Source: Tetraselmis striata | Lineage: Eukaryota; Chlorophyta; Chlorodendrophyceae; Chlorodendrales; Chlorodendraceae | NCBI GenBank assembly: GCA_006384855.1 | Contig: VCJN01001836.1 | Span: 1-64,000, forward strand | Direction: 5' to 3' | Length of the DNA: 64,000 bases | Notes under the pieces: generated by a model | Seen by the model: only the letters and a program-made list of their open reading frames with translations | What the model was told of the DNA's origin: nothing | The model's database searches: none | Made by a program: the position numbers and the translations under genes | Shown here: piece by piece, positions 1-64,000 of the stretch | Position numbering within the stretch: position 1 is the stretch's first letter | How the letters are laid out: each line of letters starts with the position of its first letter

Positions 1-1731
1 CGCAGCAGGGCGCCGTGGCATCAACGGTCGTTACATGCTGTGGTTTTCCGGAACTACTCGCGTAATTGGCATGTTACATGGGTGGCGCCGCTCACGCGCC
101 GGTGTTTTGAGAGGGCTCGTTGCCCTCGCCCCAATCAAGCTTCAGCAACGTTTGCTGTGGTCGCAGTGCGAGGCGTTTGTGCGGCCCGTGCCGATGCGTC
201 TCCGACGTCTCCTACTCCAACGTCGTCGTCACAAGGACCACGACAACCTGCAGCTGCCCGCCGGGGGGCAGCTCTACCACCTGGCGTGCCTGGCGTCTCG
301 TGGTGTACGTAACTACCCTTGGCCAACTCTGGGTTTGGGACTTCGGCGGCCGTCGCTGGTGCAGCAGCAGCGGCCGCCTCGTCGTCACCCTCGCTCCGAC
401 ATCATTGGCATCGTTACGGGCCGGCATAGGCTACAAGGGCCTCTACGCCGGCCAACCCGCTTCCAACGTCACAGCAACGCATCTGTGACAACACGAGCTG
501 CCCGCCGGGGGACAGCTCCGCCACCTAACGCGACTTGTGCGTTTCGTGGCATCATCCTAAGCCTACGCTTTGTGGGTTGGTCAGCAGCCGTCGTTGGTGC
601 AGCAACGGCGGTCGGCTCACCGCTCTCCGCGAAGAAAGACCCACGGCGACAGCTAACCGAGTCGGCGGGTCTTCTGCGACGTCGCCAACAACCGACCCCG
701 ACACACCTGAGCCGGTACGGCACGACCACACAGGGTTCCACATTTCCGCGCCCTCAGCGTTGTGCGTTTCACCCGCCGCTCTTCGCGCAAGGGGGCGAAA
801 CAACCACCGCTAGTGATGACGGCAGCAGTACATCGCTGTCATCGCGAGTTGTTGCGTGTCCACCCCTCGTAACGTGCATCGCCAGTACAGGTACAGGGTA
901 CGAGTTATCATCGCGTCGGGTACAGTGCACCAGTACTTCACCTGACTGTACTCGGCGCGCTCGCGCGCTCGTGCGCGCAGCTGTACTCGTCCTACTCGTG
1001 TCTGTGCCGCTGGTTTGCTAGGCGCTCGTCGCCAACTTGGGCTTTGCTACCCCTGCTGCTTCTACTGGCCTGCAGTTCCGGCTCGTGCCGCACGCCACCA
1101 TGGCGCGCAACCAATGATATAGGGCGCCGTCGGGAGACGGCGCCTTAATTCCGCGACACGTCCGGCATATGTCATGCCGGCGTCAACATCTCCCGCGCGC
1201 GTCTGATGCGCCTGCGCCTCGATCGAGGTCCTCTTGACGCGAGACCCCTCTACAACTCAAGACATCTTCCGCCTTCGTCTGGTCGGCACGCCTGCCGACT
1301 GCCCACGCTCGCAGTCGTAAACGAACCGCGTGTAAACTGGCAGTACGAGACTCGAATGCATGATTGAAATGATCTAAACGTGTTTATGGGGTTTCCTAAC
1401 GGACTATAGCTGTCCTAGTGCGATCCGTACGGTCTGTAGTGGTTTGAAGCCGTTACCATCGGGGTTTGGTACGGGCTACCCCATCGCCCGCGAGCCCTGC
1501 GCTCCCGGCCGGGGAGTCACTTAGGACAGCCACCAGCAGCTCGTCTGCCCTCTTCCAGCTCGCTGCCTTCGGCAGCGCCCTCCCGTTTTCCGCCTCCGCC
1601 CTGCGGGCTCCTCCTCCGACATTCCCTCCCCTTTCGCTGAACCTTCCTAGCCATAAAATGGCGCTTTTCCGTGTAAAACAGCCTCCGCACCCTTTTTGGC
1701 AAAACCAGACTCGAATGCATGATTGAAACTT
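1..1731 (+). mobile_element. 3' part of a split-direct-repeat (DIRS/PAT-like) retroelement, cut by window edge
   Basis: This stretch is a diverged copy of 59920-61480, colinear over about 1.45 kb. Its right end has the order B1-A2-B2. A short block containing GACTCGAATGCATGATTGAA occurs at about 1345-1372, then a roughly 320-bp block starts at 1374 (TCTAAACGTGTTTATG), then the short block recurs at 1699-1729. In the copy at 59 kb the large block also stands at the 5' side, so the full arrangement is A1-internal-B1-A2-B2. That is the split direct repeat known from PAT/Ngaro-type tyrosine-recombinase retroelements. No reverse transcriptase or recombinase is visible inside. The internal part is GC-rich with overlapping open frames of low-complexity composition, so it is probably a non-autonomous or decayed member. 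The family assignment is inference from repeat architecture. Confidence 0.5.
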
Positions 1732-1733
1732 TT

Positions 1734-2178
1734 GGATATCTACGGGTACTCGCCAGTACGAGCGACTACCGCTAATTGGCAGTACGGGGATTACGAATGC
1801 AGTACTCGCCCCCCCCCCCCCCCCCCCCCCCCTCAAAAGGTTTTCCTGTACATTGGCAAAGCACCGGCGCCGGGCAATCTTCGGTCGTCGTGCGTCTTGG
1901 CTTCACCTGCCGCCATCCCTGACAATATCCCGCAGGTCGCGGCGCTGGTCGCCCCACCACACCGGCTGTGGCGGTCCGTCGGCCTCGGCCGCGGTCCGCC
2001 GACGCTGCCTCCATCTCGCCCGCCGGGGCTTGGAAACGAAAGAGGATGGCCGGAAGCCGGAGCTGTAACTGCGCTATATGTGTTCCCTACTATGGTTAGA
2101 GATGGCAGGCCCTAAGAGCAACTCGGTCTGGGCGGTGGAGAGCAGCCGACTAGCACATTGTAATCAATTTCAATTCCA
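1734..2178 (+). mobile_element. R1 retroposon copy, truncated and with internal inversion
   Basis: The last 130 bp (about 2045-2178) match the 3' end of the full-length R1 copies at 5818-5953 and 55312-55446, and end in the same CAATTT-type tail. The part before it (about 1734-2030) matches the reverse complement of roughly 5480-5750. The 5' part of this copy is therefore inverted relative to its 3' part. 5' inversion plus truncation is common for LINE-type insertions made by target-primed reverse transcription (twin priming). The C-run at 1810-1832 corresponds to the G-run at 5393-5413 of the full copy. Confidence 0.55.
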
Positions 2179-3419
2179 TTTTTTTAGGATAGGTCCATAG
2201 TAGCCTATCTCATAGAAATGCTGTAAAATAATTGAGCTAGAGGTCGGGGGCTCCGGGGACGGTGCACCCTCCCGAGGAGCGGATGAGGCAGCTCTACTTA
2301 TCGATCGTATGAGCGCTAGGAGTACAGGCCCATACGCATGCTCATGCCCGCTGGCGGTAAATTTGCGGTCAATGCTGGAACCACGTAGTTCCAGCAACCA
2401 GCAACCGCCATGACCGGAGGTGAAGGCGGAAGACGAGGACGCGTACGAGCTTGAGCTGAACTACGAGGAAAACGACACCACAATGGATGTGGACACCGTT
2501 CAACGCGGAGCAGCGGAGGCACCAGGTCTGGCTAACATTACCTTTGACTCCCCCCAACGCTAAATAGCAACGCCCAACGCAACGCATATTCCGTGAAGGC
2601 ACACCTGAAGGTACCACAGAACGACTAGTCGAGCTTTAGCACCTCACCACCGCAACCACAGAGCTGCTCGCCCAGTCCTCCCCAGCCAATCAGCATGCAC
2701 TCGCGGCCGAACTAGCCAGACTCGCAGCGGAGTCACATCGACTGCGTAATCCACAGCGCCACTCGATCCAGCTCTAACACCATCCCCGACAGCCCCTCCT
2801 AGTAGGCAAGGGCAAGGCAGCCGCATCTGCCAAGCACATTCAAGAAGAAGCAGCCCATGCATGGGTCGTAGCCGCTCATCAGGCGGCGCCACCCGCAAAT
2901 AAACCGCAGCAGAAGCAAGCCGCGCCTCTCTGGCACTCGCGACTCCGACAGCGAATGGGAAACGGACGACGAAGAAGCCCAACTATTTGGCAGCTCGCAT
3001 CAGTAACTGCCGCGCGGTCCACCGCAGCGACAAGCATGCCATCTAGCTCAAGAACACCGGCCACTACTAACCCATGTGACCGGTGCAGCTACTATGATAT
3101 CACACAATCATGACAGCACCGCCCAAAACACGGGACATCCCCATCGCTGATGATTACTACCACAACCCCGCCACATACAACAAATACTTACTCTAGTGAA
3201 GGAGGGCATCGCAGCCCCCACTAATCCTACCATCCGGCTCAGCGGCGGATAAATACTAACCAACACTTAGCTATTCCGGTCAGCCCCCTTCCCCCATCTC
3301 ACCTTAGTAGATGTAGGCGGGACGCTTTGGCTGCCTAAGCTTACATGCTGAGCTATGAATGGGATAGCCATGACTTAGGTAGGGACAGCAAGGGGGCAAT
3401 GCTGTCCTAGCTACAGCCC
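2179..3419. other. Degraded sequence, no intact gene
   Basis: No open frame longer than about 110 codons is convincing here. On the plus strand, 2500-3090 reads in one frame as an interrupted Ala/Gln-rich, helix-prone sequence followed by Ser/Thr-rich sequence. This could be the remains of a gag-like protein, but I cannot identify it. Confidence 0.3.
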
Positions 3420-3591
3420 GCTAGAGGGAGTAGGGGCTTAGACGCACCAGAGGACAGCCGGTAGCTTGAGTTGTAACTACACCTAGCGTTCCCTGCCATG
3501 GTTAGAGATAGCGGGCGCTAAGAACAACTTAGTATGAGCCAGTGGACGCAGCAGATTCGCATTTGCAATCAATTTCAATTTCAATTTCGGT
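3420..3591 (+). mobile_element. R1 retroposon, short 5'-truncated copy
   Basis: About 170 bp match the 3' end of R1 (the block TTCCCTRCYATGGTTAGAGA, then the CAATTT repeats). The copy abuts the RNase H region of the DIRS-like fossil at 3592. Severe 5' truncation with retention of the simple-repeat tail is what target-primed retroposons leave behind. Confidence 0.55.
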
Positions 3592-4490
3592 CCGCTCAGA
3601 TAGCCGTTTCGGAAGCGAATGTACCGGGCGTGCAGGTAGATGCCGTGCGAGTCTAGCAAGCACCACAGTCGTCGCAGCTCGGCCACCGTCTCGGGCGAGC
3701 ATGAGGCTAGGCCCGGCAGAACGTGACATACCGCATGGTTGTCGTCGTGCAGGAGGACGTTGCGCCCGGCGAGGTGGGGGAGGAAGCTTCCCACGGCAAG
3801 TCGGACCGCTTTGAGCTCCTTCCCGGTGATGTGCTGGCGCTCGTCCGCCGAGCTTTAGAAGCCCCGCGCCTACACCCTGCCGTTCAACATCCCGCTTCAC
3901 CCATAGCACGAGCTGTCGGTGTGCAGATAAGCCGTCTCCACCGGGCGGGTGGATAGGCTTGCCGTTGGACTAACCGGGCAACGGTGTCCACCATTGAAGG
4001 CCGCGGCAGAGCTACTGCGGCGTCATCCGGACGCGCCCGTCCCACCGATCGCCGACCACGAAGTGGAGCTCCCGCAGGAAGAATCTTGCTGCCGGGATTG
4101 CCAAAAACAGCTATCGCGCCTGCCCTGCAAGTGACTGCATCTCGCGCACCGGGAGCCACCCGGCGTTCCGTGTGGCGCGGCCAATAAGCCGGTGGTCTGC
4201 CGGGAGAGCCGGCCCAGATTGTCTGCCGGTGCGTAGAGCATGCCGGATGCTGAGTCGATGCCCACCCCCATGATTGGCAAGGCTCCCAAAAGCCCTTTCT
4301 GGGGTTGCGCTGCAGCCCCAATGCGTCGAGGGCGCTGGCGAGCCGCTGACGGAGGTGGAGCGCGTGTTCCATCGACGCGGAGAAGAGACTGAAGTCGACC
4401 GCGTAAGGTAGGATGCGCGCTCCCCTCCTCATGGTTCGCCGGAGGTTGCGCATGCTCCGTGTGGGTTGTGTAGACGATGAGGGGGGCTCG

Positions 4491-5953
4491 CTTCGGGGCG
4501 CCTGCCGCCATGCAGCGCCCCACCAGGAGCGGAGGATCATGGGTGCGGCAGGCCCGGCGACACCACCCCCACCTCCACTATGTGGGCGCTGGTAACCCCT
4601 AAGATCCGTGCCCGGCTGGGTGCGGCAGGGGGCTGAGCGGGGTGGCATGTTGTGGCGGGTCCTTGGATCATGTGACGACCGGGGAGCCCTACAAGGGGTT
4701 TTCAAATAATACTCGTAGTCCCGGTAGCGCCGGCTGCTGGCGCCGCCGGGCAACAGCCAGGTATGGGGGTGCTGCTAAAAGTATTTCATGTACGACCTCG
4801 GCCTTGCGTCGGCCTCTCCGAGATCCGCCTACGGGTGGGGAGGGAGGCGAGTACGGCTCGGACGGGGTCAGCCTACTCGCGAGAGCCGTTCAAAATAAAA
4901 TCGTGTTCTCGTACCTCGGTACGAACCGCGACCGACTTGCATAAGATCCGGCGTACCCCCCCCCCCCCCCCCACTGACCCTTAGCATGTGTTCCACCTGT
5001 GAATCGCTCGAATCCCGGCCTAGTACATCGGAGTGTTCGGCGGCGCCATGCGGCCGACCCGTTCGGAACACCCGGGAAACCCTCAGCCGTCCCGTGAGAA
5101 CCGGCGAAGGTGGCGGCCGAGCGCAAGGAGAGAGCCCGGTAATTAAAGGCGGGGCGGGCGTTCGGGGGCGGAGAGGCCGGGCATGGCAGCGACTCAGGGG
5201 CCAGGAGCCAGGAGACAGAGTGCCCTGAGGGAGTCGCAGCGGGAGGAGCTTAGTCAGCTGGCGGTCAGCTCGGTCTGACCTTGGACGGCCGGCTACAGCG
5301 ACGAGGCGCGTTGCGGAGGCGAGCGGCGCGCGGGCGAGCAGGACCGGCATGCCGACCACGGATCGATGACACGCGGACGAAGGGGAAGGTGGGGGGGGGG
5401 GGGGGGGGGGGGGCGATTGGTGGCCGCCTTTCCCCCTCTAGACCCCCTTGGGGATCCTACCACAAGAGCTCAGGCGGGCGAGATGGACGAGGCAGCATCC
5501 GCGGACCGCGGCCGATGCCGGCGGACCGCCACGGCCGGCGTTGTGGGTCGGTCAGCGCCGCGACTTGCGGGATATTTTCAGCGATGGCAGCGGGTGGAGT
5601 CAAGACGCAGCACGACGACCGAAGATTGCGCGATGCCGATGGATTACCAATGTACATGAACGGGGGCGGGCGGCGAAAACTGCATTCGTGATCCCCGTAC
5701 TGCCAATTAGCGGTAGTCGCTCGTAATGGCGAGTTGGCGGCTACCCGTCGTAGTTGTCCGAAAATGACACAGCTATTGATCACGTGATGGAAGGAGGCGG
5801 GGTTTGGAAACGAAAGAGGATGGCCGGCAGCTTGAGCTGAAATTACACTAAATGTGTTCCCTACTATGGTTGGAGATGCATGCCCTAAGAGCAACTCAGT
5901 TTTGGCGGTGGAGAGCCGCAGACTAGCACGTTGTAATCACAATTTCAATTTCA
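4491..5953 (+). mobile_element. R1 retroposon, full-length copy
   Basis: This 1.46-kb element is flanked by a perfect 9-bp target-site duplication GGGGGCTCG (4482-4490 and 5954-5962). It starts near GCGCCTGCCGCCA and ends in a (CAATTT)n-type tail. It has no terminal inverted repeats and no LTRs. A second full copy lies at about 53946-55446, and truncated copies lie at 1734-2178 and 3420-3591. The features (TSD, simple-repeat tail, 5' truncation in other copies) fit a non-LTR retroposon, either a long SINE or a non-autonomous LINE derivative. I recognise no protein domain. C- and G-runs lie at 4960-4974 and 5393-5413. It is inserted in the RT of the DIRS-like fossil. Confidence 0.65.
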
Positions 5954-7430
5954 GGGGGCTCGGGCTCGGATTTCCGGAGGTGGGTGATAAATACTTGTGT
6001 GAGCGTGACGAAGCAATAGGGCGAGAGGCTCCATCCCATTTGCAGACCTGCGAGCATGTATTAGAGTTGACCTCGAACGTCCACGGTGGAGTAGTATCGG
6101 CCCGCCTTTGCGATGCCTATGGCATAGAAGCCGCTTTGTAGGTCAAAGCAAGGAGAACATGTAGTCTCCCTTTTTGGTGAGGTGGCGCACTCCCAGTAGG
6201 GTCTCCATCTTGAGTCGTTATTTTGCGCACACAGTAGGAGTGGAGCACGCGGAGGTCGATGATGCAGGGCCATTGGTTGACGCCGGGCTTGGGCACTAAA
6301 AAGAGTATTGACACCCACTTGCGGCAGGCGACAAGCTCCCACGCGCCGGACTCCACGAAGCGGGCAAGCTCGCCCTCGAAGAAGGTGAGATGCGCCGGGG
6401 TAGCGTTCTGCATACTAATGCCGTTGTGGAAGTTGGGTGGGGTGCGGTTTTGCTTGAAGGGGATCCGGACCCCCTCATGAATCCACCGTAAGACCTGATC
6501 GCTACCTCCGATGTCTTGCCATTGCCGCCATTACTCCCGCACGCGCGGTGTCGCATGTAGTTAGAACTTGGGCAGCATGATTCGGAACGGCGGGGCAACC
6601 CGTCAGTTATGCTCCTCGGCCTGCGGGGTAGTAGTCTTTTTCGCAGGGTTGCCGCGCTGAGGCTTGCCCTTGATCCTGTCCTTGTCCTTGTTCTTGTCTG
6701 CCCTCTCCTTGGTAGCTCGGTTTGCTACTCGCGCTCCTGCTCCTTTACGCGGTTGTTGCCGCCGCCATCGCCGCCTCCGCTCCCCCCGCCGCCGCCCTGG
6801 AACAGCACGGTTGCCTGCGCCTTGACCGCATTATTGTGGAGGCTGACGTCGAGTCGTTTGTCGTCCAGGGGGTTCAGGGGGCCGTCGACGCCATTGCTAG
6901 AGCGCTCGGCGGCGGTGGTGTCAAAGAAGCGGGAGTAGGCGATGAGGCGCTAGGCGACTCGCTCCTCGCCGGTAAGTGCCTTCTTGCCTGAGGTCGGTGA
7001 GCCGGTCTTCAGCACCCTGCCCGCACGTCGCGATCGTGCGAATCGCGTAGTCGAGTAGGTCGTTGGCGTCCGCGATGTCGCGAGCGGAGGCATTTTTCGC
7101 GCGAAGCGTTGCCACAACGTCAGTGAGCGCCGCGTGCGCGGAGGCGGGAAAGACTCCATAAACAGTAATGCAACCTATTTTGCCCCGAAGCACGCGGTGC
7201 ATTGTGGTTAGGTCTAAATTAGGGTTTGGGGGCAGCAGTGGGATTGCAAGCTAGTATGAATGCCGGTTGGTTCATTTTGTGCCAAGTCGGGGAAACCAAT
7301 TCCGTCCAAGCAGGGACAAATCAAAAGAGTGAAGGAAACGGGATGGTTACAAGTAGTTTGTGCCGTCCGGGGCTGAACCTCTGTCAAAGCCGGGACAAAA
7401 CATATGAGCGGCTAATTTTGCGGAATTGTA

Positions 7431-10400
7431 CTACGTATCATCATCTTCGATCACATAATCCCCTCGGCGCTCTGCCGCCTCTTGCCTCCTCTTCTCCGCC
7501 GCTACACGCTCTAACTGCTCCTCAAACTCGGTCATTGGATGGGGTAGACCCGGCCACTTCTCGAAGTCACTTGGACGCAGTTGTTGAGTCTCGTCCCATG
7601 GCTTCTCTTTGAACCATGAGGTCATCCTGGACTTCATCCCAGCGATTTGCGTCTTCTGGTTGTCAATGAGGATAATCTTCAAGTTCTTGTGTGTGAACGA
7701 GTAGGTATGATCCATATGGTCCCACCACACGGAAAAGGCCGCAGCGACCTGGAAAAGGCGTGGCAAACCGCACAAGGCGTTAATTTTTTATGTTGATCCC
7801 ATTAAGACACTCACCCGGGTTGCAGCCCTCACGCACCGCGGTTGTCCCGGTTCCGGCTGTGACGTCGACGATTGTATGTTGTCCCGTCTGTTGCCGCCAT
7901 CTTAAGGTGCTTTGCGAAGAGAGCGATTTCATAGGCTTTTGGTACTTGTTCACCGTCTGTCTGTTCTCGTCCTTCAATTTCGAACTGTCTTTGAAGTGAC
8001 CCAATATGATGGATGTAGAGAACCTGGAAAGGCACAACCGGGTTAGCGAGTAAATGAATACAAGCCGGCTATTTTCCACGGCTCACCTTCGGGGATCATC
8101 GAAACGGATGTTGTCAGCTATGATGCTTGGCGGGGGCTTCCTAACGTAGAGGTAGTACTCAGCGCCGTGAGGCAGAGAGCTGCCCATCTTCATCCCGCAA
8201 TCCTTGGCCCAAGTCAGGACGTGATAGATGAGGTCCTCAGCTTGTTTTTGAACGGCTGTGATTGCGGATCCAAGTTGCTGGTCCGAGAGGTGAATGAAGA
8301 AATGGCACCCATCGAGAGCAGTGTGGACGTCAGAAGATCCAGTCAGGATATTCAACTGCCTGCGCGGGGGAAAAATCCGGAATGAGATAAATGAAAGCAC
8401 AGTCATCTACGCACCTGGGTTGTGGGGGTTGTCTTGCCTGGCGAAAGCAAACACGTCGTTGAAGTCGTCCGTACCCCACGCAGCATCCTTCGAGTCCCAT
8501 GTGTGCGAACCAGCTCCGAAAAGCGCATCGGCAATGAAGAATGTTGCCTTTCTGACACGAACTGCCGACATGGCGTCCGCGACGAATTGTTTTGTCGCGG
8601 GAGCCTTGAAGTTCCCCTCCACAATGCAAGTCTTGCAAAGCTCCGTGTTCAACCACACCTTCTCATCCTTGTCGACCCCTTCTCCCTTGGGCATCACCGG
8701 AAGTTCCTCGGCATGTGCGTATTAGAACAGATTCGGGTTAATGGCTCACAACGAAAATTCAGAAGAGCATTTCTGGTTGCACAAGATCTTAGTTACCTTC
8801 ATCGATATCCACAGCTCATTAGAAACATTCGGAGCGGAAACCGCGATAAGCTCCGGCGCACATGCCAGAAGAGCAAACTCTGTGAAGAAGGAGATGACCA
8901 AGTCCGGCATCTGATTCTTGATGCGATACGCCTCACTCCTGATGGTAGTGTTGGTGGCCGCGATATGCTCTCGAACCGGTAGTGGTGTGAGACAATCGGC
9001 GGATTTCATGTCCCCCCATCTGGCAGGAGGGGTCAGCAAGACCATCAAAGGACCGGAGCGATGAGCACCTTTGAACAAATCCTGGAACTTTCTGGGGAAG
9101 CCTGTTGGGCCGAGGTCATCAACCTTGGCTCGGAACTTGGTGATGGCGTCAAGGCGAGCGGTCGCTTGCTCATCCGACACTTTGTTATCCACATCCATTT
9201 CGATGATGTGGTCCGAGAGATATTTCCCCCAGTTCCTGGCCGGTTCGTCGGGCGTCAGCAGTTGGAGTTCCTGTCCGTGTCCCTTTGCCGTGCCAATAGC
9301 ATTCATGAGCTTGATGCTTGCTCGACGCAAGAGATCGCGAAACCTCCAGGTCTCAATCATCGCGAGCCACTCCGCGTTGGTGTGCGTGACAGCCATGGGG
9401 CCATTGTCGCCGGCATGCTTAATGTCATCCACCAGCTCGTAGAGGCTCGGGGTCACACTGTGCTCGCCTTGGATGAGCAGTCCAACCACCAGGTACATCT
9501 GGCCCACAGGGAGATCCGCGCTGTCGCTCTGCTTGGCAAGAGACGGCTCGTCTAGCCAGGGCTAATGGGGTCCAAAGCCAACATCCTGGGTCGAAAAACA
9601 AACTTCAGTACGGAGAAAGACATGTTAGTATTCCATATGATTAAGACACTGGGGTCCGTCACAACTTACCTCCATGAGGGCGACTCGGAAGTGAGCTCTG
9701 TCTTTCCCGAAGCCGTACTTCTTGTTATCGAGGATTGTATTGATAGGCTTCCGAATTGCTTCGTAAACCTTCCTTACTTCCTTCTGGGTGAGTTGCCTGC
9801 CGTAATTGAGACGCTCGACTCTGTCGAGTTCTTGCTGGTAGTACACAAATACGTCTCGGAGTTTGGTTCTGGCTTTGTCCCATCCTCGAACACCGAGGGC
9901 CACATGCCGGTAGGCTTCAGAAATCTGCTCAAGGGGCTCAAAAACACTGCGCAAATCATTTGTCAGAATCTAGCAGCATTAACAACACGATACATTTTCA
10001 TCATGTACGCAGCTCACCGTTGTGGGCGCGAGCAGAGGTCAATCAAATTTGAGAACTCGCTGCTCTTCTCATCTTTGATGCCGATCTTCTCAAGTTCAAC
10101 TTGAAGAACTTCAGACTTCTTGAACTCCTTCACTACCCTGATCTACGGGAGTGCCCTAAAGCCGGGGCGATTTGCATCCAGTTCTGCATGCCAGCTCTCG
10201 AAACATCTGCTAAGGTTCTGCAGAAACAATTGCACCGATTTCAAAATTCCGAACGATTGTACCTCGATGACAAACCGTTTCGTCCCGCTGATGACAAAAC
10301 GTTTCGTCCCACTGATGACAGAACGTTTCGTCCCACTGATGACAGACCGTTTCGTCCCACTATTGACAGACCGTTTCGTCCCACTGATGACAGACCGTTT

Positions 10401-13400
10401 CGTCCCACTGATGACAAACCGTTTCGTCCCACTGATGACAAACCGTTTCGTGCCACTGAGGACAGACCGTTTCGTCCCACTGATGACAAACCGTTTCGTC
10501 CCACTGATGACAAACCGTTTCGTCCCGCTGATGACAGACCGTTTCGTCCCACTGATGACAAACCGTTTCGTCCCACTGATGACAAACCGTTTCGTCCCAC
10601 TGATGACAGAACGTTTCGTCCCGCTGATGACAAACCGTTTCGTCCCGCTGATGACAAACCGTTTCGTCCCGCTGATGACAAACCGTTTCGTCCCACTGTG
10701 ACATATTTTTAACCCGCTAACGAAGAACGACTTTTGTCACACTTTACGCCTATTTGCTGCCACGGTCAGCTTAGTAATAATTTGGGAGAATGGGGCACTC
10801 ACCAGGAGTTTGTGCATCGACGTGTCTCCCACGACGGTGTGACCCGACTCGTTGAGCTTCATAGACATGTAGCGGCAGACTTCCGGCGAGAGGCCGATGT
10901 ACATCTTAGCCGACGTGAGGTGGATGCCTTTGTTGGCTTTGTAGATTTCCGGGTAGTTTTCTTTCACCATGCGCTTCGCCTCCCGTCTGTGGCTGCCGTC
11001 GATGTTGGCTTGACGCGCGCCGTAGGCGTTAAGAAAATCGATGATGACATCGATGTCTGGCTTGTAGGAACTTGAATCCGCCAACCTCGGGTTCTCCCCG
11101 CCTTCGTGTGCTGCGACTAGCTCCTTGAAGTTGGCCATGGTCTGAGCGAGGGGCTCGTACTCATCGGAGAAAAAATCTTGTTTAGGGACTACTGGAAAGG
11201 ACACCGAGAAATTCTCGGCGGACAGGGAAGGATTCCTCTGAATAACAAATGCAAGAAATGGATGTCAGTAAGTTGCATTGTGTATTGATTTATATGTAAC
11301 TACACATATCTGATCCGGATAGGTACAACAGGTCGCGATAGGCTTTTACCTTGTAGCTTTGCGCCACCATATTGCAGTCTTGCAGCTTTGGGGAACGGAA
11401 TTCAAATTCCGGCGGCGGAGCGACGAACTTATCGGATATAAAGCTGAAAATGTGAGGCAGCCCCGTATCCTTGTCGACGACGAGGTTGACTCTGTCGGCG
11501 TATAACATGTTGATGTCGCCACCGTGAGTTGTCTTCACCTCTGGATCAGCAATCTCGACTCTGAGGTGGCCGTAAGAGATCCAGTCGACGGCACCGGTGT
11601 TGTGGAAGCCATTCAAGGCCGGCGGGACGGCCAACGTGTTGACGTATGGAAGCGCGTTCTTAAAATCCTTGTCAATGTTGGCCAAGTCACCGATGTCAAT
11701 CTGACCAGACGCGAAACCTGTCAGCGCCTGAGCCAGCACATTGCGCTCGACCAAAGTCCATGCGTAGTAAGACTGGAACCGCGGCTGGAAGGAGAGTGGC
11801 GGTTGGATCGCGTGGAGTAGCAACCTCTCAAAGCTGACATCGATCCTGAACTCCTTGTGTACTGTCAAGCGATAAGGTTCAAGGGAGATCTGCGGTAACA
11901 AGCATAAGAATATTAATACTTATTGAAACACGACATTGACACGAATTCAGACATCATATAAGCTTTACTCACCTCGTAGTTTCCGGCCGAGTCCAACTCG
12001 ACGTCCTTGATCTTTCCGATACACGCGAGAAGTGGCCGCTCCGGATCATCGAAAAAGTCCTTGCCAGTCAGCAGGCTCGCCTTGTGCAATTCGATGTACA
12101 AATAGATTTGTACCTCAGCACTTGCGTTCTTGAACCAGTGGATAGTCCAGCTCCTTGAGGTAAAGTCGCTGTAGGAGTCATCTTCTTGGGACCCGTCCCT
12201 CTCGTCAAAGAAGTCGTCGTAAGAGGCGACCGTCATCAGCTTTGTCTTCCTCTCGGGTCCAGGAGTGCCGGTGATGTCGAGAGCTTGCTTACGCTTCTCT
12301 GCCGCCCGTTGCCTCTGTTCTTCCTCTGTGCCGAAGACCTCTTAATCCGTGCACATACTGAGGAATTCAGGAACCCTTCTCGGAGCCTCGGCAATAGGGG
12401 CTCGAGAACCAGAGGCCCCAGAACCAGACGCTTGCCCGGTAGTCGGCATTGGAGTCTCGAGCTCGGCCTCTGGCTCCGGGTCAAGCCGAGTGGGCTCGGG
12501 CTCCGGCTCCGGCTCAGTGTGCTCTATTTCAGGCTCAGGCTCTGTTTCCGGTACTTGAGATGGGCCTTTAGACAAAGAAGAGCCTTGATTCGGGGAACCT
12601 GTAAAGAATGAGTAGAGAGTACTCAACATACCTGCAGTGGGCGTCACGATTAACTACTGAACGGTATCGCCATACACCATCAAAGCCAAGCGTAATTTTT
12701 CTTACCTGGGGATCCCGATTTACCAGCTGCTTCAGACGCGGTTGCCTGCGCCAATTTACGACCTGTTGGAACGTCAGATAACTCATTGACGAGAAAGTTA
12801 TCGAAGGGAGTGAGAAGGCAGGGATTGATACTTTCAGTCACAATTACCTGGAGTCACAATCGTCTCTGAAACCTTTCCTTTTCCCTTGGATTCCTTTGAA
12901 GCTTGAGTCGCTACTGGCTCATGTGCGCGTCCTTTCGAACAATCGTTTTTTCGAACAAACGAGTCACAATCGTCTCTGAAACCTTTTCTTTTCCCTTGGA
13001 TTCCTTTGAAGCTTGAGTCGCTACTGGCTCATGTGCGCGTCCTTTCGAACCTGTCAACACACATGATTTCAAACAATGTAAATATGACACAGTGCACTCA
13101 CAAAGGCAGGGATTGATACTTTCAGTCACAATTACCGGGAATCACAATCGTCTCTGAAACCTTTTCTTTCCCCTTGGATTCCTTTGAAGCTTTAGTCGGT
13201 ACTGGCTCATGTGCGCGTCCTTTCGAACCTGTCAACACACATGATTTCAAACAATGTCAATGTGACACAGTGCACTCACAAAAATCACATGATTGGAGAG
13301 GCAAGGACCTGATTGATAGTAAGCTTGCATGAGTTTTTCGTAATCGATTAGCCTTCGCGCTGTCTGCATTTGAGCATCTGAGAGGACTTGGCCGCTCTTG

Positions 13401-14879
13401 ATTCGGGCCGTCAAAAGAGCGGCGACCGATCTTTCTCCTTGCAAGTGCGTGCCTTAAATCGTCACTCTACCTCCTAAAAGGCTCGGTTTCCAGGGGTTAC
13501 CTGATGCCTCAGCGCCCGCTCTAGCTGCAGAAGCTGAGGCTGCACGGCTCTTCTTCGCCGCCGGCTGCTCGGGCACAGAAGATGACGCCTTGTGTTTTCT
13601 CCCGACTAGCGCTCCGAGCGCATCGAATTCTTTTGCTTTCTCGGTAGGTTTTGATGTCCGCTTGGACCTTCGACCTATAAATATCATGTGCTGTCAGACC
13701 GTTTCGTCCCACTGATGACAGACCGTTTCGTCCCACTGATGACATACCGTTTCGTCCCACTGATGACAAACCGTTTCGTCCCACTGATGGCAAAACTTTT
13801 CGTCCCGCTGATGACAGACCGTTTCGTCCCACTCGTGACAGAACGTTTCGTCCCACTGATGACAAACCGTTTCGTCCCACTGATGACATACCGTTTCGTC
13901 CCACTGATGACAGAACGTTTCGCCCCACTGATGACAGAACGTTTCGTCCCGCTGATGACAAACCGTTTCGTCCCGCTGATGACAAACCGTTTCGTCCCAC
14001 TGATGACAGACCGTTTCGTCCCGCTGATGACAGAACGTTTCGTCCCGCTGATGACAAACCGTTTCGTCCCACTGATGACAAACCGTTTCGTCCCACTGAT
14101 GACAAACCGTTTCGTCCTGCTGATGACAGACCGTTTCGTCCCACTGATGACATACCGTTTCGTCCCACTGATGACAAACCGTTTCGTCCCGCTGATGACA
14201 AACCGTTTCGTCCCACTGATGACAAACCGTTTCGTCCCACTGATGACATACCGTTTCGTCCCACTGATGACAAACCGTTTCGTCCCACTGATGACAAACC
14301 GTTTCGTCCCGCTGATGACAAAACTATTTTCAATACATTATGTACTGCGGTTTAAGAATGTAATGTCTTCAAGTACTGCGCTTCACACTAATATTAAACC
14401 ACTCCTTACGGCGGAGTACAGGCAGAGGTTCCCCCTGGCCGCTCTTCACCCCCACCCCCTCCCACCACCAATTAGCATCCTTACTGCTTGCCGCAGCTGC
14501 CTCGACGGGACGTAATACTACCCTGCAGGACCCTGATGCCGCTCGTCTCGTTTGGGTTTCTATTCTCACTCGTCTGCCTACACCTCGAGCGGTCCTAGAT
14601 TACACCGCTTCTACAGGGAACCCTAACCGAACTCGCTAGATCTGGCCGCATCACGCGTCGAGCAGGCAGGCGGCTACTGTACGCTGCCACTCGTCTGCCA
14701 ACACCTCGAGTGGTCCTAGATTACACCGCTTCTACAGGGAACCCTAACCGAACTCGCTAGATCTGGCCGTATCACGCGTCGAGCAGGCAGGCAGCTACTG
14801 TACGCGCGCGCAACTCACCTGGGGTGGCGTCGTCCTTGTCTTCCTTGTCCTTGGCAGGCTCGTTCTTCTTCGGCGCCAT
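7431..14879 (-). CDS. Transposon-borne protein with N6/N4 DNA methyltransferase-like C-terminus
   Basis: My model has about 15 exons: 14879-14819, 13674-13501, 13437-13309, repeated small exons within 13228-12850, 12762-12706, 12598-11973, 11889-11350, 11237-10803, 10217-10018, 9946-9670, 9585-8797, 8706-8415, about 8355-8087, 8023-7815 and 7748-7431 (roughly 1,500 aa). The N-terminus is basic with an NLS-like PAAKKSR and a Glu/Pro repeat tract. The middle is unrecognised. The last four exons follow the order of PF01555-type (beta-class) methyltransferases: a motif IV-like IADALFG (about 8515-8545) followed by WGTDDFNDVFAFARQ; HFFIHLSDQQLG (about 8253-8300); LTWAKD and AEYYLYVRKPP (about 8210-8131); and the SAM-binding DVTAGTGTTA (about 7870-7837). 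The catalytic D/SPPY position reads DALF, so activity is doubtful. Defects: in-frame TAA at 12344-12342, TAG at 10145-10143 and 9564-9562, a one-base frame slip just before the DVTAGTGTTA motif, and a phase mismatch at the 8415/8355 junction. Confidence 0.6.
10262..10698 (+). repeat. 24-bp minisatellite array 1
   Basis: About 18 tandem copies of a 24-bp unit built around CCGTTTCGTCCC followed by RCTGATGACA, with one- or two-base variants. The array lies wholly inside the intron between exons 11237-10803 and 10217-10018 of the minus-strand methyltransferase-like gene. Because 24 is a multiple of three, long repetitive frames appear in every register. These are not genes. Confidence 0.9.
12840..13240 (-). 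repeat. Exon-containing tandem triplication
   Basis: Three copies of a segment of roughly 110-180 bp stand head to tail. Each contains a small exon encoding a Lys/Glu-rich linker (SKGRAHEP, SKESKGKEKVSET). The best-preserved copy is an exon of 93 bp (13228-13136) bounded by AG and GT. It is symmetric (phase 1 in, phase 1 out), so copying it does not disturb the reading frame. The two other copies are partly fused, with loss of the intervening splice sites. Confidence 0.7.
13686..14318 (+). repeat. 24-bp minisatellite array 2
   Basis: About 26 copies of the same 24-bp unit as at 10262-10698, in the same plus-strand orientation. The array fills the proximal part of intron 1 (14818-13675) of the methyltransferase-like gene and ends about 12 nt from its acceptor site. 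Confidence 0.9.
14562..14806. repeat. About 121-bp tandem duplication in intron 1
   Basis: Two nearly identical copies, each containing ACACCTCGAG, GGTCCTAGATTACACCGCTT and ATCACGCGTCGAGCAGGCAG, stand in tandem within intron 1 of the minus-strand transposon gene, next to the donor side. Confidence 0.85.
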
Positions 14880-15421
14880 TCTGGCGGTAGGTAGGTTGAC
14901 GCGGTAGATGAGCGGGTTTCTTGGTGGGAAGGGGTGAGGGAGAGGTGGAAATGACGTGGTTTCTGTCTGCCGCCGCTCTGACCCCTGCTGGACCAACGGC
15001 GCGCGTGCGCACACTATAGTGTACCTCGTCGTCGTCATCAGATTCAGGTATTTTGCACCGCGACGAATATACAGGGCTAACTACTGCGACTATATATTAC
15101 TATTACTGGAAGATAAAATATTCCCTACTCGAGAGTCATAGCGGTACGAGAGTACAGTGGCGTGGCAATAATATTCCTTCATGAGATGATATATTCCTTG
15201 GATTGGATTCGGGTGTACTTACTAGTATAGAACTATTTCCGACATACGAAAGAAACACGAAATAACACGGTATTTGAGTCATCAATTATTTTGACCCGTA
15301 GCTGGATATTATGCACCCCGGTCAACGGCCCGTCCGAGAACGGTCATCGGCCGTCACTCTTCCTCACCACATATCACAGTCCTTCACCCCCCCCCCCCCC
15401 CACCCACTCGCCCCGCGCTGC
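14880..15421. promoter_or_regulatory. Putative bidirectional promoter of the transposon
   Basis: This 0.54-kb non-coding stretch separates the two divergent transposon genes and must contain both promoters. It is more AT-rich than the flanking exons between about 15040 and 15300 and includes a C-run at 15389-15402. No specific promoter element is assigned. Confidence 0.45.
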
Positions 15422-18400
15422 ATGGCGGCGGTCGAAAGCATGGCCTCTTCTCCAGGATCCGGCGCGTCGGACACTACAGTTACATTACCGCTGTGTTCGT
15501 GCCGCAGCGGGTACTCGTGTGATTGCGACGCGCGTGCGAGTGATCGTAAGGAGCCTGAGAAAAGGAAGTACACGTGGGGCAAGGGCTGCGATGAGGTCGC
15601 CGAAAGCGATAATGGCAAGGTCTCGTCTCTGATCAGCAAGCGCACCTCTCGCGATTGTATCCGCCTCATGCTCGCCAAGGAGGCTAGCGAGCAGTCGCCA
15701 TGCTGTTCGCGCAAGTGCGTGCACAAGCTATACACACAGTGCGGAGAGGCCCTCGTTGATGCCGTGTTGGACCGTGCGTTGACCGTATACTCTGGCAATC
15801 AGAACCGCTCCTTTGACCGGCTCGCTCAGGTTCTCAGGGGTGGCTACGAGTCGGCATCCGACAAGTTCGATTACATGTTCGATCACGGTGGCTACTTGCG
15901 ATCTTTCGATCATCGCGGCCCCATCTACACGTGTGGGCGTGCGTGGGAGGTCTTGCATCAGGTCTCGAAACACAGACGTCTCGTGATCCAGCGGTCGGTG
16001 GTGGATAACGAACCCACGTACATCAGGCAGCGCAAGCAATACGAGAGCAGACAAACCGGACCGAGGGAGCATGTGCGCATGTTTCTCGAGCACTTCTTCT
16101 CGGATGACCTCGGTCACGTCGAGATCATGCCTTTTCATGACGGAAACAGCGAGACCTTCAAGAAGCACCTACCTCCCTGGATGACCAAGATTTGCGTCTA
16201 CTACTGCTACAAGTCGTGGGCCGAGGACGACAACGCCATTCTCCGTGGTGAGGCCCATTTTGTCCCACTGATGACATACCGTTTCGTCCCGCTGACGACA
16301 AACCGTTTCGTCCCGCTGATGACAAACCGTTTCGTCCCACTGAGGACAAACCGTTTTGTCCCGCTGATGACAGACCGTTTTGTCCCACTGATGACAGACC
16401 GTTTCGTCCCGCTAATTACACACCGTTTTTGTCCCGCTGATGACAAACCGTTTCGTCCCACTGATGACAGACCGTTTCGTCCCGCTGATGACAAACCGTT
16501 TCGTCCCACTGATGACAGACCGTTTCGTCCCACTGATGACAAACCGTTTCGTCCCACTGATGACAGACCGTTTCGTCCCACTGATGACAAACTGTTTCGT
16601 CCCGCTGATGACAAATCGTTTTGTCCCACTGATGACAAACCGTTTCGTCCCACTGATGACATGCCGTTTTGTCCCACTGATGACAAACCGTTTTGTCCCG
16701 CTGATGACAAACCGTTTCGTCCCGCTATCGCCAGAACGTTTAGTCCCACCGACGCCGGACCGATTTCGTCCCACTGATGACAGAACGTTTCGCACCGCTC
16801 ATGGCATACCGTTTCGTCCCACCGACCACAAAAGTATTTGTCCCACATAATTAGCCGATATCGTCCCACTGCAGAGAGAACGTCTTAACCCACTGTTGAG
16901 AGACGGTTTTGTCCCACTACTGACATACCGTTTCGTCACACTGATGACGGATTGTTTCGCCATGCTGATTACAGAATTATTCACCCACTACCGATATAAT
17001 TATTTCGACCACTTTAGACCGAACTTTTCTGTCTCGCATTATGAGACCTTATTTGTATACCGACCTATCATGCCCCTGCCCCTTTGTAGATTTGGCTACC
17101 GAGAGCGAAGTGAAGCTCGCATCGTTCGACACTTTCCGCCGGACTTGGAAGGAAGACTTCCCGGATGTCACCACGCCGAAGGTGAAGCGATTCAGCCACT
17201 GTCCCATATGCGCGGCGGGCAAAGCACTCAGAGACCAAGCTCGCGAGATTTGCACAAAGGACATGACGCCAGAGGAACGTCAAGTGCACCGTCAACATCA
17301 GCAGCTGGTGAGGCGTCAGGTCAGAGCTGAGCAGAAGGTACACCTCGAGAGAGTGCGCCAGGAACGAAGGGATCTAAACAACGCCGTCTTCCAGTCGCGC
17401 CTTGGCCATGGAAACTTCTTCTTCTTCGAAATTGATAGCATGGACTCCGCGAAGACCCTGCTGCCTCACTAGGTTCGCATCCCCAAGACTGTGAAGCCCG
17501 ACATGCTCCTCAAGTACCACCTCACCTGTGTGAAGTACGACGGATACCGCCCGGACGACATCTACTACTACACCAACACCATCCCCCACGATTCGTCCAC
17601 GACGTGCACTCTGATATGGATCACGATCATGAAGGTGAGCTCGTTAGCCTCCCGATAGGTTCGCCGTGGTTGTCCGGTAGCCATGGACTGATGAAATCTT
17701 GTCTGCGATGCAGGAAATTCAACACCGTAGTAGAAAGATTCCGTACATCAGAATCCAGATGGACAACACCGTCACGGAGAACAAGAATAGGAACGTGGCG
17801 GCCCTCTGCAATTGGCTTGTGTCTATCGGCATCTGCGACGTCATTCATTTGGTCTTCTTGCCTGTCGGGCACACTCACGAACGGGTTGACCAGATCTTCA
17901 GCCGCATCAGTCTTGCGCTATCTCGCAGCTCCGCCTACACAATCGAGGCCTTTCTTGACTTGGTGGCGAAGGCATTCTCGCCCACTCCGGAGATTGCTGA
18001 GCTCTCATTCTCCCTCGACTTCTCTGAGTGGTTAAGGCCCCATTTCCAAGACCACATTCAGGACATCAGTAAGCCGCACAAATTCGAGTTCACCCGTGAC
18101 GACGCCGCCGCGTCTGGCGGCTCGTTGCGCACCGCGTTGTGGTCCAACACACCGCTTTCTGAGCCCGTGCAGATCTTGAAGAGCGCGCCAACTAGGACGC
18201 CCGGGATTCGTGCGGGCCGGCCCCTTTTGTACGCTCTCTTCGACAAAAAGAAGCCCGACGCGGTGAAGGTCCAGAGGTACTTGGATGATTTCAAGAAGGT
18301 CAGGTCGTACATCACGGACCTGGCGGTCCAGTGGCACTTCTCCCCAGTCGAGCGCGAGAGCTGGAAGAATCTCCTCGACGACTTGGATGAGATGCAAACT

Positions 18401-19360
18401 GCTCCTTCGGCAGCTTTCTCCGGGTTCTGGCCGCAACGGAAAGAGGAAGTTGACGACTTCTTGCGCGAGCACGGGCAGACCGCGCCTGCTGAGGCACGTC
18501 ACGCGATGGCTACCAACGCAGACCTCAACAATGCCGAAGCCGCTCGGGTTGAAGCCGAGGTTCGTGCTCAAGTGCTTGAAGATGACAGCGCCTTCCGGGG
18601 AGTTCACGCCGGCGCCAAGGAGAGGCTTCATAACAACACATCGCCCAGCGATGCAAAGGGCTCGAACCTCGTTGTCATCGACGTCTCCGATGTGAGTCCC
18701 ATTGTTTGTCATTTTTGTCCTTTACGGGACAAAACAATTTGGTTCATCTACCTTGCTTGTTATTTTGTCCCAACCGGGACAAAATGGCGTGGCGTCTCGC
18801 TCAGGACTAACATAGTTCGCGGTCTTGGTCATCGTTAGGTGCATGAGGAAGACAAGTGCCGTGAAACTCTTGGTGATTGGGAGTCGAGATTCGTCATCGG
18901 GCTTGTGAAGTCGCGCGAGACTACCGAAGACACGTTGACCGTGGCCGTATACGAGCCCTTCCATGCCGATGCAAAGGGCAAACCCCTCATGCCCCTATGG
19001 TTGTACGCGTTGACAAAAGGAGGGAAGAAGCCAGTTGACACAAGCTGGGAGAAGTGCCTGACGCTTCCTTGGAAGCTTGTTGAAGCCGTCCCCCTATCGT
19101 ACGCGAAGGCCATCCACGACGCGTCGGGAAGTCGAGAGGTGTTCAACGAGGACGGCACCATGGTCAGAAAGAAGTGGTACGGTAAAAGCGTCCAAGTCGT
19201 GAAGACATATGCGCAAACTGGGTGGCAAATCAGCCAGCCACGAAACAACTGCGTCCACGTCATGTCAACCACCCCAGCGCAACGCAAACCCGGCGGAGTC
19301 GTCAAGTTTAACGTAGCCACGAAGAAGGACTTGCTTGAGTTGGGGATGCTCAACGAATAA
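15422..19360 (+). CDS. VGHTH-type (DUF7869-like) putative DDE transposase
   Basis: Four exons with matching phases: 15422-16247, 17090-17634, 17714-18691, 18839-19360 (about 956 codons). Exon 1 has Cys-rich pairs (CSCRSGYSCDCD, CCSRKC) and ends with the region before the catalytic core. Exon 2 has CPICAAG and EIDSMDSAKTLLPH. Exon 3 opens with the family signature QMDNTVTENKNR and FLPVGHTHERVDQIFSRIS. The two Asp positions and the GHTH block look like an RNase H-fold active site, which would make this the element's transposase. Proteins with this signature are common in eukaryotic genomes and mostly uncharacterised, so the transposase role is inference. Intron 1 is filled with the 24-bp array. 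One in-frame TAG (17470-17472) interrupts exon 2 where flanking family-like sequence continues. The gene ends with TAA. I chose the start at 15422 because it follows the pyrimidine-rich leader; an in-frame ATG lies upstream. Confidence 0.7.
16254..16990 (+). repeat. 24-bp minisatellite array 3
   Basis: About 20 regular copies of the same 24-bp unit (16254-16730), followed by about ten progressively degenerate ones. The whole array lies inside intron 1 (16248-17089) of the VGHTH gene. Orientation on the plus strand equals that of arrays 1 and 2, although the host gene here is on the other strand. Confidence 0.9.
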
Positions 19361-20250
19361 ACTATCAGCAACGTCTTGTGGCTAGCTAGCCGCTGGATGT
19401 AATAATCATAATAAATATTGATTTCATTGCCTCATCTTTTCCCATTTTGGACAAAATGCTCCAAAACCAACATTGGATATGCGTCGCGGCTGGCCTTCAT
19501 GCATGCTGTTGAATGCTGCACTGCACCCAAGGTCTACAAACCCAAGCTACATCACCAGTGAGTCTTAAGTACTGATAGTAAACCCGGGAACTAGGGTATA
19601 AACAAACCCTACGGTGCAAAATGAATTCCACGGCGCAAAATAGGTTAAACTAATGTTCATAGCACAATAGGTGGCGAAACTCGTCGCGCGTCACGTGCAA
19701 CTTCTCGTCGGTGAGGTAGCAGTCCGACTCGTCGTGGCGCGGGTTCCACAGTCCGGGGGTGGCGAGTCCTACATGGGGCATAGACTCGCCGTATGCCCAC
19801 GGCAGGTTGTCGATTTAGTCGCGCGGGTCGATGAACGCCGCGTAGTGGCCTAGAGATTTTGCAGGGAAACCGGGGGGAGGGTCGTCCTCCCCGTTGTCAC
19901 TCTCGAGGCCTGGCGGGGATAGATTTTTGCGGCGGCGGTTGTTAAATGGAAAAGTTTGTGCGAGAGTCTAGCTTGTCGAGTTGCAGCGGCATCCGCCGCA
20001 CCAGCGCAGTCTGTAGTGAAGCTAGCGGTGTCAGTTATTGTTGAACTGCTAGCGGCGTTGCCTCCACCGCCCCCCTCCAAATCGTATAGGTCGTCAGGCA
20101 GCCGTGTGTTGCCCTCAGTGCGGCATGCTGTCGTTATCGCAGTCGCGGCGAGCGGCTGGCGTCGAACGTCATTGTGAGATCGTGTTCCACCTTGCTTGCG
20201 AGACTGCAAAAGTCTCGATGCCGTTGTGCTAACTGGAAGCTGGCGCAAAG

Positions 20251-21289
20251 GCAGAGGGTGGGGACACCACCGCGTCGCGGGGCATCATATAGGGGTGAGG
20301 GACGCGCACGGGCGTGGGCACACAGGTGTAGCGTACCAGCAGCCGCGTACGGCGGAACTTGTAACGTCGGGCAGTAACATCCGTCGTACATAGCCCCGTG
20401 TAATTCAAACTTCTATAATTCTCAATGTGACCAGAAAAGTAATAAGTAAGACTACTAAAAACTCGACCCCTAGGATTCCGAAAATCGAAAATGCCAATGA
20501 CCCTTTATGAAACTCTACAGGTGGAACAGGTTTCCACATTATACCCTGAAATGCGCATGTAGCGACAGCCCACCCCCGAACAAGGATTCAAGTTGCTTTG
20601 GAAAACTAGCAGATTCCAAATCCTTGGGGTAGAATTTCCAGTCCAAAGTATCTTAACTTTGTTCACATGAGCTATAGGTGCAATGTAAATGGCAATAATG
20701 TACGGAATTCTATTCGGTACCCGAACCGTCCCGCCATCTTTTTCGTACGAGGTTGTACGTTTATCGGCATGCCCGCTGTCCGGCGCCTGGCGTTTTTATA
20801 CGGGGGGCATAAGGCCTAACATGTGTGCGGAAATTTCCCGCTTCGCAATCAGTGGGCTGGAAACAGCCAGCCGGAAACAAGCCATTCGTTACAGAGATGG
20901 GGCCCCGTGGACCACCCCGCCTAAGGCGCAGCTATAATAACCACATGAGATATGGCAGTAGCTTCCTGCCGAAGACGGGCACACCGAATATTTGGAAGTT
21001 GTTGGCCATTGACTTCCTCCGAGTGAGAGGAAGGCACAAAAGTCGGCACCGCCGAGGCTTGCCTTTCATCCGCCATGCTGGACGGTCGAACACAAAGACT
21101 CCACGGTAGCGGTTGCTCCTCGCTGGCTTGACTAGCCTTGCGCTTCGGCCGAGGCTGAAAGTCGTCGGCCTCAGCTAGCTGCAGTCGTCATACGACGCTG
21201 CTTCCGAGCACGCACGACGAATGCCGGGTTATGCTTGAACGGCGGCATCCAGCATGTTGCCACCCGAAATGCACCAGCAAAGCGCCTAT
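20251..21289. other. No gene recognised
   Basis: Moderately AT-rich sequence with no convincing open frame, repeat or RNA gene. It separates the DIRS-like fossil from the 180-bp satellite. Confidence 0.4.
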
Positions 21290-22862
21290 ATTTCAGCAAT
21301 GGCTTATTATATTAAATGTAGCATAGGGCGCTGACTTATAGCAGAAACGCCCCCTCTCCTTGGTTTTTTTTGATAGCAACTCTGCAGCCTTGTTGTGCTG
21401 GCGCCGCGTCGGAGGCGCCGTAGTATCTGCCTTCTGGGTAGTGCCTTTTGTGCCACATGGCGATAAGATAATTAGCAAGCCATAGAAATACAAAGGCGCA
21501 CAACAACATTACATCGCAGTAAGGTCACCCACCTTGGCAAATGGCGTCCCTATTTCGAGGCTCGCTAAGGATTGTCGGCAGCAAGGCGAGGGAGTGCAGC
21601 TAGCAGTCGGGGGGGGGGAGAGGTGTGGGTAGGTCGAACGCGATGGCGACATAATAATTAGCAAGCCGAAAAACTACTAAGGTGCTCAACAAAATTAAAT
21701 CGCAGAAAGGCCGCCCACCTTGGCGACTCGCGGCGCCTCTTTCGAGGCCGGCTGCAACTAGGCCGCACCGGGGGCTGGGGAGACGTCGCTAGTGCCAACT
21801 TTTACAGCGGGGGCAGCGGGTGCGTCGCTCGTGCCAGCTTTTGCAGTCGGGGGGTATGGGTCGAATGTGCGACGGCGACATAATCAGCAAGTCGGAAACT
21901 AAAAAACCCCCAACATAGCCTTACATCGCAGAAAGGCCGACCACCTTGCGACTGGCGTCGCTTCTTTTGAGGCCGGTTGCGACTATGCGGCAACAAGGCG
22001 AGGGGGTGCGCCGCTCTTGCAGCTAGCAGTCGGGAGGGGGGGGGGGTGGGTTAGGTCGAACGCGCGATCGATGGCGACATATTTAGCAAGCCATAAAAAT
22101 GCAAAGGTGGACAACAACATTATGTCGCAGCAAGACCGCCCGCCTTGGCGACTTGCGTCACCTCGATCGAGGCCGGCTGCGACTCGTCGGCATCGGGCGA
22201 GGGGATGCGTCGCTCGTGCCAACTTTGGCACTCGGGGGCTATCGCTCGGTGAAACGTGCGATGGCGACATAATAATTTGCCAAAACTACAAAAACCTAGC
22301 ATAGCCTTACCTCGCAGCAAGGCCGCCCACCTTGTCGACTGGTGGCGCCTGCGAGCCGGCTGCGACTCGTCGGCAGCAAGGCGAAGGGGTGCGTCGCTCG
22401 TGCCACATTTTGCACTGGGCTGTCGGTGGAACGTGCGATGGCGGCATAATCAGCTAGTCGAAAACTTAAACAGCCTAGCATAGCCTTACATCGAAGCAAG
22501 GCCGCCCACCTTGGCGGCTGGCGTCGCTTCATTCGAGGCCGGCTGCGACTCGACGGCAGCAATGCAAGGGGGTGCGTCGCTCGTGCTTTGCAATCGGGGG
22601 CTGTGGGTCGAACGTGCGATGGCGACATAATTAGCAAGCCGAAAACAACTGAAGCCCAGGACAACATTACATCGCAGCAAGGTCGCCCACCTTGGCGACT
22701 GGCGTTGCTTCTTTTGAGGCCGGCTGCAACTCGTCGGCAGCGGAGGCAGAGAGTGCGTTGCTCGTGCCAGCTTTTTGGGGCTGTCGGGCGATCGTGTAAT
22801 GGCGACATAATTAGCAATCCGTAAAAATACAAAGGTGCCCCGCACTACCACAGCATTATATC
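21290..22862. repeat. About 180-bp tandem satellite, 8 degenerate units
   Basis: A landmark related to GATGGCGACATAATTAGCAA recurs near 21460, 21643, 21873, 22071, 22260, 22438, 22618 and 22798. The spacing is 178-230 bp, converging on 178-180 bp in the last units. Each unit also holds CCGCCCACCTTGGCGACT, GAGGCCGGCTGCGACT and a GTGCGTCGCTCGTGCC block. Units are 75-90 percent alike by eye. Short open frames crossing the units are repetitive and not genes. Confidence 0.85.
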
Positions 22863-24084
22863 GCAGCACGGCCACCCCCCCCCCCCCCCCCCCCCCCCCC
22901 GCCCTCCATCCCACCTATTCCACAGCTCCTGCAGTGGGCATGGTGGTTGTCGCGCCTTTAGCCTCCGAGCCGCTGGCATCCGGCACGCCTTCACCCCCGC
23001 CTAATGCATGCAAGCGCAAGTCCACAGGGTGTGGCTGCCGACGCGCCGGCTCCCCGCCCGCCGCTCTCCCCAGCCTGGCTATCGCTATGCGTAGGCCAGC
23101 CCTCGGCCGCATCGCCAGCGGCAGCCAAGCTCGGCGACAAGTCTGCCGCTCGCGGGCCCTGCCCCTGATCCGCCACTGACTGCGTATCGGCCCGGCTAGG
23201 TCCAACGGCCAGGGCCGCCACGCGACGAGAGCGTTGGGTGGGGGCACGTCGAGCAGACGCAGCTCTTGGCCGAGAGGGTCGGGCGGACCGGCTGGCAGAC
23301 TCTCGAGAGGGTGGCCGCGTGCGGGGGCGGGGGGGGGGGGGGGGGGGGGTTGCTAGGCACCTCCATCGGGATGGGACCTGCCCCAACCTGCATGGCAGTA
23401 ACCAATAGCGGTAATAACCAATGGCAATAACCAGTGGCAATAACCAAGTCTCGCGACTACATGGCGTGGAATGGGGGGCATGTAAGGCACAGGGTTGCAG
23501 GGACGTAAGAGGCGGCAGCATGCCTACTCACTAGCCGTGCAGACCTACGCCGAAGGTAGGCGGAGTCCATTCATGTCACGGATCCGGGCGTTCGCGCCAT
23601 TTTGTGAAAGTTAAGACTATGCGTGCCTGTGTCGCGTGGGATCGTTTCCTATGAATAACTGTCTGCCACGGTCCGGTTAGGGTTCTGGGCAGCCTTGGCG
23701 GTGGTGGAGAGGAATACCAGTAGTAGTACTGCGCAACCCCCCCACTGGAGTGGGCAGGATAACGGATGGCGGCGGCGACGCGAGGATACAGTACTTTGCG
23801 CTGTATATATATGTATGTAGTACATTGTTTCGCGCGCGAGCTAGTAAATTGTACCATTTTGGTGGGACAATAGCTAAGCATAGTGGCATGTACCGTTTAC
23901 GCTATAATATTGCCCTTTTCTCCCCCCCCCCCCCCCCCCCCCACCCCCCCGCCCCCCGCCCCATCATGCGCAGTAGGGCCCCACCATATCGCAAGACGCG
24001 GCCGCTCTATGCATCACCATGGGTGGACAAGAAACAAGTCTTGGAATACACGTGGATCAAGTATGGCACCGGCAAGTGGGTGGA
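22863..24084. other. No gene recognised; C/G homopolymers
   Basis: Contains C-runs at 22876-22900 and 23923-23947 and a G-run at 23329-23349. There is also a small AT-rich tandem motif (AATAACCARTGGC, 23395-23445). Open frames here are Pro/Arg/Ala-rich by-products of composition. Confidence 0.4.
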
Positions 24085-24387
24085 CGGCTACATGACGTTC
24101 TTGTCTCCAACCTCCTCGCGGACTACATGCCATTGCCAGATCAGTGTCTGACAAATCTCAGCAAGAACGTGCATGATCCCGACGCATCGTCCTCGTCCTC
24201 GAGCACTATTCCTCGCATATACCGAGATTGCACAATGTTCTACACCGATTATGCCTTTGACACTGTACCAGAATTCGTGTCGTCGCGATTCCTGAAGTTC
24301 TTCATCAAGCGGCCCGTAGGTGCTCAACCCGCCCGGGCGAAGCCTTTCGTGGCAATAATGATAACGTCCTCCGCGAATACCTCTTAG
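24085..24387 (+). CDS. Hypothetical exon, low confidence
   Basis: A frame of about 100 codons ending in TAG at 24385-24387 has less biased composition than its surroundings (for example FYTDYAFDTVPEFVSSRFLK). It contains a Ser run and no recognised domain. It could be a terminal exon of an unknown or degraded gene whose other exons I cannot place. Confidence 0.2.
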   Translation, partial: RLHDVLVSNLLADYMPLPDQCLTNLSKNVHDPDASSSSSSTIPRIYRDCTMFYTDYAFDTVPEFVSSRFLKFFIKRPVGAQPARAKPFVAIMITSSANTS

Positions 24388-25817
24388 GCAGCTGCCGAAA
24401 CGCCATGCTCTCTATTCTATTTCTGATGCAATCTATGGTTTGCCAACTCCATTATGAATGTGTCGTTGTTGCTGTCATGCATGCCATACTGTTAGTTGTG
24501 GTTTGGCTGCCAACGTTGTCGATGTCGCTCCAGGACTCATTCTGAGCCTCATGCGTGCAAACACATCATTCACAGTAATTAAGTAGTACGTACTTCAGAG
24601 TAAAGTAGATTATCAAAAAGGGGGCCAAAATAAAGGGGGGGCACCCATAACAACAGATATATAATCTGAGTTATCTGATATAATCGTCGCCTTATTTTAG
24701 TCTTGTCGGCACCCGTACAGGTGCATTTTATTTAGCGCTATATTTTATATTCCCTTATATCTAACGCGCTAGAGGTTTTATTGTTTTAATACGCTGGCGA
24801 CTACACTAATAAGTCGGGCCGTATTTGAATAATATAGAATACTGTACTTTGTAAAACGAATGCTCATTATCATGTACGAGTAATAACCGCCGAGCTCCGT
24901 GCTCCATTCGTGTGCCCAATTATCACACCGCAAGCAGCCGCACGACGACCGTTCATCTCCCCCCCCCCCCCCCCCCCCCCCCGCCCCCACGGAGCTGGTT
25001 TTATTCCGCATCCCCAGAAAGCGAGATCTACGGCCAGGTATCCTCGGAAACTAAGCACACCCGCCCCGCCGGCTTACATCCACTCTGCGCCCACTACACC
25101 GGTGGTAGGCTCTAAACTGGCGCGGAAATCTGCACTGTAAGCCCCCCTCAGCTGCCGCCCCGCCGGCGTGTCGGCACCCGCCAGTCGGCTGCTGAGGCGG
25201 CTGCCGTCGCGGCCCGATACGGCGGTGCCACGCCTCGAGCTGCGCATCGCCGAGCAGCGCCAGCAATAAGCGAGATGGAAGTCTAAACGTCATCGCGCCA
25301 ATTCGGATCGTGCGACTAACGGAGACTGGCTGGCCGGGTATTTTCGTTGAGGGGAGTCGGACGACAGGAGGGGAGAAAACGCCAATACCCCTTTGGTCCG
25401 CGGGCACTCGCCATTCACGCCATCCATCGTCAACGCTGCCCGGAAAAAGCTTACAAACTATTGTTCGGTCGGATCGCGTCAGTAACGGGGCGCAGTGCAT
25501 GCGCGGGTTCCATTATGTAATGTCATGGAAGAGTTACTTCGGGGCCTGTTTAGGTTCGCGCCGGCGTGCACCTAGCTGACCTGCTGCAGCACCCAGCTCA
25601 CCCTGTATTCACCGCCGTGGGTTGATACCACCCTACGAGCAACTTCATGCTGGGCTGTTCTTGTTACATGCAACCATGCTGGCAAGCGTGCATGCTAGCG
25701 CGGAGAGATTGCTCGCAGCTTGCGACTTTTGCCGGTGTGACCTGCAGGCTAGCCGCCGGCCGCCCTCTCTTCGCCACAAGTGGGGCATCCACCCCCCGAG
25801 ACCCGCCGCGCCACAGA
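24388..25817. other. Intergenic, upstream region of the WD40 gene
   Basis: 24400-24900 is AT-rich and holds no gene. A C-run lies at 24960-24982. The remainder becomes GC-rich toward the first exon at 25818. A minus-strand frame at 25051-25500 is open, but nothing in it is recognisable and it probably reflects promoter-proximal GC content. Confidence 0.35.
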
Positions 25818-28800
25818 ATGGGAGGCGCCGTCGCCCCGGAGCGTCCGCCTGCGGAGGGGCACGCCCCGCCTCTCTCGGAACTGCGCAAGAGGCTGCAGTT
25901 GCACCATCCCGACAAGGGCGGCGACCTCAACACCTTCCTGCAGCTGTACAGGTGCTCTGCCCACGGTGGCCCGGCTCAAACGGAAGGCGGGTTGGTTTTC
26001 GCCTCCCTGCCTTGTGGGTTATTGACGGCAATGCAGATGCCAAGCCACGTGCCTACCGCCGCATGGACGGCCCTCCTGAGCGACTGACGGAGCGCATGTG
26101 TCCGCCCAGAACGTACGCTGCTCGGCGGCACGCGGCTGAGCAAGTGGCCGATGGCGCTGATGGCGCAGTCGGTGCAGGTGCGTGGCTACCCGCTGCAAGG
26201 GTGACACGGTGGCCTGCCTGGGCGCGCATGACGGCAACGTGTGCCGCGAGCCGTGGTGCAGCGGACGGTGCTGGGGGCCACGAGGAGGGTCCGGGCTCCG
26301 GAGGGGCGCCGTGCGAGCGGGAGGAGGTCGCGCAGGGGGACGCGCTGCATGCGGAGGGGCGCCACAGGGAGGCGCTGCTGGTCTACTCCAAGCTGCTGCG
26401 GAGGTGCGGCGCCGCGATGCGATGTGCCGGTGGCAGGCTCCAGCACCTCTGAGGCCCCACTTTGCCTTGAACCCCCCCCCCCCCCCCCCTCCCCCCCCTC
26501 AAATGTTCAGGTTCCCCAACGAGGCGCAGCTGTACCTGAAGTGCGCCAGCGCTCTGCTCGCGTCCGGCAGCCCTGCAGCCGCGCAGAAGTTTGCGCAGAA
26601 GGCGGCGGACATCCGCCCGATGTGGCACGAGGTGGCCTCCGCAGGATGCACCCTGCACCACTCGCCCTCCCTCTTGGGCATAGGGAGTTGGTGGTGTGTG
26701 GGGGGGGGTGGGGGCGGGGGGGGTATTGGTAACAAGGAGGCTGTCCTGGGGCGCGCCTTTGGGGTAGCCAGGCCATGACGACCAATGCTGACCCGAATGC
26801 GGCTGCCGACGGGAGGTTGACTATACCTCTCCGTTAAGAAGGTGTCATGCTGGACTCCATGCCGAAAAAAAACTTCAAAAACTTCAAAACTTCAAAGCCC
26901 CTCGGCATATGAAGGATGCGTAGTGTATGCAAGCAACTTAATGCGCAGCGACCGGTTCACCGGTGTGTTTCTGTGTGTGTTTTGGGTGTGTGTGTGTGTG
27001 TGTGTCTGTCTGTGTGTCTGTGTGTGTATCTGTGTCTGTGTGTGTGCACGCGTGCCGGCATGGTTCGAATGACGCTGCGAACAAGTGGGACCCGCCCTGC
27101 CTGCCGGACGCCAATTGTAGAAATGTTAATTGTATCGACCATTCAGATATGATCAAACAGCTCAAGGTGAAACGATCAACCCCGGGGAAAACAACGACGA
27201 CTCTAATGTTTCTACACCCAGCGCGTAACTCCGTCACCCCCACAACCTCGTTCAACACGACGTATCTTAAAACTATAGCGGATGTTCTCATAGAGATTTG
27301 CTAGCAACCCTAACTTGGGGCTCACACCAAAGGTTATAATAGGTACGTCGGCGCACCTACCCATACTTTCCGGTGTGCGCAATCTTGAACCCCCCCCCCC
27401 CCCCCTTCTCCCAGTCAAGTCAATCGTGCAGCCAGTTAAAAGCTGAAATGGGATGCCGCGTCAGAATAATCCTCATCCGATGCGCCTCCAAAGCCTTCAT
27501 CAGCGTCTCACTCATGATTGACCGTGTCGCGACAGATGGCCTGAAGGCCCCCCCCCCCCCCCCGGCGCGTCATGCCACGCAGGCCCACGTCTGCCTCGGG
27601 CACTGCCTGCAGGGACAGGACCTCGCTGGCGAAGCGGCGACCGCCTTCCAGCGCGCTCTGGACATCAACCCCGTGCTGGAGCTGGGTGCAGAAACGGTGG
27701 GCCGACACGCCGCACGGTTGAAGTCAGCTCCTGGAGGACCCCGCGGCGTGACTGAGAACCGAGATACGTCTGTTACGGTGTTTCACGGGGCGGGACTCAT
27801 TTGCATCAGCGTTTAGGTAGTAGGGTTCTCATAAGTGCGTCATGGTACACACATCCAACATCAGGGCATATGTACACTGTGATTCAGGGTATACAAACCC
27901 AAGTTAAACCCATGCCCCAGGGGCTACTCGGAGATAAACCGTGCGCGTTGTATTCTAACCGGGCGCTCCGCCACGCCATCCAGATCTCAGCACAGCAGTC
28001 CCCAGCAGAGCACGCAGCGCCGCCGCTGGACCCGGGTGAGCCGCCAAGCAGCGAGGCGCCGCACTCGGGGCCGGTGCGCGCGGCCAAGTAAGTCTCCCCC
28101 TTCCTCCACCCCACCCCCCCCCGGGCCCGTCTCACTTGCCGTGGTGAGTTGGTTCGAACAGTGACAGGAACACGTTTTTTAGGCACTGCGAGGCAAACGG
28201 TCAAAGGGGGTTGCATATGTCATGTAGTGTGCTGACTAGCGGCAACCACAACGGAATGCCAGTCATTGAAATCGGCAGGGTCATGAGCAGTACCCTCGTC
28301 CGTGTCACGTGTCTGCGTGTGGGTATTGGCGGGCACTGGCTTCAAGGCACGTGCGTGCATTTGCAATCCAAATGTTTAGATACGCGCCGACGCGCCAATA
28401 AGAACCCTCACCGCAAGCCTCACATTGGGCTTGCATGCCACCTATCATGGCCTTATTCGCTATAGTAGTTTTGCTATACTTTTGTCTACATTGGACCGCT
28501 GGCTGGAATAGGGCCTCATTCGCAGTGTTCTTGTTCCTGCGCCGGCGCCCGTGACGGGCGTTGCGTGTTGTGTCGGGTGGGAGTCGATGGGAAGCCGTGA
28601 CAGACGCCGCCACGGCTTGCACCAGCGGCACTCACGCTGCCGGTGGCTTTTCGGGTGTCGCTGCAGGTTCTGCCCGGATGATCAGCAGGCGGGGCTGCTC
28701 GCGACGGCGTCGCTGGATGCCGTTGTGTCCCTGTGGCGCGTGAGCCGCGACTGCGGCGCGCCCCCCACGCACGTCGCGAGCTTCACGGAGCACCAGGGCG

Positions 28801-31800
28801 GCGTGACGGAGGTGCAGCATTGCCGCCTCAACACCGCGATCTCCTCCCTGTCTTTGCCGACAATGGAACTCATCGCGTGGTCCCAAGCACGGCCCCACAT
28901 CCGCCATAGGCGGCGCTTATTAAACACATTGTGCGGCGCAGCTGGAGTGGTCCCCCAGCGGCGCCAAGCTCGCAAGTTGCTCGCTGGACATGACGTGCCA
29001 TGTGCGCACGCTGGCGGTGGGCGAGGATGGCCAGCCGCGGGTGGCCTCCCTGCTGGTGCTGGCCGGTGAGGGCCGCGAGCGCTAAATACGCCGCGAGAGT
29101 AACACCCCGCTATCGTGCTATGTGGTGTTGTCGAGTGGGGTGTCCTGTGATGTCATGTCATGTGGTGTCATGTCATGTGGTGTCATGTCATGTCATGTCA
29201 TGCCATGTGGTGTCATGTCATGTCATGTCATGTCATGTCATGTGGTGTCATGTCATGTGGTGTCATGTGATGTGATGTGATGTCATGTCATGTGGTGTCA
29301 TGTGGTGTCATGTAATGTGGATGTCATGCCATACCATGTGGTGCCGTGCGGTGTCATGGCACGGTTGGCATTGCATGCCACGCAGCGTCATGTCATGGCA
29401 TCTAGATGTAATGTGGACGTCATGGCACATGAATGCGGGTGTCATGTCTTTTCACAACACAGCAGCATGACATTGCCAACCCCCTTCCCCCCCCCCCCCC
29501 AAACGGCTGATTCCATCATCTCGCCCTTTTTCCCTACCACCACCGCAACCTTGAAGGCCTAACTCCGCACGCATGCCCGTGGCGCAGGTCACGAGGGACG
29601 GGTGACGGCGGCGCAGTTCTCCGCAGACGAGCAGCATCTGTTCACAGGTGCGCCCCCACTGCGCTTTGCCGTTCTGTGAAGGGATAGTCATTGGAGAGGG
29701 GGGGGGGGGGGGGGGGCAGCCGTTGGCCTAGTCGGAGCTCAAGAGCGGTGACCGGATTCATCGGGCATGCGCCGCATGCATCTGCCGCGCCCCTGTGTGC
29801 GCTGACGCAGCCCAATGCCCGCGGGTGCGCAGGCTCGACGGACAAGACCGCTCGCCTGTGGGATCTCCGCAGCGGGCAGTGCGAGTGCGTGGTGCGCGGG
29901 CACGGGGGCATGGTCCCCAGCATCGCGCTGTCCCGCATGCCGGGCGCCGGCGGCGGCCGCGGCGGCGAGGCGCCGCGCGACCAGCTGCTGGGCGCCACCG
30001 CCTCGGGCGACGGCGTGTGCCGCATGTGGGACCTGTCGGGTGGCGGGCAGTGCTGGCAGGAGATGAAGGGCTGGAGCGAGGGCGCCGCCAACCTGTGCGC
30101 CTTTACGCCCACGCGCGAGGGCGCCATGCCGCAGAGCAAGGTGTCCCCCCCACCCCCCCAACCCCCCATCCCTTCCATTCCCCATATCTTTCCAAGCACT
30201 GTGTGACAATGTGACAGGGTAGCAATCTGGAGACTGTGATTTTAAGCAGGCAAGTAAACGTGCATTTACTTACAGGGGCCGGCACACCTATGAGAGCCCA
30301 AAACACAAATCCGGGACTGGGGTTGCATTTCTTCTTTGTATAGCCACATTTACTGTAGCTGTATTTTTGAGGACAGCGGTATGGTTTCTGGCTTGAAAGG
30401 GCTGGCAGGGCAGGTTCCTACTTGTATCGCCGCTTTTTGAATCACCGCGATGGCACAAATGTGTGGAAAATTACCATCCGATAAAAGTGCCTGCCGGCAA
30501 GAGTTTATAACAAATTTACCCGTGGTCGATGGTTATGACAGCGTTGCGTCTTTTCTGGACCTTTTCTCATTGCAGACCCATTTTGTACCTTGCACTAAAT
30601 CTATACCTGCCAAACAGCTTGCTCACCTTTACATTACCTATAAGCTCCATGGCCTTAGTGTTGTACGGTGGGTGACAGAGATACCGAATATACCGCTGAA
30701 TAGTTTCAAGAACTTTTTGCTGGGTTGGGCACTACCCTTAAGCTCAGCATAGCCTATTACCCACAGACTGATGGCCAGACAGAAATACTTAATAAATCAT
30801 AGAGGAACTGTTACGAGCTTGTTGTTATGATAACTAGTCCAAATGATTTTGTTATCATAACCAGTCCAACCACAATGTCAGATATAGCATCATGACCCGA
30901 TACTTTAATTATGCAAAGTGCTTACAGCCAGCGCGCCATCTTCGCGCTGCACAGCATGTCAGCACCCCACTTCATGACTGTGCAATACAGAATGACTTCA
31001 CCACTCATCCTTGCGAGGTTTACATACCGTGTAGCAGTTATGTAAGGCCAGCGGGGTCCAAAACATCCATAACGGAACTCATGCACACGAAAACATGCAC
31101 AGGATATTGACCCTGATACACGACACCGAGCATGTGTCTAAGGACGGTCTGCGGCTTGAGCACTGCCCGACAAACGACTGGATGAAACGATATCCTCAGG
31201 CATCGCCCCACTTCATGCGCTCGAGGAGCCTAGGATCCTCGAGACCCTGCGATCCCCGCCTTACTGCCGCCCCCCTGTTGCCCCGTGCAGCTCGTCACCG
31301 CCCACATCGACTTTGACCGCAAGGAGGCCCGCGCGCTGGTGTGGGACACCGCCCCCGGGGGCGACCTGTGGGTGGACGGCAAGCTGCTGGGCCCGAGCCA
31401 GCAGTACGACGTGTTCCGCTCCAAGATCGAGTCGCTCTCGTTCGCCTTCGACTCGTCCGGCAGCCTCCTGATGGCGTGCTGCGCCGCGGACGGCAACGTC
31501 AAGGTGGGCGCGCTCGCATTCTCGGGGGATCGATGCGCAGGAGAGGTCGGCACAATGCTAGTGCATAGTACCCGCGTAGCGCCGCCTCATCCCCACATCC
31601 ATGCAGCGGCTGGTTCCCGTCGCGAGCATCATTGCAAAGCGTGGTCATGATACGCGCCAGGCCGCTTAGGGTTCGATACATTCTCCTCCCCTTCCGCGCA
31701 AAACTAGAAAAGCGACATGTATCGGGAAAACTATAATACTGCACCATGAACATAGCACGGAATGTCCGACTTGATTGCGCTAAACAAGTCATCATGTCAG

Positions 31801-32468
31801 TGACCCACGAACCGAGGTAATGCTATGGTGTGGCCAGCGTCCTTTTAATCGTTGCCAGCATGATTACCCCCCTCCCCTTTCAGCATACATTAGCTTTTCA
31901 TCCATAGTTTGCGGCCATGACCGACTTTCCGCTATTGTTGCCGTGCCCTGGTGCCGCGGGTACTCATGGCGCGCGCCCTCGCTGCCGATCAGGTGTTCGA
32001 CATCACGCACAACATGTGCCTGTACGACCTGCCGCGAGGCGCCGCCCACGGCGAGGAAGGCGGCAAGAAGATGGCGCTGTTCTCGCCGTGCGGGACGTAC
32101 CTTGCGGCCTCCGAGGGCGGCGCTACCCTGCAGGTGCCGCTCCGCCATTGGCATTCGCGCGGACCAATCCAAAGTGCCATGTTAAAACAGCGCCATGTTC
32201 CCAATAACGGAGAAGAGGCACCATCATCGCCATTTCGAGCAAGTTTTCGGCATCCAGGCTGGTGGTGCTGCGGGATCAACTATCCATATAAAACACGTGT
32301 CTTAACAAGTAGAGATGTAGTAGTTAAACATCCCTCCGCGCCGTACATGGCAAGGCATGACTAACCAGTCTATTAGGATGGAAGTCCGGCAATTAGAAGT
32401 AGTACTGTTAAGAGCAGAGTAAACCTGTGTGCTGATACTATTAAGAACATGGGTAGTGTCTACGGATC

Positions 32469-32506
<38 letters not shown>

Positions 32507-33145
32507 CATGCCGGCGCTCTGGTGCCAAACACACCATTTCATGTCCTGAATCGTCATATTGCCCTTTACTCGCCTTCATGTCCCATTTGTGGACAAGTGT
32601 ACTCCTCGCTGATAGATTGTTGAGTTTAAACAAGTTGCGCTGATGCTGCACACACCTCAGCTCCTAACAAAGCCGCACCAACTACCCCGTACCTATACGA
32701 ACACGTGCGCTTTGGCCTCGTAAGCTTTTCACATCGCTGAGGCACTCAAGTATGCATGGCCCCAAGTGTAAGTTGTGGCATGCTTGGCATCAGCAAGCTG
32801 GCGCCATCATATAAGAACAAGGGGGGGAGGGGGGACTAATGGTCAGAGGCGATTGGGCACACCATACACTACATGCTGCCCTCCTCAAACACCTCTAGAA
32901 TGCAGTGTACCTGCGCACGCCAACAGTCCCACACCCCGCCACAAGCTGCCTCACGGCATGGCGTTCATTCATTGAGGCCGTCCCGGTGCACGGCGGTCGC
33001 GCAGATCTACTCCGTGGAGGAGGGGCAGCAGGTTGCCACCAAGCGGAGCCCCGCGTCCATCATCAGCATGGGCTGGAGCGCCGACGGCACACAACTGGCC
33101 GTGGGAAGCGCGAACGGCACGTTTGCTGTCCACCCCATCCTCTGA
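25818..33145 (+). CDS. J-like / TPR / WD40 repeat protein
   Basis: Thirteen exons were placed: 25818-25951, 26110-26177 (uncertain), about 26304-26403, 26511-26631, 27583-27696, 27996-28087, 28667-28811, 28942-29065, 29588-29647, 29833-30140, 31291-31503, 31993-32133 and 33005-33145. Phases agree exactly from exon 26511 to the TGA stop. Exon 1 encodes LRKRLQLHHPDKGGDLNTFL, which resembles the HPD segment of a J domain. Exons 3-5 encode three TPR-like helices (ALHAEGRHREALLVYSKLL; EAQLYLKCASALLASGSPAAA; VCLGHCLQGQDLAGEAATA). Exons 7-13 encode WD40 blades (LATASLDAVVSLWRV; WSPSGAKLASCSLD; GHEGRVTAAQFSADEQHLFTG; GSTDKTARLWDLRSGQCE; SGDGVCRMWDL; MGWSADGTQLAVGSANGTF). The likely role is a scaffold or chaperone adaptor. 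I do not recognise an orthologue with this exact order. Introns carry C-runs, (TG)n, (AC)n and a Gypsy relic. Confidence 0.7.
26963..27046. repeat. (TG)n microsatellite, imperfect
   Basis: Alternating TG interrupted by TC and TT steps, lying in the intron after the third TPR-like block of the WD40 gene. Confidence 0.9.
27070..27310. repeat. Dispersed intronic repeat, copy 1
   Basis: A segment with CATTCAGATATGATCAAA, GTGAAACGATCAACC and GGGAAAACAACGACGACTCT resembles 35690-35880 in an intron of the neighbouring GGCT-like gene. Similarity is patchy and the family is unknown. Confidence 0.35.
29139..29455 (+). repeat. TGTCA-type pentamer microsatellite
   Basis: TGTCA and ATGTGGTG steps are repeated about 40 times, regular to about 29330 and degenerate after that. 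The repeat lies in an intron of the WD40 gene between exons 28942-29065 and 29588-29647. Confidence 0.9.
30470..30830 (+). mobile_element. Ty3/Gypsy integrase relic in a WD40-gene intron
   Basis: The intron between exons 29833-30140 and 31291-31503 contains remnants of a retroelement integrase: TNLPVVDGYDSVASFLDLFS, THFVPCTKS and, downstream, YYPQTDGQTE. The YHPQTDGQTE-like block is typical of Ty3/Gypsy (chromovirus-like) integrases. Only this fragment is left. It is broken by several lesions and LTRs were not seen, so it is an old fossil. Confidence 0.75.
32470..32502. repeat. (AC)n microsatellite
   Basis: A pure AC run of about 16 units in the last intron of the WD40 gene. Confidence 0.95.
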
Positions 33146-33619
33146 CCCCCTCCCCCCCCCCCGCCCACCGGCTGTCAAGGCGCGAGGACGTCGTTGCCAA
33201 GCACACCTCGACAAGACCTAAATTTGCCAATGACAAGACCATCATGATGTTTGAATTCTCTCCACCGCTCCAGCCGAGCTGCTCGTATCAAGGCGTGCGA
33301 TTGGCCGGTAAATGCAAAGTGGTGTCCCAGGGTTTCACAAGCCCCTCCACATCCCGAGGCCGCCAGATCCGGAAGCGCGCGACCCTGCCCAACACACCAA
33401 GCGCCTTGTCCACAAACACCACGACTATGAAATTGAATCCCAGCCCGTCACATGCAAGATGTCTCACGGCCCGGCTACCTGAACCCTCATAGCGCCGGCT
33501 AACCTTGCATGCGAGCCCCTCCGGAGGCCATTTCGCCGCCCAGTGCTACCCCCTACCCATTTGTTGCACGCCCAAAGCATGGACCTGTGCAGGGCGGGCA
33601 TAAAAGCAGCCGTATCAGC
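33146..33619. other. Intergenic, 3' flank of the WD40 gene
   Basis: No gene recognised. It contains a short C-run at 33151-33161 and no TGTAA signal close to the stop codon. Confidence 0.4.
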
Positions 33620-33797
33620 TGAGCCTGCCATCTTCCAGTTTCGCTGTGTTACTATTCGATCCTGAAGCGCCCCCCCCCCCCCCCCCCCCCCCCCGCCTTG
33701 ACTCCGTTTTCCACGTGTTCACTAAACCTTCCTGCCAATTTCGGCTCTTGTCCGTGTAAAGCAGCCAGTGCGATCTTTTTGGCAAAACCAGACTCAA
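33620..33797 (+). mobile_element. Solo remnant of the split-direct-repeat element
   Basis: Diverged match to the end of the A2 block plus B2 seen at 1540-1720: GCCATCTTCCAG, then AACCTTCCT, GTGTAAA.CAGCC and TTTTTGGCAAAACCAGACTC. A C-run at 33670-33694 has expanded within it. It lies between the two convergent genes. Confidence 0.5.
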
Positions 33798-33837
33798 CTA
33801 GCATGGTCGTCTCGCCGCTAGACGCGCTCCGGCCGGG

Positions 33838-36800
33838 TCACGTTTGAGAGCCGCTGTAGCGGTCGGCCAGCTCCGGGGGCGGGAGCTCGTCCATGATGCC
33901 CGGCTCTTCCGCTAGGTGCTGCCTGATGGTGGTGGTCCGGTCCGCGAGGAACGTCTGGTCCAGGAAGTTCTCGTACGCCACAGGGCTCAGGCTCTGCGCG
34001 GACAACACGCAATGACGGAGGTACACCCGGCAGGGCAGCACGTCGTCCCTGCGGGCAGACAAACACACACAGGTCGTGATCTTCTCTGCCTGGACGGCAC
34101 CGCCTGGCAGCTGAGTTACGGCCCGGCTTCACGAAGCCACTTAGGGTCGGCCATGCCCGTTGCATGTTGTCGCTGGAAGGCCATACGTGCACACACAACC
34201 AGCTTAACTTCACGCCACGTGGCCGATAGCAGCACGTGACCCCTGATAGCAGAGAGCGTGTGACATACAATACCGGGAAAGGGTGACGAAGGGTGGCATC
34301 CCTCAAATCTTAAAACCCTAAGCGAAACCCTAACCGCCCCCGCGCCCCCCCCCCCCCCCCCCCCCCCCCCCCCGACAAGCAATACGCATGCTTGCCATTC
34401 CCGCTGTGAGAGGCTGTCAAGTTCTCTGCATTGCCGTGTGCGGGTGCCGGCCCACCGGCTGTGGCAACACCCCAAACAATAACCGCCCCAACCCATGACG
34501 TGCCATATGCACCAAACACTGGCAGATGTGTAATACAGGTAGGTAGCATCCAGCCTCAATTTGAGGCTTATGCAATGAGTGTTCTAGGCGGGTCAGCTGC
34601 TGTTGTGTTTATGGATATCCTGGCGTCAGCGGAAACCTGGCAGGTTTGACTGAAACCCCTTCAACTCAAGCAATTGATACCCATGAAACGATTGCACGGT
34701 GTACTACAGGGGTACCACACGTTGCAGAATCTAGCCTGGCAATGCATGCATGCAAGTTGGACCCGGGGCCAAGTGTGACAATTGCACTCCTGGGTTGCGC
34801 ATGATTGCCCCCCCTCCCCCCCCCCCCCCCCCCCGAGTAGGGCCTTCTCGCAGCGCCGCACCTCCACACCCGCTCCACGCCGTACTGCACGTAACGCTGC
34901 TGCCATTCGTGCGGTGGGCAGCGCTTGGCCTTGTACTCCTCGTCCGAAAAGCGCGCGCAGATGAGCTGCGGAGAGCACCCGGCGAGTCAGCGGCGCTACG
35001 GCCACCACATGGCGCTGGCCATGCGGATGGTGCAGGTATGGAAGGGAAGGGAAGGGAAGAGGGGCAGGAGGTGGGCGTGCGCACCGCGAGCTGCCGGCAG
35101 GGCGAGCCGTCCAGTTCCTCGGCCTCCACCTGCCACGCCGAAATCCGCTGTTATTGTCCCACGGTTACCTCTAAGGCCACCAGGTTGCGTGTCTTGGTAG
35201 TGCCACACCACGGGTGGGGGGGGGGGGGGGGGGGGGGGGAGAGAGAGAGAGAGAGAGAAAAGAGAGAGAGGCGCAACAGGTCACTGGCCGTGTTCAAAAG
35301 TAGCGCCAAAGAAGTTCGGGCTTAAGCAACACCGAAACAGTATTAACTGTAGTAAGGGTAGCAGAACGTCCTGTAGTTCAATGAAGCAAATCTGAACAGA
35401 CGGAAAATATGGAGATATGAGAAGTTTGAATGCTGACATGGGTAACGAAAACTAAAGTAAAGAATCTTTTTTATTATAAACTTGCGTAAGGGGGGGGGGG
35501 GGGGGGGGGGGCGCACCGCCACAAAGCGGAACTCGTGCTCGCGCTCCACAAAGTCCTGGGGGAGGGCAGTGGGGGCAGCTGAATGTGGGCCATCGGGGCC
35601 GAGCACGTTGATGACAACACCTTCAAAACCAAGCCCGGGACGAGGAGGCGCCGGGCATGTGGATTGAGAATCCATGGTGTGCGTGCGCTGTGGCAGCAAC
35701 AGATGGTACACCGCCCCGGGTCGCCGGGGTCGCGGGTCGCAACGGCAGGGATTATGGTGGTAACCATTCTGACATGATCAAATGCTCAGTGAGAAACGAC
35801 CCGCATCAATCGCGGGAAAAACGACGACGATGTTGTTGTTTCCTGCGTCGGACGTGTTTCTTGCTTTCTACCCCGAGGCCGTAATTCCGAGGTGTACTCA
35901 TGGCACACGACCGGGTTCCGATAAGGCGACAGATCATTTACTGTATACCCGTGTTGCTCTTTGGGGGAGGGGGTTAAGAGCATTCGTGTGCGCGGACGCA
36001 ACGTGCGGCATATAAATAAGGATTAGATACTGAAGCCGGCGCAAAGCGTATCGCGCAGGGGCCCGCCTGAATCCCCGTGAGCTGCCTGCCCGATGTCCCC
36101 ATGCACGCACGCGGAGGGCGGCGCCGCCGAGGCAACCCCTGCTGCCGGCGGGACCCACCTTGACGGCCTGCTCATCGCCGAGGTGCACCTCGAACAGCGC
36201 CACCACCGTCTCCGCCTCGGGGTGCGCCTCGCAGCTCAGGCTGGAGATCTCCCCCTGGCAGCAGCGGCAGCAGCGCCACCTCAGGCGGACCGTGGACCCA
36301 GGTGCATGGCCATCACCCCCACCGGCCTACGGGATGTCGTCTTGGCGTCCGGGCTATACCGTGTCGGGGCGGGCGATCCCCCGCCGGAAGAAGATGGCAG
36401 CGGTGTGCGCAAACACGCGCCGCCAGCCCTTGATCTGGACCACCGGGGGGAGGGGGCACAACAGAGAAGGATGATCAAGATGCAGCATGTCCCCGTCGCT
36501 GTGCAGCGCGTGAGGGAGGTATGTAAGCATTGAATGAAGTTGCGGGGGTGCAAAAAAATGGAGCCACCATGGGATAACCTGCAGAGGAGAGCATCCCCAC
36601 TACGGGCGGAGGTCTAATTTTCATAGTGGGGGAGGCTGAATAGGGGGGCACTAGCTGTCAAGCCTGGGGCAGTGGGTCACCTGGTGCAGCCTAAAGAGGG
36701 CTCTCACAGCATGCGGCCGTGAGTTGGGGAAAATATGGGGGGGAGGGGGGGGGGGGGGGTAAAGGGGAGTTATTATTGTTATTAGTGGTATGTTGTTATT

Positions 36801-37066
36801 ACGCAACTGTCAATTTATGCGCCTACTGTGGGGCAGCTGGGACCGGGTGGGTGGGCGGCCTCACACCCGGCCCGTGCGGAAGTTGCGCAGTCCTGGGAAA
36901 GTCAGCCGGGAGGAGCGCTCTGTGGCGGGCGGGGGATCGAGCTGTCAGCGAGATGCCACAGGTCGATGCCGGCTGGGTGCACGTCGCGCGCCCGGGGGGG
37001 GGGGGGGGGGGGGGGGGTAACTGTTAGCAGTGCACGCAGAGGCAGGGAGGCAATTGGAGCAGCTTT

Positions 37067-37108
<42 letters not shown>

Positions 37109-37342
37109 CGGACAGCAGGGAGCCAAATCCCGCCACCAGCATCCATCCCTCAGCATCCTGTGGACCGGACGAGCAGCGAGCGCTGAGAATCAGGGTGAGC
37201 GCGGGTTTCCGCCGTCAGGTGTCAGCTACAGAACTAAGCCGAGTCGATAGCATGCCCACGCAAGCCCGTGCGGCGAGCGAGCTCGGAGAACCCTGATGGC
37301 GGCGCGGCGCGTGTGTGCGAGGTCGCGAGGTGCGAGGTCGCG

Positions 37343-37391
<49 letters not shown>

Positions 37392-37574
37392 AGCCACCTT
37401 GAATGTATGTCTGCTTTTGTTTATTTCCCTTTGCAATATATGTTGCTGCTGTCTCACTGTAATCATCGAAGACTAGATGACACTGCCACTCTGCTACCCG
37501 CTTACCGGCAGCCCAGTGAAGGCGTCGTCCACCTCCTGGCCCGCCACCAACTCAGCGCCACCCTCGGAAACCAT
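33838..37574 (-). CDS. GGCT-fold (gamma-glutamylcyclotransferase-like) plant-type protein
   Basis: Nine exons join with perfect phase agreement: 37574-37506, 37157-37109, 36919-36867, 36434-36360, 36254-36159, 35555-35517, 35129-35085, 34965-34862 and 34048-33838. They encode 246 aa ending in TGA. The N-terminal MLVAGFGSLLSERSSRLTFP is the GxGSL substrate-loop region of the gamma-glutamylcyclotransferase fold. It is followed by GWRRVFAHTAAIFFRRGIAR, EISSLSC, FVEREHEFRFVA (Glu-rich catalytic region), ICARFSDEEYKAKRCPPHEW and PCRVYLRHCVLSAQSL. The pattern matches a protein family I know from land plants and algae with this whole-length order. The substrate is not established, so I give no enzyme name. 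An in-frame upstream extension to 37811 could add a transit-like leader. The gene converges on the WD40 gene. Several introns begin or end with long C/G runs. Confidence 0.85.
35690..35880. repeat. Dispersed intronic repeat, copy 2
   Basis: Contains CATTCTGACATGATCAAA, GTGAGAAACGACC and GGGAAAAACGACGACGATGT, and resembles 27070-27310 in the neighbouring gene. It lies in an intron of the GGCT-like gene. Confidence 0.35.
37344..37391. repeat. 48-nt C homopolymer
   Basis: The longest homopolymer in the window, in the first intron of the GGCT-like gene (G-run on the coding strand). Its exact length may be a sequencing estimate. Confidence 0.8.
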
Positions 37575-38266
37575 CGTCCCGCCGACGTCACCTGGCGCGG
37601 CGCTTGCTGTGCAGTGAGCTGATCCAGACCCAGGTCGGCACGGGGTTCGGCGCGCGGCGGTCGGCGCGCGGCTATTGGTCGCCCAGTTGCCGCTCAGTGT
37701 TGTCGGCTTGGCGTCGTTGCTACTGCTTCGGTAGCCGCAACTGCGCCGCGGCGGGGCGCTGATGAGCGGTGCGCCGGCTACATGCGCTGCGAGTAGGAAC
37801 CTCAGCGGCATAGAAGAATCCGGAACTACACTTCGGGACGTGGAAGCGCAAGTGCGCTGCTAAAGATGGGTGAGGGCTTGATTGTGCGAGAGGGATGCAC
37901 GGAGTTGTAGTGGATCCAACATTAACACAATAGCTACGCCATGGCGGTCACTACCGCGATCGGTAGCGCACGCCGCTCGTACCTGTACCGTCCGCACTCT
38001 GAACCGTGCGCGCATCCCTCAGCCATCCCGCCTCGTGCAGAGTGCGGGCCGCCTCCAGGCTTTAGGATTGCTGGATCTTTTGGTACAAATCCTCTTCTGC
38101 ACTATAATGCAGGAGGTGGATTTGTTACTGCTTTTTTGTAATTCATACCAGTACTAGTACCTCTACGGGCCGCATCTCTCAGGCAATATAATTACATGAG
38201 CTAGCAGCAAAAGGCGATATCGGAAATCACCAAAATAAAAGGCAATCAGGCAATATGGTATAAGAT
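37575..38266. other. Upstream region of the GGCT-like gene
   Basis: Promoter-side intergenic DNA between the GGCT-like gene and the Copia 5' LTR. The minus-strand frame extends in phase to an ATG at 37811, so part of it may be 5' coding sequence. Nothing else is recognised. Confidence 0.4.
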
Positions 38267-38593
38267 TGTTGGCTAGTCAGACCCTGGCTAGCCCTGCTTT
38301 GTCAAACCCTACACCCGACAGTTAAATCACCATCGTCACCATGTCAGGTGACCGTTCGGCGACCCGGCGGTTCCCCTCCCCTATACAAGGGCAACGCTTA
38401 GCAGTTCTAGTAGTTTCACTTAGAGACCCTAGAGATACCGGCCAACTACCCGTATCCATCAAGAGTGCGTGCGAGGCTGACCGAGGTGTGACCGTTCAGC
38501 CGCACGACCATACATATATATATAGCCCGGAATTCCGGAACTGTAATCATTCCTTCCTTCTCTGCTTCCAGTTCCTGAGCCATCCCTTTGTCA
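38267..38593 (+). repeat. Copia 5' LTR
   Basis: A 327-bp direct repeat with TG...CA ends. It contains a TATATATATATA box (about 38513-38525) likely to be the element's promoter. Confidence 0.95.
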
Positions 38594-39078
38594 GGCTATG
38601 GGCCCTCTCACTTGGTAGACTTCCTCGACAGCATCGAGTGAATTCCACCGACTTCCTTTGCCTTTCTTTTTGCACTACCTCGGCCGCTCCAGCTGCTTGC
38701 CAACAAGCGCGCCGACCTGGAAAAACAGCTCGAAACTGATCGACTTTCCTTTCCCCTTTCATATATCTTGGACACCTGCTTCAACACCCTCGTGTCGACA
38801 ACGTCTTCAGACGTCGTCTCTACTTCCTGCCACTTCGTGTCTGCCTCGGCCTCAACGCCTTTGGCTTTCTCCTTGCTCATCCTCTACAAGCTTGTGGTCG
38901 ACATCATCTCAGCTTGCTGAAAAACATATAATCCTGCAACATCACCACCAAACTCTTCCGGTCATCACATTTACTGCCACTGGCAGGACGACTTTCAACC
39001 TTTCAACCCTTTCAGCCATCAACCCTCTTTAGCCGGACGCCTTTCAACTTAATATATATTTTGTTTCCCCCCATAAAC

Positions 39079-42000
39079 ATGACATCGGCAACCTCCGGCG
39101 CATCCCCCGCTGTCCTTCTTGAGGAGAGCACCATGCAACGTGTCGAGCCACAGCGCGCCCCCAAACTTGCGGACCGGGCAAGCATTGAAGATTTTATCAC
39201 ATGGCGCAAGTCCTTTACATCATGGGCTGCCAGAAACGGCCTCGCTGAGGCCCTGGCCGGGGGCAGTGGCTACCTGCGTCAAAATCTTCTCTTCGAGTGC
39301 GTGGAGGCAGCCGTTCAACAAAATCCTCTTGCAACTGCGGAGGTCAATTATTGCACCCCTCTTGACAACGATGTCCTCGCTATCGACAACCATCATGGCG
39401 CGGTTGCATGGGGAGCGGTGCTAAACATGTTTCAGCAGCACAAGCATAGGCACGTAAAAACGGTACTGGACGGCCTGCGACGCGGTCAACTCGCGCATGA
39501 AGACTTAGGCGCCTACCTTTATCGCATGGAGACTGCGCGCCGTACCTTGCGCACAACCCTGGAGGCGGAGCTTACGGACGACGACTTCATGGATCTATAT
39601 TTTGTTCCCGGTATCCACGAGCGCTATGAGAAACTGCGGGACGACTTGGAGGAGCTACGGGCAGACGGCATCCACTGCGACTACGCAGCGCTTCGCGGCA
39701 AGGTCATGATCAAGGCTCTTCGTGAGGCCGCCAGGCGTCCGTCGTTGTCACCGCACGTTGACCTTATTCCTCGCGCTCCTGCTCCCGTCACCCCACCACC
39801 AGTGGCAATGTCGGCGTCGCTCCCTACCCAGTCCTGCCCCGACCGTGAATGCAGTCGCTGTGGTCGTTCCCGTCACACAGCACCGTATTGCTGGCAAACA
39901 CGGCACGTCAACGGCTCCAGGCTCCTTGATTCCCCGCCGGCGGAGAAACCTGCGTGGCTTGCCAGCGGCGGCCTTCGCACTCCAGCGGGAGCACGCCCGA
40001 ACCCTGTCAAGTCCCAGCCGCCTGTGTTCCCTGGCGGGCGGCCAACTGGCGCTAGCGCCAGCGTCCCTCCCATCGTGGAGTTGCCTGGGGACGGTTTCGT
40101 ATGCATGGCTCACGCCCCCGCTTTTCCGCTCTCCCTTCCCGTCTGCGACGGATTCAATGTGCCCTCCCCCACCGTCGTCGAGACTGCACCTACTGAGCTC
40201 CCGCAAGGACAGCGCAGTTACTCCGTCTCGGCTGGCTGTGACGGATTCGATGAGCTGCTCGACGTAATGAATGGAACGTGTGCTGGCGGAGAGGGCGCTG
40301 AGTGCGCCACCTACACTGACCGCGGCGATTGTGGTTACCTCAATGACACCACGGCCGCGCGGAGTGGCGGCGTTGGTCTGGCTGTGCGCGGCGGTCAGCA
40401 CGACACATGTGCCCTACGTGGATCGGCCTCACCCCTCATCGATTACACAAATTGTGGGCGTAGCTACTCTCTCTACGCTAATGCCCCATCTGCCGCTGGT
40501 CGACTCCGCCCACGTGCCCATTCCTCACTTTGCACACATGCCCTTGACGGCGTATCACTACCGTTGGAGCGACCAGCCACTGAGCATCACTCACCAGTCA
40601 CGGGCCCTGCGACTCCGACTGGCTGCACCGCAACCATGGACATGTGCGCGCCATCCGCATTGGTTTTCACAACTGTTGCTGCACCCCCCGCGTCCGCCCT
40701 GGAGCTTCCGTCCCTTCAGACCGTGGGCCTGGTGCCTCTTCCTCATGCTCTCATCATCAACCATTTCTTCGGGCTGTGCTGCGGTGGGACGCTCTCTCTG
40801 CTCGACGGCATGCTGACGGCAGGCTTTGCGGTCACTAGGGTGACACTTTGCGAAATTAGTCCCGTGCGGAGACGTTGGGCTGCGGACCGCCTTCGGATGC
40901 TGTCTGCCGAGTACCCGACCCAGCTCCACGAGGACGCCTTTCAGGAGGCGTTCTCCTCTACGCCGCAAGACGTGACCTTAATCACTGAGGATGTGCTTGC
41001 GGCCATGCCTCCAGTCACCCTGGTTGCTGCGGGGCCCTGCTGTGAGCCCTGGTCTAGTGCTGGCTCCGGTCGCGGGTGGGAGGATATGCGCAGCGGCGTC
41101 ATGGCAGCCGTCGTTCGCATTGTACGGCATCTGGCGGATGTGCAGCCTGCCTCAGTTTCTTACTTAATAGAAAATGTGCCGGGAGCGCTGAAGTGTCCAG
41201 AGCTTATCCTCTCTCTTGGCGAGCCCCTCATCGTGAACGCGTTGGACTGCGGTTCGTCGGCTGCCCGGCGTACACTCCTGTGGACCAACGCCGCTCCTTA
41301 TAGCTCTCTCATGGACCACTACGCCACTCAACGTCACTCGGCTCCGCCGCTGGCGTCGGTGCTGTCATCGCACGGCCTGTCGCCCGAATGGACATGCATT
41401 CGCCCCGACCAACATCACCTCCCTAAACTAGTCGCAACGGCAGGGAGTTATGCCTTTCGTCCTCAGTCGGACGGATCTCCTGGTGCTGGCATGCTGATGC
41501 ATTTTGGAAAGATTGAGGAACCGGATGCTCTAGTGCGCGCTCTCATCATGGGTTTCCCTAGGAACGCGGTGCTCTGCACATCTATCCCCAACAACGAGTT
41601 GTGTGCAGCCCTCGGAGGCTGCGTCGACCGCAACCTCGCGGTCTGGTTCTTCCGGGCCGTGGCGGCCTATCTTTGCACATCCACGCCCTGTACGGCTCTA
41701 CCTGCGTGTGCTGTTCTTCCCAACACCGCACTCTCCCAGTCCTCAACTATTCCTCCTGGACAGCGGCGCATCGCGGCACGTCGCTGGGCGGCGTCGTCAC
41801 TTCTATACTTACACGACACTGGCGTCCTCGGACCAGTTTCGCCTTGGCGGCCTACGCGCAACAGTTTACGGTGTGGGTACCTTACACGTTACTTACACAT
41901 CTACCGCCGGTCAACCAGTCGTCTCCGTTTTGCGGAATGTACTCCACGCTCCCGGCCTTCTCACCGCCGCTCTTCCGCACGCAGTGGAGTTTCTTTTCAG

Positions 42001-42165
42001 CCAGAGCGCAGCGCAGTCCTCCGGCGCGACTTTCTACTTCGGCCCCAGCACTTCTACCATGACGCTCCCTTGCGGCGCGGACGTCAATGTGGAACGTATG
42101 CACGATGTTGGACTCTACGCGCTGCACGCTGTCGTGACCCCTTCTGCCGATGTGCCCCAAGCTAG
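39079..42165 (+). CDS. Copia gag plus C5-cytosine methyltransferase open reading frame
   Basis: This single open frame starts at the first ATG after the leader and is about 1,030 codons long. Residues 1-240 are gag-like (helical, with HKHRHVKTVLDGLRRGQL and FVPGIHERYEKLRDDLEELR). A retroviral-type knuckle CSRCGRSRHTAPYC follows. After a 280-residue Pro/Ser/Cys linker, a C5-methyltransferase shows motif I FFGLCCGGTLSLLDGMLTAG (about 40764-40825), motif IV GPCCEPWSSAGSGRGWED with the catalytic Pro-Cys (about 41031), motif VI IENVPG (about 41168), a motif VIII-like ARRTLLWT (about 41266) and a motif X-like RALIMGFPR (about 41537). The last part of the frame overlaps the protease start in another frame. 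A role in methylating the element's own or host DNA is inferred, not shown. Confidence 0.85.
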   Translation: MTSATSGASPAVLLEESTMQRVEPQRAPKLADRASIEDFITWRKSFTSWAARNGLAEALAGGSGYLRQNLLFECVEAAVQQNPLATAEVNYCTPLDNDVLAIDNHHGAVAWGAVLNMFQQHKHRHVKTVLDGLRRGQLAHEDLGAYLYRMETARRTLRTTLEAELTDDDFMDLYFVPGIHERYEKLRDDLEELRADGIHCDYAALRGKVMIKALREAARRPSLSPHVDLIPRAPAPVTPPPVAMSASLPTQSCPDRECSRCGRSRHTAPYCWQTRHVNGSRLLDSPPAEKPAWLASGGLRTPAGARPNPVKSQPPVFPGGRPTGASASVPPIVELPGDGFVCMAHAPAFPLSLPVCDGFNVPSPTVVETAPTELPQGQRSYSVSAGCDGFDELLDVMNGTCAGGEGAECATYTDRGDCGYLNDTTAARSGGVGLAVRGGQHDTCALRGSASPLIDYTNCGRSYSLYANAPSAAGRLRPRAHSSLCTHALDGVSLPLERPATEHHSPVTGPATPTGCTATMDMCAPSALVFTTVAAPPASALELPSLQTVGLVPLPHALIINHFFGLCCGGTLSLLDGMLTAGFAVTRVTLCEISPVRRRWAADRLRMLSAEYPTQLHEDAFQEAFSSTPQDVTLITEDVLAAMPPVTLVAAGPCCEPWSSAGSGRGWEDMRSGVMAAVVRIVRHLADVQPASVSYLIENVPGALKCPELILSLGEPLIVNALDCGSSAARRTLLWTNAAPYSSLMDHYATQRHSAPPLASVLSSHGLSPEWTCIRPDQHHLPKLVATAGSYAFRPQSDGSPGAGMLMHFGKIEEPDALVRALIMGFPRNAVLCTSIPNNELCAALGGCVDRNLAVWFFRAVAAYLCTSTPCTALPACAVLPNTALSQSSTIPPGQRRIAARRWAASSLLYLHDTGVLGPVSPWRPTRNSLRCGYLTRYLHIYRRSTSRLRFAECTPRSRPSHRRSSARSGVSFQPERSAVLRRDFLLRPQHFYHDAPLRRGRQCGTYARCWTLRAARCRDPFCRCAPS

Positions 42166-42904
42166 TGCTCGCACACTCTCCTCTCCCGTGCCGGTGGCGG
42201 CGGCCGCTGTCGGCCGTTCGGGCGGTTTTGCTGGCTCTCGTGCCCAGGCTGCACTCCTCCATGCGCGGATGGGTCACACCCATCATGACGGCATCTTGCG
42301 AACCGCCAAACTGGTGCCCAGTCTCCCATATGTTATCGGTGCCCCACCATTCTGCGAGGTGTGCGCACTCGTCAAGTCCACCGTCGCTGCAGTTCCCCGC
42401 ACCGTCGGCTCACGCTTCGAGCATGAACCATTCGCCGTACTCAATCTCGACATATGGGGACCCATGGCTCCGTCGCTTCACGGTCGCCGCTGGATGATTG
42501 GCGCCAACTGCCGGCGCACGAATGTTCACCTGGCGGGCAGTCTTGTTACGCAGTCCGAGGCCGCAGGTGCTGTGGATCGCTTCTTGGCTTTCGCACGCCG
42601 CAAGGGCTTCAATGTCCGTCAGATCCGCGTTGACTGCGCTGCTGTGTTCCTGTGCTCTTCTCTTGAGAAGATCTGCAAAGACGCTAAGGTGGATATGCAG
42701 ACGTGCGACAGCTATAGCCCTCATCAGAACGCGCGTGCGGAGCGCCCTTGGCGAACCCTGGCCTGCATTGCGAAATGCCAACTGCTCTATGCCGGCCTAC
42801 CCCTTAGTTTTTGGGAGCTCTCTTGGTACCATGCAGTCTACATCATTAATCGCAAGTGGAGCGCAGGACCCGGAGATGTTCCGTTGCTCGCTGCTGGTCA
42901 AGAG

Positions 42905-43866
42905 TAAGGCTCCGCATCAAGAATCAATAAAAGATCGAATCATGGTGCACCAGACAGATCGTGAATCGCACCAAGAATCAATATTTAGGCGCGGAATTTA
43001 CTGGTGCACCGATATTTATTGGGCTGTAATATTCGGTGCACCGATATTTAGGCGCGGAATTTACTGGTGCACCGATATTAAGGTACCGGTATTTACTGGT
43101 GCACCGATACTTCGGTGCCGACATTAACTGATGCACCAACATTTAACCGCATATTTTACCGATGCACCAATATTTATCTGCGTAATTGAATCAACGACTG
43201 GTGCACCAAGAATCAACCGAGAATCAGCCACAGTGGGAGACATGTGTCATCGACGGCTTCGGTCGTGACGATGCTTAGAGAGGGTTGTACTCATTGATGA
43301 TTCCCGCGGACGAAGGGGGAGGGCAGGGGCCGCAATCTTTTTCCCAAGTTGTATGGGATTGGTCCCATACATGCTTCTTAGTACTTAGCGCATCACACAT
43401 GCTGCAGTAATGTGGTGTGCGTCCTGTCCACTTGATGCATGGATCAAAGTGTAATAATAATATGATGATGAAAGCCCTTATGTGATAAAAACTCCTCGTA
43501 CTTGCACGAGTAATCATAATATGATGATGTTAATTGAGGCTCATTTTCATCGCATGAACTTGACACAATTTCCTTTCTTCCAGATTAACTTCAAATTCGC
43601 GGAGTAAAATCGATTAATACTGCATATATCACCTCTGGTGCACCAATATTTACACACGGAATTTACTGGTGCACCGATATTTAGACACGGAATTTACTGG
43701 TGCACCGATATTTATGTGGTGGATTTACCGGTGCACCAATGTTTAGCAACCCAATTAAATCGATTAAAGATCGGATCAACTGGATCATGCACCAATTCTT
43801 GATCTTTTTTTTCCGTCATGCACCAATTCTTGATATTTATCTCCTGAGGCTTGATGCGGAGCCCTA
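42905..43866. mobile_element. hAT-like MITE (962 bp) inside the Copia integrase
   Basis: The 17-bp terminal inverted repeats are TAAGGCTCCGCATCAAG and, from the other end, TAGGGCTCCGCATCAAG. They are flanked by a perfect 8-bp target duplication GTCAAGAG (42897-42904 and 43867-43874). An 8-bp duplication with TA(G/A)GG ends points to the hAT superfamily. The element is AT-rich, non-coding, and studded with copies of GGTGCACCGATATTTA and relatives in its outer thirds, arranged like subterminal transposase-binding repeats. It is necessarily younger than the already young Copia copy. Confidence 0.9.
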
Positions 43867-45512
43867 GTCAAGAGGTAGACCTCTCCGGCATGCGGGTCTT
43901 CGGCTGCCCGGCCTACGTGCACCTCGACCGTACGCTTCGCCGAAAGGCGGACGTGGTGGCATGGAAGGGCATATACTTCGGTCAGTCGCCTAATTCTCCT
44001 GGCTGGCAGGTGTATAACCCAACCACCGGCGCGATCTCGGTAACACGCAGTGCGGTGTTCTGCGAGAGCTGGAGGCAGGGCCACACCTTTCCATTCGGTT
44101 CCCAGTCCTTTTCTAGCGAGCCCTTGTTGGAGTCACCAAGTGAGGCGGCGACGCTATACCCTCAGTCGCCAGCGCTCTCTGTTGATGACGACGATGACCA
44201 TGCGCAACCCCCCACATACATTTCCACCGGCATCATACACCCATCAGTGGACTCTCCACTATCGCCTGCCTCTCCGCCTCCCCGCTCCGTGGACAACGAC
44301 GACCATACCCCCGCACCGCAGCCGGTTCTTCCCCAGCTGCCCTCCTCACTGGCCTCACCTTCGTCAACCCTCCTCTCTGCGGAGACCCCCACGTCGCCCC
44401 TGCAACGTGGTTCTTCCCCGCCTCCCACTACCCCGTCCAACGTCAGCCCCCACGCTGTGGCTGATTCTTCCTCTAGCGACGGCGCCGACAACGCTGCCGT
44501 GGACGTCCGCCAGCTGCCACCACTGCCATCTTCCCCGCCACTGCGTCGCAGCACTCGTATCCGCTTCAGCACCACCGATGATTCCTACGTCTACTATGGG
44601 ACCACCAAGTCCTCATGCCCGGCTGCCCCGGCTGCAGTCGTAGACTCAGTTTCGCTTCCCTCCACCATCTCTCAGCACGACATCCCGTGCGACGCCGGTG
44701 TGCCAACCGCCCTCTTGGCGTGCGCGATACCTCGACCTGACACCGCGGGCCGGGAATTTCACCCCCGTTCTCCAGCCCCTACCTCCGGCTTTTGCCTTGC
44801 AGCCTCAGCACCTCGCCATTCCCCTGGTGGAGATCTACCTCCTGACCCGCTCACTTATGACGAAGCCATGCGCTCCCCCTACGCTGCGGAGTGGCAGGCT
44901 GCCGTTGCGGCAGAAAATACTGCCCTTCTCGCTAAACAGACGTGGAAAGTGTGTCCACTCCCCGCTGGGCATAAGGCGCTCGGCACCCGGTATGCCTTTC
45001 GGACTAAATTCTTAAAGAATGGGTATGTTGACAAGCGCAAGGCTCGTTTCGTAGTTTTGGGCAACCACCATGCGAAGCAGAATATGTCTCCGCGTCTGAA
45101 GCTGGACGCGTCATTATGTTCTCTCGCCAGTTTTTGTGCGAGGTTCTCGGACCGACTGCCTTGAAGGACCATCCCGTCACTCTCCAGTCCGACAATGAAG
45201 GCTCACTTTGCAACCTGCGTCAACTTTCTGTGGGCCGGAAGTTGCGACATGTCGACATCCGATATCACTACGTTCGTGAATTGGTCGCGTCTGGAGCCAT
45301 TCACGTGGAGTATGTCCAGTCTGCAGACAATCTTGCCGATATGTTCACCAAGGCTATTCCAAACCCAAGATTCTCCCAGTTGCGGGCCCGCTTCATGCGT
45401 GACCACCGTGCCCGTCCCCAACTCCCCTAGACGCTATTTCGTTTTCACCCCGTGTGTTCTCCACCATCAAGCCCCTTCCACTGGTGTTTGGTTTGTGGGG
45501 GGGGGGGGGGGG

Positions 45513-45837
45513 TGTTGGCTAGTCAGACCCTGGCTAGCCCTGCTTTGTCAAACCCTACACCCGACAGTTAAATCACCATCGTCACCATGTCAGGTGACCG
45601 TTCGGCGACCCGGCGGTTCCCCTCCCCTATACAAGGGCAACGCTTAGCAGTTCTAGTAGTTTCACTTAGAGACCCTAGAGATACCGGCTAACTACCCGTA
45701 TCCATCAAGAGTGCGTGCGAGGCTGACCGAGGTGTGACCGTTCAGCCGCACGACCATACATATATATAGCCCGGAATTCCGGAACTGTAATCATTCCTTC
45801 CTTCTCTGCTTCTAGTTCCTGAGCCATCCCTTTGTCA
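45513..45837 (+). repeat. Copia 3' LTR
   Basis: A 325-bp copy of the 5' LTR, almost identical to it, directly preceded by a G-run polypurine tract. Confidence 0.95.
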
Positions 45838-46629
45838 AGGATTACAAGGATTACGGTACTGACGGTACCTGTACGAGTACTACATGATAAGATGTGAGGG
45901 GATGCGCTTATGGTGGCAGGAGTCTGTGCTACTCTGAGGCTGTGAGGGTGAGTATTGTCTGATTACAGTCCGGCAGGGCGCCGCGCTGATATATCAGCGG
46001 GCGCAGTGCGGACGACAGGGCGCAGGCGCAGCCACTACAAGTGGTGCGCGCGCTACGCGCCTTAATGAGTGCTATGGTTGATTAGGGTTAGTGAGGGTAT
46101 AGGATATATCCTCACATAAGAAGTGTTATTCTTCGCGCGTGCATCAGCACGAGGTATGAAAATTGGAAAGCTAACTCGCGCATCAGCAAGTTTGGCTTGC
46201 AATTTTTCATTCGTCGGTTTACACTCGCCTAACGAACAACGAATAATGACGGATAAATTGTACTACTACCTGTAGAGTACTGCTGCTCGGACTCGCGCTA
46301 GTGCTGATAAATAATAAGATCGTTCGCGTTCGCGCCGGCGCGCGTACGGCTGTTCCACTTGTCCAGCATTGCTCCCGCCGTCTGTTGACAGCGCCCAGCA
46401 GTCGAGAGTCACCGCAGCAGGCGCTCGATACACGCGTGGCAGGCCCGGGTCCACCCTAGCGCCACTCGTACTACGAGTACGGGTATCGGCTGCCCGCTAT
46501 TCCCGTCACGTCGTCGCTCGTTCTGGGTTCTCGGTGCTAGGCGGGCCAGCCACAAGCAGGGCCGGCCTTACCAGCTACTATATCGCATTATCGCAGGAGG
46601 GCGAGTGCCGACGAGCCGGGCGGGGCGTC
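45838..46629. other. Intergenic upstream of the coiled-coil gene
   Basis: Contains short palindromic runs (GGTACTGACGGTACC, GTACGAGTAC) and a moderately AT-rich part at 46060-46320. No gene is recognised. The Copia insertion lies about 0.8 kb upstream of the first coding exon. Confidence 0.4.
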
Positions 46630-49600
46630 ATGGGTACCATCTGCCGAACCAATGACGCGGAGGCAACCCCCTCCGCACAGCCACTGACCGACGCCAGCAA
46701 CATCTTGCGACGGTGCGGCGCACGCTTGGCAGTCATCATGTTGCCTCACTTGCGTATAGCGACTGCCTTCCGACAGGAAGACGGTCAACGCTCGTCGTCG
46801 CTACCTGTCTTATTATTATTGCTATACTCCGTAGCGACTACAGCAATCCATTTTTTGGCTCCTCTCTCTCCGGCCCGGCACAGCCACACGGGTATGTACT
46901 CGTATCTGAGATCCGCCAGGCTGATTAGTCGCTACCCACACGTGGCAATTGCGGTGCAGGTACGAGGCGTGCAAGCGCGAGGTGCTGGCACGGCGACACG
47001 GCGGGCTGCCCTCTTTTCCCGAGGCGCCCCGCGCAGCGCCGGCGTGGCCCTCCGAGGAGGGCCCATATCACGGCCAGGCGCACGCCACCAGCAGACGCGC
47101 CGACGCAGTCGCTAGGCCCGCGGTGGTGGTGCGTGCCTCCGTTTCCCACCCTCGCTCTCAGAATTGGTAGTAAATAGCGTTTCGCGTCGCGGTTATTGTT
47201 TCATTCCCTTGCTGATAGTGACACACAACAGATGGAGTACAGTGCCAAGCGTGGCACACCCTGATCCTCGTGTACCACCACGCTCAATCCCCTGCACCCC
47301 TTGTTGTCTATGACATCTTGCAAAACTGCTCACGCCAGCCGATTTATCGTGTTATCCACGCAGCGCCAACGCCAAGTACATGTGCATACAGCGCAATACT
47401 CAGTGCCCGCGCAATACAGCATTGCCCCCCCCCCCCCTTTCCTTGCCGCGCTTCTTCACCAGGCTGTCCGCGCTGCTGCGCCATTCTAACGGCACAGCGT
47501 GTGTGACTGGCCAGGCAGTGGACGGTAGCACTCTGGGTGAGGCCACCTACTGGAGAGACGGGCCCTCTGAGCCCCAGCCGGAGGCGGAGCTTGTGGAGGA
47601 AAATCGGCGGCTGCGGTGCGCGCAACACCCTTGCAGGGCTTTCGGAGGTGCGTGTTGAGATGCCTGCCTGATTAATGTATTGAGTGCCTGCCCCCATGGG
47701 TGCGCAGGCGCGAGGCGCAGCAGCTGCAGCAGCGCGTGCGGGAGCTGGAGGAGAGGGGGGAGCGCGCGCGCGCGGAGGGCGAGGCGGCAGCGGCGGAGCT
47801 GGCGCAGATGCGCGCGTGGGTGGTGTCCTTCCAGCGCCACGTGTTCCCTCACGTGGATGGCCAGCTGCCGCGCAACAGCAGTATGCCCCCCATCACCTCT
47901 GCGTTCCTTTATCCCAAAGCACCGTCACAGGAGTTCCCTCATAGGGGTGGCCGCCCAGGGACACAGCCATGTATATACTCCTTACATGCAGGTCGTTTTG
48001 TTATAGTGATAGTTTCGTTCACACGTCAATGCCCTCAAGCCATCGACGGGCTCCGATGCACCCATACCAACCTGCAACACGAGCCCCGCACTGGGGATGC
48101 ATGCATGCTACCTACTGTATCACGCTTTCTGGTATATCTCAAATCTCTGGCAGGTGGGGCGGGTTCTTTTTGTCCTTAGTGCGGCATCGGCACACGATCG
48201 GCCTCCCAGGAACCCCCCCCCCCCCCTCCCCCCCCATAGGTCTCTCACAATCACTCGCGTCCTCTCACCCAGTTTTCTGCTCTCTAGGGCGTGCATCTTG
48301 AGCCCGTATCCTGATTCCTGCCCAACCGTAGGCCTCTCCTTGTCCCGGAGCCGCGAGTCCTGCAGCGGCGCGGACTGGGGCAGCAGTCTGCTTGGGCCCG
48401 GCGGCCTCGACGAGGCGGTGCCGCAGCACGTGCGCTCCGCGCTGACGGAGCGGCGCTACTCGGAGGTGCATGACAGGTACTTCCCGCCAGGTGCGGAGAC
48501 CAGCGGCAGGGGAGTTGTTGGGGGGGTCCAGGATGGGGGGCCTGGGCTACACAGTGCTGTAGGCAGAGTTCCACCGCTACCGCTGGGAGAGTGAGGCACG
48601 GATGTGTGCGGACAGAGGCGGGCGTGTTCGCGGTGAAACCCGAGCTGGAGCGGCTGAAGCGTGAGCTCAAGATGCTGCGCGCGGTGGTGGATGGCTTGCT
48701 CGCCACTGCCGGTGGCGCCTCCCACGTGCGGACCCCGCATGTGTGCACGGATACTGACATCCTAGACAAGCGTATATTGACGCGCGGCGGAGGGCGCAAG
48801 CTCGATCTCGTCCGCGTATGAAGTTCCTGAGCATTCTGAGCGACTTTTACGTATTACTATACGATATCTCCCCGGCAGTCCCAAGAGCTTGTCTCCGCCC
48901 TAACCCTGTGTCACCAACCCCCTCATACCTCCTAGGCACCGTTCTAATCGCTCCATCTATGGTTGTGGGGGGGGGGCATGTGAAGCCAAGACTTGCGTAT
49001 CGCCAAATCGGGGTCCCATTGTGCCCTTCCGCCACCCCACATTCCATTGACATGAGCGCATTTAATCAACCTTATTTTAATCCAACTTATCTTTACTATT
49101 TACGAAAATAATAGAAAACAATCAGAATCTCCCAATAACACGCGACGTGGGTATTGCGGAGGTGTTGCGAAACATGTCAGCTTTTGTTGGAATCGAGATG
49201 GCTAGTTGACCGCACCCTGAGCCAAAGCAATACTTCACTCGGGATGGTCTATATGATTTCCTTGAATCCTCATGCGCTCCTGTTTGGATGTGCAGGGCGG
49301 CCGCTCTTTAAGCGGCACCAGGGCGGAGATCCGGCCCAGCGCCCTGGTCAGCGAGACCAAGGTGGCCCCCATTTACTCAGCCGCAACATCCCTTTCCTTG
49401 TCTGTGGTCGGACTGGTATTCAAGCCAGATCACAGTGCCTTGCCCTTGCCCACCCCCCCCCCCCCCCCCCCCCCCCCCATGCCGCAACCCTTACTCTCTG
49501 AGCTTTGCCCACGCTACATCACGTGTTGCATCCACGCCCTCCATTACATGACATACCGCCTCTGACTCATCGCACCATGTCCGCGCATGGGTGGGCGCAG

Positions 49601-49926
49601 CGGGCCAGCTGGTCCAGCGCCGGCAGCAGCGAGGTGAGCTTGCTGCAGGAGCAGGTGCACAGCCTGGAGGACCGGCTGCAGCACGCCAGGCAGGAGGAGC
49701 TCAGGCAACCCCCTGGCCCCGCCACCCGCCCTTGCCTCTGCAGCGCACTATGTTCTCATGTGCACCCCCCGAGCACCTAAGCACACCTGCCTGGTATTGT
49801 TTGTTTGCGTTGCTGACTTGCTGGCGTGTCGCCGGCAGGGTCGCCCAGCAAGCGATGGAGGCCGTCAGCGCGGCCAGCGCAGCGCGCCGGGAACTGGCCG
49901 GCCTGAGGCTGCTGGGCGCCGACTGA
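46630..49926 (+). CDS. Coiled-coil protein of unknown function
   Basis: Nine exons are proposed: 46630-46712, 46960-47122, 47515-47615, 47708-47880, 48332-48490, 48616-48725, 49296-49361, 49601-49704 and 49839-49926. They give about 348 aa with consistent phases. Heptad-rich segments are VEENRRLRREAQQLQQRVRE with its continuation to AELAQMR, VKPELERLKRELKMLRAVVD, and VSLLQEQVHSLEDRLQHARQ continuing into RVAQQAMEAVSAAS. Between them lie short charged linkers such as YWRDGPSEP and RSALTERRYSEVHDRYFPP. The coiled coils suggest a structural, perhaps centrosomal or ciliary, protein, but I recognise no family. The intron after 49704 would start with GC (AG|GCAACC), a rare GC-AG intron. The end of exon 48616-48725 and the start of 49296 are the least certain borders. 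The gene ends with TGA and has a TGTAA signal 52 nt downstream. Confidence 0.6.
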
Positions 49927-49977
49927 GCCCATGGCCTGCCATGTGCCCACCCACACAACGGCCCGGATGCCTGTGGT

Positions 49978-49982
49978 TGTAA
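49978..49982 (+). terminator. TGTAA poly(A) signal
   Basis: TGTAA lies 52 nt after the TGA of the coiled-coil gene. TGTAA is the dominant polyadenylation signal of chlorophyte green algae, which supports both the gene end and the lineage. Confidence 0.55.
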
Positions 49983-50038
49983 TGGATGTTCCTTTTAGTG
50001 CTCCCCAGTCCTGGGTCTTGACCGTGCTGACGCGAAGT

Positions 50039-50545
50039 CATGCCATGGCAGCAAGCTGCGCCACAACGGTGTGACTGTGTGTCAGGGAGGGCGCGGGGGG
50101 AGGGGGATTACCTGGTTGCGCTGGGTACAGAGTCTGGCATGCATTGCTGATATTTCGACGACAGCACAGCATTTGGGAGTGAGTGCTCCTACATAGCGCG
50201 ATGCGATGACCTTCCCCGGGAGTTCCAACTACATTTACCCTACAGCCAGCCCTCCATCAGCAAGGGCATTTGGTTCACATCCTGCGCCTCGTGGTATCTG
50301 CCTGTGTAGCTGCTATGGAACGCCATAGCAGCAAGCTGCAACACACTGATATAACTGTGTGAGTGTGTGTGTATGGGGGGGGGAGGGGGGCGGGGGGAGT
50401 ACCTGGTTACGGGACAGCACCTGGAGTGGGGTCTCCTACAGGGTAAAACGCCATGACTGGCATCGGGAGTTGAGAATACGTCTACCCTTAAGTCAGCCCT
50501 CACCAGCAAGGTCACTGGGCCCGTGTCCTGCGCCTCGTGCAGGGT
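50039..50545. repeat. Tandem duplication (about 280-bp unit) between convergent genes
   Basis: 50039-50300 and 50323-50545 share, in the same order, GCAGCAAGCTG, a GTGTGACTGTGTG-like run, a G-rich stretch, TACCTGGTT, GGGAGTT, CAGCCCTC, CAGCAAGG and TCCTGCGCCTCGTG. Identity is roughly 75-80 percent by eye. It lies between the 3' ends of the coiled-coil and CP12 genes and has no coding potential that I trust. Confidence 0.7.
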
Positions 50546-50869
50546 ATCTACCAGGTCCTGCTGCGTGAGAGCTTCTTGATCCATGGAGAAACTGGCGCGG
50601 CGGATCGGCAGGGGGTGGGGCATCACAGACGGCCGAACTGTGCGCTGTGGGCCAGAGGCAGGTGTGACATGTCTCTGATGAGATATGGCAGCCCCTGGCA
50701 TGGGGGCGGAGTGAGGTATTGCGTTGCATCTCAAGAGTATTGCTTACACCGTAGCATGAAGGGCTATGTGGGTAGCCGCCGAAACAGGCGCAATTATAGG
50801 AGAACGTTAGTATCTGGGAGCTAAGATAGAGGCTAAGATAGGCCGATAATAGCGGCACAGCAGGCGTGC

Positions 50870-51333
50870 TTAGTCCTCGTAGATGCGGCACTCGTCAGCG
50901 TCGGGGTTGTCGCCGCAGAACTCGTCCAGCGGGTCAACCTTGACGGCGGCGGACTTTTGGTGCGACGCGGCGGCGGAGAGCTCCTCGACCTCGTCCCACG
51001 CGGTGGCGCACTCGCCCTGATCGTCGCCCTCGCACGCGTCTTTAGCGTCCGAGATGGCCTTCTCTACCTGGTCAGCGAGCTGGGCGGACGGATACAATTA
51101 GATCATTATTAGTCGACGTAGGGTGTCTAGACGACGGCCGCCAACCGGGGGGCAATGGGTGTCGAAATCAGGGGACTACAGGTCGCGGCGCTCACCTTGC
51201 TGGGCTCAGCGCGCATAGCCAGGCGAGCGCCGCGCAGCGGCGCGCGGCGGGTGACACGAGCGCGCAGCCCGGTGACGGGCGCGGCGCGGGAGGCAAGCGC
51301 GGGGCGGGAAGCGGTCATGGTAAACGCAGCCAT
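50870..51333 (-). CDS. CP12: Chloroplast protein CP12
   Basis: CP12 is a small, mostly disordered redox switch of the stroma. When oxidised it ties glyceraldehyde-3-phosphate dehydrogenase and phosphoribulokinase into an inactive complex, slowing the Calvin cycle in the dark. Exon 1 (51333-51196) encodes an Arg/Ala/Ser-rich transit peptide. Exon 2 (51079-50870) encodes the mature protein, 115 aa in all. All hallmarks are present: the N-terminal cysteine pair in DACEGDDQGEC (spacing 8), the core AWDEVEELSAA, and the C-terminal pair in FCGDNPDADEC (spacing 9) followed by RIYED and TAA. The intron has GTGAG...CAG borders and exact phase. The ATG at 51333 is preferred over one at 51378 because it follows the TATA box at a normal leader length and starts a typical transit peptide. 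Confidence 0.96.
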
Positions 51334-51436
51334 GGTGGTAGATCGGCAGGGAGCAAGGTGTAGTCCTCGAGAAAGCACGGCGGCGGGTGTTGAGTAGCGA
51401 TGGCGAACAAATATGGCGCCCCTGCGATGTAGGAGA

Positions 51437-51446
51437 GCTTTTTATA
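51437..51446 (-). promoter_or_regulatory. TATA box of CP12
   Basis: The minus strand reads TATAAAAAGC about 104 nt upstream of the CP12 ATG. It is a good TATA match that would give a 5' leader of roughly 75 nt. Confidence 0.5.
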
Positions 51447-51805
51447 CAGGGACGATATATGCATGGATTACGCGAACTAACCGGTATCGACTAATCCCTA
51501 ATATCAACCGGGCTTCCGAGACGTGCTGTCGGCCTGTCGCCCGGGTGGACACCCGAGTTGCACCTGTCATGTGTATAGTATCATCGCAAGGACGCGTTGT
51601 CGCATAGAAGTCACGCATGAATCGCGGATATATAACCGATTAACCACGCTGTGTGTTGTGCTGTGATGGCCCCGTCGCGCTGGCATGCCAGGCTGGCGTG
51701 CGAGTGATGCTGCGCTTCTACGAGGACCTGTTTCGGATAAGTACCCTGTAGGTATCGCCCGTCGTAGTTCACGCGCCGCGCCGCGCACGCGATAACGACG
51801 CTGCG

Positions 51806-51876
51806 TTTTTTTTTTTTTCGCCCCCGGGACAGGACTGGCACCAGTGAAACCCTTGCAGCGTCTCTACGACGGCCGT
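51806..51876 (-). mobile_element. Retroposon 3' tail, copy 1
   Basis: Read on the minus strand, about 55 bp containing GACGCTGCAAGGGTTTCACT and CAGTCCTGTCCCGGGGGC end in a run of A (T-run at 51808-51819 on the plus strand). A second copy with its own A-run lies at 52066-52130. Poly(A)-tailed short copies suggest a SINE or a 5'-truncated LINE. Confidence 0.5.
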
Positions 51877-52065
51877 TTAGGCAGCAATCCAGTTACGGAA
51901 AGCCCTGGGTACGGGTAGGCGACGCTCCGTTATAGTCATCAAGCAAATTGCCGAAGCATTTCGCAAGGCTAACTAGAGGCCAGTGACGGAATTTCCAACA
52001 CTGTTGGATCACCGTCTAAAACACTGCCACAGGGAGAACAGGGTATTGGCCTATTCGGGGTATCA

Positions 52066-52130
52066 TTTTTTTTTTGCCCCCGGGACAGGACTGGTACCAG
52101 TGAAACCCTTGCAGCGTCTCTATGACTGTG
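52066..52130 (-). mobile_element. Retroposon 3' tail, copy 2
   Basis: Same sequence as 51806-51876 with two differences, same orientation, and a separate A-run (T-run at 52068-52077). Confidence 0.5.
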
Positions 52131-52619
52131 GGGATCGGCCCGATACCCTAGCACCATCCGATACCCTAGCACCGCACGGACACATGGTCACGCGCCTTTC
52201 CGCGCGCGCACCTGTCTCCCGCCCCAGTGTGTGCATGTCTCACGGAGTCCCGGCCCGCCGCGCGCTTTGTTTCCACTCTCTTCCTGCCCACAGTCCTCGC
52301 CGCTCGAGCCCGGCTCGCTGCTCCCACCACGTAAGATGCTCCAAGTACTTCCACCCACCATCACCTCCGCGGTTCAGCCGTTTACGTTATGGGTCCTCAC
52401 ACGCCACGGGCGCGTGGTATGAGGGAGAAGTCTGTGTGTCCGGCGCATGTCCGGAGTCGTTCGAAAAACCTACGGTCGGGGCGGCTGCCACAAGGGCGCC
52501 GAAAACACGCCCACAAGGGGCGGGGATGCATGCTGAGCCTCCGGGGGCCGTACACAACACAACCCTCCCGACACCGTATCGGGGTTCCGCCTACCGGCCC
52601 TAGATAGCCAGCCTCCGGG

Positions 52620-53930
52620 GTTGCGCTCAACAGACAAGTCCCCTGGATTTTGTTGAACCAGATACCGTTGTACTTATTGGCTATTACATTTAGATTTAGA
52701 GAAACCTCAAAAATAGACCTCCAACACACACACTTTGCGTCGAGCCAAGCCGTCACACATATCGTGGTTCCACAAGCAATATTACCATCAAAAGCAAACG
52801 GTGAAACGACCGGCAAGCCCGTTGATGGCTTTTGCTCAATGGAAGGACCGCCGGACGACCGTCGCGGAGCTGCTCTGCGGATCCCCGGACCCCGGACAGC
52901 CATATAACACAATGGAGCGTTTCAACGCGGAGCGTGTCGTTTAGAAGACATCCAGGAACATCGCAGCGAGAACATCAACACGCGAACCGCCGAGGCGCCA
53001 ATCTACCAAGGCCCCGCGGCCTATCACATCCCGCATGCCACCTTCGGCGGAGTGGACGACCGATGTGATACTGCTGGTGGCCACTCGTCGTCCGCGCGTA
53101 CAGCATGGGATTATACGAGCGCTCCCAATATCGCGACACACATCTAGAGGCAGCCCACCTACTAGCAGTTTGCGGATGAGTAGCCCGGCTATGGCTAATA
53201 CCCAGCTAGGCGCCTACCTACCCAGGTCCCGCCTTTCGCATCCCGCAGACCGGTTCCACTTACCGGAAGCAACAACGCGGTGCTCTTGCCGCCGACGCAG
53301 GGCCGCGTAGCGGACATCCACTTCGTCGTGCTTTGTGTTTCGAGTAGTGCTTCGTGATTCGTGCTTCGCACAACGGCAGCAGAAAGCCACATGGCGACTT
53401 CTTCGCGGGCCGCCCGGCGAGAACGCGCATCTACAACACCATGCTCGCGCACCCTATGGGCGGCCGCTGCGACGACCCTTGCGCCTGCTGCGCCGATCTT
53501 CATGGCCAACCCGATATGCACAGGAGGTAGGCCACGTTGAATCTAGAGCCCCCGCTTCCGAGACCGCGGTTCCCCTCCCTAATATGTTCCCGACTCGCGC
53601 CCTTCGCTCGACGGCTACAACGAGCAGCGACGACAATGACGACAACGCCAGCCACTGCGGCGGTTGGGCGTGCGGGAACACCAACTTCCGCGCCGCGCCT
53701 GACGGTTGGTACTATTGTTGCATCATCGGCGAGCGCGGTGGCGACCGCGAGGAGGGCGAGTTCACTATCCGGATCAAAAGCGGGCATATGAGCAACCCAA
53801 TATTGGATGGATGCCGGCAGCGCAACTACGATAAGCCCGCCTACTAGCGGCCCAGATACGAGCAACCCAGCTACGAGAAGCATGCGTATGAGCTGCATGG
53901 GATCCCCCGACTGCGTTGGCTATCAATCCC
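52620..53930. other. Degraded sequence, no intact gene
   Basis: A plus-strand frame of about 115 codons (53500-53847) includes a Cys/Trp-rich stretch (HCGGWACGNTNF, APDGWYYCC), which looks like part of a zinc-binding module. I cannot name it. The rest is interrupted in all frames. A composition like the region at 2180-3420 suggests old retroelement material. Confidence 0.3.
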
Positions 53931-53945
53931 TTTGGCATGGAGGCG

Positions 53946-55446
53946 CCCGCCGCCAGACAACGGCCCACCAAGAGCGGAAAATCACAGGTGCGACAGGCCC
54001 GGCGGCCCCACCCCTACCTCCACGTGGTGGGCGCATGTAACCCCTAAGACCCGTGCCCGGCTGGGTGGGGCAGGGGGCTGAGCGGGGTTGCCGGTTGTGG
54101 CGGGTCCTTGGATCCTGCGACGACCGGGGAGCCCTACGGGGCGGGGGCTTTTCAAATATAACTCGTACTCCCGGTAGCGCCGCTGGCTCCGCGGGGCAGC
54201 AGTAACCATATACGGGGGGGGGGGGGGGGGGGGGGGGGTTGCTAAAATTAATTCATGTACGACCTCGGCCTTGCGCCGGCCTCTCCGAAATCCGCCTACC
54301 GATGAGGAGGGAGGCGTGTACTACGGCCCGGACGGGGGCAGCGCCTACTCGCGAGGGTTGTTCGAAATAAAATCGTGTTCTCGTACCTCGGTGCGAACCG
54401 CGGCCGACGACTGACATAAGATCTGGCGTACTCCCTTCCCCCTCTCCCCTCCCCCCACCCACCCTTAGTATGTGTTCCACCCGTAAATCACTCGAATCCC
54501 GGCCTAGTACAGCGGAGTGATCGGCGGCGCCTTGCGGCCGACCCGTTCGGAACACCCGGGAAAGACGTAGCCGCCCCGTGAGAGCGGGGGAGGGCGGCGA
54601 GCGCGACTACGAGTACTATTTAAAAAGCCTGCCCGTAGGGCTCCCGGCACTATTAAGGCGGCGGGGCGGGCGTTCGGGGGCGGAGAGGCCGGGCATGGCA
54701 ACGACTCAGGGCCGGAGTGTCTGAGGGAGTCGCAGCCATGCAACGGGAGGAGTCTGCTTGCGGCCAGCTCGGTCTGACCCGGGACGGGCGGCTACAGCGA
54801 CGAGGCGCGCTGCGGAGGCAAGCGGCGCGCGGGCGAGCAGGACCGACATGCCGACCACGGAGCGACGACACGCGGACATGGGGTGGGGGGAGGGGGGGGG
54901 GAGGCGGGGGGGGGGGGGGGGGGGGCGCCTTTCCCCCTCCAGTCCCCCTCGGGGATCCTACCGCAAGAGCTCATGCGGGCGAGATGGAGGACAGCGGCCA
55001 AGGCTGGCGGACCACCACAACCGGCGCAGTGGGGCGATCAACGCCGTGACCTGCGTGATATTTTTGGCGATGGCAGCATGTGGAGCCAAGACGCAGCAAG
55101 ACGACCGAAGATTGCGCGATGCCGGTGCATTACCGATGTTAGGTACATGAAACTAACCCTTTTCGGGCGCGGGCGAGTATTGTATTCGTGATCTCCGTAC
55201 TGCCAATTATTGCGGTAGTGAGTTGTATTGGCGACCTCGCATGTAGTTCTCCGGAAATAACGCAGCTGCTGATCACGTGATGGAAGGAGGCGGGGTTTGG
55301 AAACGAAAGAGGATGGCCGAAAGTTTGAGCTGTAATTTCAGTATATGTGTTCCCTACTATGATTAGAGATGGTAGGCCCTAAGAACAACTCGGTCTCGGC
55401 GGTGAAAGGCAACATACTAGCACGTTGTAATCAATTTCAATTTCAA
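53946..55446 (+). mobile_element. R1 retroposon, second full-length copy
   Basis: About 1.5 kb, colinear with 4491-5953, with the same start (GCGCCCGCCGCCA) and the same CAATTT-repeat tail. A target duplication of up to 15 bp, TTTGGCATGGAGGCG, lies at 53931-53945 and 55447-55461. It carries G-runs at 54217-54238 and 54906-54926. Compared with the first copy it is about 80-85 percent identical by eye. Confidence 0.65.
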
Positions 55447-55702
55447 TTTGGCATGGAGGCGTGCGTGCGCGATGGGGCTAGCGTCGGCGATGAAGCAACA
55501 AGCCTCACCGACAGCTAAACAACGGCGGCGGACAAGCAGCCACTCATTGGTGGGATGATGACGACGAATCGCACAAGAACATATGTAAGACAGTGGCTAC
55601 AATACTATAGTGCTAGGGATTACTCGATTCCATATTCCCAATGATGCTCCAATTGCACGCAGATGTCAGCAATGAACCGCAGACTCCCGTGTGCAATCTA
55701 AT

Positions 55703-57085
55703 ATAACGTTGCGCGGATGATATAGATGGTGCTTGTTACGCCGAAAAAATATTGCAAACGAATAATCGTGTCAACGATACGCCGTTCACATAAGTCATGT
55801 AAGTCCTGCGCCCTGGCTCCGAAACCATGTAGTTATCGTAATGCGCCAGGGCGGGGTGTCGCGTGCATGCAGCGCAGAAGGGGGAATTTGACGGACCCTA
55901 CCGGATAGATGGGTGGGGGGGGGGGGGGGGGGGGCGGGGGCGGGCAGGGTGATGAACCGGCTCCAAGGGGGTACGTTGGAGTGACATACACAGGATGGGC
56001 GTCGTATCTCGGAAAATGTGCAATAGGATATACGCTATGCGCTATTATGGTGACTACCAAATGTGGCCACACGAAACATATGACATATGCATTATGATCT
56101 CCCAAAATGGCGAGGGAGTCGCAACACTGTATATGTGCAACCCCGCCGACGCCATTTTGGTAGAAAATGTGCGACTCCGGGTACGGCTGTCAATATACAT
56201 ATTATTGCACACCATGTGATTGTATTGTGATACCACATGTGCCCATGTGAAACCGGCGTCATGCATTATCTCCCAAAATGGCGTACATACGAATCGTACA
56301 ATGTATGTGCAATGACGACACTTTGCAACCCCCGCGCGTTATTTTGGTAAATAATGTGCGAAGCCGGGTACGACTGTCATTTTATGGTATTACACACCGT
56401 CACCGGTGTGATTATTACCACATGTGCCCATGTGCTGAAACCCCGCGTCATGCATTATCTCTCAAAATAACGCGGGGTTTGCATAGCACATACAGTGTTA
56501 CAATTCGTCAGCCATTTTAAGAGATGATGCATCATGCATGACGCCGGTTTCACGTGGCTACACGTGGTAATAATCACACGTACGGTGTGTAATACCATAT
56601 ATGGACAGTTGCGTACCCGGCTTCTCACATTTTCTACCAAAAATGGCGTCGGGGTTGCAAGGTGTCGTCATTGCACATACAGTGTTGCGATTCCCTCGCC
56701 ATTTTTGGGAGATCATAATGCATATGTCATATGTTTCGTGTGGCCACATTTGGTAATCACCGCAATAATAGCGCATTGCGTATACACTATCGCACATTTT
56801 CCGAGATACGCCGCCCATCCTAGAGTGTGTCCCCCACCCATCAATCTGGTCCGTCAAATTCCCCCTTCTGCGCCGCATGCACGCGAGGACCCCCTCCCCC
56901 CCCCCCCCCCCCCCCCCCCCCGCCCCCGCGGCGCATCACTATACCTACATGGTTTCGGAGCCAGAGCGCAGGATTTATATGACCTTTGTGAACGACGTGT
57001 CGTTGGTACGATTATTTGAGCCGTATTTTTCGGCGTAATAAACACCATATATCATCGGCGCAACGGTATATCGTCGCAACACAAT
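55703..57085. mobile_element. 1.4-kb foldback (long inverted-repeat) element
   Basis: The two arms are inverted copies of about 650 bp around a centre near 56450. Landmarks pair outside-in: GTTGCGCGGATGATATA (55710) with its complement near 57060; GCCCTGGCTCCGAAACCATG (55810) near 56950; AGAAGGGGGAATTTGACGGA (55876) near 56860; CACGAAACATATGACATATG (56072) near 56730. Each arm also contains an internal direct repeat of a CTCCCAAAATGGCG / CATGTGAAACCGGCGTCATGCATTA block. There is no coding capacity. It fits a foldback or long-TIR MITE, possibly Mutator-like, but I found no clear target duplication. Confidence 0.75.
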
Positions 57086-58104
57086 CTTAGGAATGATTAT
57101 TGGTGTCAACGTTAAATCGTTACATGTGAGGTAGTTGTTTTCTTGTCACCTTAAGGTTTAGGGTTTTCAAGACTTTGCGTGTTTTCATCAACTTCACCAA
57201 CCCCGGATTGAAAGCGTGATGCCCCGAGCGCACAATAGTGATAGTCCAGTACATCGCGCCTATGGGTAAAAATAGGCTGGAGCCCCGAGTAGTCAGGGGT
57301 TTGCAAAGGATAAACACGAGTAATCGTGAACACAATTAGTCGTGTTTGCGCATGTAAGGCACCATGTGAACGAGAAGGCAGCGGGCAGCGGGCAGCGGGC
57401 GGCAGGCAACTGGGAGCGGACCGCGAGATGCGAGCAGATATACATGTGCTGCATCCTCACGTTGATATCAACAATGCCACTCTATATCCTACCCTAACCC
57501 GACTGCCCTTGACGATTTCCCACCGCCGTTACTGCATTACACGTGTCAACGCCATCTCGTGGTAGACTCACCCGCTTCAGATTCCGGCTTTCACACCAAC
57601 GGCCTTACATGAGGATTCGTTGCAACGATAAAACGTGATTACAATTTGACCCAGTATGTGCACAGTAGGTGTAAAACAAATGTACACATCTTTGATACTC
57701 TTACTTCCGCGCTGACACGAGGGATGCCGTTCCCCCCCCCCCCCCCCCCCCCGCCAAACCTAACGCACCATTCTACGAGACTACGACACGCCAGATCGTT
57801 GCAAAGCTAGTAGGTGGGTACCGAATAATTACAACAATGCTGGTGTCAACTGCTACGGTGCATGCGTATATGCTCATATATGTCTTTTTTATTAGTTCAC
57901 AGCCGTAGTGATGCCCCCCCCCCCCCCCCCCCGCCGCCTGCTCCTTCTGCTCCCCCTCCCCCTCATCTTCCTCCTCCGCCCCCCTCCTCTACCTCCGCCT
58001 CCTCCCTCCGCCTCCGCCTCTTCCTCCTCGTACCTCCTCCTCTTCCTCCGCCTCCGCCCCCTCTTCCTCCGCCGCCGATGCCTCCATCAGCACCATGTAC
58101 AACA
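57086..58104. repeat. Non-coding stretch with a pyrimidine-only tract
   Basis: 57915-58080 is almost pure C/T on the plus strand, built of CTCCTC, CCTCCG and CTTCC steps (about 165 bp). C-runs lie at 57733-57752 and 57914-57932. No gene is recognised. Such mirror-like polypurine/polypyrimidine tracts can form triplex DNA. Confidence 0.6.
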
Positions 58105-58682
58105 ACCCACTTGTAACGATTTTAACGTTCACACAATACATCGTTGCTAACACTGTTGTGCGCTAGGGACACACTGTCCGGCGTTGATGATGGAATACTT
58201 GTATGCACGTGGGTGATAAGTAACTACCGCACTTGTAACGACAGACTGTTGATACGATACATCGTTACTGACACTGTGCGGTCGGGACTGGCTGTCGTCC
58301 GGGGTTGATGATAACATCGACATACTTGTATGAACCACCGTGGGTGGTAAAACATACTACCACACATGTAACGATTCAACGTTGACACGATATATCGCTA
58401 CTAATATACTGTCGGGACATCATGTCCGCCGTTCACGACTTGTAACGATTCCACGTTGACCCGATATAGCGTGCTGACTACTGTCCGGGTTGGCGACATA
58501 CTCGTATTAATGATTGTGGGTGATAAAAAGCTACCGCCGCACTTATCGTAACGATTTATCGTTGATACGATATAGCGTGACTAACATTGTGCGATCGGGA
58601 CATATTGTCCGGAGTTGATAATAACAACGACATACTTGCATGAATGACCTTGGGTAATAAAAAACTACCGCACTTGTCCCCT
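58105..58682. repeat. About 125-bp tandem repeats, about 5 units
   Basis: The block CTTGTAACGATT, then CGTTGACACGATATATCG, then an ACACTGTGCGGTCGGGACA-like block, then GTTGATGATAACA, then ACATACTTGTATGAA, and finally GGGTGATAAAAA.CTACCGCA recurs from about 58110, 58232, 58362, 58438 and 58548, with one shortened unit. Part of the unit also occurs reversed at 57100-57122, next to the foldback element. Confidence 0.75.
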
Positions 58683-58686
58683 TGAC

Positions 58687-59160
58687 CTCCGCCACAGTGC
58701 GACCAGCAGACCTGTCCGCGTCCGGGAAGCAGTCTCTCCGGTTTGGAGATTCGTCACAACCCCTGGCGGAGTCGCACCAACCGAGCATAATATTACCGTC
58801 CGTATTGTCATAGCACTTCACGAATTTGAAATCCACAATGACAAAGTCTTTGTAGTTGTGTGATTTGTGTGAGTCTTGTGTGCCGGCACAACGTAGTTGG
58901 CCTCGCGGCCGTCGGGAGACACGCGCAAAAGCCGCTGGTCATGAGGCAACATCCGATCCCATACATGGCTTCGGGGAGTGAGCCTCATGCTGCTCGCCGG
59001 GCGAAGGCGGTTCTTGGGGCTCATCGTTGGGCGGGGGAGCCTCGCTTGGTTCTCCTCCCGACGGTCGCGCGACATGTCGCTGGGTGATGCTTGCCAAGGG
59101 TGTGCGTGACACAAGACTGGTCAACAACATCTTCTGCACACCATTCGACCCCTTTGGCAC
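58687..59160 (-). pseudogene. Degraded Cys-rich coding fragment, possibly transposase N-terminus
   Basis: On the minus strand a readable segment gives DFVIVDFKFVKCYDNTDGNI and then LGWCDSARGCDE, RRDCFPDADRS and AEVKGTSA, ending at a possible GT donor. The upstream part (LPHDQRLLRVSPDGREANYV) is in another frame. The spaced Cys residues resemble zinc-binding N-termini of some large eukaryotic DNA transposases, but similarity is only impressionistic. At least one frame slip and an in-frame stop make it a pseudogene or a misjudged exon. Confidence 0.35.
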
Positions 59161-59171
59161 CTTGGTTATGT

Positions 59172-61480
59172 TCTAAACGTGTTTATGTGGTTTCCTAACG
59201 ACTTGAACTGTCCTAGTGCGACCCGTAAACGGCATATTAGTGGTTTTAACCAGTCAGGTCCTGGTACCATCGGGTTTCTAGTACGGGCTGCCCCATCGCC
59301 CGCGAGCCCTGCGCTCCCGGGCGGGGAGCTACTAAGGACAGCCCACCAGCAGCTCGTCTGCCATCTTCCAGCTCGCTGCCTTCGGCAGCCGCTTCGCGTA
59401 CTTGTGTGCGCGAGGGTCACTGAGGTTGAACAAGTCCGCACCGAGGTTCATCCACCCGGTAGTGAGTCGTCGTGCCGCGCACATGCGTTACAACATCATG
59501 CAGCGACAGACGGCCCCTCGGTAATGTGATTTCCCTACCCGTGCGCCCGAGGTCGTTTTCCATTTTTGCCCTGGCTTTTTGCAGCGGGGACGTTTCCGGG
59601 TAGCGATGCGCACGGCAAGGAATTGGAGCTGTGGGTCCCCGTTGAGGGGGGGGGGGGGGGGTAAAACCTCAACACCCGAAGTCGAGTCGAATTACATGCT
59701 GACTTCGGGGCTCCCGCAGTGGAGCACCCTCTCGCAGTAGTCAACTCTTGAGGTTAGGTTAGGTGGACGCGCTCGGCACCATGGCCGCTGCTCGCCACGG
59801 TTGTCAACGACGACAACTACGCCTACCGCAACAAATCGGCGCGGACGAAGGAGGTCGTCCGTGTCGTCAGGGCGACCGTTTGTTGTCCCGCAAGACACTT
59901 CAACCCGGTCCGCGTGTCCTCGCAGCAGGGCGACGTGGCATCAACAATCGTTACACACTGTGGGTTTCCATAACTACTCGCGTAATTGGTCCATTACGAG
60001 GGTGGCGCCGCTCATGCGCCGGTGTTTTGAGAGGGCTCATTGCCTTCGCCCTAATCAAGCTTCCGCAACGTTTGTTGTGGTCGCAGTGGGAGGGGTTTGT
60101 GCGGCTCGTCCCGACGCGTCTCCGACGCCTCCTACTGCAACGTCGTCGTCACAAGGACCACGACAACTTGCAGCTGCCCGCCGGGGGGCAGCTCTACCAC
60201 CTGGCGTGCCTGCCGTGTCGTGGTGTACGTAAGTTCCCCTTGCCGATTCTGGGTTTGGAACCTCGGCGACCGTCGCTGGTGCAGCAGCAGCGGCCACCTC
60301 GCCGTCACCCTCACCCCGACATCATTGGCATCGCGCGCTACGGGCCGGCATAAGCTACAAGGGCCTCTAGCTATATACGCCGGTCAACTCGCTCCCGACG
60401 TCACGACGTCTCATCTGCGACAACACGAGCTGCCCGCCGGGGGACAGCTCCGCGACCTTACGCGAATTATGCATTTCGTGGCGTCATCCTAAGCTTGCGC
60501 CTTGTGGGGTGGTCAACACCCGTCGCTGGTGCAGCGGCGGCGGCCGGCTCACCGCTCTCCGCGACACACCTAAGTGCCAATGCGACACGACCACACATGG
60601 TGCCATTTCATGCAGCGCGCGAGGGGACAACCACCGGTGGTGATGGCAGCGGCCTGACATCGCTGTCATCGCGCGTTGTTGCGTGTCCACCCATCGTAAC
60701 GTGCATCGCCAATACAGGTGCAGAGTTACCATCTCGTGCGCGCAGCTGTACTCGTTCTACTGGTGCATGTGCATCTGCTTTGCCGGGCGCTCGTCGCCAA
60801 CTTGGCCACTTCAACCCCTGCTTCTACTGGCTTGCAAGTCCGGCTCGTGGCGCACGACACCACGGCGCGCGGCAAATGCTGTAGGGCGCCGTCGGGAGAT
60901 GGCACCTTAATTCCGCGACACGTCCGGCCTATGTCGAGCCGGCGTCAAAATCTCCCGTCCGCGCCTGTTATGCGCCTGCGCCTCGATCGAGGTTTAAGCT
61001 CTCGGCGAGAGACCCCTTCTACAACTCAAGACATCTTCCGCCTGCGGTTGGTTGGCGCGCCTGCCAAATGCCTACGCTAGTCGTAAACGAACCGCGTGTA
61101 AACTGGCAAAACCAGACTCGATTTCATGTTGAAATGTTCTAAACATGTTTATGGGGGTTCCTAACGAATTTAACTCTCCTGGTGCGACCCGCACGGTATG
61201 GTAATGGTTTTAACAAGTTAGGAACTGGTACCATCGGGTTTTTAGTACGGGTAGGCCCACCGCCTGCGAGCGCTGCGCTCCCGGGCGGGGAGCTACTAAG
61301 GATAGCCACCAGCAGCTCGTCTGCCATCTTCCAGCTCGCTGCCTTCGGCAGTGCCCTCCCGTTTTCCGCCTCCGCCCTGCGGGCTCCTCCTCCGACATTC
61401 CCGCCCTTTTGCTGAACCTTCCTAGCCATACAAATATATACAATGGCGCTTATCCGTGTAAAACAGCCTCCGCACCCTAT
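59172..61480 (+). mobile_element. Split-direct-repeat (DIRS/PAT-like) element, second copy
   Basis: The large terminal block occurs at 59172-59398 (A1, incomplete) and again at 61138-61478 (A2). Both contain CCATCGGGTTT.TAGTACGGG, then GGGAGCTACTAAGGA and CAGCAGCTCGTCTGCCATCTTCCAGCTCGCTGCC. The small block GGCAAAACCAGACTCGATTT (B1) stands just before A2, and B2 is missing at the right end. The 1.7-kb interior matches 1-1340. No RT or recombinase is visible, and internal frames are Pro/Arg-rich. It is a broken, non-autonomous member. The family is inferred from the repeat layout only. Confidence 0.5.
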
Positions 61481-62599
61481 ATTACCGTCCTTGGTGCGAC
61501 CCCTTAGTGTCTGGTGTAGTTGGTAGCATGGTGCGGACTATCATCGCCGAGTGGTGGCAGACTGGCAACACTACAAGAGGGCGGCCGAGGCAGGGCAGAG
61601 GGCGGCCGTTCAAAGTAATGGAATATCAGCTCGAGCGGGATGCTTACATGCTGCTCGATCTTTGGATTTGAACTCCTACCTCGCGCCCGGCGACTGCGCA
61701 AAATGTCACTGTTGAGTATTCGAATATTTGAAACGATATATAGTCGCTAATTATTTATATAACGTTGCACCGCGGTATCGTTGCACCGCGGCTGGGCGTG
61801 TAAGCCCTACATGTGCGGGTGGGACGCTAGGTTATACGCGCCCCTGCGAGGGGCGCAGGGAGAGCGAGGACCGGGGCGTTTATACCTATTGCGCGCAGAG
61901 CGCGGTTCAGTATCCGGCTGATTAATAAATGCTGCTGTGGTCGTGAGAAGACACGTTATAATTCCGCAAGTGGATAATATCGATGACGATATAAGGATTA
62001 TCTGATGACGCAATATGAAACCCGGATGAGGTAGCGGCGGCGCGGCGCGGCACGCGCAGCGTAGCCCCCAGACGATGACGAGCATCAGGCGCTTGATGCC
62101 GTCGCCCACAGCGAGCGGGGCGGCTGCCGTGTTGTGTCGGCATTCACATACGCCGGGGGTCGCCGGAGTGCGTTCGCTGCTACGACAGCCCGGCGAGCGA
62201 CCGCCGCCGCCACTACAACCGCCGGGGAAGGGCACTGCACCAAGACGTCTCAGCATTTGAGCCATAATTCTGCCGAGCTGGACTAAACTGCGTGGCACTT
62301 GCCGACACACCGTGACGATCAGCTGGCCGGGGTACCAGCCCCCACCTCCCCCCCCCCCCCCCCCCCCCCCGCCTCCCCATTTCGGATTCCTGCTGCGTGC
62401 ACTCGATAGGAGGGAAATGCTGCGTTGCCTGATTCACCAGGGGTTCCTTGGGATGGCGCATCACAGGCTCGGAGTGCGGGCGGCGGGGTGCAGTTGACGC
62501 GGGAGCGAGTGAAGGGGGTAGCGCGCATCTACCCGGCCGGTCAGGGGGTAGTGCGCGCACAGCTGCGACGAGCGGGCTGCGGAGAGCAGGTCAGCGGCA
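61481..62599. other. Intergenic, upstream of isochorismate synthase
   Basis: No gene with certainty. A minus-strand frame from an ATG at about 62262 to 61807 is open for 150 codons (GVCECRHNTAAAPLAVGDGI), but composition explains it as well as coding does. C-runs lie at 62350-62370. Confidence 0.35.
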
Positions 62600-64000
62600 A
62601 TGGCTGCACTCCCTGTTTTGGCCACCACACCGCAGGCGCACCGGCGAGGTGCGTGCCCCCCTGCCTCACACAACATCAGACGAGATATGTGCATTATTCT
62701 CCCGTATAGGCGGAATGGATCAAGTTTACCCCTCCCCCACCCGGAGCAGGGGGGGGGGGGGGGGGGGCGTCCTCGTGACAGGCACAACCAGGGCGCTTCC
62801 TGTGCCTATACACAGCCCTCCTAGGGGCGGAGGACGCAGCCCGTCTGACAGCTTCACCCCATCGTGCTCCCATGGTCGCAATTCACCCAGGCGGCCCACC
62901 CTTCACACCCGGCCCACAGCGCGCGGGGGGGCGGCGCAGCAGGCGTCCCGCGTGTGGCAGCCAGCATGGCCCTCGGCAACGCAGCAGCAGACTGTCCGCT
63001 CCGCCACTGCACGCACAGAGCGCGGACGTTCGCAGCGGCAGTGACAGTGGCGCGCCGGCGGTGAGCGGCGATGCGGCGGCTGGTGGGCAGCCCGCGGAGC
63101 CGCTGCTGTATGCAGTGGAGATGTGCGAGTGCCGCACGCTGCCTATGGTGGTGAGTCATCTTACTGGGGGGGGGGGGGGGGGGGGGTTCTTCGCTGCATG
63201 CTGCCGGCTAGGGAAGGGTGGAGCAGGGACATGACAAAGATAGTCGGGAAGCGAGAAGGGGAGGGGGGCAGCGGGGGGAGGGAGGGGGCTATGCGGTGGG
63301 ATTGGCAGTCGCAGTCACGAATGCAAGCAGCGTGCGCATAAGCATGGGCATACTACCAGGCACCAGTGCGCGGGTGCGGGCCTGCGGGCATTGCGCTAAG
63401 GCTCCAGCTGCCTCACGCTCCGCCCACATGCGCCTCAACCACCCTCCAAAGCCAAGCCTGCAGGACGCACAGGACGCACTGCGGCAGGCGCTGCGCGACG
63501 TGGCCGCCAGCCCGCCCGCTTATGCCTCGGGTGTCCTCCGCTTCGAGGTGCCGCCACCTCCTTGCTTGAGCCATTGACCCCCCCCCCCCCCCCCCAGCTA
63601 CCACCCAGCTCTTCCCTCCCGCCCCCATTTGCTCCTTTCATCTCTTGCTCTCTTGCCCCCCTTACATGGCTGCGCACCTAATCACCAACCCCATTCTCCC
63701 TGTCTTCCCAGGTGCCTACGCCGTCCAACCAGACAGCGCTGCGCTGGCTGCGCGGGCAGTTTTCGCCGTCTCGCTGCATCCCTGGGGCGTCCGCCGTGTA
63801 CTTCTCCCCGCGCCGCTCCTCTGCGCCCGACACCGCCGGCAGCGACGCCGCGGAGGCGCAGTTTGCCGGTAGTCCCCCCTCTCACCCAACCTTGCACCAC
63901 CCATGGCACCCGGTAGTGTCCCAAGCGCCGCCCTGGGAGCCGGCTCATCCATCCTGTGGCCGCCATTGCTGACTGCAGGCGATGGCGCGGTGGCGGGCAT
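62600..64000 (+). CDS. Isochorismate synthase (MenF/PHYLLO-like), 5' part
   Basis: Isochorismate synthase converts chorismate to isochorismate in the plastid, the entry step to phylloquinone and, in some plants, salicylate. In algae the domain is often the first module of the fused PHYLLO protein. Exons: 62600-62648, 62891-63150, 63452-63547, 63712-63868 and 63979 onward, with exact phases. Exon 1 and the start of exon 2 encode an Arg/Ser/Ala-rich transit peptide. The conserved N-terminal region of plant isochorismate synthases is then visible: EMCECRTLPMV, a helix DAQDALRQALRDVAASPP, SGVLRFEVPTPSNQTALRWL, SAVYFSPRRSS and the start of DGAVAG. The catalytic chorismate-binding part lies beyond the window, so neither fusion state nor activity can be judged. 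A C-run lies in the intron before 63712 and a G-run in the intron after 63150. Confidence 0.85.

What the first reader, a model, noticed from the sequence alone, without database searches (positions are those of the whole stretch)
7171..19646. 12.5-kb DNA transposon pairing a VGHTH-type transposase-like gene with an N6/N4 methyltransferase-like gene
Between short inverted repeats lie two divergent intron-rich genes. One has the QMDN...ENKN / VGHTH signature of DUF7869-like proteins. The other ends in the motif order of beta-class DNA methyltransferases (PF01555-like), including DVTAGTGTTA and AEYYLYVRKPP. I know of no described element with this pairing. It would be a new autonomous transposon type in which DNA modification accompanies transposition.
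Basis: partly seen in the sequence, partly recalled or inferred. Interest (0 to 1): 0.9.

Follow-up and report, generated by a model that had tools for sequence, protein, structure and literature searches.

The report
Algal transposon with methyltransferase-like partner gene
A high-copy jumping DNA element in a green alga carries, back to back, a transposase and a gene related to bacterial DNA-methylating enzymes, and distantly related elements share this pairing, which suggests an old partnership between DNA transposition and a DNA-modification-type protein.

Summary
Window 7161-19657 (12,497 bp) is a TIR DNA transposon with a 4-bp duplication (CATA), inserted into another repeat whose uninterrupted copies occur in the same genome. 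The genome matches proteins labelled Tetstr1 (Tetraselmis striata); it holds 416 exact TIR ends. The plus gene is a DUF7869 protein whose modelled core resembles DDE integrases and transposases (D385, D468, E507). The minus gene, read from another copy, ends in a PF01555 (N6_N4_Mtase) domain in beta-class order, closest in the PDB to MboIIA and CcrM. The window copy itself is broken: 4 internal stops and a +5/+4-bp disturbance. The pairing recurs: 63 of 150 listed transposase loci have a listed partner match in the expected place, 1 in a wrong place. Other, distant DUF7869 groups pair with a second PF01555 family in the same divergent layout (10 pairs, 0 misplaced; 49 clusters without listed partner). 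One correction matters: catalytic motif DPPY is DALF here, DSNY or DANY in relatives. DNA modification is plausible but unproven; a non-methylating protein is as likely. Fungal TET/JBP transposons, viral Mariner elements with methyltransferases and DNMT retrotransposons are precedents; I saw no description of this pairing in the listings searched.

The parts
7157..7160 (.). left copy of 4-bp target-site duplication CATA
   Evidence: equals 19658-19661
7161..7183 (+). left terminal inverted repeat
   Evidence: 416 exact TIR ends in genome, control 0
7161..19657 (.). whole transposon copy (12,497 bp), broken
7431..7748 (-). minus gene, last exon (after motif I; variable C-terminal tail; stop codon at 7431)
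   Evidence: splice model transferred by eye from copy C1721
7837..8023 (-). minus gene exon with QKP motif and motif I (DVTAGTGTTA); two small insertions in this copy
8087..8359 (-). minus gene exon with motif VIII region (AEYYLYVRKPP)
   Evidence: coding nature supported by distant relatives P0156, P0157, although Tetstr1 gene models skip part of it
8411..8713 (-). minus gene exon with altered motif IV (DALF); upper splice site changed in this copy
8797..9585 (-). minus gene exon, domain unknown (in-frame stop in this copy)
9670..9946 (-). minus gene exon, domain unknown
10018..10217 (-). minus gene exon, domain unknown (in-frame stop in this copy)
10803..11237 (-). minus gene exon, domain unknown
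11350..11889 (-). minus gene exon, domain unknown
11973..12598 (-). minus gene exon with Pro/Glu-rich stretch (in-frame stop in this copy)
14819..14879 (-). probable first exon of minus gene (MAPKKNEP); exons between it and 12598 not resolved
   Evidence: start shared with Tetstr1 models P0001 and P0007
10242..10712 (.). 24-bp minisatellite array in an intron of the minus gene
13680..14330 (.). 24-bp minisatellite array, 5' part of minus gene
16250..16950 (.). 24-bp minisatellite array in intron 1 of the plus gene
15422..16247 (+). plus gene exon 1 (start codon not proven)
   Evidence: splice model from C1721
17090..17634 (+). plus gene exon 2: CxxC motif and first Asp (EIDSMDS); TAG at 17470-17472 in this copy
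17714..18691 (+). plus gene exon 3: second Asp (QMDN) and Glu (VGHTHE) of the proposed DDE triad
   Evidence: DUF7869 E 4.6e-37; fold
18839..19360 (+). plus gene exon 4 with stop codon
19635..19657 (-). right terminal inverted repeat (last bases changed in this copy)
19658..19661 (.). right copy of target-site duplication CATA

Best explanation
It is a relic copy of an autonomous cut-and-paste DNA transposon. The plus gene makes a DDE transposase (DUF7869) that would cut at the 23-bp TIRs and insert with a 4-bp duplication. The minus gene makes a large protein of unknown N-terminal part whose C-terminal domain descends from beta-class amino-methyltransferases (MboIIA/CcrM-like). Shown by sequence and comparison: past mobility with precise ends, recurrent pairing, homology of both proteins. 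Supported but not proven: DDE catalysis, purifying selection on both genes. Inferred: that the second protein acts on element DNA as a lasting partner of transposition, by methylating it or, since motif IV has lost its two prolines, by binding SAM and DNA without standard methylation. I put methylation and non-methylation at about even odds.
For: TIRs; TSD equal in 7 of 11 copies whose two ends were read; empty sites; 416 TIR ends; 20 of 20 inward-facing neighbouring end pairs among the 100 ends listed join one left-type and one right-type end, 12 of them 12.0-12.8 kb long. DUF7869 1.1e-43 and PF01555 3.9e-07 in one copy. D, D, E order on an RNase H-like core; 50 of 50 listed structural matches are DDE integrases or transposases. 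PDB profile matches MboIIA 9.1e-9, CcrM 5.2e-8, DpnA 5.9e-7. Pairing in the main family and in other DUF7869 groups. Pooled pN/pS 0.36 for the transposase and 0.47-0.54 for most of the partner.
Confidence: 0.78

Rival explanations
1. The partner is an active N6-adenine or N4-cytosine DNA methyltransferase that marks the element's DNA, to evade silencing, time transposition or protect the intermediate.
For: SAM motif I (D[VI]T[AC]GTGTT) and the Asp and aromatic residue of motif IV are kept; nearest solved relatives are adenine methyltransferases.
Against: Both prolines of motif IV are missing in the family (53 DALF and 1 DALL among 56 proteins with the surrounding pattern; 2 models skip it) and in the four relatives in which it was read. 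In a bdelloid PF01555 enzyme, SPPY to APPA abolished activity (PMC8885841, passages), but that change hits the Ser and Tyr, not the prolines.
Confidence: 0.4
2. The partner is a catalytically dead methyltransferase fold kept as a DNA- or nucleoprotein-binding factor for transposition, comparable in principle to the inactive subunit of the METTL3-METTL14 pair (recalled).
For: DPPY changed to D[AS]NY/DALF in the family and its relatives with pooled pN/pS about 0.5 over most of the protein; large extra N-terminal part without Pfam match over cut-off.
Against: Motif I is nearly perfectly kept, which suggests that SAM binding still matters.
Confidence: 0.4
3. The methyltransferase-like gene is cargo captured by chance in one family, with no role in transposition.
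For: The two halves of the element have different histories; pN/pS of the whole methyltransferase domain is near 1 in many single comparisons.
Against: Other DUF7869 groups have a diverged homologue in the same orientation (10 pairs, 0 misplaced within 30 kb); pooled pN/pS about 0.5 outside the tail and motif IV exon.
Confidence: 0.12
4. Two neighbouring repeats that only happen to lie side by side.
For: None found.
Against: One unit between TIRs, empty sites spanning its precise ends, unit length near 12.5 kb on many contigs.
Confidence: 0.01

Closest known systems
TET/JBP-carrying fungal DNA transposons (11 lineages, among them KDZ and Plavaka; Kojima 2025, PMC12730594, passages read)
   Same: DNA transposons with TIRs that carry a DNA-modifying accessory gene; proposed role is escape from silencing.
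   Different: Accessory gene is a dioxygenase acting on 5mC; Zisupton makes 8-bp TSDs (passage); no KDZ profile match here.
Mariner elements in giant-virus genomes with endonuclease and methyltransferase genes (Bao and Jurka 2013, PMC3627910, passages read)
   Same: DDE-type transposon carrying a methyltransferase gene.
   Different: Mariner transposase with TA target sites and an extra endonuclease; methyltransferase domains are Methyltransf_26 and C5 type.
DNMT- and Dam-like-bearing retrotransposons (de Mendoza et al. 2018, PMC5890265, abstract and passages read)
   Same: Mobile elements that acquired DNA methyltransferases; dinoflagellate and charophyte hosts.
   Different: Retrotransposons with reverse transcriptase; C5 enzymes, or Dam-like enzymes in DIRS elements.
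Bdelloid rotifer N4CMT (Rodriguez et al. 2022, PMC8885841, passages read)
   Same: PF01555 permuted enzyme in a eukaryote, linked to transposons as targets.
   Different: Host gene with SPPY motif and chromodomain, shown active; not described there as carried by a transposon.
Beta-class adenine methyltransferases MboIIA, CcrM, DpnA
   Same: Homologous domain and motif order.
   Different: The aligned solved chains have DPPY; the transposon family has D[AS]NY or DALF and a large extra N-terminal part.

Membership tests
TIR (class II, cut-and-paste) DNA transposon | terminal inverted repeats at both ends | tested here: met
TIR (class II, cut-and-paste) DNA transposon | target-site duplication and empty site | tested here: met
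   4 bp equal in 7 of 11 copies; 40 of 40 scored empty-site matches of 295 candidates
TIR (class II, cut-and-paste) DNA transposon | DDE catalytic core | tested here: met
TIR (class II, cut-and-paste) DNA transposon | excision and integration activity | not testable with these tools
   needs an assay
Beta-class amino DNA methyltransferase (PF01555) | profile match over curated cut-off | tested here: met
   30.7 bits, cut-off 26.7; P0156 42.4 and the C401 relative 38.1 over it; P0157 20.8 and P0153 25.5 below it
Beta-class amino DNA methyltransferase (PF01555) | motif order IV - VIII - X - I | tested here: met
   alignments to CcrM and MboIIA
Beta-class amino DNA methyltransferase (PF01555) | catalytic motif IV (D/N/S)PP(Y/F/W) | tested here: not met
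   53 DALF, 1 DALL, 2 without the motif among 56 proteins with the surrounding pattern of 98 examined; DSNY, DANY in relatives
Beta-class amino DNA methyltransferase (PF01555) | methyl transfer to DNA | not testable with these tools
   needs an assay
KDZ transposons | KDZ transposase profile | tested here: not met
   hmmscan against Pfam up to E 10 listed no KDZ family for the plus-gene protein (HMMER filters drop most weak matches)
Mariner with methyltransferase | TA target-site duplication | tested here: not met
   4-bp TSDs without a TA rule
Academ and other superfamilies with 3-4-bp TSDs (recalled) | homologous transposase | not testable with these tools
   no profile or sequence of theirs was at hand

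The most novel reading that the evidence does not exclude
An old, undescribed superfamily of eukaryotic DDE transposons (DUF7869) has an amino-methyltransferase-derived protein with a rebuilt catalytic motif (D[AS]NY/DALF) as an obligate partner of transposition, kept through deeply diverged lineages, so that transposition and DNA marking, or SAM-dependent control, are mechanistically coupled.
Probability: 0.45. Interest if true: 0.87.

Novelty: new variant of a known kind. Interest (0 to 1): 0.76.

Why it matters
DUF7869 is a protein domain of unknown function; this evidence makes it a likely DDE transposase with defined ends and target-site duplication. The pairing with an amino-methyltransferase relative offers a eukaryotic test of whether transposons use their own DNA-marking or SAM-dependent proteins to regulate transposition or resist silencing. 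Young, apparently uninterrupted copies in an alga make this testable.

Tried and rejected
Pfam on single window stretches gave no methyltransferase: the signal needs the spliced gene of another copy. C-to-T decay as cause of the window's stops was my first idea (note); comparison with other copies shows mixed changes, so I dropped it. Scans of IMG/VR with both proteins found no relatives. No short non-autonomous derivatives among the 20 inward end pairs (shortest 7.3 kb), but only 100 of 416 ends were listed. NCBIfam gave only partial CcrM matches far below cut-off. The PDB sequence search with the transposase alignment gave nothing credible. Several Tetstr1 gene models skip the stretch around HFFIHLSDQQLG; I kept it because distant relatives have it. 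A structure of the methyltransferase domain could not be obtained. Literature searches; only the listed titles and abstract starts were seen (for 67, 68, 96 and 116 a small part of the papers holding the terms), plus passages of four papers; none of what I saw describes a DUF7869 or PF01555 transposon. Only open-licence PMC papers are held; Repbase Reports are not. The first part of the minus protein has no Pfam match over cut-off and was not folded.
Full report
What was checked. The region was read and its repeats listed. The window lies in a 224-Mb genome of 2,903 contigs. Near-identical proteins carry Tetstr1 labels, which I read as Tetraselmis striata, a green alga; reading the label so is my inference.

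The element. Comparing ends in other contigs fixes the borders at 7161 and 19657. The window copy has CATA on both sides. Of 11 copies whose two ends I could read, 7 have equal 4-bp flanks (CATA, GTAC, CGTT, CCGA, GCAT, ATGT, CCAC; the last lies in repetitive flank); 4 do not: C1399, C2669, C2110, and C501, whose two ends lie only about 4.3 kb apart. Joining the window's flanks with one CATA gives a 240-base query that matches 40 of 40 scored places, out of 295 candidates, straight across the junction at 89-91% identity; 35 cover all 240 bases. So the element inserted precisely into a member of another high-copy repeat; left out, an open frame of 130 codons runs across the site. The TIR pattern has 416 exact matches and none in the backward control. 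Of the 100 listed, 20 neighbouring inward pairs exist, all with one end of each type; 12 span 12.0-12.8 kb, 2 span 11.1-11.6 kb, 2 span 7.3-7.4 kb and 4 are longer. Right ends: 40 of 40 scored matches (428 candidates) are 99% or more identical. The family is recent and abundant.

The genes. In copy C1721 the nine introns between the ten modelled minus-gene exons begin with GT and end with AG, and the plus gene could be joined from four exons; both frames are open. There is no transcript evidence, and the start of the first modelled minus-gene exon is uncertain by a few bases. The plus gene (956 residues) has DUF7869 at 149.5 bits. The modelled part of the minus gene has 1,348 residues; its last 356 match PF01555 at 30.7 bits over a cut-off of 26.7. 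Of 15 copies examined, 5 (C1721, C1496, C2669, C1399, C2576) show no internal stop and only length changes in threes in the aligned exons of both genes; splice sites were checked in C1721 only. The window copy has 3 internal stops in the minus gene and 1 in the plus gene, and a +5 and a +4 insertion upstream of motif I not seen in the 9 copies aligned with it.

Methyltransferase-like protein. A profile of the domain and its distant relatives matches MboIIA (9.1e-9), CcrM (5.2e-8), DpnA (5.9e-7) and RsrI (3.2e-4) among solved structures (weaker with the first profile). Order is motif IV, VIII region, QKP, motif I: beta-class. Motif I, D(V/I)TxGTGTT in nearly all rows (three Tetstr1 models read DVA), is kept. 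Motif IV: among 98 related proteins of this family, 56 hold the surrounding pattern; 53 read DALF, 1 DALL, and 2 models of one gene skip it. It is DSNY or DANY in metagenome proteins P0156 and P0157 and DSNY in the two loci read of a second Tetraselmis family. The two prolines of DPPY are thus absent wherever the motif was read, while the acid and the aromatic residue mostly stay.

Pairing. Among 150 listed DUF7869 loci, 63 have a listed partner exon or element left end on the opposite strand, on the right side, 5-15 kb away, mostly near 10 kb; 1 has one in a wrong arrangement. In the Tetstr1 annotation, 14 of 54 DUF7869-side proteins have a number next to one of 79 partner-side proteins; random numbers give 0.17 on average. 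A search with P0157 found 80 matches (345 candidates, 106 scored; best E 3.4e-38). The two best-scoring loci that I read (C401, C1479) belong to a second methyltransferase-like family, 31% identical to the C1721 domain; at least three weak rows (C313, C340, C1376) are exons of the main family, and the rest were not read. Set against the other DUF7869 groups of the genome (1,038 candidates, 73 scored; 59 clusters, 75 partner clusters), 10 pairs lie divergently 10-25 kb apart, 7 of them at 10-12.6 kb, and 0 in a wrong arrangement within 30 kb. Eight pairs involve a DUF7869 group 41-54% identical to P0129, two (C2177, C2460) the P0129 group itself; P0129 is 33% identical to the main transposase. 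In the widest pair (C1400, 25 kb) a main-family copy lies in between, which would account for the extra length. The other 49 DUF7869 clusters and 65 partner clusters have no listed counterpart. This second pairing is the strongest argument that the gene is a lasting partner, not chance cargo.

Selection and history. Pooled over all pairs of 14 copies, pN/pS is 0.47-0.54 for most of the minus gene, 0.74 for the motif IV exon and 1.41 for its last 56 codons; 0.36 for the transposase over 13 copies. Pairs are not independent, so these are rough. Single comparisons of the whole methyltransferase domain with C1721 range from 0.52 to 1.85, with 10 of 14 at 0.9 or more: purifying selection on that domain is only weakly shown. 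In 500-base blocks against C1721 the transposase half (8.5-12.5 kb) is mostly 98-100% identical, lower in C326, C436 and one block at a minisatellite edge; blocks between 1.5 and 6.5 kb are mostly 94-99%. Exchange between copies would explain this and the copies without equal flanks; that is inference.

How it may work. Shown: precise insertion with a 4-bp duplication and a recurrent divergent partner. Supported: a DDE-type core. Inferred: the transposase cuts at the TIRs; the partner binds SAM and DNA. The 24-bp intron repeats carry words like the TTTGTCC/GGACAAA sites near both ends, so they may be binding sites for one of the two proteins; this is a guess to be tested. Whether the partner methylates is open, hence about even odds.

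What is known. TET/JBP dioxygenases occur in fungal DNA transposons (PMC12730594, passages). Mariner elements of giant viruses carry methyltransferases (PMC3627910, passages). Retrotransposons acquired DNMTs, and DIRS elements carry Dam-like enzymes (PMC5890265, abstract and passages). Bdelloid rotifers use a PF01555 enzyme with SPPY (PMC8885841, passages). DUF7869 appears in no paper of the library. I therefore file it as a new variant of a known kind: transposons with a DNA-modification-type accessory gene, here with a transposase group that I found undescribed and an unusual enzyme relative.

Noticed in passing
window 38932-45164 (+): A copia-like retrotransposon whose first long open frame holds a C5 DNA methylase domain (PF00145, E 4.1e-7; GPCCEPW and ENVPG motifs), followed by copia-type pol domains: apparently a second kind of methyltransferase-bearing element in the same window.
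   Followed up: partly
window 10242-10712, 13680-14330, 16250-16950; words at 7314, 7393, 18714, 18727, 18764, 18777, 19449: About 50 units of a 24-bp minisatellite in introns of both genes resemble the TTTGTCC/GGACAAA words near both element ends; possible protein-binding sites.
   Followed up: partly
element copies in L013-L042: Transposase half nearly identical among most copies, methyltransferase half more diverse: mosaic history or exchange between copies.
   Followed up: partly
window 7041-7160 and 19662-19781: The element sits in another high-copy repeat (295 candidates) with an open frame without Pfam match, 130 codons when rejoined.
   Followed up: partly
G000:C1481:136161-146812, outside the window: A second copy of the same element on the window's own contig.
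   Followed up: no
G000:C1400:56182-81913: A main-family copy appears nested inside an element of another DUF7869 group.
   Followed up: no
minus gene, C-terminal tail, window about 7431-7598: The tail varies strongly among copies with pN/pS 1.41, unlike the rest.
   Followed up: no
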